A DNA stretch of 64,000 bases, taken from assembly GCA_029268515.1 (NCBI GenBank), contig JAQWNP010000006.1, forward strand, positions 1 through 64,000. Direction: 5' to 3'. Under the pieces are notes generated by a model. That model saw nothing but the letters and a program-made list of their open reading frames with translations. It did not search any database and had not been told where the DNA came from. This DNA is from Phycisphaerales bacterium. Lineage in GTDB: Bacteria; Planctomycetota; Phycisphaerae; Phycisphaerales; SM1A02. Within the stretch, counting starts at the first letter, position 1. Each line of letters begins with the position of its first letter. A program made the translations under genes and the position numbers. Of the stretch, positions 1 to 64,000 are shown piece by piece.

Positions 1-192
1 ATTCTTTTCGGAAAGCAGACGTTCATAGTCAGATTTTCCTGGCACTTCTACCTGCTTGTGACATTTTGGACAGGTCTCAATATTACCAGCCTCAGCAAGC
101 GGACTCTTCAAACTCGTAGTACATACTGGACACCGAAAAGAAACATATGCTTTAGATAATTTTGATTTACTTCCCGTAATTTTATATTCCAT
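1..192 (-). CDS. Zinc-ribbon protein, 3' part cut off by window start
   Basis: The reverse strand reads an open frame from ATG at 192 to the window edge, giving 64 residues without a stop. It starts MEYKITGSK and has two CxxC knuckles (CPVC near residue 22 and CPKC near residue 42), the spacing of a zinc ribbon. The C-terminal part lies outside the window. Phycisphaerae often place such a ribbon at the N-terminus of membrane or regulatory proteins, so it may be the head of a longer protein. Function cannot be told from this fragment. I am confident that it is coding because of the spaced cysteines, less so about what it is. Confidence 0.6.
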   Translation of the reverse strand, partial: MEYKITGSKSKLSKAYVSFRCPVCTTSLKSPLAEAGNIETCPKCHKQVEVPGKSDYERLLSEKN

Positions 193-331
193 TAGAAACT
201 GCCCTCTTATTTCATCGTGTGACTTCCTAATTTCTCAAACAGTACCTGCTCAAGATTCTACCAGTCACGGGTGAACTCGTAGTGATAGATGTGCCTTTGA
301 GGGACTTGCACAATCTTCAATACTAAAGAAC

Positions 332-360
332 AACCCCTCTGCTTGTTATGCAGAGGGGTT
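332..360 (-). terminator. Hairpin after shikimate kinase
   Basis: Two perfect 11-base arms (332-342 and 350-360, AACCCCTCTGC and its complement) enclose a 7-base loop. Read on the minus strand it lies 27 bases after the stop of the kinase gene, followed by a weak T-rich stretch (GTTCTTT). It is a likely intrinsic terminator. Confidence 0.6.
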
Positions 361-386
361 GAGTGTCCTAGCCGGTTCGATCCCCT

Positions 387-899
387 TCACTCGCTTTGAA
401 GTCGATTCTCAAGCAATGCCTCAATGCGTGGTACGACAGAGGCGAGACCCCCATTTGAATCGAGTTCATGGGTTGCGACCGAATCATAGATCTCAAGACG
501 TTCGCTTCTTACTTGCAGCGCATCGGCATGCAACATCGCATGTGTCATCGGGCGATCCTTACCCTTTTCGATCCTGGCCAACGTTGTTTGCTCATCAGCA
601 ATGCAGTGAATGACCAGCGACACCTGTTTCAGTGCTTCCTTGACAACTTCTGGCATCGGAGAAGCGCCTCCCATTGAAACGACGGCATCCTCCTTGAGCA
701 GCGACGGAACAATCTCCGCTTCCGCCTTTCGCCAACGCGCCTCATCCTCTTCATCCCACTCAGATTGACCCGATCCACCGACATGTTCCAGTACCCGATC
801 ATCAGCATCGATGCATGGCATATCAAGACACTCTGCAATCCATTCACTAATGGATGTTTTCCCAGACCCTCGGTATCCAATAATCGCAATCGTAGACAT
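387..899 (-). CDS. aroK: Shikimate kinase
   Basis: Shikimate kinase phosphorylates the 3-hydroxyl of shikimate with ATP, the fifth step of the chorismate pathway, in the cytoplasm. The 170-residue protein is of normal length for the family. It has a P-loop at residues 8-15 (GYRGSGKT), the acidic D31-A-D33 pair used for magnesium and shikimate, an arginine-rich WRKAE segment like the family's FRxxE, a GGAS glycine pair, and the lid arginine in DRPMTH. An ATG twelve codons upstream exists, but the start at 899 has AGGAG nine bases before it and leads straight into the P-loop strand, so it is preferred. It stands alone with its own terminator. The EboD sugar-phosphate cyclase at 50813 resembles another shikimate-pathway enzyme but is not its partner. 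Confidence 0.88.
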   Translation of the reverse strand: MSTIAIIGYRGSGKTSISEWIAECLDMPCIDADDRVLEHVGGSGQSEWDEEDEARWRKAEAEIVPSLLKEDAVVSMGGASPMPEVVKEALKQVSLVIHCIADEQTTLARIEKGKDRPMTHAMLHADALQVRSERLEIYDSVATHELDSNGGLASVVPRIEALLENRLQSE

Positions 900-1046
900 C
901 TTGGAACTCCTGAGATCAATTGATTCACCCAATGTACCACCCCAACCCTTCGCTCATCGTGCTCGGCTAAGAAAGTCGACGCACAGCTGAGCGGTTTATG
1001 ACCGAGTTCAGAGTTCCATCGATTCCATGACGCGTAGCGTTGTGGC

Positions 1047-1493
1047 TCATACAAAGGCCCCTTGGCTGATGAGGAAAGCCATTAGATACGTGACCCACAG
1101 AAAAAATAAACTAGCCATGAGAAGTAGGATGCCGGGTACTTGGGCCGCGACTCGAACCAGCTTCGATATCTGCGCACGGGCCACCCCCGAAGCGCCACAT
1201 TCAGGACAGGGCTCGGAGCGCCGTTCAATGTGGCAAAGGTTATATCCACAAGAACCGCACAACCCACTGCCTATCTTCCATTTGTCCATGAAGATCCAAC
1301 GTGTTCCAGTCACCGCCAATAAAGAGCCTGCCACGGCGGACGAGATGACGGGCAACCACAACCAGGAATGGTTCATTTTGTTCGCCACCAAAATCCACAC
1401 CACAACTGCGACCAGACCTGGCCAGAACGACGCATGCACGAGCGGGTCTTTCAGCCGACGTCGAACTTCACGCCAAATAGTAGGACTGATCAT
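1047..1493 (-). CDS. Zinc-ribbon membrane protein
   Basis: This 148-residue protein has two hydrophobic helices near the N-terminus, a cytosolic-looking ribbon (CGSCGYNL then CPECG), and a C-terminal hydrophobic segment. The CGYNL-x(n)-CPECG motif recurs in many Phycisphaerae membrane proteins of unknown role and also appears here in the gene at 27341. The frame is open further upstream, but GGAGG lies about nine bases before the ATG at 1493, so this start is chosen. The next gene upstream is a glycosyltransferase on the same strand, about 85 bases away. Function is unknown. Confidence 0.7.
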   Translation of the reverse strand: MISPTIWREVRRRLKDPLVHASFWPGLVAVVVWILVANKMNHSWLWLPVISSAVAGSLLAVTGTRWIFMDKWKIGSGLCGSCGYNLCHIERRSEPCPECGASGVARAQISKLVRVAAQVPGILLLMASLFFLWVTYLMAFLISQGAFV

Positions 1494-1577
1494 TGAACCG
1501 TTTCCTCCGTTGCATGCGGGGCCGGACATCTTTTCATTATATGTGGACAAACAACAACCACCACACTAAAGACAAGG

Positions 1578-2681
1578 TCAACGAATGTTTCTCTCCAGTA
1601 TTTCTTTCTGAAATTGGGGATACCAATCAGTCAGCTCTGGCGCATCTTTGTTCCAGACTTTGCGCCAACGACGCATAACAAAGAACACACCTGATGCTTG
1701 TGGATAAGAAAACCTTCGTGTCATGGTGTCTTTTATGAATTCTCCGAAGAGCCTTCTTCGCAGCATCCACTTATATCTTCTAGTCCACTGATTTGGCTGC
1801 GACGCATTTTTCTTTAAGAAGACAAGCATATTTAACAGTTGAAATACGATTACTGTTTTTCTCTTAATGCGACCTCCCGCAGCTTCGAAGTGGTGTACGG
1901 TTGCATTATTAGAATTTAATAGAAGTCCATGTTTAGCGTATCGATAGCTCGCATCAAGATCTTCGAAGGCCGCGTAATAACGCAGCATTGGTTCAAAAGG
2001 CTCTTTGATTGCGATCTCTTTTCGTACAGTCATTGCAAAACCATGCAAAAACGGCGCTGGCGTTACACCAAAACCTTTGAGCTCTTGTGGGATATCTCTT
2101 GCCCTTGGCTCATCATACATAATGAATAAATCGCCCATACTATGAAACAGAACTTTATTCATAAACCATCGACCAAAAAACGACTTCCGAAATTTACTTA
2201 CAAGATACGTTTGAATATTTCTACTTTGGCCAACTTGGTTTTTGCTCGCAATGTTTGAACTGTCTTGCGCCGTTGGATCTTGTGATATATGCTTTCCCGC
2301 TATGCCTGCTACTTTTTTTTCATGATCTGCATCATAAATACTCATAATTTTTTCGGCACAGTCATGATGCATATATGCATCATCATCAAAGAAAAAAATG
2401 ACGTCCTGCGTGCAATTGTCAGTACCTAAATTTCTTTGTGTGGTTGACGAGCGAATGTTGCATGGGACATAGCGCAGCTCAATAGACAATGAGTCTGGAA
2501 TCAATTCCTGTATTTTTTGACAAGTTGATTCCCAATCATCACTTGCATCTACAATTACAATTTGCCCTGGAGGGCGTGTTTGTTGAACAGCTTGTCTAAC
2601 TGACTTAACTAATACATCAGGTCTATTTAATGTTGGAATACAAAGACACCAACTGTTCATATCGAATTTCTCTGTTTGCAT
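1578..2681 (-). CDS. Family 2 glycosyltransferase
   Basis: The 367-residue protein has a GT-A fold N-terminus: CIPTLNRPDVL at residues 14-24, the nucleotide-binding IVIVDASDD near 41-49, and the metal-binding FFFDDD ending at residue 101. An aromatic and basic C-terminal half follows (RYAKHG, FEDLDASYR), the acceptor-side region in GT2 enzymes. No signal peptide or clear membrane helix is seen, so it should act at the cytoplasmic face, probably on a polysaccharide or lipid-linked glycan. Sugar donor and acceptor cannot be told. There is no neighbouring glycan cluster. No convincing ribosome-binding site precedes the first ATG; an internal ATG at 2660 is an alternative start. Confidence 0.82.
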   Translation of the reverse strand: MQTEKFDMNSWCLCIPTLNRPDVLVKSVRQAVQQTRPPGQIVIVDASDDWESTCQKIQELIPDSLSIELRYVPCNIRSSTTQRNLGTDNCTQDVIFFFDDDAYMHHDCAEKIMSIYDADHEKKVAGIAGKHISQDPTAQDSSNIASKNQVGQSRNIQTYLVSKFRKSFFGRWFMNKVLFHSMGDLFIMYDEPRARDIPQELKGFGVTPAPFLHGFAMTVRKEIAIKEPFEPMLRYYAAFEDLDASYRYAKHGLLLNSNNATVHHFEAAGGRIKRKTVIVFQLLNMLVFLKKNASQPNQWTRRYKWMLRRRLFGEFIKDTMTRRFSYPQASGVFFVMRRWRKVWNKDAPELTDWYPQFQKEILERNIR

Positions 2682-2977
2682 TGTGCCAAGGCCATATCTA
2701 GATATTTGGAATACCTGTCGGGTATCGACTTTCTTAAACTTGGGTCATGAAATTTCAGCAGCAGCCACGGCGCCGGACCTATGAGGGCAAGCCTGCTTGG
2801 CAACTGGACTATGTGAGACTTCATTCGTGCTGCTACGTCATGATTATCGCCGTACCAGCTCTTGTGATGGACGCAATTCTGCTGAGCGGTTTTCCTTGGC
2901 CCCGGTCTCGATCCCGATTGTTTGATTGAATATTGAATGGTAACTAGCGGAGCACTTTGTTAACATTAGTTCGCTCT

Positions 2978-3787
2978 ATGAATTTAAAATCACGCTACAA
3001 CTGCATTAAGATCTCACGAGCCTTACAAGATAGTCTGTTGTGCATACTTGTCATAGCCTGTTTGTCAGGTTGCACAAGAAAACCATTGCACATTGCTCCG
3101 GAACTTTCAGAACGAGCACGTGATCTTTGTTTACATGTTGTGAGTTCTGACGGCGTCACCAGTACAGCAACATTATTGAATAAGAACATCGCCATCACCA
3201 CACAACATGCCATTGAATGGTCAGGTGAACAGACAAAACTTTCAAGTTATTTTCGAGGCGGCATTTTTACACCAACGATCCTTGCGATAGGTCCACCACT
3301 CCACTTCAGAGCCCTGTATGACGACGTCTATAGCGACCAGAAGACCATCTACGAGAATACGGAAAATGACTGGGCCATACTTGAACTTCCGCCCACCGAC
3401 CGTTTTAAATACAGAAACAAGCCGAGCAGGCCTGCAAAGATTGGCCAAGCAAGTGCTGGAGACATCATTTTCATCGGTGGCATTGTTGTTCCAGATTCAA
3501 TCGATTACACCAAACCGATTCCTGGTACCCCTGAAGAATTCTGGAAAGATGCATTCCGTCTGAGCCAAGGAAAAATTACTTCCATCAATGGAGTCGTATT
3601 AACATTCCAACATATTGCCGGAGATGAGATCATTGGTGGAATGTCTGGCGGACCCATTATGAAACTGAGTTCCGATGGAAGCGATCTGATTCTCGTCGGC
3701 ATCATGGTTGCAACCCATACGAAAACTCTTATTTTCAAAAACCAGCTTGGTCGGGTTATACCAGACTTGCAAGATATTCTGGATTAA
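2978..3787 (+). CDS. Trypsin-like serine protease, predicted lipoprotein
   Basis: The 269-residue protein opens with a hydrophobic segment ending in the lipobox LSGC (Cys32), so it is probably anchored to a membrane by lipid. The catalytic triad of the chymotrypsin fold can be placed: His77 in TTQHAIE, Asp131 in NDWAIL, and Ser223 in GMSGGP, where GDSGGP is the usual form. The replacement of Asp by Met before the serine is common in bacterial HtrA/DegP-like and other S1 peptidases. No PDZ domain follows. A TTG at 2957 with GGAG four bases upstream is an alternative start. The substrate is unknown. It stands alone between two minus-strand genes. Confidence 0.72.
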   Translation: MNLKSRYNCIKISRALQDSLLCILVIACLSGCTRKPLHIAPELSERARDLCLHVVSSDGVTSTATLLNKNIAITTQHAIEWSGEQTKLSSYFRGGIFTPTILAIGPPLHFRALYDDVYSDQKTIYENTENDWAILELPPTDRFKYRNKPSRPAKIGQASAGDIIFIGGIVVPDSIDYTKPIPGTPEEFWKDAFRLSQGKITSINGVVLTFQHIAGDEIIGGMSGGPIMKLSSDGSDLILVGIMVATHTKTLIFKNQLGRVIPDLQDILD

Positions 3788-3832
3788 AGATCGCTCATCG
3801 AAAAGGAACCACAAAAAAGTGTAAGAGTGATC

Positions 3833-5686
3833 TCATTGCACAGGCACTTCACCATCCACTTTGTTTGTTTTCGAGCCGTCTTCAGAAACCGCTGGCTGGA
3901 ATGATTCATGTTCGAGAATGAACTTACGGCGCTGCTCAGAGAGAGTCTTCAGTGATTGATTAGGGCCATCAAGACTTGCCTCAAATGAGTTGCGCCCATC
4001 AAGGAATGGATCCTTATCAACATCTGCTGCAAGAAGCGCTCTCCAGAGGTTAACTCTAAGACTGAGCTTCTCCCAGTTGAGCTCCTCTGTTGCGAGCAGC
4101 TTGACTCGTTGAAGATAAAGATCGCGCCATTCTTTGACTGCAAGTATTCGTGCAATCACCGGCCGAATTGCAACATCATTCTGGAATGCCAATGGGGCCT
4201 GCGTCATACTGTCGCCGCCACGACCACCACGACCACCACGGCCGCCACGGCCGCCACGGCCGCCACGACCACCACGGCCGCCACGACCACCTATCTGACC
4301 GCGCTGTTCTCTCATTTTCTCATGAAAGGCTTGCCGCTCGGTCTCATTGAGTTCACCATCACCATCCTTATCAAATTGTTTGATGATCTCTTGCTCGTTT
4401 GTTGGGCCGCCCATACCCCCTGGGGGAAAACCTTCCGGGGGACCACCTTGGCCACCAGGACCACCACGGCCACCAGGACCACCTTGGCCGCCAGGACCAC
4501 CTTGGCCACCAGGACCACCTTGGCCGCCAGGACCGCCACGGCCGCCACGACCATGTCCACCACCAAATGTCTCGTTGTTGTCATAGTGGACGAGGTGAAA
4601 CAGGTCATCCTTATCCTTATAGATGTAGTAGTCACTGCCTCGACTGTAATAGCCGTCTGAATCCATAAAGACATTGTCAATCGCCAGGAACCAAATCACC
4701 GCGTCGACGTCAAGGTACAGCGGCAAAACTGTCTTAAGTTCTTCATCCGGGGTTTCACGAAGCACCCAACAGAGCTCCACGAGCTTTTCCCAGTCTGCAT
4801 CATCTGCAGATCCGGTCTTCAATTCATATCCATCCTTGTATAACTCGATGTCATCGCCCAGATAGCGCAATGCACCATCACCCGAGAAGTCAGGAGGAAC
4901 CTTCCAGCGAATGCCTTTCTTGCTCCCCCATTGCTCCTTCGTGAACTCCTTATTGATCTGCTGCACATTGCTATAGATGCCAAGATAGGTTCCATTAACA
5001 ACGACTTTTACAAAGTTGGCCTTTGGTGCTGGAATATAGTCTCCAGCGATATTCGAGAAGAGCACTTCTCTCATCAAAGTCGGATCACCGTTGGCGTTCA
5101 GTAGATTAAGCGTTTTGTATCCCTTGAGGCGAAGATCATCTTTGTATGCGTCAACTGAGATGCCGAACGACTTCTTTTCTGGTGCATCAAATGAAGTATT
5201 GCCACGATAAGAGATACCAACTTCACCGATTGTTTGGCCGTCGAGCATAAGTTTTCCGGGCACTTCAGCATCTGTCCCGTGAAACTCAACCAGCTCATCA
5301 TGCCAGTCAGAATTTGGAAATTCAATAAACAGAGTGTGCAGAGCATCGATGTCGTAGAGACCCTTGTCTTTGAAGTGCAACACATCATCATTGGTTACTT
5401 TGATTTGATTAGGATCGTCCTGTGGACGAATACGATTCTCCTCTTGTTGATGCATGTCAGGCCGCGCTCGTCTTGTCCGTCGCTCCATACCAGATAGCGC
5501 CTCGCGCGCCAGCTTGCGTTCCTCTACATCAAGTCTGCCGTTCTTGTCAGCATCAAACTGATCATGGATGGGAATGTCTTGAAACCGGGGCCCATCAGGT
5601 CCCCCCTGCCCCAGAGCAATTGAGCTCATCCCCAGGCAAAAAACCACGATGATAAGTTTCTCGTAATCAAACTTCTTCGTTTGCAT
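3833..5686 (-). CDS. Secreted CotH-family protein with EF-hands and glycine-rich tracts
   Basis: The 617-residue protein has a signal peptide (hydrophobic residues 11-26). An EF-hand loop follows at residues 45-56 (DADKNGRLDVEE), then a CotH kinase-like domain at about 100-375, including FPNSDWHDE, ISYRGNTS, DVDAVIWFLAIDN and VHYDNNETFG. A Gly/Pro/Gln tract (about 375-428), a second EF-hand (439-450) and a pure GGR tract (466-491) come next, then about 120 further residues. CotH proteins are atypical protein kinases of spore coats and cellulosomes. Secreted bacterial members with EF-hands are frequent in planctomycetes and probably act at the cell surface. The two glycine tracts are coded by GC-rich near-tandem DNA, prone to length change. 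Confidence 0.82.
   Translation of the reverse strand: MQTKKFDYEKLIIVVFCLGMSSIALGQGGPDGPRFQDIPIHDQFDADKNGRLDVEERKLAREALSGMERRTRRARPDMHQQEENRIRPQDDPNQIKVTNDDVLHFKDKGLYDIDALHTLFIEFPNSDWHDELVEFHGTDAEVPGKLMLDGQTIGEVGISYRGNTSFDAPEKKSFGISVDAYKDDLRLKGYKTLNLLNANGDPTLMREVLFSNIAGDYIPAPKANFVKVVVNGTYLGIYSNVQQINKEFTKEQWGSKKGIRWKVPPDFSGDGALRYLGDDIELYKDGYELKTGSADDADWEKLVELCWVLRETPDEELKTVLPLYLDVDAVIWFLAIDNVFMDSDGYYSRGSDYYIYKDKDDLFHLVHYDNNETFGGGHGRGGRGGPGGQGGPGGQGGPGGQGGPGGRGGPGGQGGPPEGFPPGGMGGPTNEQEIIKQFDKDGDGELNETERQAFHEKMREQRGQIGGRGGRGGRGGRGGRGGRGGRGGRGGDSMTQAPLAFQNDVAIRPVIARILAVKEWRDLYLQRVKLLATEELNWEKLSLRVNLWRALLAADVDKDPFLDGRNSFEASLDGPNQSLKTLSEQRRKFILEHESFQPAVSEDGSKTNKVDGEVPVQ
4215..4293 (-). repeat. GGR-coding triplet/nonanucleotide repeat in CotH gene
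   Basis: Imperfect repeats of a 9-base unit (CCACCACGG or CCGCCACGG on the plus strand) code the GGRGGRGG tract of the CotH-family protein. They are low-complexity coding DNA. A second related tract (GGPGGQ units) lies at about 4437-4562. Confidence 0.75.
4437..4562 (-). repeat. GGPGGQ-coding repeat in CotH gene
   Basis: Tandem 18-base-like units on the minus strand code repeated Gly-Gly-Pro-Gly-Gly-Gln. The antisense frames over this stretch look Pro-rich or His-rich but are shadows. The tract is a collagen-like or flexible linker between the kinase-like domain and the second EF-hand. Confidence 0.7.
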
Positions 5687-6316
5687 TTTTGTGGCTATCC
5701 CAATTTATGAGGTTACTGATCAGTTCTTAACTCATTGTCACATCTTAGAACCAGGGGACAAATCTATGACAAAAGACCGTAACAATAAGCCAGATGGCTC
5801 AAGTTGTCACAGATCGGACTCTAACCACCTCTCTCCAAGGTATGTCACTTAATGGACACCTTCATAAGCTGAGTTGGACAAAGAAACCAAGTGTCAGCCA
5901 ACGTGTAAAAGATAACACAGACTAATTCTGATAAGACAGTGAATAGACGTCTCACCACTGCTCTCTCTTTTTAAATAGAGAGCAGTGGCCTGTTCATTAA
6001 GATTCCAAAAAACAACGACAACTCGTTCAATCACAACAGCATTTTAAAGGTCGGCTTAGACACAACTCAGACAGAATGGCGGGTTCCGAAGACACCTCTC
6101 TTTCTTATGTACCAACCAGCAAAAATGAGCTATTTGTGTGTCCAACAAACAGCCATGAACTGCCAATAAAACTGCAAATCATTGCAAACAATGTGCTTAG
6201 ATCATTTTGATCATCTCCCCATCTTAGCGACAATTATCAAACCTCAGTACACTAGTAATTTGAAGTAATCGACCTCATTTCAAATCACAATTTTGGATAA
6301 AAAAGAAAGAAGAGAC
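5687..6316 (+). other. Long intergenic region between divergent genes, with one strong hairpin
   Basis: About 630 bases without a supportable gene separate the CotH-like gene (minus) and the carbonic anhydrase (plus). The only clear structure is a perfect 12-base inverted repeat, CCACTGCTCTCT at 5955-5966 and its complement at 5977-5988, with a 10-base AT-rich loop and no T-run on either side. Promoters for both flanking genes must lie here, but I see no convincing -35/-10 pair. A small RNA is possible and cannot be tested by eye. Confidence 0.5.
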
Positions 6317-7042
6317 ATGCTCGAAAAAAGAACACAGAAGCTAATCGCAGTATCCGCAGTAGCTCTTATTGCTGGAATCTCACTGGCACTTACAGCACCC
6401 GCAAGCACAACCACAACGCTGCGGGATGCCGCGATTCAGAGCGAACCATCAACACCAAACGAGGCAATCAAGGCCTTGATGGATGGCAATAAGCGATACT
6501 TAGAAAATCGGTCGAAATCCGAGAATCCTCCATCAGCTCGACCTGCTCTTGCAGCTGGGCAAGCGCCTTTCGCCGCTATTGTTCGTTGTGCTGACTCTCG
6601 GGTTGCTCCAGAAATCGTATTCGACCAACCACTTGGCGCCCTTTTCGTGAACGGTGTCGCGGGCAACATCATCACCCCAGAAATCGTTGCTAGCTTCGAG
6701 TTTTCGGTCGCTGTCCTGGGTTCGAAGTTGATCGTAATCATGGGCCACTCAAGTTGTGGCGCCGTTCAGACCGCAATCACCATGCGTAATAAGACGGACC
6801 AGCTTCCAGGTTCGCTCCCCATGCTCATCGACCAGATTATCGTTCCCTGTACACTCGATGCGAATCCGGATGATCTGGCGGCCTATGAAGAAAAGGCAAT
6901 CATCTGCAACGCCAACAAGGGCATCCAACAGCTGATCGCTCGCTCCCCCGTCCTCGCAGCAGCAGTCGAGAAGGGTGACCTCAAGATCATCGCTGGCGTC
7001 CAAGACCTTAAAACAGGAACATTTACCGTCACCAAGAAGTAA
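6317..7042 (+). CDS. Beta-class carbonic anhydrase, exported
   Basis: The enzyme interconverts CO2 and bicarbonate. The 241-residue protein starts with a hydrophobic signal segment (about residues 8-28), so it should act in the periplasm. The beta-class zinc site is complete: Cys91 and the Asp93-Arg95 dyad in CADSR, then His144 and Cys147 in GHSSC. The frame is open to a TTG at 6293, but the ATG at 6317 has AAGAAGAG just upstream and is preferred. It stands alone before the metal-efflux operon on the same strand, separated by 314 bases holding two inverted repeats. Whether the zinc enzyme and the efflux island are functionally linked is only a thought. Confidence 0.9.
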   Translation: MLEKRTQKLIAVSAVALIAGISLALTAPASTTTTLRDAAIQSEPSTPNEAIKALMDGNKRYLENRSKSENPPSARPALAAGQAPFAAIVRCADSRVAPEIVFDQPLGALFVNGVAGNIITPEIVASFEFSVAVLGSKLIVIMGHSSCGAVQTAITMRNKTDQLPGSLPMLIDQIIVPCTLDANPDDLAAYEEKAIICNANKGIQQLIARSPVLAAAVEKGDLKIIAGVQDLKTGTFTVTKK

Positions 7043-7085
7043 TGCCATCGCCATAACATAGATTGCACTATGCAATGATTTTGAG

Positions 7086-7147
7086 ACGGTTCTAAGTGGA
7101 TTAGCCGCCCGCCAAGAAGGCAACGGGCGCTATTCACTTAGGACCGT
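7086..7147 (+). other. Large two-stage hairpin after carbonic anhydrase
   Basis: The outer arms ACGGTTCTAAGTG (7086-7098) and CACTTAGGACCGT (7135-7147) pair over 13 positions with one G-T. An inner 6-base stem (CGCCCG 7106-7111 with CGGGCG 7124-7129) closes a 12-base loop. The sequence continues TCTCTTTAG, a poor T-run. It could end the carbonic anhydrase transcript or be a structured RNA element. Confidence 0.55.
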
Positions 7148-7188
7148 TCTCTTTAGAGCATGTACCCACAGGAAAAGGGCAATCACGT

Positions 7189-7213
7189 TGTATTTGTTTT
7201 ACAAACAAATACA
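7189..7213. promoter_or_regulatory. Perfect inverted repeat, candidate operator of the efflux operon
   Basis: TGTATTTGTTT (7189-7199) and its exact complement AAACAAATACA (7203-7213) flank a 3-base centre. The compact dyad with 11-base arms and a short spacer fits a dimeric repressor site better than a terminator. It lies about 145 bases before the first gene of the metal-efflux island. No regulator gene lies nearby, so the binding protein is unknown. Confidence 0.45.
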
Positions 7214-7356
7214 CACTTTGGCCGTCGGTTCAGTTCTTGCTATCAGTACCGCTAATATGGCTACAACAGTGATGAGGCCTATAGTTCTCGGAACTGATAC
7301 CAAACCTAATATATTGTTTGGGCAATACCACTCAATCGTCTGGTAGACTTCCTGCA

Positions 7357-7836
7357 ATGAATCCTCGACTCACTACCCTTATTCTCCTGGCCGCCATCGC
7401 CCTTCAAGGGATTTTTGGTGGCCTTAAAGACAGTGCGCTGATCTGTCTTGGGGGCGGCCATGAACATGACACATCACAAATTGTCGAGCGATGTGAAACA
7501 GTTTGTTCAGGGCATTCTGACGAGTCACATCATGCTCACCACTCGCATCATGTCCACCACTCACATCACACTGAGTGGCCTGAACCTACATCGACAGATG
7601 ATGATCAGAGCAATGGCTGCTGCACTGACCTCGAACTACCACTGATCGTATTGCTTACGCATCAGCGAACCCAAGCGAAACCTATCGTAGACTTACCACC
7701 ACTTCCTGCGATCATTGCACTAAGGCAAGATCCAGTCGAGGCCTTCTATCAGAACGAGCATGCATCAATCTTCAAAGAAGATCCTGGTGGTCTAAAACGC
7801 ATCACTCGTATTAAAACGACGCGACTAATCATCTAA
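7357..7836 (+). CDS. His-rich exported protein at head of metal-efflux island
   Basis: This 159-residue protein has an N-terminal hydrophobic segment (residues about 4-24), then a histidine-rich stretch with HxxH and HH pairs (HHAHHSHHVHHSHH, around residues 58-72) and cysteines (CETVC, CC). It probably binds metal ions outside the cytoplasmic membrane. No catalytic family is recognised. It precedes the CzcCBA-type genes by 85 bases on the same strand and is likely co-transcribed, so a metal-buffering or sensing role is inferred. The frame extends to a TTG at 7318; the ATG at 7357 leads directly into the signal segment. The ribosome-binding site is weak. Confidence 0.68.
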   Translation: MNPRLTTLILLAAIALQGIFGGLKDSALICLGGGHEHDTSQIVERCETVCSGHSDESHHAHHSHHVHHSHHTEWPEPTSTDDDQSNGCCTDLELPLIVLLTHQRTQAKPIVDLPPLPAIIALRQDPVEAFYQNEHASIFKEDPGGLKRITRIKTTRLII

Positions 7837-7921
7837 ACAGAGACATAGGACAACTGTCTAATCTCATGGCAACTGCCATGTGGGTGCTATGTTTTTGTAA
7901 TTTTGACAAGAGAGACTTGTC

Positions 7922-9352
7922 TTGAGTCGTTTGCTCTATTCGATATTGTCGCGTTTTTGGTGTCTATCAATACACCTGCTGTTTGCATTCGCTCTATTAA
8001 TTGGCTGCCAGTCATATGAGCGCGTGCCTATCGATCTTGATGCATATGAAGAACGATTCAACGCGAGACTGTTTGATGTTGAACCCATCTCTGAATTCAC
8101 GAAGCAACTCCGTGATTCTGGTTCAGATGTACCAGCACAATTTGATTTGAATGACGGCATCTCCTGTGCGGAAGCTGAAGTGCTCGCCCTTTTCTATAAC
8201 TCCGATCTTCGTATCGCTCGCCTTGAAGCGGGTGTGGCACTGGCAACGCGAGAAACAGCTGGCCTTTGGGAAGACCCGGTTTTCGGTTTTGACGGTGCCA
8301 AAGTGTTTTCTCCCACTTCGATTCTCGAATATGGCTTCATGCTTGGCCTGACCATACCTCTCTCGGGAAGACTCGGCGTCGAAAAAGACCTCGCCAGTGC
8401 CGCATATGAAGCCGAGCTACATACCATTGCTGATCTTGAGTGGCGGACGCGTGCGAATGTGCGTCGCCACTGGTCGATGTGGACAGCATCTCAAGCGCAG
8501 TCTGAATTGCTCATGGAGACCATCGAAGAACTTGAGCGAATTGATGCCATTGCTGATCATCTTGAATCGAGTGGTGAACTAAATCGAGTTCAGCGGCGCC
8601 TTATTCGCATACAAGTTGCAGATATGTATGTACAGGCTAGCGCACTTGATCTGAAAATTGTTGAATCTGAAATAGCACTTCTTCAGTTAATTGGACTTCC
8701 GACTGGAGCATTGGTGTTTATGACGCCGGGTTTTCCTCAAATGACAACACCTGAAGTCGATGATGTCACTGCAAGATTAATTAGTTCTAATACAACACTG
8801 GCGATGTACTTTGCTCGGTATCAAACAGCTGAAAATACACTTCGTCTTGAAATTACAAAGCAGTTCCCAGACATCGTCATTGGGTCTGGGTATGGAACTC
8901 AATTTAACGATCAGCGAGTTATGTTTGGCCTCTCAGTACCACTACCTATACTCAATGCCAATCGCGCCCCCATTGCCAGGGCGCATGCTGAAAGAGAAGT
9001 TGCCCGTGCAGCGGCAGAAGTAACATTCTCAGAGATTACTCGGCAACTGGCTGCCGCCGAATATTCACTGAACATTAAACGCAAGCAAAGAGATCGCTAT
9101 GGGGAAGAAGTTATTCCGCTATTAGCGGCACAAGCTCAGGACATTCAGCGTATTGCTGCACTTGGAGAGTTGGATATATTCGTCTTACTTGAGACAGTCA
9201 ATAGAACATTGCGGACAAAGCAAGAGCTCATCAGATTGCAGGCTGAACAGCTTGATGCTGCGATCACCGTAGTACAGATTCTTGGGCCTAATAATGAGTT
9301 CGATCACAATACGACAGGTCCCCGTACCTTAGCGCCTGGAGACAATCCATGA
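7922..9352 (+). CDS. TolC/CzcC-family outer membrane efflux lipoprotein
   Basis: The 476-residue protein begins with a signal segment ending in a lipobox (LLIGC). It contains two outer-membrane-efflux-type halves rich in long helices, with the family-like LEAGVALATRET and LPILNANRAPIARAHAERE. It would form the outer membrane exit duct of a tripartite metal pump with the next two genes. The start is TTG at 7922, preceded by AAGAGAG; the next in-frame ATG lies far inside. Its stop overlaps the start of the adaptor gene by ATGA, showing translational coupling. Confidence 0.85.
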   Translation: MSRLLYSILSRFWCLSIHLLFAFALLIGCQSYERVPIDLDAYEERFNARLFDVEPISEFTKQLRDSGSDVPAQFDLNDGISCAEAEVLALFYNSDLRIARLEAGVALATRETAGLWEDPVFGFDGAKVFSPTSILEYGFMLGLTIPLSGRLGVEKDLASAAYEAELHTIADLEWRTRANVRRHWSMWTASQAQSELLMETIEELERIDAIADHLESSGELNRVQRRLIRIQVADMYVQASALDLKIVESEIALLQLIGLPTGALVFMTPGFPQMTTPEVDDVTARLISSNTTLAMYFARYQTAENTLRLEITKQFPDIVIGSGYGTQFNDQRVMFGLSVPLPILNANRAPIARAHAEREVARAAAEVTFSEITRQLAAAEYSLNIKRKQRDRYGEEVIPLLAAQAQDIQRIAALGELDIFVLLETVNRTLRTKQELIRLQAEQLDAAITVVQILGPNNEFDHNTTGPRTLAPGDNP

Positions 9353-10803
9353 ATAATCTTCATAGATATGCCAGCACAGTCTTAATATTTTGCATGTTGG
9401 CCCTAACTTTGATCGGATGTGGCACAAAAGATTCTGATCAAGCCCAACAAAATCAGAATGCAAAATCTGACGAGAAGACCGCTTCACCAAGCAATCGAAT
9501 CGCGATACCACCAGCGGTGCGATCTAATCTTGGTATCACATTTGCCAAGGCAGAGCGCCGCCGCATTGAAAATACGCTTCGGGCGCCAGGTAAATTTGAG
9601 TATCTCCCCAACGCAACGAGAGAATACCGAACAATGTTATCGGGGCGTATCGAGCTTCTTGTGACCCAGTTTGAAGCCGTTGAGATTGGTACGCCCTTGT
9701 ATCGTATTGACTCGCCACAATGGCGTGAAATACAACAGACAATTGCAGAAGCAGACTCAGCGGTTGTTCAATCTAAAACAACTCTTGCTACATTTGGCCC
9801 CTTGTTTGCCGCGCACGAACGCCATGAAACGAGTCTGAAGAAAAGTGTTGATCTTTGGCAGACACGGGTCAGTAAGCTTGAGAAGCTACGTGAAGCCGGC
9901 GGCGGCACCATGACTGAACTCACCGCAGCACGCGCTGCGATGGCTACCGCAGAGGCGGAACTCGCTGAGCTTGAAGAAACAGATGCACAGCTTGAGGCTT
10001 CTCAAGCACGGACAAACGGCCAACTTAAAGCAGCTGAAGCACAATTCGAATTTTCAATTGACACCGCTGCATCGCTTCTCGGACAAACAAGAGTGGCTCT
10101 CGTGACACCAACTAGTCAAGAAGCCAATTCACCCCCACTATGGCGCACCATCAAGACCATTGAAGTGCCGTCTCTTACATCAGGTGTTGTGGCATCGATA
10201 GACCTGACGAATGGTGCATGGGCTGATGAACAAACCAAAGTATTGACCGTCGTACAGCCAACACGACTCCGCTTTCATGCATCAGGCCTCCAGACTGATC
10301 TGGGTGTTCTGCAGGATGGCCTCGAGGCTCGCATCGTACCACCAACGCCAACCGCTACCGGAACCTCTGTGCCCTATGACAGCACAATGTCTGGAATTCT
10401 AAGACTCGGACTCACCGGTGATCCGAATGAGCGAACCATCGATTTGTACGTCACACCAGAGCAGTTGGCTCCTTGGGCGCGAGCAGGCGTATCAGCACAA
10501 CTAGAGATTGTGACCGATGCAACGACGGCCCCTGAACTCTCAATACCACTCGCTTCGGTACAACAAGACGGCATGGCACCAGTGATTTTCAGAAGAGATC
10601 CAAATGATCCGAATGTTGCGATTCGAATAGAGGCGGATATTGGAATCGATGATGGACGCTGGGTCACTGTATTAAGTGGACTCAGAGATGGTGATGAAGT
10701 CGTACTTGATGGTGGTTTTCAACTTCTGTTGGCGTCAAGTAGCACCATCCAGCAAGGTGGACACTTCCATGCCGATGGCACCTTCCATGAGGGAGAACAC
10801 TAA
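9349..10803 (+). CDS. RND metal-efflux periplasmic adaptor (CzcB-like)
   Basis: The 484-residue membrane-fusion protein has a lipobox (LIGCGTK), a barrel/lipoyl N-terminal part, a coiled-coil hairpin at about 130-230 (TELTAARAAMATAEAELAELEE), a second beta domain and a C-terminal domain. It joins the inner membrane RND pump to the outer membrane duct. The last 15 residues are His-rich (GGHFHADGTFHEGEH), consistent with metal handing. It overlaps the CzcC-like gene by 4 bases and stops 3 bases before the RND gene, so the three are one operon. Confidence 0.88.
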   Translation: MNNLHRYASTVLIFCMLALTLIGCGTKDSDQAQQNQNAKSDEKTASPSNRIAIPPAVRSNLGITFAKAERRRIENTLRAPGKFEYLPNATREYRTMLSGRIELLVTQFEAVEIGTPLYRIDSPQWREIQQTIAEADSAVVQSKTTLATFGPLFAAHERHETSLKKSVDLWQTRVSKLEKLREAGGGTMTELTAARAAMATAEAELAELEETDAQLEASQARTNGQLKAAEAQFEFSIDTAASLLGQTRVALVTPTSQEANSPPLWRTIKTIEVPSLTSGVVASIDLTNGAWADEQTKVLTVVQPTRLRFHASGLQTDLGVLQDGLEARIVPPTPTATGTSVPYDSTMSGILRLGLTGDPNERTIDLYVTPEQLAPWARAGVSAQLEIVTDATTAPELSIPLASVQQDGMAPVIFRRDPNDPNVAIRIEADIGIDDGRWVTVLSGLRDGDEVVLDGGFQLLLASSSTIQQGGHFHADGTFHEGEH

Positions 10804-10806
10804 CTA

Positions 10807-13800
10807 ATGCTACGGGCACTTATAGCCTTTTCGCTGCGGTACGCTTCACTGATCGTGATCGCGGCGATCTTAATCACGGCTTACGCTGCATGGCGTCTGC
10901 CTCAGATGGCCGTCGATGTTTTTCCTGAACTGAATGCCCCCACGGTCATCATTATGGGAGAGGCTGGCGGCTTAGCTGCAGATGAAGTTGAGCAATACGT
11001 CACCTTTCCAATTGAATCTGCTGTCAATGGAATGAGTGGCGTTCGTCGTGTTCGTAGTGCCAGTGCCACTGGGTTATCAATTGTCTGGGTAGATCTTGAT
11101 TGGGGTGCCAACCTCTACGACGCACGACAACTTGTTTCAGAGCGGCTTGCCACAGTCAGAGAGATGCTTCCGCCGAACATCGAACCCTTCATCATGCCAA
11201 TCACCTCGATTGCAGGCGAGATCATGCTTGTTTCATTGTCTTCACCGACAGGCGAAATAAGCCCACTTCAACTACGTGCATATGCGGAGTTCGATCTGCG
11301 TAACAAAGTTCTGGCAGTACCCGGTGTGGCACAGGTTGTTGCCATTGGTGGTGAACTTCCTGAATATCAAGTCAATGTTGACCAAGAAAGACTTCGCCTA
11401 TACGACCTGACCATCTCAGATGTTGTCCAAGCAGCTGGCGGGGCCCATAGCACGGCGAGTGCCGGATATCTCCCGAATGTCGGCAATATGGAGATTCCGA
11501 TTCGGCAACAAAGTCGCGTGACAAGCGACAGAGATATTGCTGAAACGATTATTAAATATCACGATGGAGCGCCTGTGACCATTGGCCAGGTTGCTGATGT
11601 TCGACTCGGACCTGCGCTTAAGAGAGGCGAAGCATCGGAGTCTGGAGTTCCTGCAGTCATTGTTTCAATACAAAAGTCGCCTGGAACAAATACGCTTGCG
11701 CTCACAAATGAAGTAGATCAATTACTCACACAACTTGAACTCAACCTTCCACAGGGAATGATTCTTAATCGTGAGGTCTTTCGACAATCCAACTTTATTA
11801 ATCGCGCGGTAGGCAATGTCACCGATGTGCTGATCGAAGCTGTCATCGTTGTCGCCATCGTGCTTATTCTCTTTCTGATGAATGTCCGCACAACGCTGAT
11901 CACCTTGACAGCTATTCCTGTTTCATTGGCTGTTGGGCTACTTGTGATGGACAGTCTAGGTATGGGCCTCAATGTCATGGCTTTAGGAGGCCTTGCTATC
12001 GCAATTGGCGTGTTGGTTGATGACGCCATTATCGATGTGGAAAATGTGTTCAGACGGCTCAAACAGAACAGTGCCCTACCAGAGCAAAGCCAGCGCCGAT
12101 TCACACAGGTGATCTTTGATGCAAGTAATGAAATTCGTCCGGCAATGGTCTTTGCCACCATCATTATTGTCATGGTCTTCTTACCACTGCTCTTTCTTCA
12201 AGGGATAGAGGGGCGTTTCTTTCGGCCGCTTGCCCTGACCTATATGGTCTCTATTCTCGCTTCATTATTGGTGGCTCTTACCCTCACACCAGCACTCTGC
12301 AAGATCCTTCTCAAACGTGGACACAATTTCAAACACCATGATGATTCATGGTTGATTCACTTTTTGAAAAAAATCTACACACCCGTCTTGGAATGGGCAC
12401 TTCGCGTACGCATTTGGGTACTCGGTTGTGCTGGCCTTGCGATTGTGGTGAGCCTCTTGCTCGCCAGTACATTTGGATCTTCATTTCTGCCTTCGTTTAA
12501 TGAAGGTACATTTACGGTCTTTCTTTTTTCACCACCGGGCACTTCACTTGTGGAGAGCAATCGCCTTGCAAGCCAAGTAGAAAAGCAACTAGCAAACATT
12601 GAGGGTGTTCAGACTGTGGCTAGGCGAACCGGTCGCGCTGAACGGGATGAGCACGCTGAACCTGTCAGTAGCTCCGAAATCGAAGTGACCTTACTACCAG
12701 ACAGTAGCCAGAAGGCTGTGCGCACCAAAATTGATGAGGTCTTGGCAGCAATTCCTGGCATTACCACGATGGTTGGACAGCCCATCGAACACCGGCTTAG
12801 CCACCTTCTTTCTGGAACACCAGCGGCCATTGCCATCAACATATTCGGTGAAGATTTGAATCTGCTTAGGCGTGTCGCAAAACAAGTCGAAGCTGAGCTA
12901 CGAACAGTACCTGGCGCACGTGAAGTCAATGCAAATCGTGAAGTCATGATCACATCTCTACCAATTCGATACCGACATGCCCAACTTGCTGCTGTAGGAT
13001 TAAGTCCGGCTGATGCTGCTCAACAGGTACAAGAGGCTTTGTATGGCGAAGTTGTAGATAAAGTAAACGAAGGAATCCGACAATATGATCTTGTTGTTCG
13101 ACTTGATCCCTCTCAACGCGAAAACATTGAGCAGGTTCGAAATTTACTACTAAAAGGTCGTGATGGCGCCATCGTTCGTTTACGTGACGTGGCAGACATC
13201 GGACTTGAAAGATCAAGCAATCTCATTACGCGCGAGAATGCCCAACGCAAAGCCGTCGTTTCGCTGAATGTTGCAGCGGACTCCAACCTTGGCGATTTAG
13301 TCGCTGTGGTTAAAACACGCATCGATCCAATCGTACAAAATGCCGGTTTTACTGTGACTTATGGTGGCCAGTTTGAAGCGCAACAATCTGCAACCAAGAC
13401 CATTTTGATTCTCGGATTCATTGTCGCAATTGTGATGCTCATGTTGCTCCAAATTTCAACCGGCTCCATTCGTGCAGCACTGTTAGTCATGCTTAATATG
13501 CCTCTGGCGCTTATTGGAGGCATCATTGCCATCTTGCTGACTGAAGGTGGTGGCGCCTGGTCAAACTTAATGGGGCTGATTGGATTTGGCGGATCCTATG
13601 TCGCACCGGTCATATCAATCGCGAGCATGGTTGGATTTATCACACTCTTTGGAATCTCTGTTCGAAATGGCATTTTGCTGATCAACCACTACAACTACTT
13701 AATGACACGAGAAAATGTTTCTTTCGATGATGCGATCCTGCGTGGTTCAATGGAACGCTTGGTACCGATTCTCATGACCGCCCTTGCATCTGCACTCGCC

Positions 13801-14010
13801 CTTCTTCCTTTAGCATTAGCCGTTGGATTACCTGGCAGCGAATTGCTTGCCCCACTCGCTATTGTCACACTAGGAGGTCTTGTGACATCAACCATATTGA
13901 ACCTTATTGTAGTGCCCGCTGGTTACTCACTTATTTTTTCAGGCTCATCTCTTAATCACAATCCCGATGAGCATACTAATCGCCTTGACAGTCACAGCCC
14001 ATCAATATAG
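10807..14010 (+). CDS. Heavy-metal-efflux RND pump (CzcA/CusA family)
   Basis: At 1067 residues it has the full RND length: twelve membrane helices and two large periplasmic loops. It exports metal ions driven by the proton gradient. The transmembrane-4 motif reads AIAIGVLVDDAIIDVEN, with paired aspartates in the proton relay. It differs from the CzcA form (DFG..DGA) and the CusA form, so the substrate (zinc/cobalt/cadmium or copper/silver) cannot be fixed from it. The helix-12 region (GLVTSTILNLIVVPAGYS) is typical. It follows the adaptor gene by 3 bases. The flanking His-rich proteins favour a divalent soft metal. Confidence 0.9.
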   Translation: MLRALIAFSLRYASLIVIAAILITAYAAWRLPQMAVDVFPELNAPTVIIMGEAGGLAADEVEQYVTFPIESAVNGMSGVRRVRSASATGLSIVWVDLDWGANLYDARQLVSERLATVREMLPPNIEPFIMPITSIAGEIMLVSLSSPTGEISPLQLRAYAEFDLRNKVLAVPGVAQVVAIGGELPEYQVNVDQERLRLYDLTISDVVQAAGGAHSTASAGYLPNVGNMEIPIRQQSRVTSDRDIAETIIKYHDGAPVTIGQVADVRLGPALKRGEASESGVPAVIVSIQKSPGTNTLALTNEVDQLLTQLELNLPQGMILNREVFRQSNFINRAVGNVTDVLIEAVIVVAIVLILFLMNVRTTLITLTAIPVSLAVGLLVMDSLGMGLNVMALGGLAIAIGVLVDDAIIDVENVFRRLKQNSALPEQSQRRFTQVIFDASNEIRPAMVFATIIIVMVFLPLLFLQGIEGRFFRPLALTYMVSILASLLVALTLTPALCKILLKRGHNFKHHDDSWLIHFLKKIYTPVLEWALRVRIWVLGCAGLAIVVSLLLASTFGSSFLPSFNEGTFTVFLFSPPGTSLVESNRLASQVEKQLANIEGVQTVARRTGRAERDEHAEPVSSSEIEVTLLPDSSQKAVRTKIDEVLAAIPGITTMVGQPIEHRLSHLLSGTPAAIAINIFGEDLNLLRRVAKQVEAELRTVPGAREVNANREVMITSLPIRYRHAQLAAVGLSPADAAQQVQEALYGEVVDKVNEGIRQYDLVVRLDPSQRENIEQVRNLLLKGRDGAIVRLRDVADIGLERSSNLITRENAQRKAVVSLNVAADSNLGDLVAVVKTRIDPIVQNAGFTVTYGGQFEAQQSATKTILILGFIVAIVMLMLLQISTGSIRAALLVMLNMPLALIGGIIAILLTEGGGAWSNLMGLIGFGGSYVAPVISIASMVGFITLFGISVRNGILLINHYNYLMTRENVSFDDAILRGSMERLVPILMTALASALALLPLALAVGLPGSELLAPLAIVTLGGLVTSTILNLIVVPAGYSLIFSGSSLNHNPDEHTNRLDSHSPSI

Positions 14011-14098
14011 AACCTTGGTCTGAATACCCTTGCTTGTTTGAGGGTCATTCACCGTCGGGCAAGACAATTCAAATTTGTTTAAGAAGGAACGCCAGATT

Positions 14099-14605
14099 AT
14101 GAACAGTCGCACACCACTCGCCCTTTTTGCCGTATGTGCTTTGTCTTTTGCGATGACGAGCTGTGCCAAGAAGGATTCAAACAGTACACAGGGTCAGGCA
14201 GCGACTTCTGATCACGACCACGCAGATGATCCCGGCCACGACCACGCAGATGATCACGGCCACGACCACGCAGATGATCACAGTCACGACCACGCAGATG
14301 CCATTTCCAAAACAATTGATATTGCGGGGAATCAGCTGGTCATTTCCATAGAAGGAACAGTGACTGCTAATGCAGAACTTCATGTTGAAATTACTGCCGC
14401 GAACGCGGACGAGATAAAAGCTCTTAGGCTTTGGTTTGGGACTCAATCTGGCGAGGACTCACTAAAGACAAAGGCGGACAATGAAGGTGATCATTGGCAT
14501 GCCCACGTTGAGTGCCCCAGCACTATTCCAAACGACAGTTCACTATGGATTGAAATCGAAGATGCAAATGGCACCCGGCTTTCGAAAGCTGTTCCACTTT
14601 CCTGA
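14099..14605 (+). CDS. His/Asp-rich repeat lipoprotein of the efflux island
   Basis: The 168-residue protein has a lipobox (MTSC) followed by four copies of an eight-residue HDHADD.. unit and a beta-rich C-terminal domain of about 100 residues. That domain ends in a segment with a second histidine cluster (HWHAHVECP). The repeat is a plausible zinc or nickel buffer at the membrane. An upstream TTG at 14075 is in frame, but AAGGAA nine bases before the ATG at 14099 and the immediate signal peptide support this start. It lies 88 bases after the pump gene and is probably the last gene of the operon. No named family was recognised for the C-terminal domain. Confidence 0.75.
   Translation: MNSRTPLALFAVCALSFAMTSCAKKDSNSTQGQAATSDHDHADDPGHDHADDHGHDHADDHSHDHADAISKTIDIAGNQLVISIEGTVTANAELHVEITAANADEIKALRLWFGTQSGEDSLKTKADNEGDHWHAHVECPSTIPNDSSLWIEIEDANGTRLSKAVPLS
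14213..14300 (+). repeat. 24-base tandem repeat coding HDHADD units
   Basis: The 16-base core CACGACCACGCAGATG recurs at 14213, 14237, 14261 and 14285, exactly 24 bases apart, with small changes in the linker. Copies stay in frame, so copy-number change would alter the number of histidine units without breaking the lipoprotein. Confidence 0.85.
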
Positions 14606-14685
14606 TCGAGTGATGATTACCAAATAACAGGAATCAAAGTGATCGAACGCCAGCATCGGCAGCTGGGCTATCTATACTCTGAGAT

Positions 14686-15093
14686 ATGAATCCCATAAAT
14701 CTAGTCGCTATCGGTAATGATTCTGGCTCTGCCTTTGGAAAAACCTTTGCAGAATATTCAACTGCATTTAGCGATAGAAATCACATCGCACTCTGCGCCG
14801 CGTTTGCCTCGAACGCCAAAGTCATCATTCGAGATAGGCGGATTGACCAGACTCTTGAACTGACACCCGCTGCATTCTTCGAAAGACTTTACAAAGAAAT
14901 CGAAACAGCATCGTTTCAAATTGAGAATGCCACAGCCCAGTTCAATGACGGCTATCTCTTTGTAGATGGAACTTGGATTGATCAGCAAGGCGCTCCCCTG
15001 CTTCGTGCAGCAGATTTATTTACCGCTTTTTCTGATGGTCAAATTGCTGCACTTGACGTTGTGTGGACAAACGAAAAGATAAATGCCAAGTAG
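14686..15093 (+). CDS. NTF2-like (SnoaL-type) fold protein
   Basis: The 135-residue protein has the size and pattern of the cone-shaped NTF2/SnoaL-like family: an N-terminal helix (FAEYSTAFSDRNHIALCAAFA), then strands ending in a DGxIAALDVVW strand. Members are small enzymes or ligand-binding domains; none can be assigned here. No signal peptide is seen. It lies 80 bases after the efflux island with its own upstream spacing, and 84 bases before the FAD oxidase on the same strand, whose substrate it could in principle share. Confidence 0.6.
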   Translation: MNPINLVAIGNDSGSAFGKTFAEYSTAFSDRNHIALCAAFASNAKVIIRDRRIDQTLELTPAAFFERLYKEIETASFQIENATAQFNDGYLFVDGTWIDQQGAPLLRAADLFTAFSDGQIAALDVVWTNEKINAK

Positions 15094-15177
15094 TATCGTA
15101 ATGGCCTTTCGGTCATTAGCTACAACACTTGCTACGGCCAGAACACTTGTGAACAGATGCTACGGAGTCCTATCTCA

Positions 15178-16929
15178 ATGACAAACAATAAGTACTCACG
15201 ACGGCGTTTTATAAATTCATTAATTGTGATTGGCGGTGGATTACTTGCCGTACCAAAATCGTTTGCCTGGACAATCAGCAACTCTTTAACGAAACGCCAT
15301 TGGCCGCCCAAAGCAGATTGGGATGCACTGAATAAGCGAGTTGGGAACCGACTGATTAGAACGCAACTGCCTTGGATCAACGCAACCAAGAAAATTTTCC
15401 AACTCCTTAAAAATCCCTTTTGGAATGAGGAGCAACCCGGCTCGTTCCAGTCAACCGGCTGGTTCAACGCTTGGACAGCTGTTGCAAGCCCGTATGCAGT
15501 GAAAGCAACGAGTACCAAAGATATTGTAGAAGCTGTTAATTTCGCGCGTGAACATAAGATCAAACTTGTCATCAAAGGTACGGGCCATGACTACCTCGGT
15601 CGCAACTGTGCACCGGATTCACTGCTTGTCTGGACGCATGAGATGCGCGACATCAAAATGCACGAAGCATTTGTCCCAACTGGAGCGCCTCAGGGGACTG
15701 CCCCCGTCTATGCAATGACCGTCGAAGCTGGTACCCGATGGCTCGAAGCCTACCAAGCTGCTACTAAATCAGGTCGATATGTTCAGGGTGGTGGATGCAC
15801 CAGCGTCGGCGCATGCGGAGGTTTCACTTTCGGAAGCGGATTCGGATCGTTCTCAAAAATGTTCGGCACCGGTTCTGGTTCCATCTTAGAGGCCGAAGTG
15901 GTAACAGCTAATGGCCAAGTGCGCGTGGTCAACGAGTACCAGGAGCCAGACTTGTACTTTGCAATTCGTGGTGGAGGTGGAGGCACCTTCGGGATCGTTT
16001 CTCGTGTGACACTATTGTCTCATTCCATTCCAAAGTCATTTGGCTTGATCACGGGTGAGATAAAAGCGTCCTCTGATCGCGCTTATCAAGAACTGATTGA
16101 TGAATTCGTCGCATTTTATCTCAAAGCACTCGACAACCCACACTGGGGCGAATCTGTTCACTTTGATTCAAACAATGTAATGAGCTTCAATCTTGTGTCC
16201 CTGAATAAGACTGCGCAAGAGACGAAGGCAGCGATGGAGATCTTCCTGAGCAAGTTGCGCCAAAGACCGGAAGATTTCACAATTGATCTTAAGTTCATGG
16301 TGACTGACTTTAAGAACATGTGGAATTATGAATATTGGGATAAAGAGCACCCCGACTTTATTGTCCATGATCTACGTCCTGATGCACCAAAGGGTCAATT
16401 CTGGTGGCATGGAAACGGTGGCGAAGTTTCAACGTATTGGACCGCATATCAGTCTTGGTGGATCCCAACCAATGCCCTGCGACATCAGCGAGAACAGATG
16501 GTCCAAGCATTTTTTGATGCGAGCCGTATCACAGGTTTCATTTTTCAGATTAACAAGGGGCTTTCAGGCGAGTCCGCCGAAGCACGAGCTCGAGATCAAC
16601 AGACTGCATTACATCCCCACTGTTTCGATGCAGCGGCTCTTGTTTTATTTGGCAATCAGCAACAGTATAAATATGTTGGCGTCCCTGGCATGGAACCAGA
16701 TGAGGAAGCAGCTGACAAACATAGCAAGGCTATCACAAAGGCAATGTCGCTTATCCGGGAAGTCGCTCCGAATGCAGGTTCATACGCCAATGAAGCCGAC
16801 TTCTTTTTAGAAAATTGGCAGGAGTTAATGTGGGGCACAAACTACCCTCGATTACTTGCTATTAAACGAAAGTATGATCCCGACAACTTCTTTAAGGTCC
16901 ATCATGGTATCGGTAGTGAGGAACTCTAA
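15178..16929 (+). CDS. Tat-exported FAD-linked oxidase, berberine-bridge type
   Basis: The 583-residue protein starts with a Tat signal (SRRRFINS then a hydrophobic stretch), so it folds with cofactor before export to the periplasm. A PCMH-type FAD-binding domain follows: GTGHDYLGRN with His137 and GGGCTSVGACGG with Cys207, the two residues that in plant berberine-bridge enzymes bind FAD covalently. It ends with a berberine-like C-terminal domain (WQELMWGTNYPRLLAIKRKYDPDNFF). Such enzymes oxidise sugars, alcohols or alkaloid-like compounds with O2. The substrate here is unknown. The ATG at 15178 has GGAG about ten bases before it; the ATG at 15157 is the alternative. Confidence 0.85.
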   Translation: MTNNKYSRRRFINSLIVIGGGLLAVPKSFAWTISNSLTKRHWPPKADWDALNKRVGNRLIRTQLPWINATKKIFQLLKNPFWNEEQPGSFQSTGWFNAWTAVASPYAVKATSTKDIVEAVNFAREHKIKLVIKGTGHDYLGRNCAPDSLLVWTHEMRDIKMHEAFVPTGAPQGTAPVYAMTVEAGTRWLEAYQAATKSGRYVQGGGCTSVGACGGFTFGSGFGSFSKMFGTGSGSILEAEVVTANGQVRVVNEYQEPDLYFAIRGGGGGTFGIVSRVTLLSHSIPKSFGLITGEIKASSDRAYQELIDEFVAFYLKALDNPHWGESVHFDSNNVMSFNLVSLNKTAQETKAAMEIFLSKLRQRPEDFTIDLKFMVTDFKNMWNYEYWDKEHPDFIVHDLRPDAPKGQFWWHGNGGEVSTYWTAYQSWWIPTNALRHQREQMVQAFFDASRITGFIFQINKGLSGESAEARARDQQTALHPHCFDAAALVLFGNQQQYKYVGVPGMEPDEEAADKHSKAITKAMSLIREVAPNAGSYANEADFFLENWQELMWGTNYPRLLAIKRKYDPDNFFKVHHGIGSEEL

Positions 16930-16933
16930 ATGA

Positions 16934-17260
16934 CTAAGCACTGACTTCATCACGAGACCCACGAAGGATCCGGTACAGTGGAATGTCCACAATAAACGGC
17001 AGAAATGGGATCACCGCGCCAGCTATACCGAACCACATAAGATTTGTTGGCAGCGGCACAATCGTACGGCCAAACCAAAACATAAGCACCAGCCAAATAA
17101 AGAGAACACCGTGGATCATACCGACTATCGACACCGCTTCAGGTATATCCGCATAGTACTTCATTGGCATGGCCACAAAAAAGAGAACAAGTGTTGAACA
17201 GCCTTCAATGAGTCCAGCAACAATTAGCCAGCGAAGATAGGTACGATTGATTTTTTGCAT
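16934..17260 (-). CDS. DUF3817 membrane protein
   Basis: The 108-residue integral membrane protein has three or four helices and the family pattern MKYYADIPEAVSIVGMIHGVLF in the first half. DUF3817 proteins are small, of unknown function, and sometimes found as C-terminal domains of transporters. It converges with the FAD oxidase, whose stop is 4 bases away on the other strand. The region has no obvious partner gene. Confidence 0.8.
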   Translation of the reverse strand: MQKINRTYLRWLIVAGLIEGCSTLVLFFVAMPMKYYADIPEAVSIVGMIHGVLFIWLVLMFWFGRTIVPLPTNLMWFGIAGAVIPFLPFIVDIPLYRILRGSRDEVSA

Positions 17261-17493
17261 TGGTCGTCAATTATAGCCATTGAAATAGACTGTAAATGAA
17301 GAGAAACATGCTGCCTTGAAACGATTTGGGTTCTTCGTGGCTTAGAACTGGCTCAGTTCTTGGTGGACAGCAGATCTTCATGCGGGCATAACCTAAAAAA
17401 TCCATATCTTTGCGGCCATAAAATACTGAATGCAGGCAACTAGTTACACTATTATTTCTGATTCGAAGACCAGCATACTCGGAGTTCGATGCA

Positions 17494-18984
17494 ATGATGA
17501 ATACACCAGGGCCCGCTGATGTAGACAATCAATTACGCTCACTTATTCGGTCGGGAGATCTTGTTAAGGCCTTGCAGATGGCCCAGGAGATTCTTAAGAA
17601 CGATCCAAATCATCCCCAAGCATCTTTGACGGTCGCACAGGTACGGCATGCTCAAGGCCTTTATCCACTGGCCGCAGATGCAGCCCTGCACGCACTAAAG
17701 TTCCGGCCAGATAATGAAGAGATTGAGATCTTTCTGGCCAGAGTCTATAGCAGCCTCGGCAAATCACAGCAGAGCCTTGAATGGTGTGATCGCGTTCTTA
17801 GCAAAAGTCCGTCCTCTACTGCAGCAAGAGAAATCCAAGCCAACGTCTTGGAACGCAACGGTGATTGGCAAGGCGGTTTGAATGCCTTGGAGTCAATCAA
17901 TAAAAATACCAAGAGTCCACAGTTGAATTGGTTGACTGCACGCTGCCTTCTACAAAGTGATGATCGCGAGGCCGCGCTTAAAGCTATTAATGAAGGCCTT
18001 TCCCTACCCAACATGGAAAACCCCAACAATGCGCCTATTCGAGCTCGCTTGTTGCTACAACGTGCCAAGATATTAGATGGCATGGGTCAGTATGATTCGG
18101 CTTTCCTTGATGCGAAGAATGCTAAAACGCTGATCGATGTTGCCTTTGATCAAGATCAATATATCGCAGAGATCGACCAGCTCATCGAGACGTTTTCAGC
18201 AGAGCAGCTGCAGAAACAAGATGGATCTATCGACAGTGAGTGTTCTCATGTTTTCATTGCCGGTATGCCAAGGTCAGGTACGACGCTGGTTGAGCAGATT
18301 CTCGATGCGCATCCTGATGCCACTGGCGTAGGAGAAGCAAAGGAAATTGACATATTGGCGAGGCACCTCCAGAAACTACTCGGTTCCTGGTCACCCTGGC
18401 CAAAATGTGCGCGCGGCATCGTACTAGAAGATCGTAAAAAAATGGTTGCCAATTACGAAAATTCACTGGGGCAACACGGTTATGCATTGCCTTCGACATT
18501 CATCAATAAGAATCTAAAAAATGCACGCCTCTTAGGGCTTATTGCGATGCTGTTCCCTGATTCAAAGATTATCTTTACGCGTCGAGATCCACGCGATGTA
18601 GGCATCTCTTGCCTGATGGGTAACTTCTCTCCACGCGTGCATCCAGAACTTATGGATCTTGATCGCATTGCCATGGCGATAGAACAGAATGATCGCCTCA
18701 TCGAGCATTGGAAGGCCGTGCTACCGATGCCTTGGATAGAAGTGAACTATGAAGAAGTCGTTGCGGATAAAGATCGCATGACACGAGAACTTGTCGAATT
18801 CTGTGGCCTACCCTGGGACGATCGTTGCCTTAAGTTCTACGATTCGGGACGGACCGTCATGACCCTCAGTTATGACCAGGTAAATAAGCCGATATATGAC
18901 ACTTCAGCTGGTCGGTACCGTCATTATGAAAGTCACATTGGTCCTCTCAGCGGCCTTGCCAAAGAGAGCAATGGCAATACGTAA
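17494..18984 (+). CDS. TPR-sulfotransferase
   Basis: The 496-residue protein has about six tetratricopeptide repeats (residues 10-215) followed by a sulfotransferase domain. The PAPS 5'-phosphate loop reads PRSGTTL (259-265) and the 3'-phosphate region IIFTRRDPRDVGIS is present. It transfers sulfate from PAPS to an unknown acceptor, with the TPR part likely binding a partner or substrate. This architecture is common in planctomycetes and marine proteobacteria. GGAG lies nine bases before the ATG. It stands alone; the sulfatase at 36120 acts in the opposite sense but is far away. Confidence 0.88.
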   Translation: MMNTPGPADVDNQLRSLIRSGDLVKALQMAQEILKNDPNHPQASLTVAQVRHAQGLYPLAADAALHALKFRPDNEEIEIFLARVYSSLGKSQQSLEWCDRVLSKSPSSTAAREIQANVLERNGDWQGGLNALESINKNTKSPQLNWLTARCLLQSDDREAALKAINEGLSLPNMENPNNAPIRARLLLQRAKILDGMGQYDSAFLDAKNAKTLIDVAFDQDQYIAEIDQLIETFSAEQLQKQDGSIDSECSHVFIAGMPRSGTTLVEQILDAHPDATGVGEAKEIDILARHLQKLLGSWSPWPKCARGIVLEDRKKMVANYENSLGQHGYALPSTFINKNLKNARLLGLIAMLFPDSKIIFTRRDPRDVGISCLMGNFSPRVHPELMDLDRIAMAIEQNDRLIEHWKAVLPMPWIEVNYEEVVADKDRMTRELVEFCGLPWDDRCLKFYDSGRTVMTLSYDQVNKPIYDTSAGRYRHYESHIGPLSGLAKESNGNT

Positions 18985-19068
18985 TTTGATGCGGCAAGCC
19001 ATGCTTTACGCATCTACACATTTTGCTCTGATGTACGTATTGATATGACGACCTGATCGGACTTGGAA

Positions 19069-19737
19069 TTATGTGGCAGCGACCTCTTTTTCGACCGGTA
19101 TCTGATTCGAAATATTAATCACCATTCGAAATGTTTCTTGTGCCGCAGCGACACAATCTTCCTGTTCCTGCTCAGTTAGATCGAGCTCGTTTAGTGCCAC
19201 TTTGAATGCATTCCAGCACCGCCGCTGATCGGCGCCATGTGGATCGAGATAGCCCATCGCTTGATCAGGTGCAAGACCCATCGTCGCTCGTAGCTTTTTG
19301 GCAATAAACTTATTGCCATTGGTAGCGCCTTCTTTGACATAGAGCACACCGATCAGTGAGACAGGATTTTCTTTGCTCGCCTCGTTGATATACCCAACAA
19401 ATGACTCTGTCGCTGGAAGAGGTGCTGCAAGTTCAGTGCTGGAAAGATCTTCTAAATCCTGATCTATTCTTCGCAAACGGAGATGCGATTCGTCAAAAAT
19501 ATGCGCAACTCGATCATCGCTGGAAGCAGCCTGAATTGCTGGATCGAGTGCGGCATGCACACATCGCATCTGACCGAGAAATGCCGCAAACTCCTTCTTC
19601 GTGAGCTCGCCGTTCACCATGCGAACCTGAAAGTCTCCAGATTCAGCTTGATCGTGCAAGCCCTGCGTACCCTCTTTCAACTTAAGATGAAAGCCAGTGG
19701 TCTGGGGCATATTGGGGTGCTTACTTGTCTCAGCCAT
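19069..19737 (-). CDS. Biliverdin-producing heme oxygenase
   Basis: Heme oxygenase opens the porphyrin ring to give biliverdin, CO and iron, usually for iron supply. The 222-residue protein has the proximal histidine in GLHDQAE (His28) and the distal-helix pattern GVLYVKEGATNGNKF with the flexible glycines. The length is normal. AGGAG precedes the ATG by nine bases. There is no phytochrome or bilin reductase beside it, so iron acquisition is more likely than pigment synthesis. The upstream neighbour in the same orientation is the exosortase-sorted protein with Fur-like boxes, but a terminator separates them. No Fur-like palindrome was seen directly before this gene. Confidence 0.85.
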   Translation of the reverse strand: MAETSKHPNMPQTTGFHLKLKEGTQGLHDQAESGDFQVRMVNGELTKKEFAAFLGQMRCVHAALDPAIQAASSDDRVAHIFDESHLRLRRIDQDLEDLSSTELAAPLPATESFVGYINEASKENPVSLIGVLYVKEGATNGNKFIAKKLRATMGLAPDQAMGYLDPHGADQRRCWNAFKVALNELDLTEQEQEDCVAAAQETFRMVINISNQIPVEKEVAAT

Positions 19738-19920
19738 TGCGGCTTGCTCCTGTTAATAGTGTGGTGTCGAGATCAATATTGTATTGTAAATCGCCTCAAT
19801 CTTCACTACGAAAACCATTGTTATCTGCGACTGGCTTGACCGCATCATTCATCTGATTGCCAGTGATCGCTCCCGGCTGATGAATACTTATTCAGATCGT
19901 GAATAGGCAGCTCCCATTGA

Positions 19921-19964
19921 GAAAAAACAGCCCCGCGAAACTTTTTTGAGCCTCGCGGGGCTGT
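19921..19964 (-). terminator. Strong intrinsic terminator of the sorted-protein gene
   Basis: Arms ACAGCCCCGCGA (19927-19938) and TCGCGGGGCTGT (19953-19964) pair perfectly over 12 bases with a 14-base loop. Read on the minus strand the stem is followed by six Ts, 39 bases past the stop codon at 20003. Confidence 0.88.
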
Positions 19965-20002
19965 CGACAATGTGACTATCTCATAGGAGTTTCACACTCA
20001 AA

Positions 20003-20683
20003 TCAAGCGCGCCTTCGGCGACGACCAGCTAAACCGGCCAGGCCAAACAAAGCCAGCGCACCTGGAGCTGGAATGGGCGTAAAACGCAGATCCATTGCAA
20101 AATCAGTAAGGCTCATATTCACTGTCTCAGACTTAAAATCAAATGACAAAGCAGTCACGTTCCCGTAACCGGAAAGGTCAAAAGTGAAGCTGATGTTATC
20201 GATGTACGAAAAGTTGCCGGGAGGTCCCGGGGCTGGCTCTGAATCTTGGTAGTTCAGAAGAGCAAGAGTTGAACCATCGATGAACTCGTTGTAACCGGGG
20301 CCACCATCGATTTGGAGCGACAGGGAGACGGTGCTGAAATCGATCTGTGTGCCAGCTGTGGCAACGTTGAAAACAGCCTCTGCAATGTTGCTGCCGGCAG
20401 CGACAACCTCAATGTCTAGAGCCCCTCCAGCGCCATAGAGATTGCCAGAACCGGCAATAATCGCGCCAACGCCATGGTTTGTTAGTCCTGCAGGACTGAA
20501 TGAACCCTGTGATGGATAATTGACACCACCGGGGCCAGCCTGAGTGAACGTATCCCAACTGTAATACGCAGTGTTGGCGTCCCCCCGCCATGTTGGAACT
20601 GCTTCAACAAAAAAATCAGCCAGGCCCGAAGCTGTCACACTTCCGATTGTGGCAGCTGCAATAAATAGTATTTTCCGATGCAC
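20003..20683 (-). CDS. Exported protein with PEP-CTERM-like sorting signal
   Basis: The 226-residue protein has a signal peptide (ILFIAAATIGSVTASGLA). The domain of about 170 residues is rich in Gly, Ala, Ser, Asn and aromatic residues with few charges. A C-terminal tripartite tail follows: PIPAPG, a hydrophobic helix ALALFGLAGLAG, then RRRRR. Such tails are recognised by exosortases and the protein ends up at the cell surface or in extracellular matrix. PAPG in place of PEP is usual in Phycisphaerae. The function of the mature domain is unknown. Two Fur-like palindromes lie about 100-135 bases upstream, suggesting repression by iron or another metal. It has its own terminator. Confidence 0.82.
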   Translation of the reverse strand: MHRKILFIAAATIGSVTASGLADFFVEAVPTWRGDANTAYYSWDTFTQAGPGGVNYPSQGSFSPAGLTNHGVGAIIAGSGNLYGAGGALDIEVVAAGSNIAEAVFNVATAGTQIDFSTVSLSLQIDGGPGYNEFIDGSTLALLNYQDSEPAPGPPGNFSYIDNISFTFDLSGYGNVTALSFDFKSETVNMSLTDFAMDLRFTPIPAPGALALFGLAGLAGRRRRRA

Positions 20684-20780
20684 TTCTCTTGCCTCCCTAG
20701 AACATATGTATTCGTAACTCCGCTGCAGCGTCTGCAGATCAGAAGTTGTATGAGTAATTCAGAATGGAATCAAGATCAAA

Positions 20781-20818
20781 TGAGACGCATTCTCAATTAT
20801 TAATGAGAACGAGTCTCA
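20781..20818. promoter_or_regulatory. Tandem Fur-like palindromes upstream of the sorted-protein gene
   Basis: TGAGACGCATTCTCA (20781-20795) and TGAGAACGAGTCTCA (20804-20818) share arms TGAGA..TCTCA with a 5-base centre. That is the same 15-base geometry and the same arms as a Fur 7-1-7 site (TGAGAATnATTCTCA). Their centres are 23 bases apart. They fall 98-135 bases before the start codon at 20683. Occupation by a Fur-family dimer pair is inferred, not shown. Confidence 0.55.
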
Positions 20819-21041
20819 ATTAACAATTAAGGGCTGCCGTAATGATATTGATCACCTCTATCTACTCCTACCCATTGTGCCTCAGAATAATGGGCCTGAC
20901 ATAGTCTAAGTCATATATAAATAACAACTTATATATTTCCTGACAGAGCCTATCTGCTGCCAGAAGGGCCAGGATGCCCTACTTTTGGCCCTCCATCGAT
21001 TTAGAGAAAGAGGAGGCAGGAGGAGATCTGAGGCCAAATGC

Positions 21042-21935
21042 TTAATCAGTGTTGCGGAAATTGGCCTTCTTGATGGCTTGGATCGTCTCCGGCGTCGTGC
21101 CACAACAACCGCCAATCAAGTTGGCACCAGCATCATGCCACTGCCTGGCATAGACAGCAAACTGGGCGGGCTCGACTGCATCAGTAATGACCCAAGAACC
21201 ATCTGGATTGGCATAACCCACGTTGCCGTACGCAGCAATCGCTACCTCATCAGGCACCAGATGGCGGAGGTGTGATACCTGGTCGGCCAGAATAGTGGCG
21301 GACATACAGTTGATGCCGAGGACCGTCGCTTTGTCTAACTCGGGAATGATCTGTTCAACTGGTGTGCCATCAAGCAGAACACCAGGTGCCCCCTGCGATG
21401 TGAAACAAAAACACACACCCCACCGCCCTGGAGCAATGTTTTGTGCTGCCTGCGCCGCTGCCAAAGTCTCATGGGCTGCGCACATTGTTTCAATCCAAAT
21501 CAAATCCACACCACCATCGACAAGGTACTGAATCATTTGACTGTGTTCTTTGTAGCAAGTCTCCGGATCAGGGGTGAGGTCAGGTCGGTAACAATCTTCC
21601 AATGGAGCCACACCACCAAGCACAAGAGCCTGCTTACCAGCTTCAGCGCATGCTGCCTGGGCAATCACAACTGCTTTCTTCGTCAATTCTTCAGCGCGAT
21701 CACCAAGGCCTGCTTTAGCCAATGATCGCTCATGCGTACGAAACGTGTTGGTGGTTACTGCGTCAGCCCCAGCGTTGAGGTAAGCCAAGTGAACTTCCTT
21801 AAGCACTTCTGGCGCCGTATCCATTGCACCGGCCGACCAAAGCGGCAAACCAACATCGACCCCGCGACGATCCAGTTCAGTGCCTGTGGCCCCATCAAGC
21901 AATAGCAAATGACTATTTGAAATAGACTTACTCAT
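21042..21935 (-). CDS. Homocysteine S-methyltransferase family protein
   Basis: The 297-residue barrel protein has the family opening LLLDGATGTELDRRG. It also has the three zinc-binding cysteines: one in GINCMS (near residue 209) and the pair in GGCCGTTP near 273. Members move a methyl group from S-methylmethionine, betaine or methylfolate to homocysteine, making methionine. The short single-domain form resembles MmuM (S-methylmethionine user) more than MetH, but the donor is not certain. It stands alone. The ribosome-binding site is poor: TAAGG directly abuts the ATG. Confidence 0.85.
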   Translation of the reverse strand: MSKSISNSHLLLLDGATGTELDRRGVDVGLPLWSAGAMDTAPEVLKEVHLAYLNAGADAVTTNTFRTHERSLAKAGLGDRAEELTKKAVVIAQAACAEAGKQALVLGGVAPLEDCYRPDLTPDPETCYKEHSQMIQYLVDGGVDLIWIETMCAAHETLAAAQAAQNIAPGRWGVCFCFTSQGAPGVLLDGTPVEQIIPELDKATVLGINCMSATILADQVSHLRHLVPDEVAIAAYGNVGYANPDGSWVITDAVEPAQFAVYARQWHDAGANLIGGCCGTTPETIQAIKKANFRNTD

Positions 21936-22079
21936 CCTTAGCCAGAATAACCGACTTAATGAACATGTGATGGCGGCTTGTCTCCGAGCACCTGTTCCTT
22001 TGGATTAGCTGTACTGATACCATGAGCCTAGCCCGTGGCACTGCTCTGATTTTGGCCCACCCATGAATGGAGACCTCCA

Positions 22080-23108
22080 ATGCTTGATGGTGTGATGTTG
22101 CTGTGGTTTATTCTGACTGCAATCTCCTTTCTATTTGTAGCCATTGATATATGGCGCACACCCGAAGCAAATGTAATGAGGTGGGGATTTATCATTCTGA
22201 CACTGTTTACGGGCCCACTTGGAGCTTTCTTCTATGTGCTGGGATGCCGAGAGCCGCTCCCTAACACGCATGAACAATATGTGGCAACCAGATGGCGGCA
22301 AGTCCTGGGCTCAACAATGCACTGCGCCGCCGGCGATGGCGTCGGCATCTTTGTAGGCGCCGTCATCGCAAGCTTCCTTCATGTGGACCCGGCGATCAAT
22401 ATCACGCTCGAGTACGTTTTCGGGTTTACCTTTGGTTGGTTGTTCTTCCAGGCTTTTGCAATGCGTGATATGGCTGGGGGTAACTATCTAAAGTCGCTCA
22501 AGATGACCTTCATACCCGAGTTCTTTTCTATGAACATCTTGATGAGCGGCATGCTCTTGGTTTCAAAGTTCTGGATGCCGCAAGTCGCCGGTTCAGAAAT
22601 GCCCAGCAGTGTCGCCTTCTGGTTCATTATGTCAATGGCATTAGTAGCAGGGTTTCTCTGTGCCTATCCAATGAACTGGTGGTTGGTCACACGAAATCTC
22701 AAGCATGGCATGATGACGGTTCGTAAAGAGAGTGGCACGCCAAGTCATGCTGGCCATGATATGAGTGCAATGTCGAGTAAGTCAGGCCATGACATGAGCT
22801 CGATGAAAGATCCAAACGCCATGAAAGGGATGGATCATGGCCAAGGACACGCTCCATCAAGTGGTCATGACATGAGCTCGATGAAAGATCCAAACGCCAT
22901 GGAAGGGATGGATCATGGCCAAGGACACGCTCAATCAGGTGGTCATGAAGGACACCAAGATCACAGCGGCCATCAAGGACATGGCGGTGGCCACATGAGT
23001 GACAGCCAAAAACCCTCACAAGCCAGCATCTACGCTATGGGCGCCTTTTCAATCGTTGTACTGGCCATCACAGTGGCAGTGATCCTAATCCTCGCTCCAC
23101 ACGCGTGA
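22080..23108 (+). CDS. DUF4396 membrane protein with Met/His-rich repeat loop
   Basis: The 342-residue protein has about five membrane helices in the first 215 residues, with the DUF4396 signature around TMHCAAGDGVGIFVGAVIAS. A hydrophilic loop of about 85 residues rich in Met, His, Asp and Gly comes next, then a final helix (ASIYAMGAFSIVVLAITVAVILIL). The loop holds two 26-residue direct repeats (GHDMSSMKDPNAM..GMDHGQGHA). HDM and MxxM motifs bind copper in other proteins (CopZ/PcoE-like), so copper handling is suspected. GGAGACC precedes the ATG. There is no efflux gene immediately beside it; the Czc-type island is about 8 kb away. Confidence 0.8.
   Translation: MLDGVMLLWFILTAISFLFVAIDIWRTPEANVMRWGFIILTLFTGPLGAFFYVLGCREPLPNTHEQYVATRWRQVLGSTMHCAAGDGVGIFVGAVIASFLHVDPAINITLEYVFGFTFGWLFFQAFAMRDMAGGNYLKSLKMTFIPEFFSMNILMSGMLLVSKFWMPQVAGSEMPSSVAFWFIMSMALVAGFLCAYPMNWWLVTRNLKHGMMTVRKESGTPSHAGHDMSAMSSKSGHDMSSMKDPNAMKGMDHGQGHAPSSGHDMSSMKDPNAMEGMDHGQGHAQSGGHEGHQDHSGHQGHGGGHMSDSQKPSQASIYAMGAFSIVVLAITVAVILILAPHA
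22785..22940 (+). repeat. Two 78-base direct repeats in the DUF4396 gene
   Basis: Copy one covers 22785-22862 and copy two 22863-22940, nearly identical at DNA level and in frame (26 codons each). A more diverged partial copy precedes them (GHDMSAMSSKS). High identity suggests recent duplication of the metal-binding unit. Confidence 0.88.
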
Positions 23109-23123
23109 TCAGGTGATCAACAA

Positions 23124-23816
23124 TCATCGCCCCCTGCTGGCCTCCTTGAGTTCGTAGTAGGCCTTCGTCTCGAAGATGTTGGGATTCTCTTTGGCGTAAT
23201 CCAAAGCGCTCTTCCCTTGTTCATCTATGACATATGGATCAGCGTTAGCTTTAAGCAATTCAGACACGACAGCAGGATTACTGTTGTCCATCGCTGCCCA
23301 CATCAGCGGTGTCACACCACGGTAGCTTTGCGCATTGATATCCGCACCAGCGTCTAACAATAATTTCACTTTTTCAACACTTGGCTCTAGACAAGAAAAC
23401 ATCAATGCACTGACACCTTTATCATTAACTTGATTAACATAAGATCCAAGGCTTAGAAGCTTAGAGATCACTTCTGGATTTTTGTTGTATAAGGCAGCCT
23501 GCATGAGAGGCGTGATTCCATCAGCTGTTGATGTATGAGGATCGGCGCCAGCTCTAATGAGAGCTATGACTACTTGATAATTTTCATGTGTTTGAGATGC
23601 TAACAACAACGGGGTTCCACCGACTTGATTGACCGCATGAACATCCGCGCCTTCTTTTAGAAGACGTACAATACTCTCGTAGCTTGCAGAGGCATTTGAA
23701 CACGCATCTATCAACTGGGAATCTAATGTGGATTTATCTGGCTCTTTACACCCCGTCGTGGAAGCCATAAGAAAAAGAACAGCCACCAGAGGTAGACTTC
23801 GAACGATGCTCAGCAT
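23124..23816 (-). CDS. Ankyrin-repeat lipoprotein
   Basis: The 230-residue protein has a signal segment ending in a lipobox (STTGC) and then about five ankyrin repeats with clear signatures: GGTPLLLASQ, DGITPLMQAAL, KGVSALMFSC, RGVTPLMWAAM, QGKSALDYAKE. Ankyrins bind other proteins, so it is likely an envelope scaffold or inhibitor; no partner is evident. The ATG at 23816 has AAGGAG seven bases upstream and is chosen over one eight codons earlier. It converges with the DUF4396 gene, 15 bases apart. Confidence 0.85.
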   Translation of the reverse strand: MLSIVRSLPLVAVLFLMASTTGCKEPDKSTLDSQLIDACSNASASYESIVRLLKEGADVHAVNQVGGTPLLLASQTHENYQVVIALIRAGADPHTSTADGITPLMQAALYNKNPEVISKLLSLGSYVNQVNDKGVSALMFSCLEPSVEKVKLLLDAGADINAQSYRGVTPLMWAAMDNSNPAVVSELLKANADPYVIDEQGKSALDYAKENPNIFETKAYYELKEASRGR

Positions 23817-23988
23817 GACCAGCTCCTTATCAACCCACACGTCCCTGTGATGGGTAACTCAGGTCGGTCAATTGTATAATTGATATTGGGATTCTGGTGC
23901 ATGAAGAGCCTTTCATAAATATCTGCCATGAACCGTAGGTGTGCTTGCTACTATCCATGCCCCAACTGCACACCAAAGGAGTTACCTG

Positions 23989-25317
23989 ATGCGTTTTTTG
24001 CTTGCAAGCCTACTTTGCTGCGTCTTTATAGGCGTTTCTGTGAGCCAGGGGCAAAATGTCCCTGTTCAACGGACTTATGAGGAGATCAAATCCTTTCCAG
24101 AAGGTCTGATCGGCCCTTGGCAAGTAGGCAACCAAACCTTTATTGCCACCGACCAGACAAAATTTACTCTCGATCATCCCGCGCTCGTCGGATCTCTCGT
24201 TGAAGTCACATTTATAGACAACAATGGCCAGCTGATCGCTGTCGAGATTGAGCCACAGTCAACCAGTACAGCTGATCTTGTTGATGGACCTCACGCACTC
24301 TGGCGTGATGATGGATCTGTTGACATTATTCGCTTCCGCGAAGGCCAATTACAAAAACAACGCCTGCCTTACAAGACTGCTGAAGATAACACTGCTGCTG
24401 GGAATACTGCTTCAGATATGTACCTGAACTCAAATGCAGTCTCACCGCCAGCTGCTACCTGGGATATGCCATCTCGATTGCTGGTCATTAGCGACATTGA
24501 GGGAAACTACCAGGCGCTGTTTACTTTTCTTTTGGGCAATGGCGTGATCAACCAGGATGGCGACTGGACTTGGGGAGACGGGCATCTTCTCTTCAATGGT
24601 GACATCGTTGATCGTGGAGATAAAGTCACGGAAACACTTCTACTGATTCGACGCCTCCAACGTGAAGCCGCTGCCGCCGGTGGGCGAGTCCATTACGTTT
24701 TAGGAAATCACGAGGCCATGATCATGGCCGGTGATCTTCGCTATGTGCACCCGAAATACCATTTTCTATGCGGCCGCTACGGCCTGACCTATGACCAGCT
24801 CTACGGGCCTCAATCAGAAATGGGCCGCTGGCTCCGCTCGCAAAACACGGTGACCCGCATCGGCCCGCTTCTTTTTGTTCATGGAGGCTATTCACCAGCG
24901 CTCAATGACCTAACACTGACACCCGATCAGATTAATGATCTCATTCGAAGCCAGCTTGGGCCGCCGAAATGGCCAGATAAAACTGATCTGCCCACCTCAC
25001 TTGCATGGAATATGCAGGGCCCAATGTGGTACCGCGGCTACTTTGACAAGTATGCAACTGACTTTGGACCAATGCCCACAGATGCACAACTACAGTCAAT
25101 TCTGCAGCGCCACAATGCGAAGCACATCGTCGTTGGTCACTCTGTCGTCGATGATGTGACTTGGATCGATGACAATCAACGTCTCATTGGTGTCGATGTC
25201 GATTGGGCTGATCCAGAAGAGGCCGAAGGATTAATCCTTGAAAACGGAACTCTTTCTCGAATTGACTCCAAAGGTGTACGCCGCCCACTTAGTAGTTTAC
25301 CGAACACCGCTCCGTAA
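23989..25317 (+). CDS. Exported metallophosphoesterase (calcineurin-like)
   Basis: The 442-residue protein has a signal peptide (FLLASLLCCVFIGVSVSQG) and an N-terminal region of about 150 residues. A calcineurin-like domain follows with GDIVDRG, GNHE, a later FVHGGYSP and VVGHS. The first motif reads VISDIEGNYQ, so the usual DxH is DxE at the metal site. The layout resembles Shewanella-like phosphatases, which dephosphorylate proteins or small phosphates. The ATG at 23989 has AAGGAG seven bases before it. A strong bidirectional terminator follows. The substrate is unknown. Confidence 0.82.
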   Translation: MRFLLASLLCCVFIGVSVSQGQNVPVQRTYEEIKSFPEGLIGPWQVGNQTFIATDQTKFTLDHPALVGSLVEVTFIDNNGQLIAVEIEPQSTSTADLVDGPHALWRDDGSVDIIRFREGQLQKQRLPYKTAEDNTAAGNTASDMYLNSNAVSPPAATWDMPSRLLVISDIEGNYQALFTFLLGNGVINQDGDWTWGDGHLLFNGDIVDRGDKVTETLLLIRRLQREAAAAGGRVHYVLGNHEAMIMAGDLRYVHPKYHFLCGRYGLTYDQLYGPQSEMGRWLRSQNTVTRIGPLLFVHGGYSPALNDLTLTPDQINDLIRSQLGPPKWPDKTDLPTSLAWNMQGPMWYRGYFDKYATDFGPMPTDAQLQSILQRHNAKHIVVGHSVVDDVTWIDDNQRLIGVDVDWADPEEAEGLILENGTLSRIDSKGVRRPLSSLPNTAP

Positions 25318-25431
25318 TTTCTTCCACCTGTGTTTATTGACGATGTGCCTCTAAAAGACCATCTTCAGATACACCACCCACCAACTCAATAACATAAGCA
25401 CTACAAGAAGTAACTGTGGACCAAAAAAGCA

Positions 25432-25465
25432 GAAGCCCCGTCTAAGCGACGGGGCTTCTTTTTTT
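25432..25465 (+). terminator. Strong bidirectional terminator
   Basis: An 11-base stem, GAAGCCCCGTC (25432-25442) with its complement at 25448-25458, encloses a 5-base loop. Seven Ts follow on the plus strand and, one interruption away, a T-run also follows on the minus strand. It serves the convergent phosphoesterase genes ending at 25317 and 25507. Confidence 0.9.
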
Positions 25466-25506
25466 CACAGACGAGCTTCCAGATCAGCGTAAGGAGAATA
25501 CGCCAT

Positions 25507-27087
25507 TCATGGAGAAGCCTGTGAGATATCAACATAATTCAGATTAAACTCACCATCAGTTATATGAAGTGTCAGCGTATGCTCACCAGCTTCAAGCTGA
25601 ATATCTGGTTTTGTAATGGTGATCCAAGTCTGCCAACTTCCAGTTGACGGAATCGCAATCAGCTCTGTTAAGGCAACTCCATCAAGTGCCCAGTACATCT
25701 CTGATCCACTATCATTGCTCGCCACTCGGAAATCGAATGTATAAGAACCTGTGGCTGCTACATCAATGGTGTAATTGAGCCATTCGCCATTGTAAAGCCA
25801 CCCAATGTTGTAGCCCTGCTCAATATCAGTTGCTATCTCAATATCCACGCCGTCGGTTCTAAACTCGCCGCCTTGGTTGTAGTTATCAAGGTCATAGTAA
25901 GCAAAGCCATTACAACCTTCGTCGTAATATTCAGCCTCGATTCGTCCTGGAACTGAGATGGGCCCATCACCATAAGGACTGGTCCCCTGTTCTTCGCACG
26001 AAACAACTTCACCATAGGAAATATCAAATGTAAATGATGACGAGTTATCAATTTCGTAATAGTCATATAGAGGCGAATACGTAAATGCTTCAACCTGATC
26101 AGTACTTGGATCGAATGTGTAATAGCGAAGAAGTGAATTCGTAGGATTGTCACATTGATAGTCACTGAGAATACTATGAACCGTCGTTCCATAGTCATTG
26201 GTTAATGGAAGATACCGCTCTCGAGCACATTCATGACCTGAGACAACAAGAAATACATTGTTGTGATGTGTCAGCACTTCGTTCCAGAGAAGATAGTTTC
26301 CAGGAAACTCATGCGTTGAGACAATGACACGCTTGTCTGGATGAGCCGCAATCACTTCGTCTGCCCATACACGCACATCTGCTGGTGGATCCCACTGCAG
26401 ATGTAAAACAAGATACGCTTCACAGCCCGCTTCAAAAAATTGAAAGCTATTGGTGTTCTTTCCCTCTGGATAACCTCCGCCATACCAACTGTTACCTTCG
26501 TAGCGACTTGGAGGAAAGTATTGGTTGTACTTAATGTCACTACGTCCCCACACTGCATCGTCGGCGTCGTGATTTCCGAACGTCAGCCCGTAGGGAATAA
26601 GCCCGTCCAGTGTTGACATCGCGGTATTGGCAATATTCCATTGACCATCAATCCATCCAAACTCAACAATGTCGCCGAGGTGAGAAACAAAGGCTACGTT
26701 GAGATCATCGATATTGTCAGCAATCCACTGGGTCTGCTGATAGAACATCTCTGGTGTACTGCCGTTGTAATAAGCAGTAAAAAACTGCGTATCTGGAATG
26801 ACCACATATGTAAATGGAACATTGTCCTGACAGGCGGGAGGACAGTCACCCCACGCGGCCAGCAAAATTGAAAAGTCATCGTAATCAGTCACACCGTCTG
26901 AATTGACATCACCATCTGTTGACGGGCCCCATGCCACCAGCATTTTCGAAAAGTCTGCAACACCCACTACGCCATCACCATTGAGATCGCCCTGGCACTG
27001 TGCCTTTGAATGCGAGCTTATTCCAAACATTGCAACTGCTGCAGCTATCACTGCACACATATGGAAGTTGGCGATATTGTTTAGCAT
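25507..27087 (-). CDS. Secreted metallophosphoesterase with dockerin-like repeats and CBM6-like domain
   Basis: The 526-residue protein has a signal peptide, then two calcium-binding dockerin-type loops close to the N-terminus (GDLNGDGVVGVADF and GDVNSDGVTDYDDF). The calcineurin-like domain shows GDIVEFG, FGNHD, STHEFPG and SGHECAR. The C-terminal beta-sandwich resembles a carbohydrate-binding module of family 6 (IEAEYYDEGCNGFAYYD, DGVDIE, NYVDI). It likely cleaves a phosphoester on or near polysaccharide. The ATG at 27087 has GGAGAAG eight bases before it, favoured over an ATG thirty codons upstream. No cohesin gene is in the window, so the dockerin-like repeat may be only a calcium-stabilised linker, as usual in planctomycetes. 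Confidence 0.83.
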   Translation of the reverse strand: MLNNIANFHMCAVIAAAVAMFGISSHSKAQCQGDLNGDGVVGVADFSKMLVAWGPSTDGDVNSDGVTDYDDFSILLAAWGDCPPACQDNVPFTYVVIPDTQFFTAYYNGSTPEMFYQQTQWIADNIDDLNVAFVSHLGDIVEFGWIDGQWNIANTAMSTLDGLIPYGLTFGNHDADDAVWGRSDIKYNQYFPPSRYEGNSWYGGGYPEGKNTNSFQFFEAGCEAYLVLHLQWDPPADVRVWADEVIAAHPDKRVIVSTHEFPGNYLLWNEVLTHHNNVFLVVSGHECARERYLPLTNDYGTTVHSILSDYQCDNPTNSLLRYYTFDPSTDQVEAFTYSPLYDYYEIDNSSSFTFDISYGEVVSCEEQGTSPYGDGPISVPGRIEAEYYDEGCNGFAYYDLDNYNQGGEFRTDGVDIEIATDIEQGYNIGWLYNGEWLNYTIDVAATGSYTFDFRVASNDSGSEMYWALDGVALTELIAIPSTGSWQTWITITKPDIQLEAGEHTLTLHITDGEFNLNYVDISQASP

Positions 27088-27340
27088 GCTTTCTTCTCCG
27101 TATTCGCCCACATTCATGAGCGGCAAGCTTCTCTCGTCACGGCCCAAGCACGACCATCGCTTTAGACTCAAATGCAACGCGAGTTGAGCGGAGTGTACGC
27201 GGGCTAATTCAAAAGTCTCATATGTTTAGCGCTTTTTTTGCTCGTGTAATTATGAACAATGTAAACGCGCGATGACATGATCCAAAGATATGGAAAAATT
27301 GGAACCATCTGTACAAACCGGGTGTATAAGGGCGACAGCT

Positions 27341-28261
27341 TTAGTTCTTCTTGGCGTGATATCGTCGGTGCCAGAGTAGAGCCACTGTGATAACACTCAG
27401 AATTAGCACAATAATCAAGGCCAATAAGACCCGCCTATCCGCAGTCACGTTCTGCCCAGAAACACCACCCACATATGGGCGGCTTACAAACAAACCATTG
27501 GCAAGCGGCTGGTAAGAATCAGGATAGGCCATCAGTGCTGACTGAAATTCACCTGTGCTCCATTCAGATGTAAGCATTGCTTCGAAAGCCACCACCATCG
27601 ATTCAGAATCAAACGGAACTTCTATCGCGGGTTGATCTTCAATGAGTTCGACAAGCATTGTGGGTGTGACAACCGCTTCACTATCTACTTGATATTTTTG
27701 AGAAGTGAATTCGACAATCTTCCAACTATCTTGTGCTGTCTCTCTGACTAAGTGGACTCTAAAATCCTTATTGTCCCTGGATACCCACACAGATATATCA
27801 ACTGGCATGGCGATCATATTGGCCATAAAAGCTTCATACGCTTTGTCATTTTCAGACACAGACTCGGAAGATGCGGAGAATCGCATCAGGATTCGACCTT
27901 CCGGCCCACCCGTGATCGTACCGTAATATAAGGCACGCCACGATTTTGGTAGGACGTCGTTTATAAGGCCCGCACTAAAAACGTAAACTGCAAATCCAAT
28001 ACTGGCCACTAAGACCAAATCTCCTATGTAGCCCGCTAATGTTCGACCAGAATTATGATGGTTAATGGTGCCCCGCTCGGCATTCTCTGATCCGCACTCA
28101 GGGCATCGCTGCAACTCTTCCCCGAAGAGCTTATACCCACATTCTCTACACGCCCGGTCACTGCTGACTTTTGCAGAAGACCACTTGTAGAGAACCCACC
28201 AGATACACAACCCTATAAAGGCGATAAATAAGGTGACAATATAAATTGAAAGTGGAATCAC
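27341..28261 (-). CDS. Zinc-ribbon membrane protein with periplasmic domain
   Basis: The 306-residue protein starts with a helix (residues 4-26). A zinc ribbon follows (CRECGYKL, CPECG), then a second helix near 80-100, about 170 residues of likely extracytoplasmic domain, and a last helix ending with basic residues. It is a larger relative of the protein at 1047-1493 and belongs to the Phycisphaerae CGY/CPECG group. Function is unknown. It is divergent from rarD with 37 bases between starts, so the two probably share a control region. Confidence 0.72.
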   Translation of the reverse strand: MIPLSIYIVTLFIAFIGLCIWWVLYKWSSAKVSSDRACRECGYKLFGEELQRCPECGSENAERGTINHHNSGRTLAGYIGDLVLVASIGFAVYVFSAGLINDVLPKSWRALYYGTITGGPEGRILMRFSASSESVSENDKAYEAFMANMIAMPVDISVWVSRDNKDFRVHLVRETAQDSWKIVEFTSQKYQVDSEAVVTPTMLVELIEDQPAIEVPFDSESMVVAFEAMLTSEWSTGEFQSALMAYPDSYQPLANGLFVSRPYVGGVSGQNVTADRRVLLALIIVLILSVITVALLWHRRYHAKKN

Positions 28262-28298
28262 CTGCAGATGTGCCTCTCACTTGTGATCAATAGAATCA

Positions 28299-29312
28299 AT
28301 GATCGTCTTAACGCGGCCACCCATGTCATGGCTTTATGTCTCAGAATTCTTATCAGGGCCAGACCCTGCTATTCTTTGCGATACTGTGCCCACTCTAACA
28401 CACAACCAGAATGACAAAAACGCCACCACCGGCGTTGTTTTAGCAATCCTTGCCTATGGCTGGTGGGCTGTTGTCACACCCTTGTTTTTCTGGGTGCTCA
28501 AAGATATTAATGCTTTTGAGCTGGTCGCCTGGCGCGTCTTACTTGGCTTACCAATGCTCATTTTGCTTTTACTCTGCATCGGCCGTCTCAATGAGTTCAT
28601 CGATGCAGTAACCACACCGCGGGTTTTAGGTGTATTGGTTTTGACCGCTGGCTTCATTTCCGTGAATTGGTTCGTGTTTATTTGGGCTGTTGTCACTGAC
28701 AGGCTCAGCGAGGCAAGCCTCGGCTACTACATCAACCCCATTGTCTCTGTGATACTTGGAATGGTCTTTCTTGGTGAACGCCTTCGAAAATTCCAGTGGG
28801 TTGCCGTTGGACTCGCTGTTACAGGCGTTGCTGTTTTAGCAATACGTGTTGGCGGTGTGCCTTGGATCTCACTTGCATTAGCAGGGTCGTTTGGGCTTTA
28901 TGGACTGACGCGCAAGCAAGTAAAATGTGAAGCTGCTGCCGGACTTACTGTAGAAATGCTTGTGGTTTTTCCATTCATGCTGGTTGGCGTTTTAATTGTG
29001 CACTCAAAAGATGGGAGCGCTGTCACCACTGAAAACTGGTGGATGGCTTTACTTATCATATTCAGTGGAATCATCACCATTGTTCCACTAGTTTGCTTCG
29101 CTGGAGCAGCTCGCCGTTTGAGACTTTCAACTGTTGGCCTGCTTCAGTACATCGCACCAACTGGTCAGCTTATTCTAGCTGTGCTGGTCTTTAACGAACC
29201 ATTCGGTGCTGATCGCATTGCCGCTTTTGCATTAATTTGGCTGGCTGTCATCTGCTATTCGACTGATTCACTTCGTGCGCATTCCACAGCACCAGTCATG
29301 AGCGATCAATAG
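28299..29312 (+). CDS. rarD: RarD-type EamA-family transporter
   Basis: The 337-residue protein has about ten helices in two repeats and the RarD subfamily marks: GWWAVVTPLFFW, ELVAWRVLL, NWFVFIWAV, EASLGYYINPIVSV and LGERL. RarD proteins are inner membrane transporters whose substrate is not established; chloramphenicol sensitivity is linked to them in enterobacteria and pseudomonads. The N-terminus carries about 40 residues more than usual before the first helix, so the true start may lie inside, although no better ATG is seen. Confidence 0.85.
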   Translation: MIVLTRPPMSWLYVSEFLSGPDPAILCDTVPTLTHNQNDKNATTGVVLAILAYGWWAVVTPLFFWVLKDINAFELVAWRVLLGLPMLILLLLCIGRLNEFIDAVTTPRVLGVLVLTAGFISVNWFVFIWAVVTDRLSEASLGYYINPIVSVILGMVFLGERLRKFQWVAVGLAVTGVAVLAIRVGGVPWISLALAGSFGLYGLTRKQVKCEAAAGLTVEMLVVFPFMLVGVLIVHSKDGSAVTTENWWMALLIIFSGIITIVPLVCFAGAARRLRLSTVGLLQYIAPTGQLILAVLVFNEPFGADRIAAFALIWLAVICYSTDSLRAHSTAPVMSDQ

Positions 29313-29428
29313 CACATCCACGACGATGAAGCATGACCATGGCTTTATTTCAACAGCAACTCATACGCTGATATCAAACAACTCTGTATACACGTTTATA
29401 AACCATCATTGGTCGGCTGGCTTCTGAG

Positions 29429-32400
29429 CTACGAAGGCTTATGACCACCACTTGATGCGTCTGGTTTATTCAAATCGATCTGCTTCTGCAGACTTTCAAC
29501 AGCAAGTCTATTTGCTTCTACTTGTTCTGCCTGAGCACGGGCCTCACGCTCCATAAGAATAGTTGGCCGAATGCCCATTTTTTCTCGAAGTAGCTCGATG
29601 ACCACGTATAAAACAGGCACCACGAGCAGACTCAAGATTGTTGAGGCAACCATGCCGCCCAGAACCACCGTGCCAATCGAGTGACGCGAATTCGCTCCAG
29701 CACCACTTGCTAGAACAAGAGGCACCACGCCGAAAATAAATGCAAAGGCGGTCATAAGAATTGGCCTCAAACGCATTTTTGCTGCTGTTGCTGCAGCCTC
29801 AATGACGCCAGCACCTTGCTCTCTTTGACCTTTCGCGAACTCAACAATCAGAATGGCGTTCTTTGCTGCCAATCCAATGAGCATGAGTAATCCGATCTGA
29901 CCATAAATATCTAAAGATAGACCAGCAATCTGAAGCCCAAGCGCCGCACCCAGAATTGCTAATGGCACAGCAAGAATAATCATAAACGGCATTGACCAGC
30001 TCTCATAAAGGCACGCGAGAACCAGGAATACGCAGATAATGCCAAGTCCAAAGATGATTGGCGCCCACGAACCTGCTTGCTTGGCCTGATAAACCATTGA
30101 TGTCCATTCCCAACCAAATCCATTTGGAATGAGAACTTCATTAGCCACTTCTTCCATGGCCGTAATGAGGGCTCCGCCTGAATAACCTGGTGCCGGTCCG
30201 CCAATGACTTCAGCGGTCCGGTACATGTTGTAATGCGGAATATTGACAGGCCCAGTCGTGAAATCAAGTGTCATCAATTCAGAGAATGGAATTGCCTCAC
30301 CCTGGCTGTTCTCGACATAGAGTTTCAGAATATCTTCAGGCTCTTCACGAGCAATTCCATCGGCCATCACATTGACCTGATAAACCTGGCCGTATTGGTT
30401 GTAATTATTTACATAGTACGAAGCCAAATACACATTCAACGTTGTGAATAGATCACCGATACCCACGCCCAAAATCTGCGCCTGCACACGATCAATATTG
30501 AGTTCAATCTGCGGATAGTCGACTTTGAAATCTGTAAACAATGCGCCAATGACCGGATTCTTTAATCCTTCTTCGATGTACTGATTGGTAATTTTCGAAA
30601 CTTCCTCCGGCGACTGACCGGCGAGCGCTTCGATTTGAATCTGAGCACCACCAGTCGTTCCGAGTCCAGGAATGGCTGGCGCATTGAAGGGAATTACCAT
30701 TGCTCCTTCAATAGGGGCCAATGACTCTGAAACAACCTTAATGATTCCAGGAATCTGAGACTCTTCAGTTTTACGTTCATCCCAGGGTTTTAGAATGATA
30801 AAGAAAACTGAAAAGTTTGAAGAAGCTGTATTCGAGATGAAATTTAAACCCGAAACTGAAACGACATCTGCAACATTTGGGTTTTTCAATATGGCCGCTA
30901 CGGCTTCAGCCTCAACAGCCTGTGTTCGGCTTAAGGCGCTTCCAGGGGGAAGCTCAGCAACAGCAAAAAACCAGCCCTGATCCTCTGCTGGCACAAAACC
31001 TGTTGGCCTGGTTGATATTGCAAACCAAGTCCAAATGAGCAATGCCACGAAGATAATGGCAACGATCCACCATAACTTGGCGGATTTTTCAACGAGGCGA
31101 TGGTACTTATCTGAAGTCCAATCGAACGATTTATTAAACCAACGAGCAGGTGCGAACTTTCTTTCTTTCTCTTTTCTTGGCCTCAGCATGACACCGCAAA
31201 GTGCAGGGCTAAGTGAAAGAGAATTGAATGCCGAAAGACCGACAGCAAAGGCAATTGTCAGTGCAAACTGGTTATAAAGTAGGCCTGTTATGCCAGGCAT
31301 AAATGCTGTTGGCACAAAGACCGCCATCAAAACCAAAGTGGTCGCCACGATGGGACCAGTTACTTCTTTCATCGCCTGCCGCGTCGCCGCGCGAATATCC
31401 TTAATGCCCGATTCTAATTGTCGCTCTACGTTCTCTACGACCACAATGGCGTCATCAACCACAAGCCCAACTGCAAGCACTAAGCCAAGCAACGAAAGAG
31501 TGTTGATTGAAAATCCAACCGCAGCCATGACTGCAAATGTGCAGATCAGTGAAACAGGTATGGCGATAATCGGAATAAGCGTTGTTCGCCAGTTCTGCAA
31601 AAATACGAAGACGACAATAATGACTAATCCAATTGCCTCAAGAAGGGTGTAAACCAATTCTTCCATTGAGACCTTGACGAAGTCTGTCAAATTGAATGTA
31701 ACCTGGTATTCCAAGTCAGCTGGAAAAGTTTTACTTAAGGACTCAAGCTCAGCGACTATTCCATTAGCAACATCCAGAGCATTGGATCCAGGCAACTGAA
31801 AGATGCCAAGTGTTGCCGCCCCTTTTCCATTGCATCTTGTGTTTGATGTATACGATTGTGCTCCTAGCTCAACACGACCAATATCTTTGACATAAACAAC
31901 TGATCCATCATCATTTGCTCGAACGACAATGTCATTAAATTGTTCGGTTGTGCGCAATTGGCCAAGTGTATTGAGCTGATATTGAGTTGCAGGCGTTCCA
32001 GGCATAGGAGGCTGCCCAATAACACCAGCAGCCACATCTGTATTTTGATAGTTGACTGCGTCAATAACATCATTTGTCGTAATGCCAAGGCCTGCCATCT
32101 TCTCAGGGTCAAGCCATACCCGGATGGAGTAGTTAAGGACGCCGAAATTGTCGACTTCTCCGACACCAGGAACACGCGTCAGTGGATCTACGATATTAAT
32201 CTGCGCATAGTTACCTAGATAAACACCGTCATAGGTGCCGTTCGGCGAGATGAGGTTGATGATCATCGTCAGATCTTGCGAAGCCTTCACAATTGAAATG
32301 CCCGCTCGCTGTGTGACTTCAGGCAACTGAGCTTGCGCTGTCTGCACACGATTCTGAATGTCAACGGCACCGATATTGAGGTCGTAGCCAATATCGAATG

Positions 32401-32677
32401 TAACGGTGATGATAGAGGAGCCATTGGCGGTAGAGCTTGAGGACATATAAATCATGCCCTCCACACCATTGATCTGAGTTTCAAGTGGCTCGGTCAGAAG
32501 TCGCTCAGTCACTGCAGCACTTGCACCGGTATAACCTGCAGTGACATTGACTGTGCCAGGTGCAATATTTGGAAACTGGGCGATTGGCAACGCCAAAATA
32601 GAAATCGCTCCGGCCAGCAACATAAGAATCGCGATAGCCGTAGCAAAAATCGGTCTATTGATGAAAAAACCAGTCAC
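29429..32677 (-). CDS. HAE1-family RND multidrug efflux pump (AcrB-like)
   Basis: The 1082-residue protein opens with MTGFFINRPIFATAIAI, as AcrB and MexB do. It has the paired aspartates of helix 4 (GLVVDDAIVVVEN) and the C-terminal pattern GMVASTILSLLVVPVLYV. It exports hydrophobic compounds using proton entry. It overlaps its adaptor gene by 4 bases. No TolC-family gene lies in this operon, so it must borrow an outer membrane channel from elsewhere, possibly the one at 7922. Confidence 0.92.
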   Translation of the reverse strand: MTGFFINRPIFATAIAILMLLAGAISILALPIAQFPNIAPGTVNVTAGYTGASAAVTERLLTEPLETQINGVEGMIYMSSSSTANGSSIITVTFDIGYDLNIGAVDIQNRVQTAQAQLPEVTQRAGISIVKASQDLTMIINLISPNGTYDGVYLGNYAQINIVDPLTRVPGVGEVDNFGVLNYSIRVWLDPEKMAGLGITTNDVIDAVNYQNTDVAAGVIGQPPMPGTPATQYQLNTLGQLRTTEQFNDIVVRANDDGSVVYVKDIGRVELGAQSYTSNTRCNGKGAATLGIFQLPGSNALDVANGIVAELESLSKTFPADLEYQVTFNLTDFVKVSMEELVYTLLEAIGLVIIVVFVFLQNWRTTLIPIIAIPVSLICTFAVMAAVGFSINTLSLLGLVLAVGLVVDDAIVVVENVERQLESGIKDIRAATRQAMKEVTGPIVATTLVLMAVFVPTAFMPGITGLLYNQFALTIAFAVGLSAFNSLSLSPALCGVMLRPRKEKERKFAPARWFNKSFDWTSDKYHRLVEKSAKLWWIVAIIFVALLIWTWFAISTRPTGFVPAEDQGWFFAVAELPPGSALSRTQAVEAEAVAAILKNPNVADVVSVSGLNFISNTASSNFSVFFIILKPWDERKTEESQIPGIIKVVSESLAPIEGAMVIPFNAPAIPGLGTTGGAQIQIEALAGQSPEEVSKITNQYIEEGLKNPVIGALFTDFKVDYPQIELNIDRVQAQILGVGIGDLFTTLNVYLASYYVNNYNQYGQVYQVNVMADGIAREEPEDILKLYVENSQGEAIPFSELMTLDFTTGPVNIPHYNMYRTAEVIGGPAPGYSGGALITAMEEVANEVLIPNGFGWEWTSMVYQAKQAGSWAPIIFGLGIICVFLVLACLYESWSMPFMIILAVPLAILGAALGLQIAGLSLDIYGQIGLLMLIGLAAKNAILIVEFAKGQREQGAGVIEAAATAAKMRLRPILMTAFAFIFGVVPLVLASGAGANSRHSIGTVVLGGMVASTILSLLVVPVLYVVIELLREKMGIRPTILMEREARAQAEQVEANRLAVESLQKQIDLNKPDASSGGHKPS

Positions 32678-34083
32678 TGGCTATCAGCCCCTCCACTGAC
32701 GGACTGAGGGGCTTCATTAGCACCACTACTTGCCTCATCTGTTTTTGGTTTCTCTGACGGCGTATTGGTTTTGGAACTAGATCCCGACTCTTTTGGAGCC
32801 GACGATTCTTGCGTCTTCCCCTGCTTGGCTTTCTCTGAAGAAGCATTCGTATCAACACCACTCGATGTAGATGCAGCTTCCATCGCTTTTTTGTTTACTT
32901 CCTCTACAAATGCATCTGCATCTTTGAGCTGGACTTTAACCTTCACATTAGCCTTTACCTTGGTTGGATCACCGGCAACGAGCACTTGCTGACCAATCTT
33001 CAGGCCTGACTTGATAACACGAAATCCTTTGTAGATAGAACCGGTCATGACAATCTGACGCGCAATCTCATCATCACTGTTGATGATGAATACATATTGA
33101 TCGCGAGGGCCACTACGAACCGCATCGTCTGGAACAACCATGGTGTTTGGAAGCATGCGGAGCCTAATGCGAAGATTCACATACATACCGGGTAGCACTT
33201 GCTTCTTTTTATTTGGAAAAACGGCTCTTGCCAAGAATGTGGATGTCTGTTGATTCACTTCATTGTCGATCAAATCTAGGACACCGTTGTATTCAGTCTT
33301 TGAACCATCTGTGCCCGCAACAGTCACCTGAACATCTAAATTACCTGCTTCTCGTGCGATGGAGAAGTCGGTCAAATCATTTCCTGCTGGCTCAAAGATG
33401 ACACGCATCGGATCCAGCATCACCAACGTTGCCAGTGTTGTGTTCATGTTGGGGCCAACAAGATTCCCAACATTGATCTTCGTATCACCAATACGACCTG
33501 CAAAGGGTGCAATCACATCGGTATATGAGAGATTGAGCTCCGCATTGATAAGACTTGCCTGAGCAGACGCAACCCGAGCAAGACCAACTTCATAATTCGC
33601 CTGAGCCTGATCCATCTCATATTCAGTCGCCGCACCTTTACTCATTGCACGAGCGGTTTCATCACGAGTGAATCTCTCGAAGGAAAGATTAGCTTTGGCC
33701 TCCGCTAAGGAGGCCACCGCTTCAGCGAGTGCAGCCTCATACTCATCCTGCTGGATCAAATACAACCGTTGACCCGCTTCAACATCACTTCCTTCCACAA
33801 AACTGCGTTCCTCGAGATACCCCTCCACCCGCGCAACCATGTCAGCTTGAATCACAGCCTGGGTGATTCCTGGGTAGTACTTATAGTCGGGCACATCCTT
33901 TGAAATAACCTTAACGGCGACTACCTCAGGAGGTGGCGGTGTTGTTGACGCATCTTTTTTGCTGGCATCAGCCTTTTTGCAACCTACGGTGGCCATACCG
34001 AAGCCAGTGATCATGCTCAGTACGACAATAGTAAAGACACTACTTTTTATAGTCTGTATTCGTCCATGAACATGTTGCATCAC
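32674..34083 (-). CDS. RND efflux periplasmic adaptor (AcrA-like lipoprotein)
   Basis: The 469-residue membrane-fusion protein has a lipobox (TVGC). It shows the AcrA-type segments VSKDVPDYKYYPGIT-like start, the ARVEGYLEERSFVEGSDVEAGQ lipoyl half, a helical hairpin (ALAEAVASLAEAKANLSFERF) and the second lipoyl half ending VIAPFAGRIGDTKINVGNLV. An unusual C-terminal tail of about 80 residues, rich in Ser, Lys, Glu and Pro, follows the last domain. It precedes the pump gene with a 4-base overlap. Confidence 0.9.
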   Translation of the reverse strand: MMQHVHGRIQTIKSSVFTIVVLSMITGFGMATVGCKKADASKKDASTTPPPPEVVAVKVISKDVPDYKYYPGITQAVIQADMVARVEGYLEERSFVEGSDVEAGQRLYLIQQDEYEAALAEAVASLAEAKANLSFERFTRDETARAMSKGAATEYEMDQAQANYEVGLARVASAQASLINAELNLSYTDVIAPFAGRIGDTKINVGNLVGPNMNTTLATLVMLDPMRVIFEPAGNDLTDFSIAREAGNLDVQVTVAGTDGSKTEYNGVLDLIDNEVNQQTSTFLARAVFPNKKKQVLPGMYVNLRIRLRMLPNTMVVPDDAVRSGPRDQYVFIINSDDEIARQIVMTGSIYKGFRVIKSGLKIGQQVLVAGDPTKVKANVKVKVQLKDADAFVEEVNKKAMEAASTSSGVDTNASSEKAKQGKTQESSAPKESGSSSKTNTPSEKPKTDEASSGANEAPQSVSGGADSQ

Positions 34084-34646
34084 AAACAGGCCCTTTCACT
34101 CTACGGCCGGTCCATACGGATTTTCGCGGCTGCTATTAGCGTAAATCGTACTTGCCCCGCGCTCAGGCAGCAATTGAAGACACATTACCGAGCAGGCAAT
34201 ACCGTCATCTCCGAGGGATACAGGCAAACTCATGGGGCGAGCTGGACACCCCGCCCCCAAAGACGTGCGTCGTAGCAACGACCTCTTTTTTAGCAATGCA
34301 ACTGTGCCCCAAATACCTATGCTCACGTAGGCACCCCCCACCCGATGAGCCATCACTGCCAATGGAGCCTGATGGAGGCACTTTATGGCTCCTTTTTGGC
34401 CTGACCTTCAGCCGCCGACAAGCGTTGGGTATATTTCGCCACTGCCGTTTGGGCAACCGAGTTGTCCTGACGACCTGTGCCACAAGCGACTCCGACGGCT
34501 CCGACAATCTGTCCATCGGTGCAGAAATTGGTCACTTTGTGAAGAGCCTGACCTAAGGTACGATAGTCATCCCAGATGACGGATAGAAGCTAGAAGTCTG
34601 TCAGAAGATAGTACGGCAACCGACCCTTACTTTCGGAGATCTCAAC
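34084..34646. other. 563-base intergenic region with several hairpins; possible structured RNA
   Basis: The region lies between divergent genes and holds no frame with recognisable protein features. Paired segments include GTCGT-AGCA-ACGAC near 34270, CCTA..TAGG with outer GTGCC..GGCAC near 34305-34335, GGGGCG..CGCCCC near 34232-34260, and GGAGCC..GGCTCC plus five Ts at 34364-34397. The density of pairs, with a terminator-like end on the plus strand, suggests an RNA gene or leader. I could not match it to a known RNA family. Confidence 0.35.
34364..34397 (+). terminator. Terminator-like hairpin with T-run
   Basis: GGAGCC (34364-34369) pairs with GGCTCC (34387-34392), followed by five Ts, on the plus strand. 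No protein gene ends upstream on this strand, so it would end an untranslated RNA or attenuate the peroxiredoxin transcript. The 17-base loop makes it only moderately convincing. Confidence 0.4.
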
Positions 34647-35282
34647 ATGGCGCTTCAACTTGGCGACACGGCACCGGATTTTACACAAGACTCAACAGAA
34701 GGCTCAATTAGCTTTCATGACTGGATTGGGGATGGATGGTGCGTACTCTTTTCACATCCAGCAGATTACACCCCTGTGTGCACAACAGAGCTCGGGGCCG
34801 CCGCATCACTTAAGGGTGATTTCGAAAAACGGAACGTCAAGATTATTGGCTTGAGTGTCGACCCCCTTTCTGATCACGAAGGATGGTCAAAGGATATTGA
34901 AGAAACGCAAGGCACCGCTCTGAACTTCCCATTACTCGCGGATGCTGATCGTCGTGTTTCCAATCTCTATGGGATGATCCACCCAAACGCAGACAACACA
35001 TTGACTGTTCGTAGTGTCTTTATCATTGATTCAAATAAGAAGATCAGACTCACATTGACCTACCCAGCGAGTACTGGTCGTAATTTCGATGAGATTATGC
35101 GGGTCATTGATTCTCTCCAGCTGACTGATAAGCACAAGCTCGCGACACCTGTCAATTGGACGCACGGACAAGACTGCATCATTGTGCCCGCTGTTTCAAA
35201 CGAAGAAGCTACGAAGCTCTTCCCGGCTGGATTCACTGAAATCAAACCATATCTACGCACAACACCACAACCAACACACTAA
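34647..35282 (+). CDS. 1-Cys peroxiredoxin (Prx6 type)
   Basis: The enzyme reduces hydrogen peroxide and alkyl hydroperoxides. The 211-residue protein has the peroxidatic motif HPADYTPVCTTE with Cys45. It has the Prx6-type C-terminal extension (LATPVNWTHGQDCIIVPAVSNEEA) and no standard resolving cysteine of the AhpC type. A lone cysteine occurs in GQDC. It is cytoplasmic. Its stop shares the base A of TAATG with the start of the methyltransferase gene, so the two are translationally coupled. Oxidative or metalloid stress is a plausible shared theme. Confidence 0.9.
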   Translation: MALQLGDTAPDFTQDSTEGSISFHDWIGDGWCVLFSHPADYTPVCTTELGAAASLKGDFEKRNVKIIGLSVDPLSDHEGWSKDIEETQGTALNFPLLADADRRVSNLYGMIHPNADNTLTVRSVFIIDSNKKIRLTLTYPASTGRNFDEIMRVIDSLQLTDKHKLATPVNWTHGQDCIIVPAVSNEEATKLFPAGFTEIKPYLRTTPQPTH

Positions 35283-36061
35283 TGGCACTTCCAGCTGAGC
35301 CAGGGTCACAACTTGCCTCGTTATCACCAGCACAGATTCAAGGGGCTGTCTTCTATCGTTATGGCCAAGTAGCCCTCGAGCCCGGCAACAAACATGGATT
35401 CCCGGTGGGCCGTGCTTTTGCTGAGGAAGTAAAGTACGACCCGCATGTGCTCGATGCACTACCGCCAGCATGCAGTGCTTCCTTCTCCGGCGCGGGTAAT
35501 CCGCAGGCTGCGGTCAATCTTGCACCAGATCAGCGATTACTAGACATCGGATGCGGCGCTGGACTTGATCTTTGCCTCTACGCCCAGCGGTTTGGACAAC
35601 CAGCCCGCCTACAAGGGCTGGATGGGTCTAAAGAGATGGCGCAGCGGGCACGCGAAAATCTCACTGCAGCTGGGTTCCCAGAAGTCGAGATACTCAACCG
35701 TCGTGCAGAAGAAACAGAACTTCCTGAAAAAAGCATTGACTTGATTAGTGCCAATGGCATTTTCAACCTTTCTCCTGATGAAGATGCTGTCATGAGCGAA
35801 ATGGCCCGAATCTTGAAGCCGAGTGGCCAATTGGTTTTTGCCGAAATTGTGTTGACTTCCCCATTAGAAGAACAAGTGCGGCGTAGTGTCGACGACTGGT
35901 TTCGCTGCATTGGTGGCGCACTTATGACAGAAGACCTTGAATCGAAACTCAGTCGACATGGGTTCGTTGACATCAGCTTCATAGAGCTCGCTCGAAATGC
36001 TCGTACGGGGCACCCGAACTCAAGCTGCGCTGTGGTCAGTGCTCAACGCAGTGCCGAATAA
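35282..36061 (+). CDS. ArsM-like SAM methyltransferase
   Basis: The 259-residue protein matches the arsenite methyltransferase layout: an N-terminal YG..A stretch, a GAGNP loop, a Rossmann SAM site LLDIGCGAGLDLCL near 81-94, SNGIFNLSPDEDAV, and WFRCIGGAL. In true ArsM the SNC-x-INLSP motif supplies an As(III)-binding cysteine; here it is SNG, and the CGNP-type cysteine is also missing (SGAGNP). Only the cysteine of CIGGAL remains. Arsenite methylation is therefore doubtful and another small substrate is more likely. It is coupled to the peroxiredoxin by TAATG. Confidence 0.8.
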   Translation: MALPAEPGSQLASLSPAQIQGAVFYRYGQVALEPGNKHGFPVGRAFAEEVKYDPHVLDALPPACSASFSGAGNPQAAVNLAPDQRLLDIGCGAGLDLCLYAQRFGQPARLQGLDGSKEMAQRARENLTAAGFPEVEILNRRAEETELPEKSIDLISANGIFNLSPDEDAVMSEMARILKPSGQLVFAEIVLTSPLEEQVRRSVDDWFRCIGGALMTEDLESKLSRHGFVDISFIELARNARTGHPNSSCAVVSAQRSAE

Positions 36062-36119
36062 TCGCGATGACAAACTGAGGCTCACTCTAGGAATCATATT
36101 TTTTCGGAAACAACAATAA

Positions 36120-37688
36120 ATGGCAACAACGAGAGCAAACCTTCAAACACAAATGCTCTACATAATGTTGTTTGTGTCGTGCGCTATCAGCATGATCGAC
36201 GTTGCTCTATCTGCTGATCAGCAAAACAAAGAACAACCAAATGTTGTCTTTTTTTTAGTTGATGACATGGGATGGCAAGACACATCAGTGCCTTTTCACT
36301 CCGAAACAACACCACTTAATAAGAGATATCGCACACCAAACATGGAGCGGCTTGCGAATCAAGGCACTCTTTATACCGATGCATACGCGTCGTGTCCGGT
36401 TTGCACACCAACCCGCGTCAGTATTATGACTGGCCAACATCCCGCTCGTCTCGGCATTACCAACTGGACGCTCTATCCCGATCGTGATTCATCTGCCGGG
36501 CATGATCGTTTGCGATCACCGACGTGGCACACTGAAGGGCTACAGCCAGATGCTGTTACCCTTGCTGAATTACTTCAGGCTGATGGCTATCGCACGATTC
36601 ATGCTGGCAAGGCTCACTGGGGGGCGCTCAATACACCTGGTGCTGATCCATTAAATCATGGGTTTGATATCAACATTGGTGGGCATGCTGCTGGTGCGCC
36701 AGGAAGTTACTACGGAACAGATAACTTCTCTGATGAAGTACGCCGTGGAAAACCCAAAGGAAAATCACCTTGGCCAGTACCTGGCCTCGAGGCCTATCAC
36801 GGACAGGACATTTACTTAACAGATGTGCTGACCACTGAAGCAATAAGCGCTATCGATGGTGCAATCACTGAAGAGCAACCGTTCTTCTTACACCTGGCTC
36901 ACTATGCAGTTCATACGCCAATTATGGCGGATCCTAACTTTACAAATAAGGACACTAATCTTCCGGAACGGGAGATCGCATATGCATCAATGGTTGAAGG
37001 GGTCGACGATAGCCTCGGACGCATTATGGATGCTCTGGAAGATCGTGGCATTGCCAACAATACGATTATCATCTTTACCTCTGATAATGGTGGACTGAGT
37101 GGCCGCGCTGGCGCGCCGAAGGACCACAATGCACCACTTCGTCATGGAAAGGGATTCGCATATGAAGGTGGTGTTCGAATTCCCCAAATCATCTCAGTGC
37201 CTGGCCATGCTCCGAGCCGAACAGATTATGTCACCGTGTCACATGATCTATTCCCAACAGTCTTACAGCTCACCGGCACAAACATACCCATTGCCTCCGC
37301 AGATCAGATGGATGGCCACAGTATTGTTGATTCACTTAATGGCAAGAAGGAGTTGGATACATACCGTGTCTTCGGTTGGCATTACCCGCATCAATGGACA
37401 ACACCTGGACCCGGCCTACAAGCATTTACTTCCATTCGAGTGGGCAACGAAAAACTCATCTACTTCTATGCTGATGACCGTTTCGAGCTTTACGACCTGA
37501 CCACCGATCTATCCGAGCAAGACGACCTGGCTGCATCCCAACCAGAACGCGTCAATCAGCTTGCACAAGTGATGCAACATTGGATGCGCCAGACTGGCGC
37601 TGACACTCCTATCAACAAAACAACCAATGAACCCCTTGCTTTACCTGGCACAACAAAAGTTTCTAGTCAATCCCCTCGTTCTGACTAG
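36120..37688 (+). CDS. Sulfatase, exported
   Basis: The 522-residue protein has an N-terminal signal segment and the sulfatase catalytic core: metal aspartates in FLVDDMGW, the formylglycine motif CTPTR with Cys95, GKAHWG, and the later FTSDNGG. Its cysteine must be oxidised to formylglycine by a maturase, none of which is in the window. It removes sulfate from an unknown ester, most likely an algal polysaccharide, as typical in marine planctomycetes. Its stop shares the four bases CTAG with the stop of the convergent gene. Confidence 0.9.
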   Translation: MATTRANLQTQMLYIMLFVSCAISMIDVALSADQQNKEQPNVVFFLVDDMGWQDTSVPFHSETTPLNKRYRTPNMERLANQGTLYTDAYASCPVCTPTRVSIMTGQHPARLGITNWTLYPDRDSSAGHDRLRSPTWHTEGLQPDAVTLAELLQADGYRTIHAGKAHWGALNTPGADPLNHGFDINIGGHAAGAPGSYYGTDNFSDEVRRGKPKGKSPWPVPGLEAYHGQDIYLTDVLTTEAISAIDGAITEEQPFFLHLAHYAVHTPIMADPNFTNKDTNLPEREIAYASMVEGVDDSLGRIMDALEDRGIANNTIIIFTSDNGGLSGRAGAPKDHNAPLRHGKGFAYEGGVRIPQIISVPGHAPSRTDYVTVSHDLFPTVLQLTGTNIPIASADQMDGHSIVDSLNGKKELDTYRVFGWHYPHQWTTPGPGLQAFTSIRVGNEKLIYFYADDRFELYDLTTDLSEQDDLAASQPERVNQLAQVMQHWMRQTGADTPINKTTNEPLALPGTTKVSSQSPRSD

Positions 37689-38431
37689 TTGGATACAGAA
37701 GATGGTTGAGTTGAATCTGCCTCAGGCGAGGGCGGCGTTACGTCTGTTGCTTTGTTTGGATAAGCCATGAATACGTGCATCATAATCCACAAGAACAATA
37801 AAATAGATATCAGTGAAATAGCGCCAATAAACTGACTCCAAAATTTCTTTGATCTCAACCACGGTGACAAGCAGCCACATAGAGTAGGAACCAGGAAAAA
37901 CCCCATAAGATTAACCGCGATGACTGTGACAATTAAACGAGTTGTCGCTGGATGTGCGTTTGGAATAACCACGCCCACAAGAGCACCAATGATTAATGTA
38001 AGTGGATACAGCGCCACCATCACAATGAGAGACTGCTTCCAGACAGATGGCTTTTTGCCGTGAACGTCGTCCAAGTTCGGATTCGCGAACCATGACGAAA
38101 AACCGGCCAGCTCTAATGGATAGTCCACCGTTAGATCACCGTGGAGTTGAGCTTGTGTCGCTTTAACCAGACTACGGCGCGTATCTGATTCCATCCACTC
38201 TATAAGATCTTTAGGTCTGTCAAAGCGATGTACAGCCACGTATGCTTGATAACCATCTGGCGCACCATCGATCTGATCGGTCGATGACAGTTGATATCCT
38301 GGAAATGTGCTGGCAGCCTCGATGAATTTTTGCTGTAGCTGCTCTAACTCAGTGCAGCGGTCGCTGCGCACGATCAGATGGACAATAAAATCCACATGTG
38401 AACTCGATCCATGTGATTGAATTTCTCCCAT
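37685..38431 (-). CDS. Membrane protein with antibiotic-biosynthesis-monooxygenase-like domain
   Basis: The 248-residue protein has an N-terminal ferredoxin-like alpha/beta domain of about 120 residues (VDFIVHLIVRSDRC, FPGYQLSS, YQAYVAVHRFD), similar to ABM monooxygenases. A WKQSL start then leads into three or four hydrophobic helices and a Pro/Ser-rich C-terminal tail. ABM domains with membrane helices form a known but uncharacterised architecture. GGAG lies about eleven bases before the ATG at 38431; a TTG three codons earlier is possible. It converges with the sulfatase. Confidence 0.7.
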   Translation of the reverse strand: MGEIQSHGSSSHVDFIVHLIVRSDRCTELEQLQQKFIEAASTFPGYQLSSTDQIDGAPDGYQAYVAVHRFDRPKDLIEWMESDTRRSLVKATQAQLHGDLTVDYPLELAGFSSWFANPNLDDVHGKKPSVWKQSLIVMVALYPLTLIIGALVGVVIPNAHPATTRLIVTVIAVNLMGFFLVPTLCGCLSPWLRSKKFWSQFIGAISLISILLFLWIMMHVFMAYPNKATDVTPPSPEADSTQPSSVSN

Positions 38432-38647
38432 AACCTGCAAGTCTCCTCTACTGCTTGCGCGAGATCACCCTACGCTCAATTGGGAACTTTAAGCCAATTT
38501 TTGATGCCTAAAACAGGTTCAAGCGGTGTTTTCACCACCTTTAGAATGAATGCCCCAGGCAACAGATATCCTCATTCAAAGCAAGGCAACCACTTCTCAT
38601 TTGTTGCCATAAATCGATCTTCTCTCTGGGCTCAGCCCAACCTTCTC

Positions 38648-38682
38648 AGCCCCCCAGCGCGACCTCTTCCGCGCGGGGGGCT
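38648..38682. terminator. GC-rich hairpin downstream of small membrane gene
   Basis: Arms AGCCCCCC (38648-38655) plus GCGCG (38657-38661) pair with CGCGC (38670-38674) and GGGGGGCT (38675-38682), with one bulged A and an 8-base loop. No T-run follows on either side. It lies 22 bases past the stop at 38705 (minus) and may slow or end that transcript. Confidence 0.45.
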
Positions 38683-38704
38683 TACTACTGAAACATCATG
38701 AGCG

Positions 38705-38914
38705 TTACTCGTTCGTAGCGTCTGCAGGCGGCGTCTTGTCTGCCGACGGTGAATCAGGAATTCTCGAGTCCCAGTTTTCTCGATCTGGGTCCCAAGTACC
38801 CCAATTAATAGCCACAACTAATACGCCAACCGCTATGAAAACAAGGACTGCAGACAGAATGATCACATCTACTAATTTGCCTCGCTTGGAAGATTCATTG
38901 TCCATGGCTGCCAT
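38705..38914 (-). CDS. Small single-helix membrane protein
   Basis: The 69-residue protein has a short polar N-terminus (MAAMDNESSKRGK), one hydrophobic helix of about 23 residues (VDVIILSAVLVFIAVGVLVVAI), and a Pro/Asp-rich tail outside. GAGGA lies six bases before the ATG at 38914. The frame runs on upstream but that part overlaps the oppositely oriented small gene at 38951. Function is unknown. Confidence 0.55.
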   Translation of the reverse strand: MAAMDNESSKRGKLVDVIILSAVLVFIAVGVLVVAINWGTWDPDRENWDSRIPDSPSADKTPPADATNE

Positions 38915-38950
38915 GCTATCCTCGAATAACACAAAAGGGAGTCCTCTAAG

Positions 38951-39058
38951 ATGAGTCAAAAGCCAAAAGACTGGTGGATCTGGGCGGTAGTCGGTGGCAT
39001 TGTGGCACTTGTGCTCTTGGCCTTTGTGGCGTATTGGATTGGAAACGCTACGACCTAA
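38951..39058 (+). CDS. 35-residue membrane peptide
   Basis: A short frame reads MSQKPKDWWIWAVVGG then a hydrophobic helix (IVALVLLAFVAYWI) and ends GNATT. GGGAG lies about ten bases upstream of the ATG. The Trp-rich membrane entry and single helix look like a genuine small membrane protein. It diverges from the small membrane gene at 38914, with 36 bases between start codons. It has no recognised family. It is below usual gene-caller length limits, so it may be missed elsewhere. Confidence 0.5.
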   Translation: MSQKPKDWWIWAVVGGIVALVLLAFVAYWIGNATT

Positions 39059-39219
39059 GTAAGCTTGGCTCAACTTCGGGGTAGGCACTGCTCACAAATG
39101 ACAAATCAATTTTCTAATAAGACAGATCCAAACAGCCGTTTCAGGCGTATGTTCCCAAAAGAATTGTCAATCTGATGGTCCTCTACAGCACTTCAATAAC
39201 AGCGAGATAATCAGTGCGA

Positions 39220-40209
39220 ATGATGCATTTGGTCTCATTGAAAATCTTCTTACTCCTTAGCTTGTGTAGTGTCAGCAATGCGGATTTATCTCTGACCTCC
39301 GTACCGAACTCTGCACCCGATGGATTCTCTCAACACTTCTCGAAATATATTGATGTGTTTGGCATTCCTGTTTACGCAACCTCAGCCTGTAGCAACAATC
39401 GAGTACGACATTGTGCCAATGTGCTTGCGCAGTATTTAGACAACAATGAAGATGGCCAGATTGACAACCCTGCAGTTCATGCAAAACTCATCAACAATAA
39501 CGCCAGCATGATTTTGTTTCGAAACGAAAATGAAGAAGAGAACTCAGACTATTGGCAAGATATCGATGATGAGTTCCTCGAATATGCAATGGCCCTTTTT
39601 AACTTTGAAATTAATAAGGATTGGCAACAAGACGGTGATCAAGAATTTGATGCCACACTTGAGGAGACACTACACCTGGTGACCTGGGCTGGTTACGCAC
39701 ATGCCTTCCCGAACGTTTTTGGCGAATTTTCCGGAACCCAAATTGCTGATGCGATGGATGCAAACATAGCCAACGGCTACTATCACTACGATGATCCAAC
39801 GTGTAACTACGCCTGCAATATCACTGAGTACACCTACTGGTCACTGACTTCTATTCTGGGAGCGCAGTCTGCCGCCTGGCGACAGGCACAAATTAACGAT
39901 GAGTGGGAACTACCCACCCCCCAATTGGTCGAATCTGAAGATTCGATCGCATTTGAATTACTGACCGATCCTCAATGGGCTTTACCAACTGCCCTACCAA
40001 ACGGAAACTATCGCCCTGGAGAAGATCTAAGTTGCCTGGCAGATCTCAACGAAGACGGCAGCGTTGACCTTGCGGACTTCAACCTATTCTTGATTGACTA
40101 TGGCTGTAGTGGAAAATCTTGTATTGGTGATCTCAATGATGATGGCTTAACCAACATAAGTGACTTTGCAATTTTGCTAATACAGTGGGGCACGGATGAC
40201 TGCAGCTAA
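39220..40209 (+). CDS. Exported protein with C-terminal dockerin-like repeats
   Basis: The 329-residue protein has a signal peptide (LKIFLLLSLCSVSNA) and a domain of about 240 residues with a calcium-loop-like stretch (DNNEDGQIDN) and the segment LEETLHLVTWAGYAH. Two dockerin-type loops end it (ADLNEDGSVDLADF, GDLNDDGLTNISDF). The ETLH segment might be part of a metal site, but no peptidase motif such as HExxH is present, so I give no enzyme name. A GTG at 39214 is an alternative start. It stands alone. Confidence 0.7.
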   Translation: MMHLVSLKIFLLLSLCSVSNADLSLTSVPNSAPDGFSQHFSKYIDVFGIPVYATSACSNNRVRHCANVLAQYLDNNEDGQIDNPAVHAKLINNNASMILFRNENEEENSDYWQDIDDEFLEYAMALFNFEINKDWQQDGDQEFDATLEETLHLVTWAGYAHAFPNVFGEFSGTQIADAMDANIANGYYHYDDPTCNYACNITEYTYWSLTSILGAQSAAWRQAQINDEWELPTPQLVESEDSIAFELLTDPQWALPTALPNGNYRPGEDLSCLADLNEDGSVDLADFNLFLIDYGCSGKSCIGDLNDDGLTNISDFAILLIQWGTDDCS

Positions 40210-40292
40210 AATGGCAGGCTTCCTGGCTGGCACTCATTGGCTTTTATGAATGTCGTACACAACCTATTAAACACAAAAGGAATGTACTTTCG

Positions 40293-40838
40293 ATGGAAGC
40301 TCTGTTTAAGTTACCTACAGATGATCAATTAAGTGAAATGGCCCTGTCACGCCTGCATGAGCTACCGGCTCTAAACTACTATCGCATGACTGCTATTGTC
40401 GACAAGCCGTTTATTCCAATGACGGATCTTATTCGAGCTGTCGTCAGTGACATCAATATGGAGTCCCGCTTTCGCGAAATTGCCACACTTCGATACGCGC
40501 ATGTTTCCCAGTGTGCCTACATGTGGCACTCACATGCACTCCTCGCCCGTAACAATGGCGTTACAGAAAAAGAAATTGATGCTATTACTGCTGATCCAAC
40601 TGTCAATGGACTAGACGCCGATGGAAATATAATCTGCCAGGCAGTTGACGAGCTTTATGCTGATCGCATGATCTCAGAAGAAACACGTCGCAAGCTCAAA
40701 GCCAAACACACAGACGGATTCCTCGCCGAGTTAGTGATGTGCATCGGCCTCTATGCCATGGTGGCAATGATCATCGGTGGCATGGGTGTGCAAAAAGAAG
40801 ACGACGAACCACTAGCGAATGCCACAAAACCTGTCTAG
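40293..40838 (+). CDS. Carboxymuconolactone decarboxylase-family protein
   Basis: The 181-residue protein has the AhpD/CMD-like helix bundle with the motif REIATLRYAHVSQCAYMWHSHA, matching the family's E..LR..x(n)YxWxxH pattern. In AhpD a CxxC is used for redox chemistry; here only one cysteine (QCAYMW) stands near that place, so the protein is probably of the wider family. Members act as peroxidase helpers or lactone decarboxylases. It is cytoplasmic and convergent with a small membrane gene 3 bases away. Confidence 0.8.
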   Translation: MEALFKLPTDDQLSEMALSRLHELPALNYYRMTAIVDKPFIPMTDLIRAVVSDINMESRFREIATLRYAHVSQCAYMWHSHALLARNNGVTEKEIDAITADPTVNGLDADGNIICQAVDELYADRMISEETRRKLKAKHTDGFLAELVMCIGLYAMVAMIIGGMGVQKEDDEPLANATKPV

Positions 40839-40841
40839 ATT

Positions 40842-41003
40842 TTAGCCCGACATCGCCACAAGATCCCCGAGAACATGCCAAATCTGCCAAAGGGCCGTAG
40901 CGATACAGGTGAGAGCAGCAATATGTGCAATGGCGAAAATCAAGTCACCAAGCCGATTGCCTGCGCAACAGGGTGATAGCAACTTTCCTTTTGAATCATT
41001 CAT
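40842..41003 (-). CDS. Small membrane protein with CC motif
   Basis: The 53-residue protein reads MNDSKGKLLSPCCAGNRLGD then a hydrophobic helix (LIFAIAHIAALTCIATALWQIW) and a short tail. GGGAG lies nine bases before the ATG at 41003, which argues for this start rather than the longer frame. No family was recognised. It is convergent with the CMD-family gene. Confidence 0.55.
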   Translation of the reverse strand: MNDSKGKLLSPCCAGNRLGDLIFAIAHIAALTCIATALWQIWHVLGDLVAMSG

Positions 41004-41170
41004 TAGCTCAGGCTCCCTAAATGGGTTCAGGAATATATCCCACGACCACCGCAGGCACCTCAAGTCATCGTCTTAGCACCATTCGAGGCATGAATCACCC
41101 GTGCCAAACCAACTCGTTAACCCGATCAGCACGCTACACTGGGGCCTTCCTCTGTCTGTAAGGAGATCCC

Positions 41171-43219
41171 ATGATCATTGCTTCTATCGCCACCTGGATT
41201 CTGTTCATCTCAACATTAAACAGCCAAGACGCACCATACGACGACGCGCCAGTCCAAGAAGAAAGTGCACAAGTCGATGGATCAGCCAATGATGTTGTTC
41301 CTGTAGACACATCAGAGCCGGATGCGGAATCGGATTCAGATTCTGAGCCTGAACCCGAGCCCGAACCCGAACCCTCTGGGCCACCCTTGACCTATCAGAA
41401 CTTTGCTCAACTCAGCAAAGGGATCCAGCAGTTTTCTTCTAACAATGCTGACTCCGTCATGGTTGAATCTTATGGCACGAGTATCCAAGGACGTGAGCTT
41501 TGGGCGATACGCACAGCACTGCCCGGCAGTATTGAACCTGGCGATCGTCCTGCAATGCTCATTGTGGCTGGTCTTGATAGTAGGCAAATGGGTAGTACCG
41601 AAATTGCATTAGCCATCAATGAGACATTACTCAAAGAGGCTGAAGCTGATCCTGAAGGAGAAGCATCTTCGTTTCTTACCAACCATACGCTTTATGTTTT
41701 GCCTCGAGCGAATCCTGATGGAGCAGAAATGTTTTTTGCACCAGTACGTATGGAATACAACGGCAATCTTAGAACGGATGATGCAGATCGAGATGGGTTC
41801 ATTGATGAAGATCCACCTAATGATCTCAATGGCGATGGCATGATCACCATGATGCGCGTCATGGATCTTAATGATGCTGACATGATGTCTGACGAAAATG
41901 AAACACGACTGAGTATGGAAGCAGATTCCGACAAGGAGCAGCGAGCCCAGTTTTCCTTACAAGTCGAAGGCATCGATGATGACGGCGACGGTGAAATCAA
42001 TGAAGATGGCGTGGGCGGCGTTGATCTCAATCGCAATTTCACCCATGGACATAAAGAACACCAGAAGTCTGCTGGTGCTTATCCATTGTCTGAAGCGGAA
42101 TCAATGGCCTTAATTAAATATGTGCTGGCACGACAAAATATTGCCATCGTTGTCACTTACGGTGGAGCAGAAAATCTCGCATCATCACCAAAATCGAATG
42201 GAACTTATAAAGGCGGCACACCCAAGACTATTCTCGATGGTGATACCGGTATTTATGCTCATATTGGTGAGCGTTATCGCGAACTCACTGGCAATGAACA
42301 AGGCAAATCTTCAGACGCAAACGGCGCTTTCTATGCCTGGTCATATGCCGAGTTTGGTGTCCCTTCATTTTCCACCAACGCCTGGTCTGGACCTGATGAG
42401 AACGACAAGAAAAAGAAAGATGAAAACGCTGCCAAGAGTGAAGATTCTGAAGAACAAAGTGAACTCACACCATCTGGCATTGGTGACATCAGCTCAGAGA
42501 CAATAGAAGAACTCCGTGCACACGCTCAGAGCAGAGGCTTCCAAATGGGTGATCAAATGATGGCAAATGTCTCACCTGAGATGATTGAAAGATTTGCTGG
42601 TCGAGCAGGCATCACTATCCAACGCGTCAAGACCAAAGGCGGAAAGGCCTCTGATGCAGACGCCGCAAGATGGCTTGCTTACAGTGATGAAGAGAGAGAT
42701 GGTGAGGGTTTCGTTGAGTGGGAAGCATTTGAGCATCCTGAACTTGGCCCGGTAGAAATTGGTGGCTGGGCTCCATATTTTCGCACCACGCCACCGGCTG
42801 CTGAGCTGCGTTTGCTGGCTGATAAACAAGTACCCTTCATTTTGGATTTAGCGAAACGATTTCCAGAGGTGTCTCTGAGTCAGCCAGAAATCAAGCCATT
42901 GGCATCTGGACTATGGGAAGTAAAAGTCTCCCTCATTAACGATGGCTACCTTCCTACTGGTACTGCGATGGCTAAGAAAAACCGTCGGGCCAGGCCTTAT
43001 GTTGTTCGTCTCAGTACACCTATTGACTCAATCATTTCGGGTGCACGTGTTCATAAGATCTGGGCGTTACCTGGATCTGGTGGCCGTTATGAAATGCGAT
43101 GGATTATTGAAGCTGAAGATGGCTCGGAAATAACAATCACTGTCTTCAGTGAGAAGTTTGGTGAATTTGATCAAGCACATCAGCTTGTTGACAATCAGTC
43201 AAAGGAGAGTGACTCGTGA
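41171..43219 (+). CDS. M14 carboxypeptidase paralog lacking the zinc site (pseudoenzyme)
   Basis: The 682-residue protein has a signal segment, an acidic Glu/Pro/Asp tract (residues 30-70) and an M14 carboxypeptidase fold. At the first zinc motif the family HxxE is D136-S-R-Q139, aligning on HSRE of pancreatic carboxypeptidases. The third ligand His is Tyr330, and the catalytic Glu is Ala404 (STNAW against TNELW in the next gene). Substrate arginine and asparagine remain (LNRNF). Three calcium-binding-like loops (DADRDGFIDED, DLNGDGMITM, DDDGDGEINEDG) are inserted, as in the next gene. It cannot be a normal zinc peptidase and may bind the active partner or a C-terminus. AGGAG precedes the ATG; its end overlaps the next gene by GTGA. 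Confidence 0.85.
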   Translation: MIIASIATWILFISTLNSQDAPYDDAPVQEESAQVDGSANDVVPVDTSEPDAESDSDSEPEPEPEPEPSGPPLTYQNFAQLSKGIQQFSSNNADSVMVESYGTSIQGRELWAIRTALPGSIEPGDRPAMLIVAGLDSRQMGSTEIALAINETLLKEAEADPEGEASSFLTNHTLYVLPRANPDGAEMFFAPVRMEYNGNLRTDDADRDGFIDEDPPNDLNGDGMITMMRVMDLNDADMMSDENETRLSMEADSDKEQRAQFSLQVEGIDDDGDGEINEDGVGGVDLNRNFTHGHKEHQKSAGAYPLSEAESMALIKYVLARQNIAIVVTYGGAENLASSPKSNGTYKGGTPKTILDGDTGIYAHIGERYRELTGNEQGKSSDANGAFYAWSYAEFGVPSFSTNAWSGPDENDKKKKDENAAKSEDSEEQSELTPSGIGDISSETIEELRAHAQSRGFQMGDQMMANVSPEMIERFAGRAGITIQRVKTKGGKASDADAARWLAYSDEERDGEGFVEWEAFEHPELGPVEIGGWAPYFRTTPPAAELRLLADKQVPFILDLAKRFPEVSLSQPEIKPLASGLWEVKVSLINDGYLPTGTAMAKKNRRARPYVVRLSTPIDSIISGARVHKIWALPGSGGRYEMRWIIEAEDGSEITITVFSEKFGEFDQAHQLVDNQSKESDS

Positions 43220-44985
43220 ACCTTCGAACGCTCATCGTTTCTACAGTACTCACAGCGCTATCTATCACCTCTTCAAGCTGGGGCCAGTTCCAACACCCCA
43301 GTAAGGTGAACATCGCGTTTAATAAATTCTACGACTACGCCGAGATGACCAAGCTCCTTCATGAACTTGTGGATGCTTATCCTGAGTTGCTTTCTATCGA
43401 GTCAATTGGGCAGAGCGTTGGTGGTCGTGAGATCTGGTTGGTCAAGCTCAATAACCCAAAAACTGGCTCAGACAAAGAGAAGACGGCCATGTTCATTGAC
43501 GGCAATATCCATGGCAACGAATTACAATCTGCCGAGGTGGTGCTGTATACGATCTGGTACCTCACTAAGAGCTACGGACAAATAGAAAAGATCACCGAGC
43601 TGGTAGATGAACGTAGCTTCTACTTTGTTCCGATGGAAAATCCGGATGGCCGTGATTACTGGTTCCACCAGCCAGCAACCCCACACATGCTACGCGGCGG
43701 CATCATGCCGACCGACAATGATCACGATGGGGAATATGACGAAGATGGTCCCGATGATCTCGATGGGGATGGTCATCTCACAACGATGTGGATCAAAGAC
43801 CCACTCGGGCGGTACGAGCGAGATCCAGAAGATGACCGGTTCTTTAGGCGCGTTGGTCGTGATAAAGAACCTGGTGGATGGACACGACTTGGGCAGGAAG
43901 GCATCGACAACGATGGCGATGGCATGGTCAATGAAGATGGCATTGGTGGTTACGATCCAAACCGTAACTGGCCAAGTGATTGGCAACCTGAACATGTCCA
44001 ACGTGGCGCTGGCGACTACCCAACGAGCCTGCCAGAGACGCGCGCTGTTGTCGATTTCTTATTGGAGCATCCCAATATTGCTGGATATCAGGCGTACCAT
44101 AATTCTGGTGGCATGATTCTCCGCGGACCGAGCGCTGAATATTTGACCTATCCAAGTGGTGACGTACGTGTGATGGAAGCGCTTCAAGACATTGGAGCTC
44201 GACAACTCCCCTACTACGATCCAATGGTGAGTTGGAAAGACTTGTACACCGTCCATGGTGGCGAAGATGGTTGGGCTTATGAAGGCCTGGGAATTGTGGC
44301 CTTTACAAACGAACTTTGGACAAACAAGAAGATGTTCCAAGATGGAAACGATCCCTCAGAAGAGGAGGTACGTGAGTTTAGAGATCGAATGCAGTTCGAA
44401 GAAGTTTACGTTCCTCTACACGAGGTTGAGCATCCAAAATACGGCACGATTTTAGTAGGTGGCACCAAGAAATGGGCCAGCCGTGTGCCCCCACCATGGC
44501 TGCTTGAGGAAGACCTTCACCGCAACTTTGCCTTCACAATGGTTCATGCTGATGAAATGCCAAAAGTTGAGTTCGGCGCGGTGCAAATTCGTGAGCGGCC
44601 CAATGGACTCTGGGAACTCACTGTTGAGGTCAAGAATGACAAGATCATTCCAACCATTTTGCAGATCGCACGAAATAAGAAGATTGGCGCACGTGACTCT
44701 ATCTGCGTGAATTCAACAACTGGAGCTACGGTTGCTGCATCTGGCACCGTAAATTCACTGTTGCCATATACAAAGATGGATGCATCTGAAACACCAAAAC
44801 CCGAATGCCTCTGGAATGATGCGGGGATTGGCTCCAAAGGATCAGAGTTGTTTCGCTTCCTTATCGAAGGCCAAGGAAGTGTTGATGTGACATACACCAG
44901 TGAAAAAGGTGGCACGATTAACAAAACCGTTACCTTAGAATCAGTTGAGCCTGCCCACCCTGATGATGCAAAAGAAAAAGACTAA
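43216..44985 (+). CDS. M14 zinc carboxypeptidase, exported
   Basis: The 589-residue protein has a signal peptide and a complete M14 active site: His99 and Glu102 (GNIHGNE), His295 (YHNSGG), Glu366 (FTNELW) and the NRNW substrate-binding arginine. It should cleave C-terminal residues or peptidoglycan-type peptides outside the cytoplasm. Calcium-binding-like loops (DNDHDGEYDEDG, DLDGDGHLTT, DNDGDGMVNEDG) interrupt the domain at the same places as in the neighbouring paralog. A beta-rich C-terminal part of about 150 residues follows. The start is GTG at 43216 inside the stop of the previous gene, with GGAG nine bases before it. Confidence 0.9.
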   Translation: MNLRTLIVSTVLTALSITSSSWGQFQHPSKVNIAFNKFYDYAEMTKLLHELVDAYPELLSIESIGQSVGGREIWLVKLNNPKTGSDKEKTAMFIDGNIHGNELQSAEVVLYTIWYLTKSYGQIEKITELVDERSFYFVPMENPDGRDYWFHQPATPHMLRGGIMPTDNDHDGEYDEDGPDDLDGDGHLTTMWIKDPLGRYERDPEDDRFFRRVGRDKEPGGWTRLGQEGIDNDGDGMVNEDGIGGYDPNRNWPSDWQPEHVQRGAGDYPTSLPETRAVVDFLLEHPNIAGYQAYHNSGGMILRGPSAEYLTYPSGDVRVMEALQDIGARQLPYYDPMVSWKDLYTVHGGEDGWAYEGLGIVAFTNELWTNKKMFQDGNDPSEEEVREFRDRMQFEEVYVPLHEVEHPKYGTILVGGTKKWASRVPPPWLLEEDLHRNFAFTMVHADEMPKVEFGAVQIRERPNGLWELTVEVKNDKIIPTILQIARNKKIGARDSICVNSTTGATVAASGTVNSLLPYTKMDASETPKPECLWNDAGIGSKGSELFRFLIEGQGSVDVTYTSEKGGTINKTVTLESVEPAHPDDAKEKD

Positions 44986-44992
44986 GAAGACA

Positions 44993-45382
44993 TCAGTGAT
45001 CGGACAAAATACCCCGCCGCTCGTTGGTGTACTGGGGATCACCGAAGGCAACTAAACCATCTTCTTTATGCTCGTAAGGTATGACGGCTCTAAAAACTTC
45101 TTCGTCTACTTCAATTACGATGACGACGCTTGGCGAGGATTTATCAAGAACTGAATGATCGTGCAGATCACAAAGACATATTCCAAACCCACGCACGCCT
45201 GGATTCACAACAGCAACTTCTATCGCCGCCTTTATAACTGAGATACTCTCCAGTCCTTTGTCTGTGGCATGCCCAGACACAACTGGATCCAGCGAACCAT
45301 CTTCCATACAAATCGCGCCAAATGCTGGGAATGATGCCACACCTGTAAGGCTCTGCGTCGCCCGCTGAAAAAGAGCGTTCAT
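44993..45382 (-). CDS. Hypothetical protein
   Basis: The 129-residue frame is opposite and 7 bases past the M14 gene. Composition is normal for a soluble alpha/beta protein (VASFPAFGAICMEDGSLDPVVSG, SVIKAAIEVAVVNPGVRGFGICLCDLHD, SVVIVIEVDEE) with a central run of strands. No family, signal or membrane segment was recognised. The start is uncertain: a TTG or GTG upstream (45406-45412) could serve, and no clear ribosome-binding site is visible. Confidence 0.5.
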   Translation of the reverse strand: MNALFQRATQSLTGVASFPAFGAICMEDGSLDPVVSGHATDKGLESISVIKAAIEVAVVNPGVRGFGICLCDLHDHSVLDKSSPSVVIVIEVDEEVFRAVIPYEHKEDGLVAFGDPQYTNERRGILSDH

Positions 45383-45655
45383 GAGATCACTGCTTAAACC
45401 ACTCACTCGCAAGGGGGGGGCTCCTCATGGCACGACGCTGCTGGGATGGCAAAAAAGAAGGCGAGACCAAAGACTTAAGAGCATTGAATCGGGTCATTGC
45501 AAAAACCACAAGCAGCCAAACATGACTTAAAAGTGTGCTTTATCAGCTCAGGGGTGTTGAAGTTGGTCTGGGCCATAGCTTTATGAACAGCACGACTTCC
45601 GCCTATAAAACAGAAGAACAGCGAAATATTGGCCTTGCCTGAGTATTATGCTCTC

Positions 45656-46633
45656 ATGCTTTGTGTTTATCCCAACTTCCAGCTGCGTCGCCTGATATCC
45701 GTACTTGTGTTCACGTGTTGTTTCCAGACCGGAAATTGGGCTTTGGCTCAGGAGAATGTGAGCGACCCACCTAGCGAGCGGGCGCCAATGACCCTGCCCG
45801 ACACTGATCGGTGGACAACTGAGGCAGAAGTACCCTGGTCGTTTACCTACAAACCCTACGAAGAAGTACTCCGTAAATTTGTTGATGACAAGGGCCTTGT
45901 CGACTATGCCGGCCTGCTGACAGACCGTCAAGCACTGGATCGCTTTCTCGTTGGCGTGAGTCGACTCGAAATGAGTACCTATCGCCTTTGGTCAATGCGA
46001 GAACAAGAGGCCTTCTGGATCAACCTCTATAACGCACTTCTTCTGAAGGTAGCAACTGACTTTTACCCAATTGCACCAGAGCCATTCGATCCGGAATATC
46101 CGCGCGATAGTATCCGTCAACTGGGCGATGTTTTTACAAAAAGTTCAATTGAAGTACTTGGTGGCACAATGACACCAGACAACATTGAAAAGAAAGTCCT
46201 TCGAGACAGTTTCGATGACCCGCGTGTTCATGTTGCACTCGTATGTGCCGCCAAAGGCTGCCCACCACTGCGACAAGAGCCCTATCTTGGTGACAAGATA
46301 GACAAACAACTCAAAGACCAACTCGATCGCATGGTCAATGATCCACGGTATTTCTTACTACAGAAAGAAGAACATCGCGTTTATCTGTCAGAGTTGTTCA
46401 AATGGTATGGCGATGAGTATGTTGAACTTTACAACACATCAGAGGCTCCAAAAAGACGAAATGAGTCTGAGTCTGCTGCGCTTAACTACATAGGCACCGC
46501 ACTATCGCCCGAAGATCAGATCTATCTACGGAAGGAAAAATACGGTGTTCTGTATATCCCGTATGACTGGTCTCTCAACGACCAAGCATCTTCCTCTACT
46601 TCAACTAAAAGTAACCTCGATCCAAGGCCTTGA
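45656..46633 (+). CDS. DUF547 protein, exported
   Basis: The 325-residue protein has a signal peptide (RRLISVLVFTCCFQTGNWALA) and the DUF547 domain: VDYAGLLTDRQALDRFL, EAFWINLYNALLL, DDPRVHVALVCAAKGCPPLR and SELFKWYGDEY. The conserved Asn-Ala, His and Cys-Pro pattern suggests a transglutaminase-like catalytic fold, but no activity is established. It lies 6 bases before the epimerase gene. The frame extends to a TTG at 45629; the ATG at 45656 directly begins the signal peptide. Confidence 0.82.
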   Translation: MLCVYPNFQLRRLISVLVFTCCFQTGNWALAQENVSDPPSERAPMTLPDTDRWTTEAEVPWSFTYKPYEEVLRKFVDDKGLVDYAGLLTDRQALDRFLVGVSRLEMSTYRLWSMREQEAFWINLYNALLLKVATDFYPIAPEPFDPEYPRDSIRQLGDVFTKSSIEVLGGTMTPDNIEKKVLRDSFDDPRVHVALVCAAKGCPPLRQEPYLGDKIDKQLKDQLDRMVNDPRYFLLQKEEHRVYLSELFKWYGDEYVELYNTSEAPKRRNESESAALNYIGTALSPEDQIYLRKEKYGVLYIPYDWSLNDQASSSTSTKSNLDPRP

Positions 46634-46639
46634 TGAAAC

Positions 46640-47839
46640 GTGTCACGTACTATTGCAGTCATTACTACCTCACGAGCCGACTACAGCCATCTTTACTGGC
46701 CATTGCAGGCCATTAAGAAGGATCCCAATATCAACCTGCGTCTGATTGCGATCGGATCGCACTTCGCACCCACGTTCGGCAATACCGCCGATCAAATTCA
46801 TGCTGATGGTTTCGACGTAGATGCCAGTGTTGAGTGCCTCATCAATAGCGATTCTGATGTCGGCATGGCTAAGACGATTGGAGTTGCTGTCCAGAGTCTT
46901 GCCGATCTGCTTGGCCAAATGAGACCGGATCTATTACTGCTCATTGCTGATCGCTATGAGATGCTGGCCCCTGCTGCGGTTGCATTGGCACTCCGCATTC
47001 CCATTGCTCACATCGAAGGCGGCGAGATAAGCGAGGGAGCCATCGATCATGCTGTGCGAAATGCATTGACGATGATGAGCCATATTCATTTCGCGCCAAC
47101 AGAAGAGGCTGCGCAGCGTATTCGTGAAATGGGCGAGGAGCCATGGCGCATCCACTGCGTCGGCGCACCATCACTGGATCATCTGCGCTACAGCAAGTTG
47201 CCCGATCAAGATCAACTCGACAAACTGCTCGGCTGGAGGATAGAACAACCTCCATGTGTAGTGGCCTATCATCCTGTCACAATGTCTCGAGATACAACGT
47301 ACGAAGTAGACGCTGTGTTTGAAGCATTAGAACTCATTGAGCAACCTATTGCCTTCTGTTTTCCGAATGCTGACGCCGGAAGTCATCAGATTATCGATCG
47401 AGCACATCGCTTCTGTCGCGACAAAGAAAATCGACATGTTCACATCAATTTGGCACCCACTACCTATTGGGCGTTGCTACGAGAAGCAGCATTGATGGTT
47501 GGCAACTCAAGCAGTGGAATTATGGAGGCCGCCTCACTTGAGCTGCCTGTTGTCAATATCGGCATGAGACAGCAAGGACGCCTACGAGCTCCAAACGTCA
47601 TTGATGCAGCGCCTCAGACAGGTTCCATCAGAGCTGCTATCTCCAAAGCAAACGACCGCCACTTCCGAGAATCACTTCAAGGCATGCGTAATCCATATGG
47701 AGATGGAAGAGCAGCCGAGCGAATTGCTCGGGTACTTAGCGATGTTGAGCTCAATGATGATCTACTTGTCAAAAAAGCGCCGGCACTTAAACAATCGATT
47801 CATCGGGATTCACAACAACCACAGGTGACAAATGGCTGA
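46640..47839 (+). CDS. NeuC-type UDP-N-acetylglucosamine 2-epimerase (hydrolysing)
   Basis: The 399-residue protein has the epimerase B fold: TTSRADYSHLYW at the start, LIADRYEMLAPA, HIEGGE-x-EGAIDHAVRN, HPVT and GNSSSGIMEA. The NeuC branch (SRADYG-type start, HIEGGE..GAID) hydrolyses UDP-GlcNAc to ManNAc for sialic-acid-like sugars. No NeuB or NeuA gene is in the window, so the sugar made is not certain. The start is GTG at 46640. Its 3' end overlaps the polyferredoxin gene by 8 bases, an unexpected coupling. Confidence 0.86.
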   Translation: MSRTIAVITTSRADYSHLYWPLQAIKKDPNINLRLIAIGSHFAPTFGNTADQIHADGFDVDASVECLINSDSDVGMAKTIGVAVQSLADLLGQMRPDLLLLIADRYEMLAPAAVALALRIPIAHIEGGEISEGAIDHAVRNALTMMSHIHFAPTEEAAQRIREMGEEPWRIHCVGAPSLDHLRYSKLPDQDQLDKLLGWRIEQPPCVVAYHPVTMSRDTTYEVDAVFEALELIEQPIAFCFPNADAGSHQIIDRAHRFCRDKENRHVHINLAPTTYWALLREAALMVGNSSSGIMEAASLELPVVNIGMRQQGRLRAPNVIDAAPQTGSIRAAISKANDRHFRESLQGMRNPYGDGRAAERIARVLSDVELNDDLLVKKAPALKQSIHRDSQQPQVTNG

Positions 47840-48521
47840 TGAGGATCCACTTTCTAGGCGAGAGTTATTAGGAGGCAAGCTGTTTCGCCACCTACGCGAA
47901 TCACTCGCTGATGCAGTGGCCTCTCGATTACAAGCGTTCGAAGAGCTTGGATCCGAGCTGCAACCCAAAGCGGCCAAGCCGCCCAACGAATCACTCGTTG
48001 ATCCTGCCCATTTGCCACTTCTTCAACGTCCACCAGGTGCCATTGACGAAGAGATGTTTCTTGATCAATGCACCCGCTGCGGTGATTGTATTGAGGCTTG
48101 CCCACCTTCAGCAATTCTCGCTGCACCAGAGGCGTTCGGTCGCGCTGCAGGAACTCCAATAATTGACCCACGTATCCAAGCATGCGTGATGTGCACAGAT
48201 ACACCTTGCATTGCTTCGTGTGAACCAGATGTGCTTCGCGATGATTTGCCACTCACCATGGGCAGCGCCATGATTGTTCCAAGCGATTGCCTTGCTTTCC
48301 TTGGTCAATCTTGTACGCAGTGCACTGACGCTTGCCCAGTGACTGGCGCGCTTGACCTGACTGATGGTTTACCCAGTATCAATAATGAACACTGCACTGG
48401 ATGCGGTGTCTGTCATCAAGTCTGCCCCGCGCCCGTTAACGCCGTCATCATGCGCCCCGCTCAAGATCGACCCATTCCACCACCATCTGATGACGCCAAA
48501 AAATCCCCCCCTTGCAGCTAA
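47832..48521 (+). CDS. 4Fe-4S polyferredoxin (NapF/MauM-like)
   Basis: The 229-residue protein has cysteine sets for up to four 4Fe-4S clusters: CTRCGDCIEACP, CVMCTDTPCIASCEP, CTQCTDACP and CTGCGVCHQVCP. The N-terminus (LSRRELLGG) resembles a twin-arginine motif but no hydrophobic stretch follows, so it is probably cytoplasmic or only peripheral. NapF/MauM-type proteins carry electrons or help mature periplasmic oxidoreductases; no such enzyme lies beside it. Translation is coupled to the epimerase by an 8-base overlap. Confidence 0.82.
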   Translation: MADEDPLSRRELLGGKLFRHLRESLADAVASRLQAFEELGSELQPKAAKPPNESLVDPAHLPLLQRPPGAIDEEMFLDQCTRCGDCIEACPPSAILAAPEAFGRAAGTPIIDPRIQACVMCTDTPCIASCEPDVLRDDLPLTMGSAMIVPSDCLAFLGQSCTQCTDACPVTGALDLTDGLPSINNEHCTGCGVCHQVCPAPVNAVIMRPAQDRPIPPPSDDAKKSPPCS

Positions 48522-48612
48522 AGAGCCAAGGACACCCCTCTGGCACGAGTCGTGAACCTGCGAGCACCTCTCTATTTGATTGTGGGTTTTTTTTTGCGCA
48601 TTGCCTGCGTCA

Positions 48613-48637
48613 TTGATAGACGAAATTCTTGTATAAT
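48613..48637 (+). promoter_or_regulatory. Possible promoter before Met-rich secreted protein
   Basis: A perfect TATAAT (48632-48637) lies about 140 bases before the gene. The TTGATA at 48613-48618 is only 13 bases upstream, too close for a standard -35 box, so only the -10 element is supported. Confidence 0.3.
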
Positions 48638-48779
48638 CTGGTTCTGGTTCTAAAGACACGATGAACTTTGCGAGACGCAAGCGAATCAAAACGTCTTACA
48701 CAAATGCGTTGGCAAATAACCAGTAATTTGAATCTCATTTTGATCAAGCAATCTGCACCCACATTTGGAAAATTTTATT

Positions 48780-50597
48780 ATGAAAATATCACGCCTTTGC
48801 CTCACACTTGCAACTGTCAGTTTTCTGACCTCCTCTTTGGCATTAGGGCAAAATCAAGCAAAAGAAGAAGCGAAGACTAATTTCATAACGCTGTATTCAG
48901 GTGGCATCAATATGTTGCTCGCGAGCCCAGTTGATGCTGGACTGCGCAACGCATTAAACATGATTGACTTTAGCCAAATGCAAATGCCCGGAATGGGAAA
49001 CAGTCAAGATCCACAAGCGATCTATGAAATGTTGACGAGCAAAATGTCTCTCAGTATCGATATAGATAATGAAATGTTCCGAGCTGCCATGTCCGGTGAA
49101 CAGATTCAATCGCCACCATACAGTGCTCAACTTAACGTTTATGGCAAGAATGCTGATCAAAACAAATACTTTGCAGAACGTGTGGGCGGCATGCTCGCCC
49201 AAACTGGACAATGGGCAGCACCAACTCCGTCAGCAAATCATCCTGGAATGATGTTTCTCAAGCAACGCGATCCAGATTCCCCGAACACAAACTTCGGAGA
49301 AACAATGATTGGTGACAAGTCTGCATTCGTGTTAGCGATGAATAGCATGAGCCAGACGCCGGTCAGCCTCGATGGATATGGATTGCCAGATGGAATTAAG
49401 CCTGCTCTGGCATTTCGAATGGATATGGGTGCACTCAAGCCAATTATGCAGGGCTACAAAGACGCCCTCAGCAATGCAGCAGCAAATCCGCAAACTTCAA
49501 TGGCTATGGGATTGCTTAATCAGATGGGTCTTATGAGTGACACCCCACCAGTCATAAGCTTTGCAATGGGGCAGGCACAGGACCGAACATATGCAGCTGG
49601 TTCATACATGAACTGCGGCGAGATGTTAGAGCAGTTCGGCACCACTAGTGGCCTTGCCATGGAAGATATGAAGCTCATTCCTCAAACAGCAACATATGCC
49701 AATATCTCAAAGATGAACTTAGCCAACTACGTCAAGTTCTACATCAATATGATGAATGACCTCGCTGGCCAATCCAGCGGTCAAGATTCTCCCAAGCCAG
49801 TTGAAATGCTAAACAATTTGCTTGGTGTGAATATCGAAACACAGTTCGCTGACTATCTTGGGCAGACACTCGGTATCTATCAATCACCGGAAACTGGCGG
49901 CCAGAGCTTGATGGCGATGGTCGTATTTGTGGAGCTGAGTAACTCAGATGGAATGAAAAAGACTATTGATAAATTCATAGCAGCCTTCAAAAAGAATAAA
50001 CCTAGTGGGATGCGCGCTATTGAACTGCTTCAGTGGAACTACCAAGGCAATGATTTAATCACACTGTCCTTCTCAGGCATGCCAATACCGCTCGAGCTTA
50101 GTATGGGTATGGGAGATAATCACATCTTCATGGGTGCTTCACCCCAGAGTGTTATTGCCGCCATGCAACAGGCCTCGGGTAACAAGGTAAGCCTACTCAA
50201 TAAGAGTATTCTTGATAACACTGCTTTCATGAGTATGGGCGGCGATCGATATGCTGGCGCCATGCAGGTACAGTTCTTCGACACAGCCGCTTTCATAGAC
50301 AACGGCTATAGTCTGACCAATATGATGTTTGCAGCGATTTCGAATGTCAGCCGTAGGCCAGGTGCTTCAAGCCGGAGCGACAACCTTGTGATGCCCACCT
50401 ATGACAAGCTCGTAGAAAACCTTCGTGGCAGCGTCAGTATTGCCAGGCGCCAAGGCAATTCAATTTACTACGAGGCGGAGATGGATCGATCCTTCCTGGC
50501 CAATACCACTGCTTTGGTTGGCTCTCTTAAACAATTCATCGATTTAGGAGCAATCACTGGAGTCTTTTCAGGCGTGTTTAGCTTGAGTTCTTATTAG
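48780..50597 (+). CDS. Large Met-rich exported protein of unknown function
   Basis: The 605-residue protein has a signal peptide (CLTLATVSFLTSSLALGQ) and no other helices long enough to span a membrane. It is unusually rich in methionine (for example MQMPGMGN, MAMGLLNQMGLMSD, ELSMGMGD) and asparagine. Repeated MG-containing stretches end beta-strand-like runs, suggesting a repeated or two-lobed fold (about 30-300, 320-600). No family was recognised. The Met content might reflect oxidant scavenging or copper binding, but nothing proves that. The frame extends to a TTG at 48765; the ATG at 48780 is taken. Confidence 0.75.
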   Translation: MKISRLCLTLATVSFLTSSLALGQNQAKEEAKTNFITLYSGGINMLLASPVDAGLRNALNMIDFSQMQMPGMGNSQDPQAIYEMLTSKMSLSIDIDNEMFRAAMSGEQIQSPPYSAQLNVYGKNADQNKYFAERVGGMLAQTGQWAAPTPSANHPGMMFLKQRDPDSPNTNFGETMIGDKSAFVLAMNSMSQTPVSLDGYGLPDGIKPALAFRMDMGALKPIMQGYKDALSNAAANPQTSMAMGLLNQMGLMSDTPPVISFAMGQAQDRTYAAGSYMNCGEMLEQFGTTSGLAMEDMKLIPQTATYANISKMNLANYVKFYINMMNDLAGQSSGQDSPKPVEMLNNLLGVNIETQFADYLGQTLGIYQSPETGGQSLMAMVVFVELSNSDGMKKTIDKFIAAFKKNKPSGMRAIELLQWNYQGNDLITLSFSGMPIPLELSMGMGDNHIFMGASPQSVIAAMQQASGNKVSLLNKSILDNTAFMSMGGDRYAGAMQVQFFDTAAFIDNGYSLTNMMFAAISNVSRRPGASSRSDNLVMPTYDKLVENLRGSVSIARRQGNSIYYEAEMDRSFLANTTALVGSLKQFIDLGAITGVFSGVFSLSSY

Positions 50598-50812
50598 TCC
50601 CCCAGTGAATTGAATGCACCCGACCCGCCATCTAGGGGGGATTAATGGGCGTTTTAGACACGATAGGCTTCTCAGACCCCCTCGCGATGACGGTCTTTCG
50701 GGCGGCTGCCCCCTTACTGAAAAGCCCATCGGAACACATCTGGGTGCCACTGCGTATTCAACAGAGCCCCTGCCCATTACTGAGCAAGGGCACTGGAGAA
50801 GGACTGAGAAAA
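50598..50812. repeat. GC-rich palindromic repeat-like element before eboD
   Basis: About 215 bases with a different texture from the surrounding DNA. It shows C and G runs (GGGGGG, CCCCCTCGCGATGACGG), short self-complementary pieces (TGCCC..GGGCA), and a false frame reading through the eboD start. The stretch GACCCCCTCGCGATGACGG resembles the dispersed palindromic elements seen in many genomes, whose false translation gives RDDG. Only one copy is in the window, so dispersal is not proven. Confidence 0.4.
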
Positions 50813-52054
50813 ATGAGCCAAAAACGCAGATCAACAGACCGCCCAATGTCCGGTCAGGAAGTCAATACAAAGACCGAATCTGAACTTCAGAAAGCTGCTG
50901 ATTTTAAGGTCGCGTTTTCTCATCGTCTCCACTTCACCAGGGATGCTTTTGAGCCAAGTCATCCACTGCTTCGACAACTCATTGAAGATGCCGATTCTCC
51001 TCAACCTCGACGAGTCATCATGGCTGTTGATGCTGGGCTGGTGCGAGTTCGTCCCGAGATCATTGATGAGATACATGAGTACGCCGCCGCGCACAGAGAT
51101 GCAATCAGGCTTGCAACTGATGTATTGGTACTACCCGGCGGTGAAGATGCCAAGAACACACCAGATGTGTTCAACAACGTCACCAAAGCTATTCATGATG
51201 GGAAGATATGTCGACGCTCTTACGTAGTCGCCATTGGTGGTGGTGCGATTTTAGATGCTGTTGGTTTCTCCGCCGCATGCGCACATCGAGGCGTTCGATT
51301 GATCCGTCTTCCATCAACCACACTCGCGCAAGGCGATGCTGGCGTTGGTGTAAAGAATGGAATCAATGCCTTCGGCAAGAAAAACTTTCTAGGCTCCTTT
51401 TCACCTGCTTGGGCTATCGTTAATGACGAACGCATGCTTGAGACACTCTCAATGCGTGATTTCCGAAGTGGCTTCAGCGAGGCAGTCAAAGTTGCTCTCT
51501 TGAAAGATCCTCAACTCTTTGAGACGCTTGAACGAGATGCTGACGCCTTGTTTAGTGGCGACCTTGAAAGAGCAACGCCGGTTATTAAACGAACTGCTGA
51601 ACTGCACGTTGATCATATCGTTGCTGGAGGCGACCCATTCGAGCTCACCCGTGCTCGCCCCTTGGACTTCGGGCACTGGGCCGCCCACAAACTAGAGCAG
51701 ATGACCGACTTTTCTTTATCCCACGGCGAGGCTGTTTCCATTGGCTTAGCGCTGGACACCCTCTATGCCACGCGCATCGGCCTACTGGATAGTTCGATTG
51801 CACTGCGAACGATTGACATCTTGACACGCCTCGGGCTACCTGTCAGTCATGAAAAGCTCAGGGATGTACCAAAATTACTCGACGGCCTGGAGGAGTTCCG
51901 TGAACACCTGGGCGGCCAACTGGCCATCACGATGGCCATTGATATTGGCAAGTACATTGATGTCCATGAGATAGATTCAAGACTTATTGAGCAAGTCACC
52001 CATGAATTGCTCGAGGTGCTGCCGCGCCGAACCAACCGGTACAACAGCGAGTAG
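50813..52054 (+). CDS. eboD: EboD: dehydroquinate-synthase-like sugar phosphate cyclase
   Basis: The 413-residue protein has the 3-dehydroquinate synthase fold. The NAD site lies around AIGGGAILDAVGFSAA, with RLPSTTLAQGDAGVGVKNGINAFGKKNFLGSF. The zinc ligands are intact: Glu in FRSGFSEAVK, His in FGHWAAHKLE and His in LSHGEAVSIG. The family includes DHQS and other cyclases; linkage to EboB, C, E and F places it in the Ebo group, whose substrate is not known. The open frame extends 56 codons into the repeat-like element, but GGAGAAGGA precedes the ATG at 50813. It is the first gene of the cluster. Confidence 0.85.
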   Translation: MSQKRRSTDRPMSGQEVNTKTESELQKAADFKVAFSHRLHFTRDAFEPSHPLLRQLIEDADSPQPRRVIMAVDAGLVRVRPEIIDEIHEYAAAHRDAIRLATDVLVLPGGEDAKNTPDVFNNVTKAIHDGKICRRSYVVAIGGGAILDAVGFSAACAHRGVRLIRLPSTTLAQGDAGVGVKNGINAFGKKNFLGSFSPAWAIVNDERMLETLSMRDFRSGFSEAVKVALLKDPQLFETLERDADALFSGDLERATPVIKRTAELHVDHIVAGGDPFELTRARPLDFGHWAAHKLEQMTDFSLSHGEAVSIGLALDTLYATRIGLLDSSIALRTIDILTRLGLPVSHEKLRDVPKLLDGLEEFREHLGGQLAITMAIDIGKYIDVHEIDSRLIEQVTHELLEVLPRRTNRYNSE

Positions 52055-52065
52055 AATGCTTTCCT

Positions 52066-52398
52066 ATGGCAGCGCCAATCGAACGACCCGAATCATCGGC
52101 CTCACCAGCCAACTACCAACAGCTGGTTGATTTGTACTTTATCGAAAATCGAGCCAAGTCACTTGATCTTGCTGCCTTTCTTGATCGGCTGGACAGAGCC
52201 GTTCCCCAACCCCAACAGGATGACTTCCGTGTGGCTGCTCTACGTCAAGCAATTGAAATATTAAACGACGGCAAACCTAATCGAGCGGCCCGGATTCTCT
52301 CTCTCTTGAGCGATCATTCCACTGATCCAATTGACTCCGCTTCTGGTCTCAAGGGCGCCTTTGGTGCCTGCCCGCCTCCTGAGGATCCTACTTCATGA
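52066..52398 (+). CDS. Small protein in ebo cluster, possible short EboA
   Basis: The 110-residue protein is helical (LVDLYFIENRAKSLDLAAFLDRLDRAV, FRVAALRQAIEILNDGKPNRAARILSLLSD) with a Pro/Gly-rich tail. It lies 11 bases after eboD and its end overlaps eboB by 4 bases. EboA would be expected in this cluster but is usually about twice as long, so this is either a shortened EboA or an unrelated lineage-specific member. I could not confirm homology by eye. Confidence 0.6.
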   Translation: MAAPIERPESSASPANYQQLVDLYFIENRAKSLDLAAFLDRLDRAVPQPQQDDFRVAALRQAIEILNDGKPNRAARILSLLSDHSTDPIDSASGLKGAFGACPPPEDPTS

Positions 52399-53201
52399 AG
52401 TACATTGATCCTCATATTCATATGGTGTCACGCACAACCGATGACTACGAACGAATGGCACTCGCTGGCTGCGTAGCCATTACCGAGCCAGCTTTCTGGG
52501 CAGGCTTTGATCGTTCTACTGCTCAGGGTTTTTATGATTACTTCCATTTGCTTACCGAGCAAGAACCGCAACGAGCAAAGGCTTACGGTATTCGTCACCA
52601 TAGTTGGATTTGCATTAACCCCAAAGAATCAGAGGACCTCGTATTAGCACGAGAGGTGCTATCGATTATTCCTGAGTTTCTAGAAAAGCCAAATGTACTG
52701 GGTGTTGGTGAGATTGGTCTTAACAAGAACAGTCGCAATGAACTGACTATTCTGGAAGAGCATCTAGCGATCGCTGAAAAGCACAATCAACTGGTGCTTG
52801 TTCATACACCGCATCTTGAAGATAAGCTCAAAGGCACGCGCTTGATCATGGACGCCATCAAAGGAAATACGAATATTGATCCTGGTCGTGTGCTCATTGA
52901 TCATGTTGAAGAACACACTGTTGGCGCTGTTCTTGATGCCGGTTTTTGGGCCGGAATGACACTCTACCCAGACACCAAGTGCACCCCACAACGAGCGGTG
53001 GATATCCTAGAAACGTATGGCAAGGAACGTATCTGGATGAACTCAGCCGGCGATTGGGGGCCCAGTGATCCTCTCTCTGTGCCAAAAGCAAGACTTGAGA
53101 TGTTTAGACGTGGACATCAAGCCGAGGATGTCATGCGTGTCACCTATGAGAATCCCGTTACGTTTCTTGGGCAATCCGAGCGGTTCGGCACTGATGTCTG
53201 A
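52395..53201 (+). CDS. eboB: EboB: TatD-family metal-dependent hydrolase
   Basis: The 268-residue TIM-barrel protein has the TatD-type metal motif DPHIHM at residues 6-11, then GEIGLNKNS, VHTPH, IDHVEEHT and the late GDWGPSDP. It belongs with the amidohydrolase superfamily. In ebo clusters the TatD-like enzyme is a fixed member with unknown substrate. It overlaps the preceding gene by 4 bases and the following eboE by 8, implying coupled translation. Confidence 0.86.
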   Translation: MKYIDPHIHMVSRTTDDYERMALAGCVAITEPAFWAGFDRSTAQGFYDYFHLLTEQEPQRAKAYGIRHHSWICINPKESEDLVLAREVLSIIPEFLEKPNVLGVGEIGLNKNSRNELTILEEHLAIAEKHNQLVLVHTPHLEDKLKGTRLIMDAIKGNTNIDPGRVLIDHVEEHTVGAVLDAGFWAGMTLYPDTKCTPQRAVDILETYGKERIWMNSAGDWGPSDPLSVPKARLEMFRRGHQAEDVMRVTYENPVTFLGQSERFGTDV

Positions 53202-54369
53202 TCACATGGGCGAGGAACGCTTGATTGGGTACTGCACCAATGTCCACGCAGGAACCGACCTCAAGCAAACCAAAGACAATTTAGTTCGTTATGCCGGAGC
53301 GGTTCGAAACTATCGCCAGCAGTCGACACCACTGCCGATTGGCTTATGGCTTTCAGCCCAATCAATCAGCGAACTTAATGATGAAGCTGCAAGGGATCAA
53401 TTTGCAAACTGGCTCTTTGACAATGCACTGAACGTATACACAATCAACGGCTTTCCCTACTTTGACTTTCACGAACCAGTCGTAAAACACCGCGTCTACA
53501 ATCCAGATTGGAGTTGTCCAGAGCGAGCTACTTTCACCCGTCACCTAGCCGTCTTACTTGCAACCATACTTCCTCCAGGATCTGAAGGAAGCATTTCAAC
53601 ACTACCGGTGGCGTGGGGTCATGCCACTCAAGATCCAACGCGTATTAATTCCGCTGTCGATCAACTTGTGGCAATGAGTCAGTTTCTAGCCGAACTATCT
53701 GACCGTACAGATCGCCTCATCCACCTCGATCTAGAGCCAGAACCTGGATGCGTTCTCTCTCAAAGTCGAGACGTCGCACCTTTTTTTGAAAAACTCTACA
53801 AACGTGGGGACAGCGATCTCATCTACCGACATATACGGATTTGTCATGACATATGCCATGCGGCAGTCATGTTTGAAGAGCCTCAAGCACCCTTTGCAGC
53901 GTATGCCGCAGCTGGCGCTCAAGTTGGCAAAGTGCAGGTTTCTTCTGCCCTGACATGGTGTCTCAAAGATCTTTGCCCACCTGATCGAATTTTAGCGAGA
54001 CAACAACTCAAGGCTTATGCTGAGCCTCGTTACCTTCACCAAACCTCGATACGGCGAGGCTTAGATGGACCGGTTGATTTCTACGAAGATCTTTCAGAAG
54101 CATTTCAGAATGCTGGCGAGGATTCGTGTGATGATGAGTGGCGAATACACTTTCATATTCCAATACATCTCAAAGCAATTGGTGCATTGGGAACGACACA
54201 AAGTCATATCAAAGCTGTGACTGATCTTCTTAAAGAACAGAATGTGATCTATCCATTAGAAATTGAAACCTATGCCTGGAATGTGCTACCTGATCATCAA
54301 GGCGACGACAAACTGATCCAAGGCATTGCTGCCGAGCTTGAGTGGTTTGAGGATCTCATCAATGTCTAG
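53194..54369 (+). CDS. eboE: EboE: xylose-isomerase-like TIM barrel
   Basis: The 391-residue protein has the opening LIGYCTNVHAGTDLKQT typical of EboE, then the barrel strands FPYFDFHEPVVKHRVY, HLDLEPEPGCVL, CHDICHAAVMFEEP and HFHIPIH with metal-binding histidines and acids. It probably acts on a sugar- or polyol-like intermediate. The frame extends 43 codons into eboB, but the ATG at 53194 gives an 8-base overlap with the eboB stop, the same arrangement as between eboE and eboC. An ATG at 53206 is also possible. Confidence 0.86.
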   Translation: MSDHMGEERLIGYCTNVHAGTDLKQTKDNLVRYAGAVRNYRQQSTPLPIGLWLSAQSISELNDEAARDQFANWLFDNALNVYTINGFPYFDFHEPVVKHRVYNPDWSCPERATFTRHLAVLLATILPPGSEGSISTLPVAWGHATQDPTRINSAVDQLVAMSQFLAELSDRTDRLIHLDLEPEPGCVLSQSRDVAPFFEKLYKRGDSDLIYRHIRICHDICHAAVMFEEPQAPFAAYAAAGAQVGKVQVSSALTWCLKDLCPPDRILARQQLKAYAEPRYLHQTSIRRGLDGPVDFYEDLSEAFQNAGEDSCDDEWRIHFHIPIHLKAIGALGTTQSHIKAVTDLLKEQNVIYPLEIETYAWNVLPDHQGDDKLIQGIAAELEWFEDLINV

Positions 54370-55243
54370 CAGGTGGCCGAGCCTAGGGACTCTCGCTCGT
54401 TTAGGGCGCGTCTCCAACCTTCCGACCTGCGCCAGTAATGTGCTAGTTGGCGCAGCCATTGGCGCATTAGCCGTTGGCACCATCGATACTGGATACCTAT
54501 TGTTAGCTATTGCGAGCGCTTTCCTTCTCTACATTGGTGGCATTGCACTCAACGATGTAATAGATGCGCCAATCGATACTATTGAGCGTTCGAACCGCCC
54601 CATACCGACAGGCAAGATTTCCAGAACAATGGCATTTGCCTTTGCTTTGATTGCCATGATCTCAGGCGTTGCTGTGGCAGCAGCGATATCGGTTTCTTCT
54701 CTACTGATTGCCAGCGCCATCGTTATCTGCATTGTTCTCTACGACGTTCTTCATAAGAGATTCATCTGGGCCTCCGTGCTGATGGGCTTGTGTAGAGGCG
54801 GTCTTTACGTACTTGGCGCCTCTTGTGTCGCATGGCCCACACCGCAAGACGCTCTGCTCATTTTCTCGGCCGCGATCACTATTTATGTAAGCGGCTTGAC
54901 TGTACTTGCAAGGTATGAGGTACGAGGCCAAAAGCAGTGGCACGCCTATGCAGGCCTACTTTTGCCAATCCCTTGCCTGGCACCGATTTACTTCTTTACA
55001 GAACGATTAGAATTATGGACGTTCATTACTGGTATTTTATTGATCTTGTGGATCCTCAGGGCGAGTGCTTACCTCTTTCCACCGCATCGGCTCATTGGCA
55101 AGGCCGTACTCGGATGGATTGGTGCATTATCATTGATTGATGCGTTTTATCTGAGCATCTTAGGGCAACCCTCTCTTGTCTTAATAGCTGGCGCCTGTTT
55201 CCTTTGGACACTCACTGGGCACCGGTACATTTCAGGAACTTGA
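54362..55243 (+). CDS. eboC: EboC: UbiA-family prenyltransferase
   Basis: The 293-residue membrane protein has about eight helices and the aspartate-rich prenyl diphosphate motif NDVIDAPIDTIERSNRPIPTG of UbiA enzymes. The second motif is weaker (LTVLARYEVRGQKQWH) and less acidic than in quinone-making members, as is usual in the EboC group. It would attach a prenyl chain to the cluster's metabolite in the inner membrane. It overlaps eboE by 8 bases; eboF starts 1 base after its stop. Confidence 0.86.
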   Translation: MSSRWPSLGTLARLGRVSNLPTCASNVLVGAAIGALAVGTIDTGYLLLAIASAFLLYIGGIALNDVIDAPIDTIERSNRPIPTGKISRTMAFAFALIAMISGVAVAAAISVSSLLIASAIVICIVLYDVLHKRFIWASVLMGLCRGGLYVLGASCVAWPTPQDALLIFSAAITIYVSGLTVLARYEVRGQKQWHAYAGLLLPIPCLAPIYFFTERLELWTFITGILLILWILRASAYLFPPHRLIGKAVLGWIGALSLIDAFYLSILGQPSLVLIAGACFLWTLTGHRYISGT

Positions 55244-55244
55244 A

Positions 55245-56621
55245 ATGACAACTCCTACAGTTGTTCTCAATCTTGTTGCTTTATCACATTCATTGCTACA
55301 GAGCAGAGCGCCAAATCTACAAAAATATATTGGTCGATATGGCGCCAGAGAATTAGTACCAGTACTCCCTGCTGTTACATCGACCGTTCAGTCAAGCATG
55401 CTCACCGGCTTGCCTCCATCAAAGCACGGTATTGTCGGTAACGGTTGGTATGAACGCTCTCTCGACGAAGTCCGATTCTGGAAACAGTCCAACGCCATTG
55501 TTGAAGGCAAGAAGGTCTGGGACGACATTTCTGTAGGTGGTGGTACGACTGCAAATCTCTTCTGGTGGTTCAATATGAATACGAGGGCTGACATGACTGT
55601 CACCCCACGGCCTATGTACGTTGAAGATGGTCGAAAAATCCCTGACATTCATACAAAGCCTGCAGAGCTGCGAGAGGAACTTCAAGGTCAACTTGGACAA
55701 TTTCCTCTGTTCTCATTTTGGGGACCAGCATCTTCAATTCGGTCGTCTCAGTGGATTGCCGACGCCGCAAAAACCATTTTTGCAGCGAAGCGGCCCGACC
55801 TGATGCTGGTCTATCTGCCCCACCTTGACTATGCCTTACAGCAGTTTGGACCAGATGATCCGCGTGCCCATCATGCCGTTTCAGAAATTGATCAAGTCTT
55901 TGGTGATTTACTTACATTCTTCGAAGACGCTAAGGCCCAGGTCATCTGCGTCAACGAATATGGCATCGAACCAGTCCATACTGCCGTGGCACCAAATCAG
56001 ATACTTCGCCATGAAGGTCTTCTTTCCATACGAGACGAATTGAGTGGCGAACGACTCGATACCAGTCTAAGCCAGGCATTCGCGGTGGTCGATCATCAAG
56101 TAGCGCATGTCTATACAACCAATGATCGTGTGCTTGATCGCTGTAAAACCATTTTTACCAATACGCCAGGCATTGCGGAAGTTCTTGATCGCACAGGACA
56201 AGAGAAAGTAGGACTTAATCACGCGCGAAGTGGTGATCTTGTCTTAATTTCAGATCCTGGTTTTTGGTTCACGTACGACTATTGGATCAATAATAGTGAT
56301 GCGCCAGGATTCGCGCGACAAGTCGATATACATAGCAAACCTGGCTACGACCCCAGAGAACTCTTTTTGGACCCCGCTATTCGTTTTCCAAAATTGAAGG
56401 TCGGCATGCACCTGCTTAAACAGCGCCTTGGGCTACGCTCTACATTGCGAGTCATTCCATTAGATACATCGTTGGTCAAAGGATCCCATGGCCGTATTGA
56501 TCAAGAAGAAGGCCGAAGGCCATTGATCATAACGCCCCATCAGACCGGCTCTGATTCTAAGCGCGTCCCTTGTACGGACGTACGCCAGATCATCTTGGAT
56601 CACTGTGCCGCATCTTCCTGA
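55245..56621 (+). CDS. eboF: EboF: nucleotide pyrophosphatase/phosphodiesterase-like
   Basis: The 458-residue protein belongs to the alkaline-phosphatase superfamily. It has the nucleophile region PAVTSTVQSSMLTG with its Thr, then GNGWYERS, YLPHLDYALQQFGPDD, and a late metal site VNEYGIEPV. The first metal-ligand region reads VLNLVALSHS with Asn where nucleotide pyrophosphatases have Asp, which from memory is normal in EboF. It probably removes or moves a phosphate group in the ebo pathway. Its 3' end overlaps the convergent permease gene by 22 bases. Confidence 0.85.
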   Translation: MTTPTVVLNLVALSHSLLQSRAPNLQKYIGRYGARELVPVLPAVTSTVQSSMLTGLPPSKHGIVGNGWYERSLDEVRFWKQSNAIVEGKKVWDDISVGGGTTANLFWWFNMNTRADMTVTPRPMYVEDGRKIPDIHTKPAELREELQGQLGQFPLFSFWGPASSIRSSQWIADAAKTIFAAKRPDLMLVYLPHLDYALQQFGPDDPRAHHAVSEIDQVFGDLLTFFEDAKAQVICVNEYGIEPVHTAVAPNQILRHEGLLSIRDELSGERLDTSLSQAFAVVDHQVAHVYTTNDRVLDRCKTIFTNTPGIAEVLDRTGQEKVGLNHARSGDLVLISDPGFWFTYDYWINNSDAPGFARQVDIHSKPGYDPRELFLDPAIRFPKLKVGMHLLKQRLGLRSTLRVIPLDTSLVKGSHGRIDQEEGRRPLIITPHQTGSDSKRVPCTDVRQIILDHCAASS

Positions 56622-57931
56622 TCTATTGGTTTGGGCAGTGGCTTTCCATGAGGGTCTTCACTCGGATTATCCACTTCCTTAGCCAGTGCCGCTTGCATCA
56701 CAGGGTCAGTGATATGCTCCAAATCCATGGCCGCGCGGTGGACATGATCAACTGGAACATCAAAATGCTTCGCCAGATATGTTTCCCATAATCGATGGGA
56801 TCTCACGAGGGTCGCTGCACGGATTCGGCCTTGCTTGGTGAGGGTCCATGATGATCCGGATCGTTCAATTTGATCACTCCGACGCAAACCGCCAAGTGCC
56901 AGTCTTGTCAGACTAGAGGAAGTGCCTACAGCTTGGCTAATCGAATGAGATTGCCACGCTGGAGATTGTTGAGAACTCATTTCTTCAGCTCGATACAAAA
57001 ACCCCAGCACGTCTTCTCTTGCAATTCGAAGCGACAAGTTCACTCGGAAAAAAATTCGTCCCAGTATGCCATATCGAGGCCCTCCTAATAATGCGAGTAG
57101 AAATAGCACACCGGTTAACACCGCCATCATGCCCGCCGTTTCTGTATCTTGATAACCAATCCAACCAGGTACTGTGATAGCTGCAACATGTCCCAACCCA
57201 GCCGCAACAGCCCCTATCAATACAGACAGAAGAAGCAATGGAATCAGTCGATCGGTTAGTAGATAAGCCGTTGCAGGCGGCACAATAATCATTGCGACGA
57301 CAAGAATGCTTCCCACAACTTCAAACGCTGCCACTGCAGTCACCGCCACCAATGACATGAGAATGTACTGACAAATCCAGGGGTTAAAACCAACTGTGTC
57401 TGCCATCGCAGGATCAAATGATGTGATACGGAGCTCTTTAAACAGAATTGCAACGACTGCCACATCAATCAGAAGTACCACAAAAAGCACAACAGCTGCT
57501 CTAGGCACCATCCATCCCCATAGTGATACTTGATCTAGCGTTGCTAAAACAATATTTCCATACAGCACACAAGAAGCATCTAAGTGAATCTTATTTGCAA
57601 ACAGCGCAATAAGAACCAACCCCAACGCAAACATCGTGGTGAAGACGACACCAAGCGAAGCATTTTCTTCAATCTTTCCATTTCGATGAAGCAACTGAGT
57701 AATGACCGCAGTCAATACACCCAGAACTGCAGCACCGATGAACATCGGAATGCTACCTCGGCTTGTCGTCATTAAGAATGCGATAGCCAATCCTGGCAGT
57801 ATTGCGTGACTAATCGCATCGCCCATCAAACTCATTCGACGCAACAGTAGATAGCTACCCAACAGTGCACTGGACATACCCGTCAGTATGCCAATGACAA
57901 CAATCCAAGTGTCAATGCTATCCCATGTCAT
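56600..57931 (-). CDS. Metal ABC permease fused to DtxR/MntR-like domain (TroD position)
   Basis: The 443-residue protein has a typical nine-helix ABC-3 permease (about residues 1-295, MSLMGDAISHAILPG, GFNPW, VGSILVVAMIIVPPATA). A cytoplasmic DtxR-like module of about 135 residues follows: a winged-helix-like part (SISQAVGTSSSLTRLALGGLRR) and a metal-binding/dimerisation part (RSHRLWETYLAKHF, MDLEHITD, DPHGKPLP). The His, Glu and His metal residues remain but the first Glu of ExxEH is Met. It may sense metal beside the pore. It overlaps the other permease by 4 bases and converges with eboF. Confidence 0.86.
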   Translation of the reverse strand: MTWDSIDTWIVVIGILTGMSSALLGSYLLLRRMSLMGDAISHAILPGLAIAFLMTTSRGSIPMFIGAAVLGVLTAVITQLLHRNGKIEENASLGVVFTTMFALGLVLIALFANKIHLDASCVLYGNIVLATLDQVSLWGWMVPRAAVVLFVVLLIDVAVVAILFKELRITSFDPAMADTVGFNPWICQYILMSLVAVTAVAAFEVVGSILVVAMIIVPPATAYLLTDRLIPLLLLSVLIGAVAAGLGHVAAITVPGWIGYQDTETAGMMAVLTGVLFLLALLGGPRYGILGRIFFRVNLSLRIAREDVLGFLYRAEEMSSQQSPAWQSHSISQAVGTSSSLTRLALGGLRRSDQIERSGSSWTLTKQGRIRAATLVRSHRLWETYLAKHFDVPVDHVHRAAMDLEHITDPVMQAALAKEVDNPSEDPHGKPLPKPIDQEDAAQ

Positions 57932-59376
57932 AATTGAATCTCAAGCTTATGTGGGCTTTCTGGCGGAAGCATCCCATCACCTGAATCTCGAATTGCTTTT
58001 TCTAACTCACGAACCAATTCTGATCCGATTACATGCTCAACGTCATCAGCATCACGATCCACATGCGATGGCGCAATGTCTGCATAGTGAATTAAATACA
58101 ACTCCCACAAACGGTGATTGCGCACCACTCTTGCAGCCTCATTTCTACCACGATCTGTCAACCGCGCGATCTTTGCAGCTGTATCAAAAGACACGAGCCC
58201 TTTACGGCTTGCTGAACTGAGCAATCGGTGCAACGTTCGCTCACTCCATACGCGCTGCTTGAGCAACCAATTCCATTCAATGTCACCATCATGATTCGAT
58301 TGACTTTCGAGAATCTCGCCGCTCTCCCAAAGAGCACGCAAGAGATGCTGGTATCGAATACGCTTGTTCAGTCGCCGTCTACGAATAAGCAAGACCAACA
58401 TGCCACGATGTGTCCCAAACACCAGGCTCAGCACAAAGATACACGCGCCTGTCAAGACAATGATGGCGCCCGCTGGCAAACGAGCAAAAAGACTACTGAA
58501 AGCCGCCCCCACCAGACCACTGAGTGCACCAACTAAGGCTGCAATCCAAATCATGTAGCGGAGCCGTTGCGTCCAAAATCGAGCTGCAACAGCGGGAATA
58601 ATTAACAACGCGACAACCAGAATGAGTCCTACCGCCTGCAAGCCAACAACAACGACAACGGTTACGAGCAGCATCATGATCATGTCGATTTTGATCAGTG
58701 GCCATCCCTGTGTCCGAGCAAGATCAATATCGAAGCTCAGTATCGCAAACTCTTTAGACAACAAAGCGCATACAACGACAATCGCCACGGCCGTTGCAGC
58801 AATAAGAATGGCATCACTTTGCACCATTGAAGCTGTCTTGCCATAAATAAAAGACTCAAGTCCAGCGGCATCAGCCCCTGGCATGGATTGCACTAAACCC
58901 ATCAGTGCCACGCCAAACCCAAACCAAACACTCAGCACAATGCCTAAGGCGGCATCTTCTTTAATGCGAGTCCAATGTCGAATAAAGACAACGGCGCCGA
59001 CACCAAGTAATCCGGTCACGGCCGCGCCGACGAGAAGTCCAGGCAATGATTTACCTTCCCCTCCGATCGCTACCATCACTATGAACGCCAAAGCAATGCC
59101 GGGGAAGGTCGCATGTCCAAGGGCATCACCAATCAGTGATCGACGACGCAGTAACATGTAGGTGCCCATCACACCAGAAGCAACACCCAAGAGTGTCGTT
59201 CCAGTCAGTACAAGTCGTGTGTTGTAATCTCGAAGGCTGATTGTGCGCAAAATCTGATCAACAAAACTATTGGTGCTCTGTGAGGCCATTGCATTTGCGA
59301 AAGACGTTTCAGCAAACAACAAAATGGCTAGACCAGCCATGAACCAACATATCAATCCTCTTGAGCCACCAAACAT
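57928..59376 (-). CDS. Metal ABC permease fused to DtxR/MntR-like domain (TroC position)
   Basis: The 482-residue protein starts with a signal-like extra helix, then the ABC-3 permease core (RRRSLIGDALGHATFPG, TQGWPLIKI, VGLILVVALLIIPAVAARF). At its C-terminus is a DtxR-like module of about 150 residues with a winged helix (WSERTLHRLLSSASRKGLVSF) and the metal/dimer region RNHRLWELYLIHYAD, DDVEHVIG. The first acidic ligand is Asp where the repressor has Glu. The ATG at 59376 has GGGGA before it; a GTG six codons earlier overlaps the ATPase gene. It pairs with the next permease. Confidence 0.86.
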   Translation of the reverse strand: MFGGSRGLICWFMAGLAILLFAETSFANAMASQSTNSFVDQILRTISLRDYNTRLVLTGTTLLGVASGVMGTYMLLRRRSLIGDALGHATFPGIALAFIVMVAIGGEGKSLPGLLVGAAVTGLLGVGAVVFIRHWTRIKEDAALGIVLSVWFGFGVALMGLVQSMPGADAAGLESFIYGKTASMVQSDAILIAATAVAIVVVCALLSKEFAILSFDIDLARTQGWPLIKIDMIMMLLVTVVVVVGLQAVGLILVVALLIIPAVAARFWTQRLRYMIWIAALVGALSGLVGAAFSSLFARLPAGAIIVLTGACIFVLSLVFGTHRGMLVLLIRRRRLNKRIRYQHLLRALWESGEILESQSNHDGDIEWNWLLKQRVWSERTLHRLLSSASRKGLVSFDTAAKIARLTDRGRNEAARVVRNHRLWELYLIHYADIAPSHVDRDADDVEHVIGSELVRELEKAIRDSGDGMLPPESPHKLEIQL

Positions 59377-59386
59377 GGTCCGTCCC

Positions 59387-60244
59387 CTACTCACCTGCGC
59401 GAGCCAGGGCTTCAGCTGCTTGGTCTAGAAGTGTAAGACGGCCGCCATAGGTCTTTCGAAGATTCTCGTGCGTAAAAACGTCACTCGTCTTCCCTGATGC
59501 CACCATTCGCATATTGAGGAGCAGGACTTCATCAAAATACTGAGTCACAGTCTGTAGGTCGTGATGAACCACCATGACAGATGCGCCTGCGTCACGTAGT
59601 TCTCGTAAGACATTAACAATGGTGTACTCCGTTGCCGCGTCAACGCCAGCGAGCGGCTCATCCATGAGATAGAGTGACGCTTCTTGAGCGAGTGCTCTGG
59701 CCAAAAAGACGCGTTGCTGCTGGCCGCCAGAAAGTTGATTGATTTGCCGCTTGGCAAGATCGCTCATTCCAACGCGGTCGAGTGCATCCATCGCTATACG
59801 TCGATGCTTTTTAGAAACCGGCCTCATCCAACCGATTTTTCCGTATCGCCCCATCGTGACCACTTCAAGCGCATTGATTGGAAAGTCCCAATCAACACTT
59901 TCTCGCTGTGGTACATAGGCAACACGATCACGTTGAGTCCGATACGGACTTCCAAAAAACAGCACCCGCCCCGAAGCCTTTGGAACCAAACCAAGCGCTG
60001 CCTTTAGCAGCGTGCTCTTGCCCGCTCCATTGGGCCCAACAATGCCGATCATTTTGCCCGCTGGTGCGTCGTAGTCAACATCCCAGAGCACCGGCTTACG
60101 GTGATAAGCAACTGTCATATCATGTATTGATAATGGAGAATCAGGATGATGCTCTTCTCCGGGAGGTAGCTCATCTCGACCTGTACGCCGTGACCCAATA
60201 TGCGCCTTAATGAGCGCCTTATCTGAGGGGGGCTTGGTGCTCAT
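59387..60244 (-). CDS. Metal ABC transporter ATPase (TroB-like)
   Basis: The 285-residue ATPase has Walker A GPNGAGKST, the signature LSGGQQQR, Walker B LYLMDEP and the switch His in VVHHDLQTV. A non-conserved N-terminal extension of about 35 residues precedes the core. It drives metal import with the two permeases. It overlaps the binding protein gene by 4 bases. Confidence 0.92.
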   Translation of the reverse strand: MSTKPPSDKALIKAHIGSRRTGRDELPPGEEHHPDSPLSIHDMTVAYHRKPVLWDVDYDAPAGKMIGIVGPNGAGKSTLLKAALGLVPKASGRVLFFGSPYRTQRDRVAYVPQRESVDWDFPINALEVVTMGRYGKIGWMRPVSKKHRRIAMDALDRVGMSDLAKRQINQLSGGQQQRVFLARALAQEASLYLMDEPLAGVDAATEYTIVNVLRELRDAGASVMVVHHDLQTVTQYFDEVLLLNMRMVASGKTSDVFTHENLRKTYGGRLTLLDQAAEALARAGE

Positions 60245-61305
60245 TTTGCGGGAGCTTCCTCTTTCTCTTCCTCTTTCTCTTCCTCTTTCTCTTCATCAGC
60301 AACCCGAAGTTTGCCTTGCATTCCACCCTTGGGCGCCTGGCCGCCAAGCCCACGCGTAATGGTCGTCACGTTGTGATCCATCATTCCAATGTAGGTCCCC
60401 TCATAACTTCCGTCGGGGCCCATGGCATCAGAAAAGAGAACCCCACCCAACTCTATTTCATGCCCCCTCGCCTGCGCCCCTTCTATGATGGCCCTCACAT
60501 TCTTATCAGAGATACTTGATTCAACAAAAATCGCTTTGATCTTGTCAGCGACAACAACATCAATCAATGAATTAATGTCGTGCAAGCCTGCTTCAGAAGC
60601 TGTCGAAATACCTTGAATACCCATGACATCAACTTCGTATCGGCGACTAAAATAATTGAATGCATCATGAGCAGTAATCAACTTCCGACCAGAGTAAGGA
60701 ATTGATGCAATTGAAGTTGCTGCATATTCATCTAATTTCCTGAGCTTCTCTTGGTATGCCGCAGCATTTTTCCTAAAATCATCGGCATGTGCAGGATCAA
60801 TATCAATAAGTGCTTTACAGACTATATCTACGGTACGCATCCACACTGAAACATCCATCCAAACATGTGGGTCATAGTGACCTTCAAATTCTTCGGGCTC
60901 CAATAGCATCTCTGGATCGATTAATTCTGTGACTGCGTAGACCGGTTTACCATCGCGTGCAACTTGCACCAATATGTCGCCCATACGACCTTCTAACATC
61001 AAGCCTGAATAAAACACGATGTCGGAGTTTATGAGCGTACGCACATCACTGCGGGTTGCTTTGTAGAGGTGCGGATCGACGCCTGTCGGAACAAGGTCAA
61101 CAACATTGACCCACTGACCACCCACATTCCGAGCAATATCTCCAACCATGCCGATCGTTGCAACAGCCTCAACTTGCCGCTCAGAACGATCTTGTACAGC
61201 TGACGTCTCTTGTGTGAAGGCCAACAGGGACAGCAGAGACACTGATACCAACGAAAGCACGCACCAATCTGAGCAGAATTCAAAAGATGTCTTCAAACGA
61301 GCCAT
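60241..61305 (-). CDS. TroA-type metal-binding lipoprotein or periplasmic protein
   Basis: The 354-residue protein has a signal peptide and the TroA-type four-ligand site: His in VDPHLYKA, His in DPHVWMDV, Glu in FVESSISDKN and Asp in LFSDAMGPDG, plus EGTYIGMMDHN typical of TroA. It lacks the His-rich loop of ZnuA, so manganese or iron fits better than zinc alone, though TroA proteins bind both. The C-terminus is a long acidic/basic repeat (EEKEEE). The ATG at 61305 has GGGAGG before it and is taken over one 30 codons earlier. Confidence 0.9.
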   Translation of the reverse strand: MARLKTSFEFCSDWCVLSLVSVSLLSLLAFTQETSAVQDRSERQVEAVATIGMVGDIARNVGGQWVNVVDLVPTGVDPHLYKATRSDVRTLINSDIVFYSGLMLEGRMGDILVQVARDGKPVYAVTELIDPEMLLEPEEFEGHYDPHVWMDVSVWMRTVDIVCKALIDIDPAHADDFRKNAAAYQEKLRKLDEYAATSIASIPYSGRKLITAHDAFNYFSRRYEVDVMGIQGISTASEAGLHDINSLIDVVVADKIKAIFVESSISDKNVRAIIEGAQARGHEIELGGVLFSDAMGPDGSYEGTYIGMMDHNVTTITRGLGGQAPKGGMQGKLRVADEEKEEEKEEEKEEAPAK

Positions 61306-61324
61306 GGAGGCCTCCCAGAATATA

Positions 61325-61353
61325 TAAATAGGCAAGATATTTTGACATATCAA
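61325..61353 (-). promoter_or_regulatory. Promoter of the troA-like operon
   Basis: On the minus strand TTGATA (61348-61353) and TATTTA (61325-61330) are 17 bases apart, a good -35/-10 pair for the importer operon. The -35 box lies inside the shared palindrome. Confidence 0.5.
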
Positions 61354-61355
61354 AA
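61340..61355. promoter_or_regulatory. Operator-like palindrome shared by divergent promoters
   Basis: TTTTGA-CATA-TCAAAA is a 16-base dyad with perfect 6-base arms, centred between the importer operon and the regulator gene. It contains the -35 boxes of both predicted promoters, the place expected for a MntR/DtxR repressor. A second, imperfect dyad TTAGGT..ACCAAA (61356-61377) resembles half-sites of DtxR boxes and covers the regulator's -10 box. Confidence 0.55.
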
Positions 61356-61371
61356 TTAGGTTGTTTACTAT
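61342..61371 (+). promoter_or_regulatory. Promoter of the regulator gene
   Basis: TTGACA (61342-61347) and TACTAT (61366-61371) are 18 bases apart on the plus strand, ahead of the regulator start at 61424. The -35 box is a perfect match and overlaps the palindrome, so the regulator may repress itself. Confidence 0.5.
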
Positions 61372-61423
61372 ACCAAATATGGGTTGTAACCCCAATACGC
61401 TCTATTAGGAGGCCCCAAGGCCA

Positions 61424-62086
61424 ATGCCAAGCGCTACTGTTGAGGATTATCTCAAGCAGATTTACCTGGAATCAAGCGATGAGCTCTTACCCATGGGCCA
61501 TCTTGCCCATGCTCTGAAGGTGACCCCTGGCACTGCAACAGCGATGGTCAAACGCCTGGCGGCCGCTGAGCTGGTGGCATACGAGCCCTACAGCGGCGTC
61601 AAACTAACGCAGGCAGGCCAACAAACAGCACTCGACGTACTGCGACGTCACCGACTCATTGAATCATTTCTCGTTGAGATCCTGAAGCTCGACTGGGCCG
61701 AGGTGCATGAGGAGGCTGAACGCCTCGAGCATGCCGTCTCACCGCGACTTCTAACAGCCATCGATGCGTTGCTTGGCCACCCTACGGTCGACCCTCATGG
61801 CGATCCCATACCTGGTGATGGGGGCGAGATCAGCCGACAATCACATCAGCGACTCGCGGATTGCATCGTTGGCGATCAGTATCGAATCGCCCGCATTGCC
61901 GATCAGCGCCCGGAGTTCCTACAATTCCTGGCAAACCACAAGCTTCGACCCGGTAACTTAGTCACGATCTTAGATAGTGATTCCACGAGTGAAGCAATGA
62001 CCCTCAAGACTGATGCTGATGGAGATGAGGCTAAGGTCACATTAGCCCTGACAGTGGCAAGCCGTGTCTTGGTCTGTGATCCATAG
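61424..62086 (+). CDS. MntR/DtxR-family metal-dependent repressor
   Basis: The 220-residue protein has a winged helix (VEDYLKQIYLE, MGHLAHALKVTPGTATAMVKRL), the metal/dimer domain (RRHRLIESFLVEIL, EEAERLEHAVSP, DPHGDPIP) and a C-terminal FeoA/SH3-like domain (LRPGNLVTILDSD). Ligands match MntR more than DtxR: Asp in EDYL and the full ExxEH triad. The second N-terminal acid (Glu11 of MntR) is Lys. It likely binds the palindrome at 61340 and represses the divergent importer when manganese or iron is plentiful. AGGAGG lies about ten bases before the ATG. Confidence 0.9.
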   Translation: MPSATVEDYLKQIYLESSDELLPMGHLAHALKVTPGTATAMVKRLAAAELVAYEPYSGVKLTQAGQQTALDVLRRHRLIESFLVEILKLDWAEVHEEAERLEHAVSPRLLTAIDALLGHPTVDPHGDPIPGDGGEISRQSHQRLADCIVGDQYRIARIADQRPEFLQFLANHKLRPGNLVTILDSDSTSEAMTLKTDADGDEAKVTLALTVASRVLVCDP

Positions 62087-62106
62087 GATCACTCGATGCC
62101 CAGTTC

Positions 62107-63453
62107 TTAAAATGTCAATTGCATCTGAGTTCGGAACAACCATTCACCATCATTCTCAGATTCACGCACACCCGTACCAGTACTTGAGTATGTCGCTTCG
62201 ATGGGATCAAATCCCCAACCAAAATCGGTCGAGAATTTTATTTCGGTTGTGCCTTGAACTGGATAATAATTAAAACCCACTGTCAACCAACTGGTGTTTT
62301 TTGTATTTGCATCGTCAATGTGGCCTAGTGAATATTGGGCAAACAACTCAAGTGGATCAGCAATAAACATCCCCCCTTGTGCAACGAAACCCCACGATTG
62401 CTCCCACTCATTTGATTCTCTCTGCCCATTGTTCCATACAAAGTAAGTCATGGCGTTCCAACCATTACCTTGCAGACTTGCATCAACTGTAAAACCATAG
62501 TTTTGTTGGTTCTTGTCCTCACGAGGATAGCTCAGAATCGCGTTTTTATAGCCCGCATTTGTCCATGCAAACGCACCACCAAGTAGGACGCCAAATTCAC
62601 CGCCTGGCATACCACTCATGCCGCTGAACTGACGGAACGTGCCTGCAAGAAGAGCCTGCCCACGAACAGCCAAACCATTGTTGGCATCATTCTCTAGAGC
62701 TTGCAGATTGATATGCTTTGGGCCATCGTTATACATAAAGTCAACTGTAAATTGATCGCTAGCATAGTTGAGACCGATGCCCTGACTCCGAGCCCATGTA
62801 TATCGAGCATTGATAATCGTGCGATCAACCGCCAAAAGTCGACTGGCCGAAGCAATCTGTTCGCGAAGATATGGAACTTTGTACTGGCCAAACTTCACCG
62901 TTAGTCCATTACCGAGACTTTTTGAAAGATAAGCATCCTCGGCAAATATATTCGCGTTGCTATTTGTCACAGAATTTCGATTGCTCGCCAAAACAAATTT
63001 GTACTTCCACGTCTCGTCAACGACGTGTCCAGAAAATTCAATACGCAAGCGACGAATCTCAAATCCATAGTCGACTTTAGGGTTGTTCCCCGGAGAATTG
63101 TTGTAGAGCCATCGCATCTGAAACAATCCATTTATTCTCAGGGAGTAGGAACCATCTGCGCTGCTGATAAAGAAGCCATCTTTGTATCCTGCTTGTATAC
63201 CATCCTGTAGCAAGCTTGCTCGTGTATCAGAATCAGCCAATACATCCTGTACTAACGCACGCACTTCTTCGGATCGCCGCTGTGTCAACCAATTCTCTGA
63301 ATACTGAGCATGAACTTGATCCACCTCTGCCTTTAGCTGCTGAACTGCCTGTCGAAGTTCTTGGACTTCATCAAGTATCGCAACTTCTTCAGGATCACCT
63401 ATGGCCATGCCCGTTAAGAAAACAATCACGCTTATTGCCAGTGCAAGCCTCAT
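62107..63453 (-). CDS. Phosphate-selective-type porin (OprO/OprP family)
   Basis: The 448-residue protein has a signal peptide and a coiled-coil region (VQELRQAVQQLKAEVDQVHAQ). The porin barrel has the family motifs GYKDGFFISS, LRINGLFQMRW, FEIRRLRIEFSGH and KFGQYKVPYLREQ. The strands end with an aromatic residue (QMQLTF). OprP relatives pass phosphate or other anions; the name is from the family only. It is convergent with the metal regulator (stops 20 bases apart). A close paralog follows upstream. Confidence 0.85.
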   Translation of the reverse strand: MRLALAISVIVFLTGMAIGDPEEVAILDEVQELRQAVQQLKAEVDQVHAQYSENWLTQRRSEEVRALVQDVLADSDTRASLLQDGIQAGYKDGFFISSADGSYSLRINGLFQMRWLYNNSPGNNPKVDYGFEIRRLRIEFSGHVVDETWKYKFVLASNRNSVTNSNANIFAEDAYLSKSLGNGLTVKFGQYKVPYLREQIASASRLLAVDRTIINARYTWARSQGIGLNYASDQFTVDFMYNDGPKHINLQALENDANNGLAVRGQALLAGTFRQFSGMSGMPGGEFGVLLGGAFAWTNAGYKNAILSYPREDKNQQNYGFTVDASLQGNGWNAMTYFVWNNGQRESNEWEQSWGFVAQGGMFIADPLELFAQYSLGHIDDANTKNTSWLTVGFNYYPVQGTTEIKFSTDFGWGFDPIEATYSSTGTGVRESENDGEWLFRTQMQLTF

Positions 63454-63668
63454 TTGGGCATCTCCAAATCTAAGAACTCAGTATTCTTCGTATCGCAACA
63501 GGATGCGTTTTTGACCTCGCGACAGATTACTTGAATCTCATTAACTGTTCGTAATGAGCTCATGCCCAGCAATACAAAAAACCTCTCAGAGAGTCTTTAT
63601 CTCGCGGATTTTTGGTCTTAAAACATCGGCCGTCGCTTTAATCTTATAGCTTATTGGCACAAAAAAGA

Positions 63669-63697
63669 ACAGCACGGCTTATTACTAGCCGTGCTGT
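63669..63697 (-). terminator. Terminator of the second porin gene
   Basis: ACAGCACGGC (63669-63678) and GCCGTGCTGT (63688-63697) form a 10-base stem with a 9-base loop. On the minus strand the stem is followed by TCTTTTTT. It lies 25 bases past the stop of the gene at 63722. Confidence 0.85.
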
Positions 63698-63721
63698 CAG
63701 AACGAATTACTTATTTATCGA

Positions 63722-64000
63722 TCAGAAAAGGAGTTGAAGCTGGCTACGAAGTAGCCATTCGCCAGAATCATCTGAACTACGCACACCTGTGCCGGAGCTT
63801 GTATATGTTGAATCAACACCATCAAATGCCCAGCCAAAGTCGGTTGTCACCTTAACATTCGTCGAATCTTTTACTGGATAGTAGTTGACGCCAACCGTCA
63901 GCCAGTTTGTATCTTCGGGACTATTGTCTTCAATATGACCAAGGGCGTAGCGAGCAAAGATCTCAACTGGGTCAGCCAAGAAAATTCCACCTTGGGCAAC
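63722..64000 (-). CDS. Porin paralog, 5' part outside the window
   Basis: The last 92 codons of a second OprO/P-type porin run to the window edge: VAQGGIFLADPVEIFARY, then NWLTVGVNYYPVKDSTNVKVTTDFGW and the final SQLQLLF. Almost every strand matches the end of the porin at 62107 (LTVGFNYYPVQ.., TDFGWGF), so the two are tandem duplicates. Unlike that gene it has its own strong terminator. Confidence 0.8.
   Translation of the reverse strand, partial: VAQGGIFLADPVEIFARYALGHIEDNSPEDTNWLTVGVNYYPVKDSTNVKVTTDFGWAFDGVDSTYTSSGTGVRSSDDSGEWLLRSQLQLLF

Follow-up and report, generated by a model that had tools for sequence, protein, structure and literature searches.

In a 2024 review of pseudometallopeptidases, the M14 cases are exclusively eukaryotic, namely, AEBP1/ACLP, CPXM1, CPXM2, CPD domain III (CPD-III), and Ecm14 (PMC11266112). 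These proteins possess the M14 fold, have lost catalytic residues, and are exported; they retain H69 and mostly E72, are encoded as single genes or domains, and several of them act in the extracellular matrix (PMC11266112). Other close systems are the bacterial M16B heterodimers TTHA1264/TTHA1265, SPH2681/SPH2682, and AlbF/AlbE, and the mitochondrial processing peptidase (PMC12731061, PMC11266112). Like the gene pair reported here, M16B systems have adjacent genes, one for the active zinc subunit and one for a homologue without activity, and one-chain fused forms exist. However, their fold, that of a clam-shell endopeptidase, is unrelated, and the M16B complex was established experimentally, whereas a complex of the two proteins considered here is only inferred. 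In the open-access papers searched (subscription papers and preprints lay outside the search), we found no bacterial M14 enzyme-pseudoenzyme pair, in agreement with the original prediction, which knew of no described pair of this kind.

The pair is located in the window, i.e., the whole stretch of 64,000 nucleotides of Phycisphaerales DNA that was analyzed, and all features given below are on its plus strand. Gene A (41171..43219) codes for an M14 pseudo-carboxypeptidase of 682 amino acids with a hydrophobic N-terminal signal and an acidic linker, and gene B (43216..44985) codes for an M14 carboxypeptidase of 589 amino acids with a complete catalytic site. Direct reading confirmed the positions of both open reading frames (ORFs) and the predicted GTGA overlap (43216..43219), which is formed by the GTG start of B and the TGA stop of A and points to translational coupling. 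A Shine-Dalgarno-like AAGGAG motif precedes gene A (41160..41165), and the same motif is present within the 3' end of gene A (43202..43207), 8 bases ahead of the GTG start of gene B; with such a coupled start, similar amounts of A and B are plausible. Hydrophobic N-terminal segments were observed in 68 of 74 A and 65 of 67 B proteins, suggesting that both are secreted. Both proteins matched Pfam Peptidase_M14 (E-values of 1.6e-22 for A and 1.6e-47 for B) and no other Pfam family at E <= 1, and membership of either in peptidase family M16 was rejected on these grounds.

By sequence, the closest solved relatives of the pair are carboxypeptidase T and the pancreatic enzymes. The AlphaFold2 model of A alone, obtained with 47 sequences, had a pLDDT of 86 and a pTM of 0.81 and corresponded to a complete carboxypeptidase domain that aligned with human CPB (1zli) with a Z-score of 31.6 and an rmsd of 2.3 Å over 273 residues; in a Foldseek search with this model, the best E-value was 1.3e-14. 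Given the confident model and this structural alignment, A is an M14 domain and not a chance likeness, and the Pfam match, the predicted structure, and the Z-score together bear out the claim that the first gene keeps the M14 fold. We also modeled a read-through A+B chain (L207), in which both halves were folded (pLDDT of 86) and their mutual placement was uncertain (pTM of 0.53), the alignment being shallow with only 12 truly paired rows; its B half aligned with known carboxypeptidases with a Z-score of about 36. Carboxypeptidase T and the pancreatic carboxypeptidases A and B (M14A; PDB 1obr, 1zli, 2abz) thus resemble A in fold (Z-score of about 31) and B in both fold and catalytic residues. 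A differs from these enzymes in having no zinc site, no general base, and no Tyr248 loop. Further differences, common to A and B, are an acidic insert of the calcium type ahead of the NR motif, an additional domain at the C-terminus, the lack of a visible prodomain, and the encoding as an obligatory pair. A charged insert in A (42383-42670, residues about 405-500) separates the pseudo-active site from the C-terminal domain; its pLDDT is low to medium in parts, and its length varies in other A.

Active-site positions are numbered here as in CPA (H69, E72, R127, N144, R145, H196, Y248, E270). The full site foreseen for the second gene was located in B by alignment. It consists of the zinc ligands H99 and E102 (43510..43521) and H295 (44098..44100; H196 in CPA), R160 (43693..43695; R127), the substrate carboxylate residues N249-R250 (43960..43965; N144-R145), Y344 (44245..44247; Y248, present in 170 of 171 B), and the catalytic Glu366 (44311..44313; E270). 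In A, D136-S-R-Q139 (41576..41587) occupies the place of HxxE (H69/E72) and aligns with H99-G-N-E102 of B, exactly as proposed. The two other replacements in the original prediction were correct as losses and needed adjustment in the residue named. In the segment Y330-G-G-A-E334 (42158..42172), which replaces that with His196, it is Gly331 and not Tyr330 that faces His295 of B, Tyr330 being aligned with the Tyr preceding this His. The dipeptide N403-A404 (42377..42382) replaces the catalytic Glu270, and its alignment with Glu366 of B is ambiguous by one residue, so that either Asn403 or the originally named Ala404 may be the counterpart.

For the analysis of the family, about 200 loci were fetched, and 182 A and 171 B were compared. 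H69, E72, R127, N144, R145, H196, and E270 were found in every B in which the position was covered (170/170). The four zinc and base residues H69/E72/H196/E270 were all absent in 166 A, one was present in 14 A and two were present in 2 A; E270 did not occur in any of 180 A, and the Tyr248 column was a gap in 181 of 182 A. None of the 182 A had all three zinc ligands, and a search for A orthologs with an intact site, which had been named as refuting evidence, returned 0/182. The two A with two residues, L176 (HxxE) and L190 (E and H), are both early-branching, a position that would fit a stepwise loss of the site after duplication. The window's A is more degenerate than the consensus of its order, D-G-x-H ... 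G-R-H-D. The substrate arginine was expected to be kept in A; this applies to the window's protein (R288) but not to the A family, in which it is present in 111 of 182 sequences as compared with 171 of 171 B. Judged from its sequence, A is an M14 pseudopeptidase, that is, an enzyme homologue without essential residues that is under selection. From the same residues, A is predicted to be devoid of catalysis and B to be a zinc enzyme with carboxypeptidase activity.

The calcium-like loops noted originally are real: a first pair of calcium-type acidic loops (D204-G223; 41780..41839) and a further loop (E266-D279; 41966..42007) are nearly invariant in the 182 A, with D206, D208, D218, E278, and D279 present in 182/182 and D269, D271, and D273 in 181/182. 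The corresponding type of loops in B is formed by D167-G186 (43714..43773). The motif suggests that the loops of A bind calcium. In total, 39 positions were at least 90% conserved in A, many of them within the loops or the C-terminal domain, and 27 of these are common to B. For clean close pairs (those with over-extended ORFs, e.g., L057, L060-L062, L070, and L071, were set aside), dN/dS was about 0.1-0.27 for A and about 0.05-0.16 for B, ratios indicating that A is under purifying selection.

The pair was detected in about 175 non-redundant loci, mostly of planctomycetes. At E <= 0.001, homologs of A were present in 114 of 201 relatives, a count that takes in cross-matches to B. With an A profile and a cutoff of 1e-20, matches were obtained in 93 of the 343 phylum-wide genomes and in 34 of 248 from the class. 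A collection of named genomes contributed 80 more loci. Isolates with the pair include the Bacteroidota Maribellus luteus, Maribellus sp. CM-23, and Siphonobacter aquaeclarae DSM 21668. Metagenome-assembled genomes (MAGs) with the pair are labeled Acidobacteriota, Aminicenantes, Gemmatimonadota, Calditrichota, KSB1, Zixibacteria, Verrucomicrobia, and Rhodothermales; labels given to MAGs by depositors can be wrong. One locus labeled Vicinamibacteraceae (L212), for example, is the same contig region as G131:C50, which is placed in the planctomycete order of the window, and is likely a mislabeled MAG. The original prediction had called for a search for the same pair in other planctomycetes; it is present there, with the ligand loss conserved in A, and beyond planctomycetes as well. 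Chance is excluded by this conservation across phyla.

The arrangement of the two genes was constant. In a script-based count, which leaves out nine A at a contig or locus edge, B was directly downstream of A on the same strand in 176 of the 177 cases with downstream sequence. The exception (L172) was due to a mis-extended B ORF, and its B, at G357:C6:41673-43262, is also directly downstream of A. The 4-base overlap was the commonest single spacing value (53 loci). Furthermore, in the phylum sample, every genome that gave a strong B match (E <= 1e-150) also gave A-profile matches. Since the genes are always adjacent, the "dead" A is probably a partner that the live B cannot do without. A triple A-B-B was observed in a Bryobacter MAG (L257, 7926-13185), in which two adjacent active copies follow one A.

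Recurring neighbor genes were seen only in close relatives, and none accompanies the pair widely, so that gene context provides no clue to the substrate. In the window, an exported protein of 331 amino acids (39214-40209) has a C-terminal dockerin-like repeat (Pfam Dockerin_1 below the cutoff), and a tight run of genes for a DUF547 protein, a UDP-GlcNAc 2-epimerase, and a 4Fe-4S protein, the last two overlapping, is found at 45629-48521. The only other M14 gene of the window's genome (G000:C6:513584-514414, L001) is a frame of 783 aa in which H/E/NR/H are intact and the C-terminal stretch is dockerin-like; its ending is similar to that of the 331-aa protein.

In an unrooted tree, the 182 A were separated from the 171 B and 3 one-gene relatives with a split support of 0.996. 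As all A are apart from all B at one edge, the pair derives from one ancient duplication and has been inherited as a unit. When rooted with the third M14 protein of the genome, A became paraphyletic with weak support, likely a long-branch effect, and for this reason only the unrooted split was used. The mean A-B identity (27%, as compared with 34% for A-A) and the deep split ruled out a recent tandem duplicate. The one-gene relatives near B (L175, L193, and L194, in G358, G379, and G353) have the full H,E,R,N,R,H,E set, an H-S-x-E motif, and no adjoining A; they are a useful outgroup for the duplication. The distance matrices of A and B were correlated (Spearman coefficient of 0.82, at most 0.11 after shuffling), which is to be expected from inheritance as a unit and does not by itself prove contact. 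In one genus only, A and B are fused: in G016, the two are joined in-frame in a single ORF of 1235 aa, with no signal peptide inside it, and in a second species of this genus (G052) the frame likewise continues uninterrupted from the last part of A into B for as far as the contig extends.

We consider it about 70% probable that A and B form an exported two-component carboxypeptidase, composed of the catalytic B and the dedicated non-catalytic subunit A. On the genetic side, the claim of a dedicated partner finds support in the invariant adjacency and order, the fusion in two species of one genus, and the presence of A with strong B in the genomes checked. B would be the zinc enzyme that removes C-terminal residues, and A would be an ancient paralogue devoid of zinc and catalysis that keeps the fold, the calcium-type loops, and a C-terminal beta domain. 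B may need A for folding or stability, for shaping access to the active site, or for holding the substrate, and by analogy the pair would work like the bacterial M16B pairs. We infer the physical A-B complex, the way in which A helps B, and the substrate from these observations; co-transcription and co-inheritance can persist without physical contact, and the read-through model, at its pTM and alignment depth, lends no support to a defined interface, points that count against this explanation.

It is unlikely, in our view, that A and B do not bind each other and that A acts as a separate exported binder that brings or retains substrate near B, the operon matching dosage only. The ligands of such a binder could be peptide C-termini, peptidoglycan, or another polymer. 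The fused-chain model, which at its pTM and alignment depth does not define an interface, and the substrate arginine kept in more than half of the A family are compatible with this idea. However, A shows no conservation of the arginine, R127, or N144, so that the family has not retained the old carboxylate pocket as a shared site of binding. The fusion also suggests one-to-one action. Somewhat less probable still is that A serves as a folding helper or inhibitor in trans, a substitute for the missing prodomain of B that would not be part of the mature enzyme. M14A enzymes often have a prodomain, B has no recognizable one, and A is always encoded first; yet A is larger than B and has lost no part of the fold, nor the C-terminal domain, and in the fused chain it is still joined to B, where no signal for cleavage is evident.

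We regard it as very improbable that A is catalytically active through a metal site that was moved or altered, for instance [D/E]-x-x-H in place of H-x-x-E. The replacements in A are indeed patterned, with an acid at position 69 in 150/181, His at 72 in 91/181, and Gly at 196 in 140/182 sequences, and many A in the window's order add H-D two residues past the lost His196. However, His at 72 is present in only half of the sequences, the later His is lost in many with no clear coupling between the two, the window's own A has neither, and both the general base and the Tyr248 loop have been lost. The supply of ligands by another part of A had been set beforehand as refuting, and no conserved His/Cys set able to replace the site was found: H522, in the C-terminal domain and common to B (H406), is the only His position conserved in at least 70% of the A family (93%), followed by H292 (68%), and no conserved Cys was found in the 182 A. 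The view of A as a decaying, non-functional duplicate has practically nothing left to recommend it. A does evolve about twice as fast as B, but it is kept in all pairs across phyla, with dN/dS well below 1 and invariant loops, and decay was refuted by this conservation and by the dN/dS values.

Returning to the two-component carboxypeptidase, the position equivalent to CPA 255, which sets the S1' preference in carboxypeptidases A/B, varied among the 171 B (V in 83, I in 27, D in 21, T in 12, L in 12, A in 7, and K in 6). Substrates therefore probably differ among lineages with the same pair. The window's B has D351 (44266-44268) at this position and may act on basic C-termini. With a constant A next to a variable pocket in B, a structural role would suit A better than recognition of the C-terminal residue. 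More tentatively, and with more doubt than confidence, the pair may represent an ancient, widespread, calcium-dependent two-subunit bacterial carboxypeptidase, the first in M14, in which the dead cleft is a surface for substrate recognition or gating.

Enzyme-pseudoenzyme pairs are a known principle, and the M14 pseudopeptidases in the review cited above are eukaryotic and single, whereas the A protein described here is bacterial, has lost the entire site, and always adjoins an active paralogue. Annotation based on Pfam names A a "zinc carboxypeptidase," which is wrong for the whole A family. The loops of A show what selection kept after catalysis was lost, and since several bacterial phyla have retained the pair, its dead member must be of importance.
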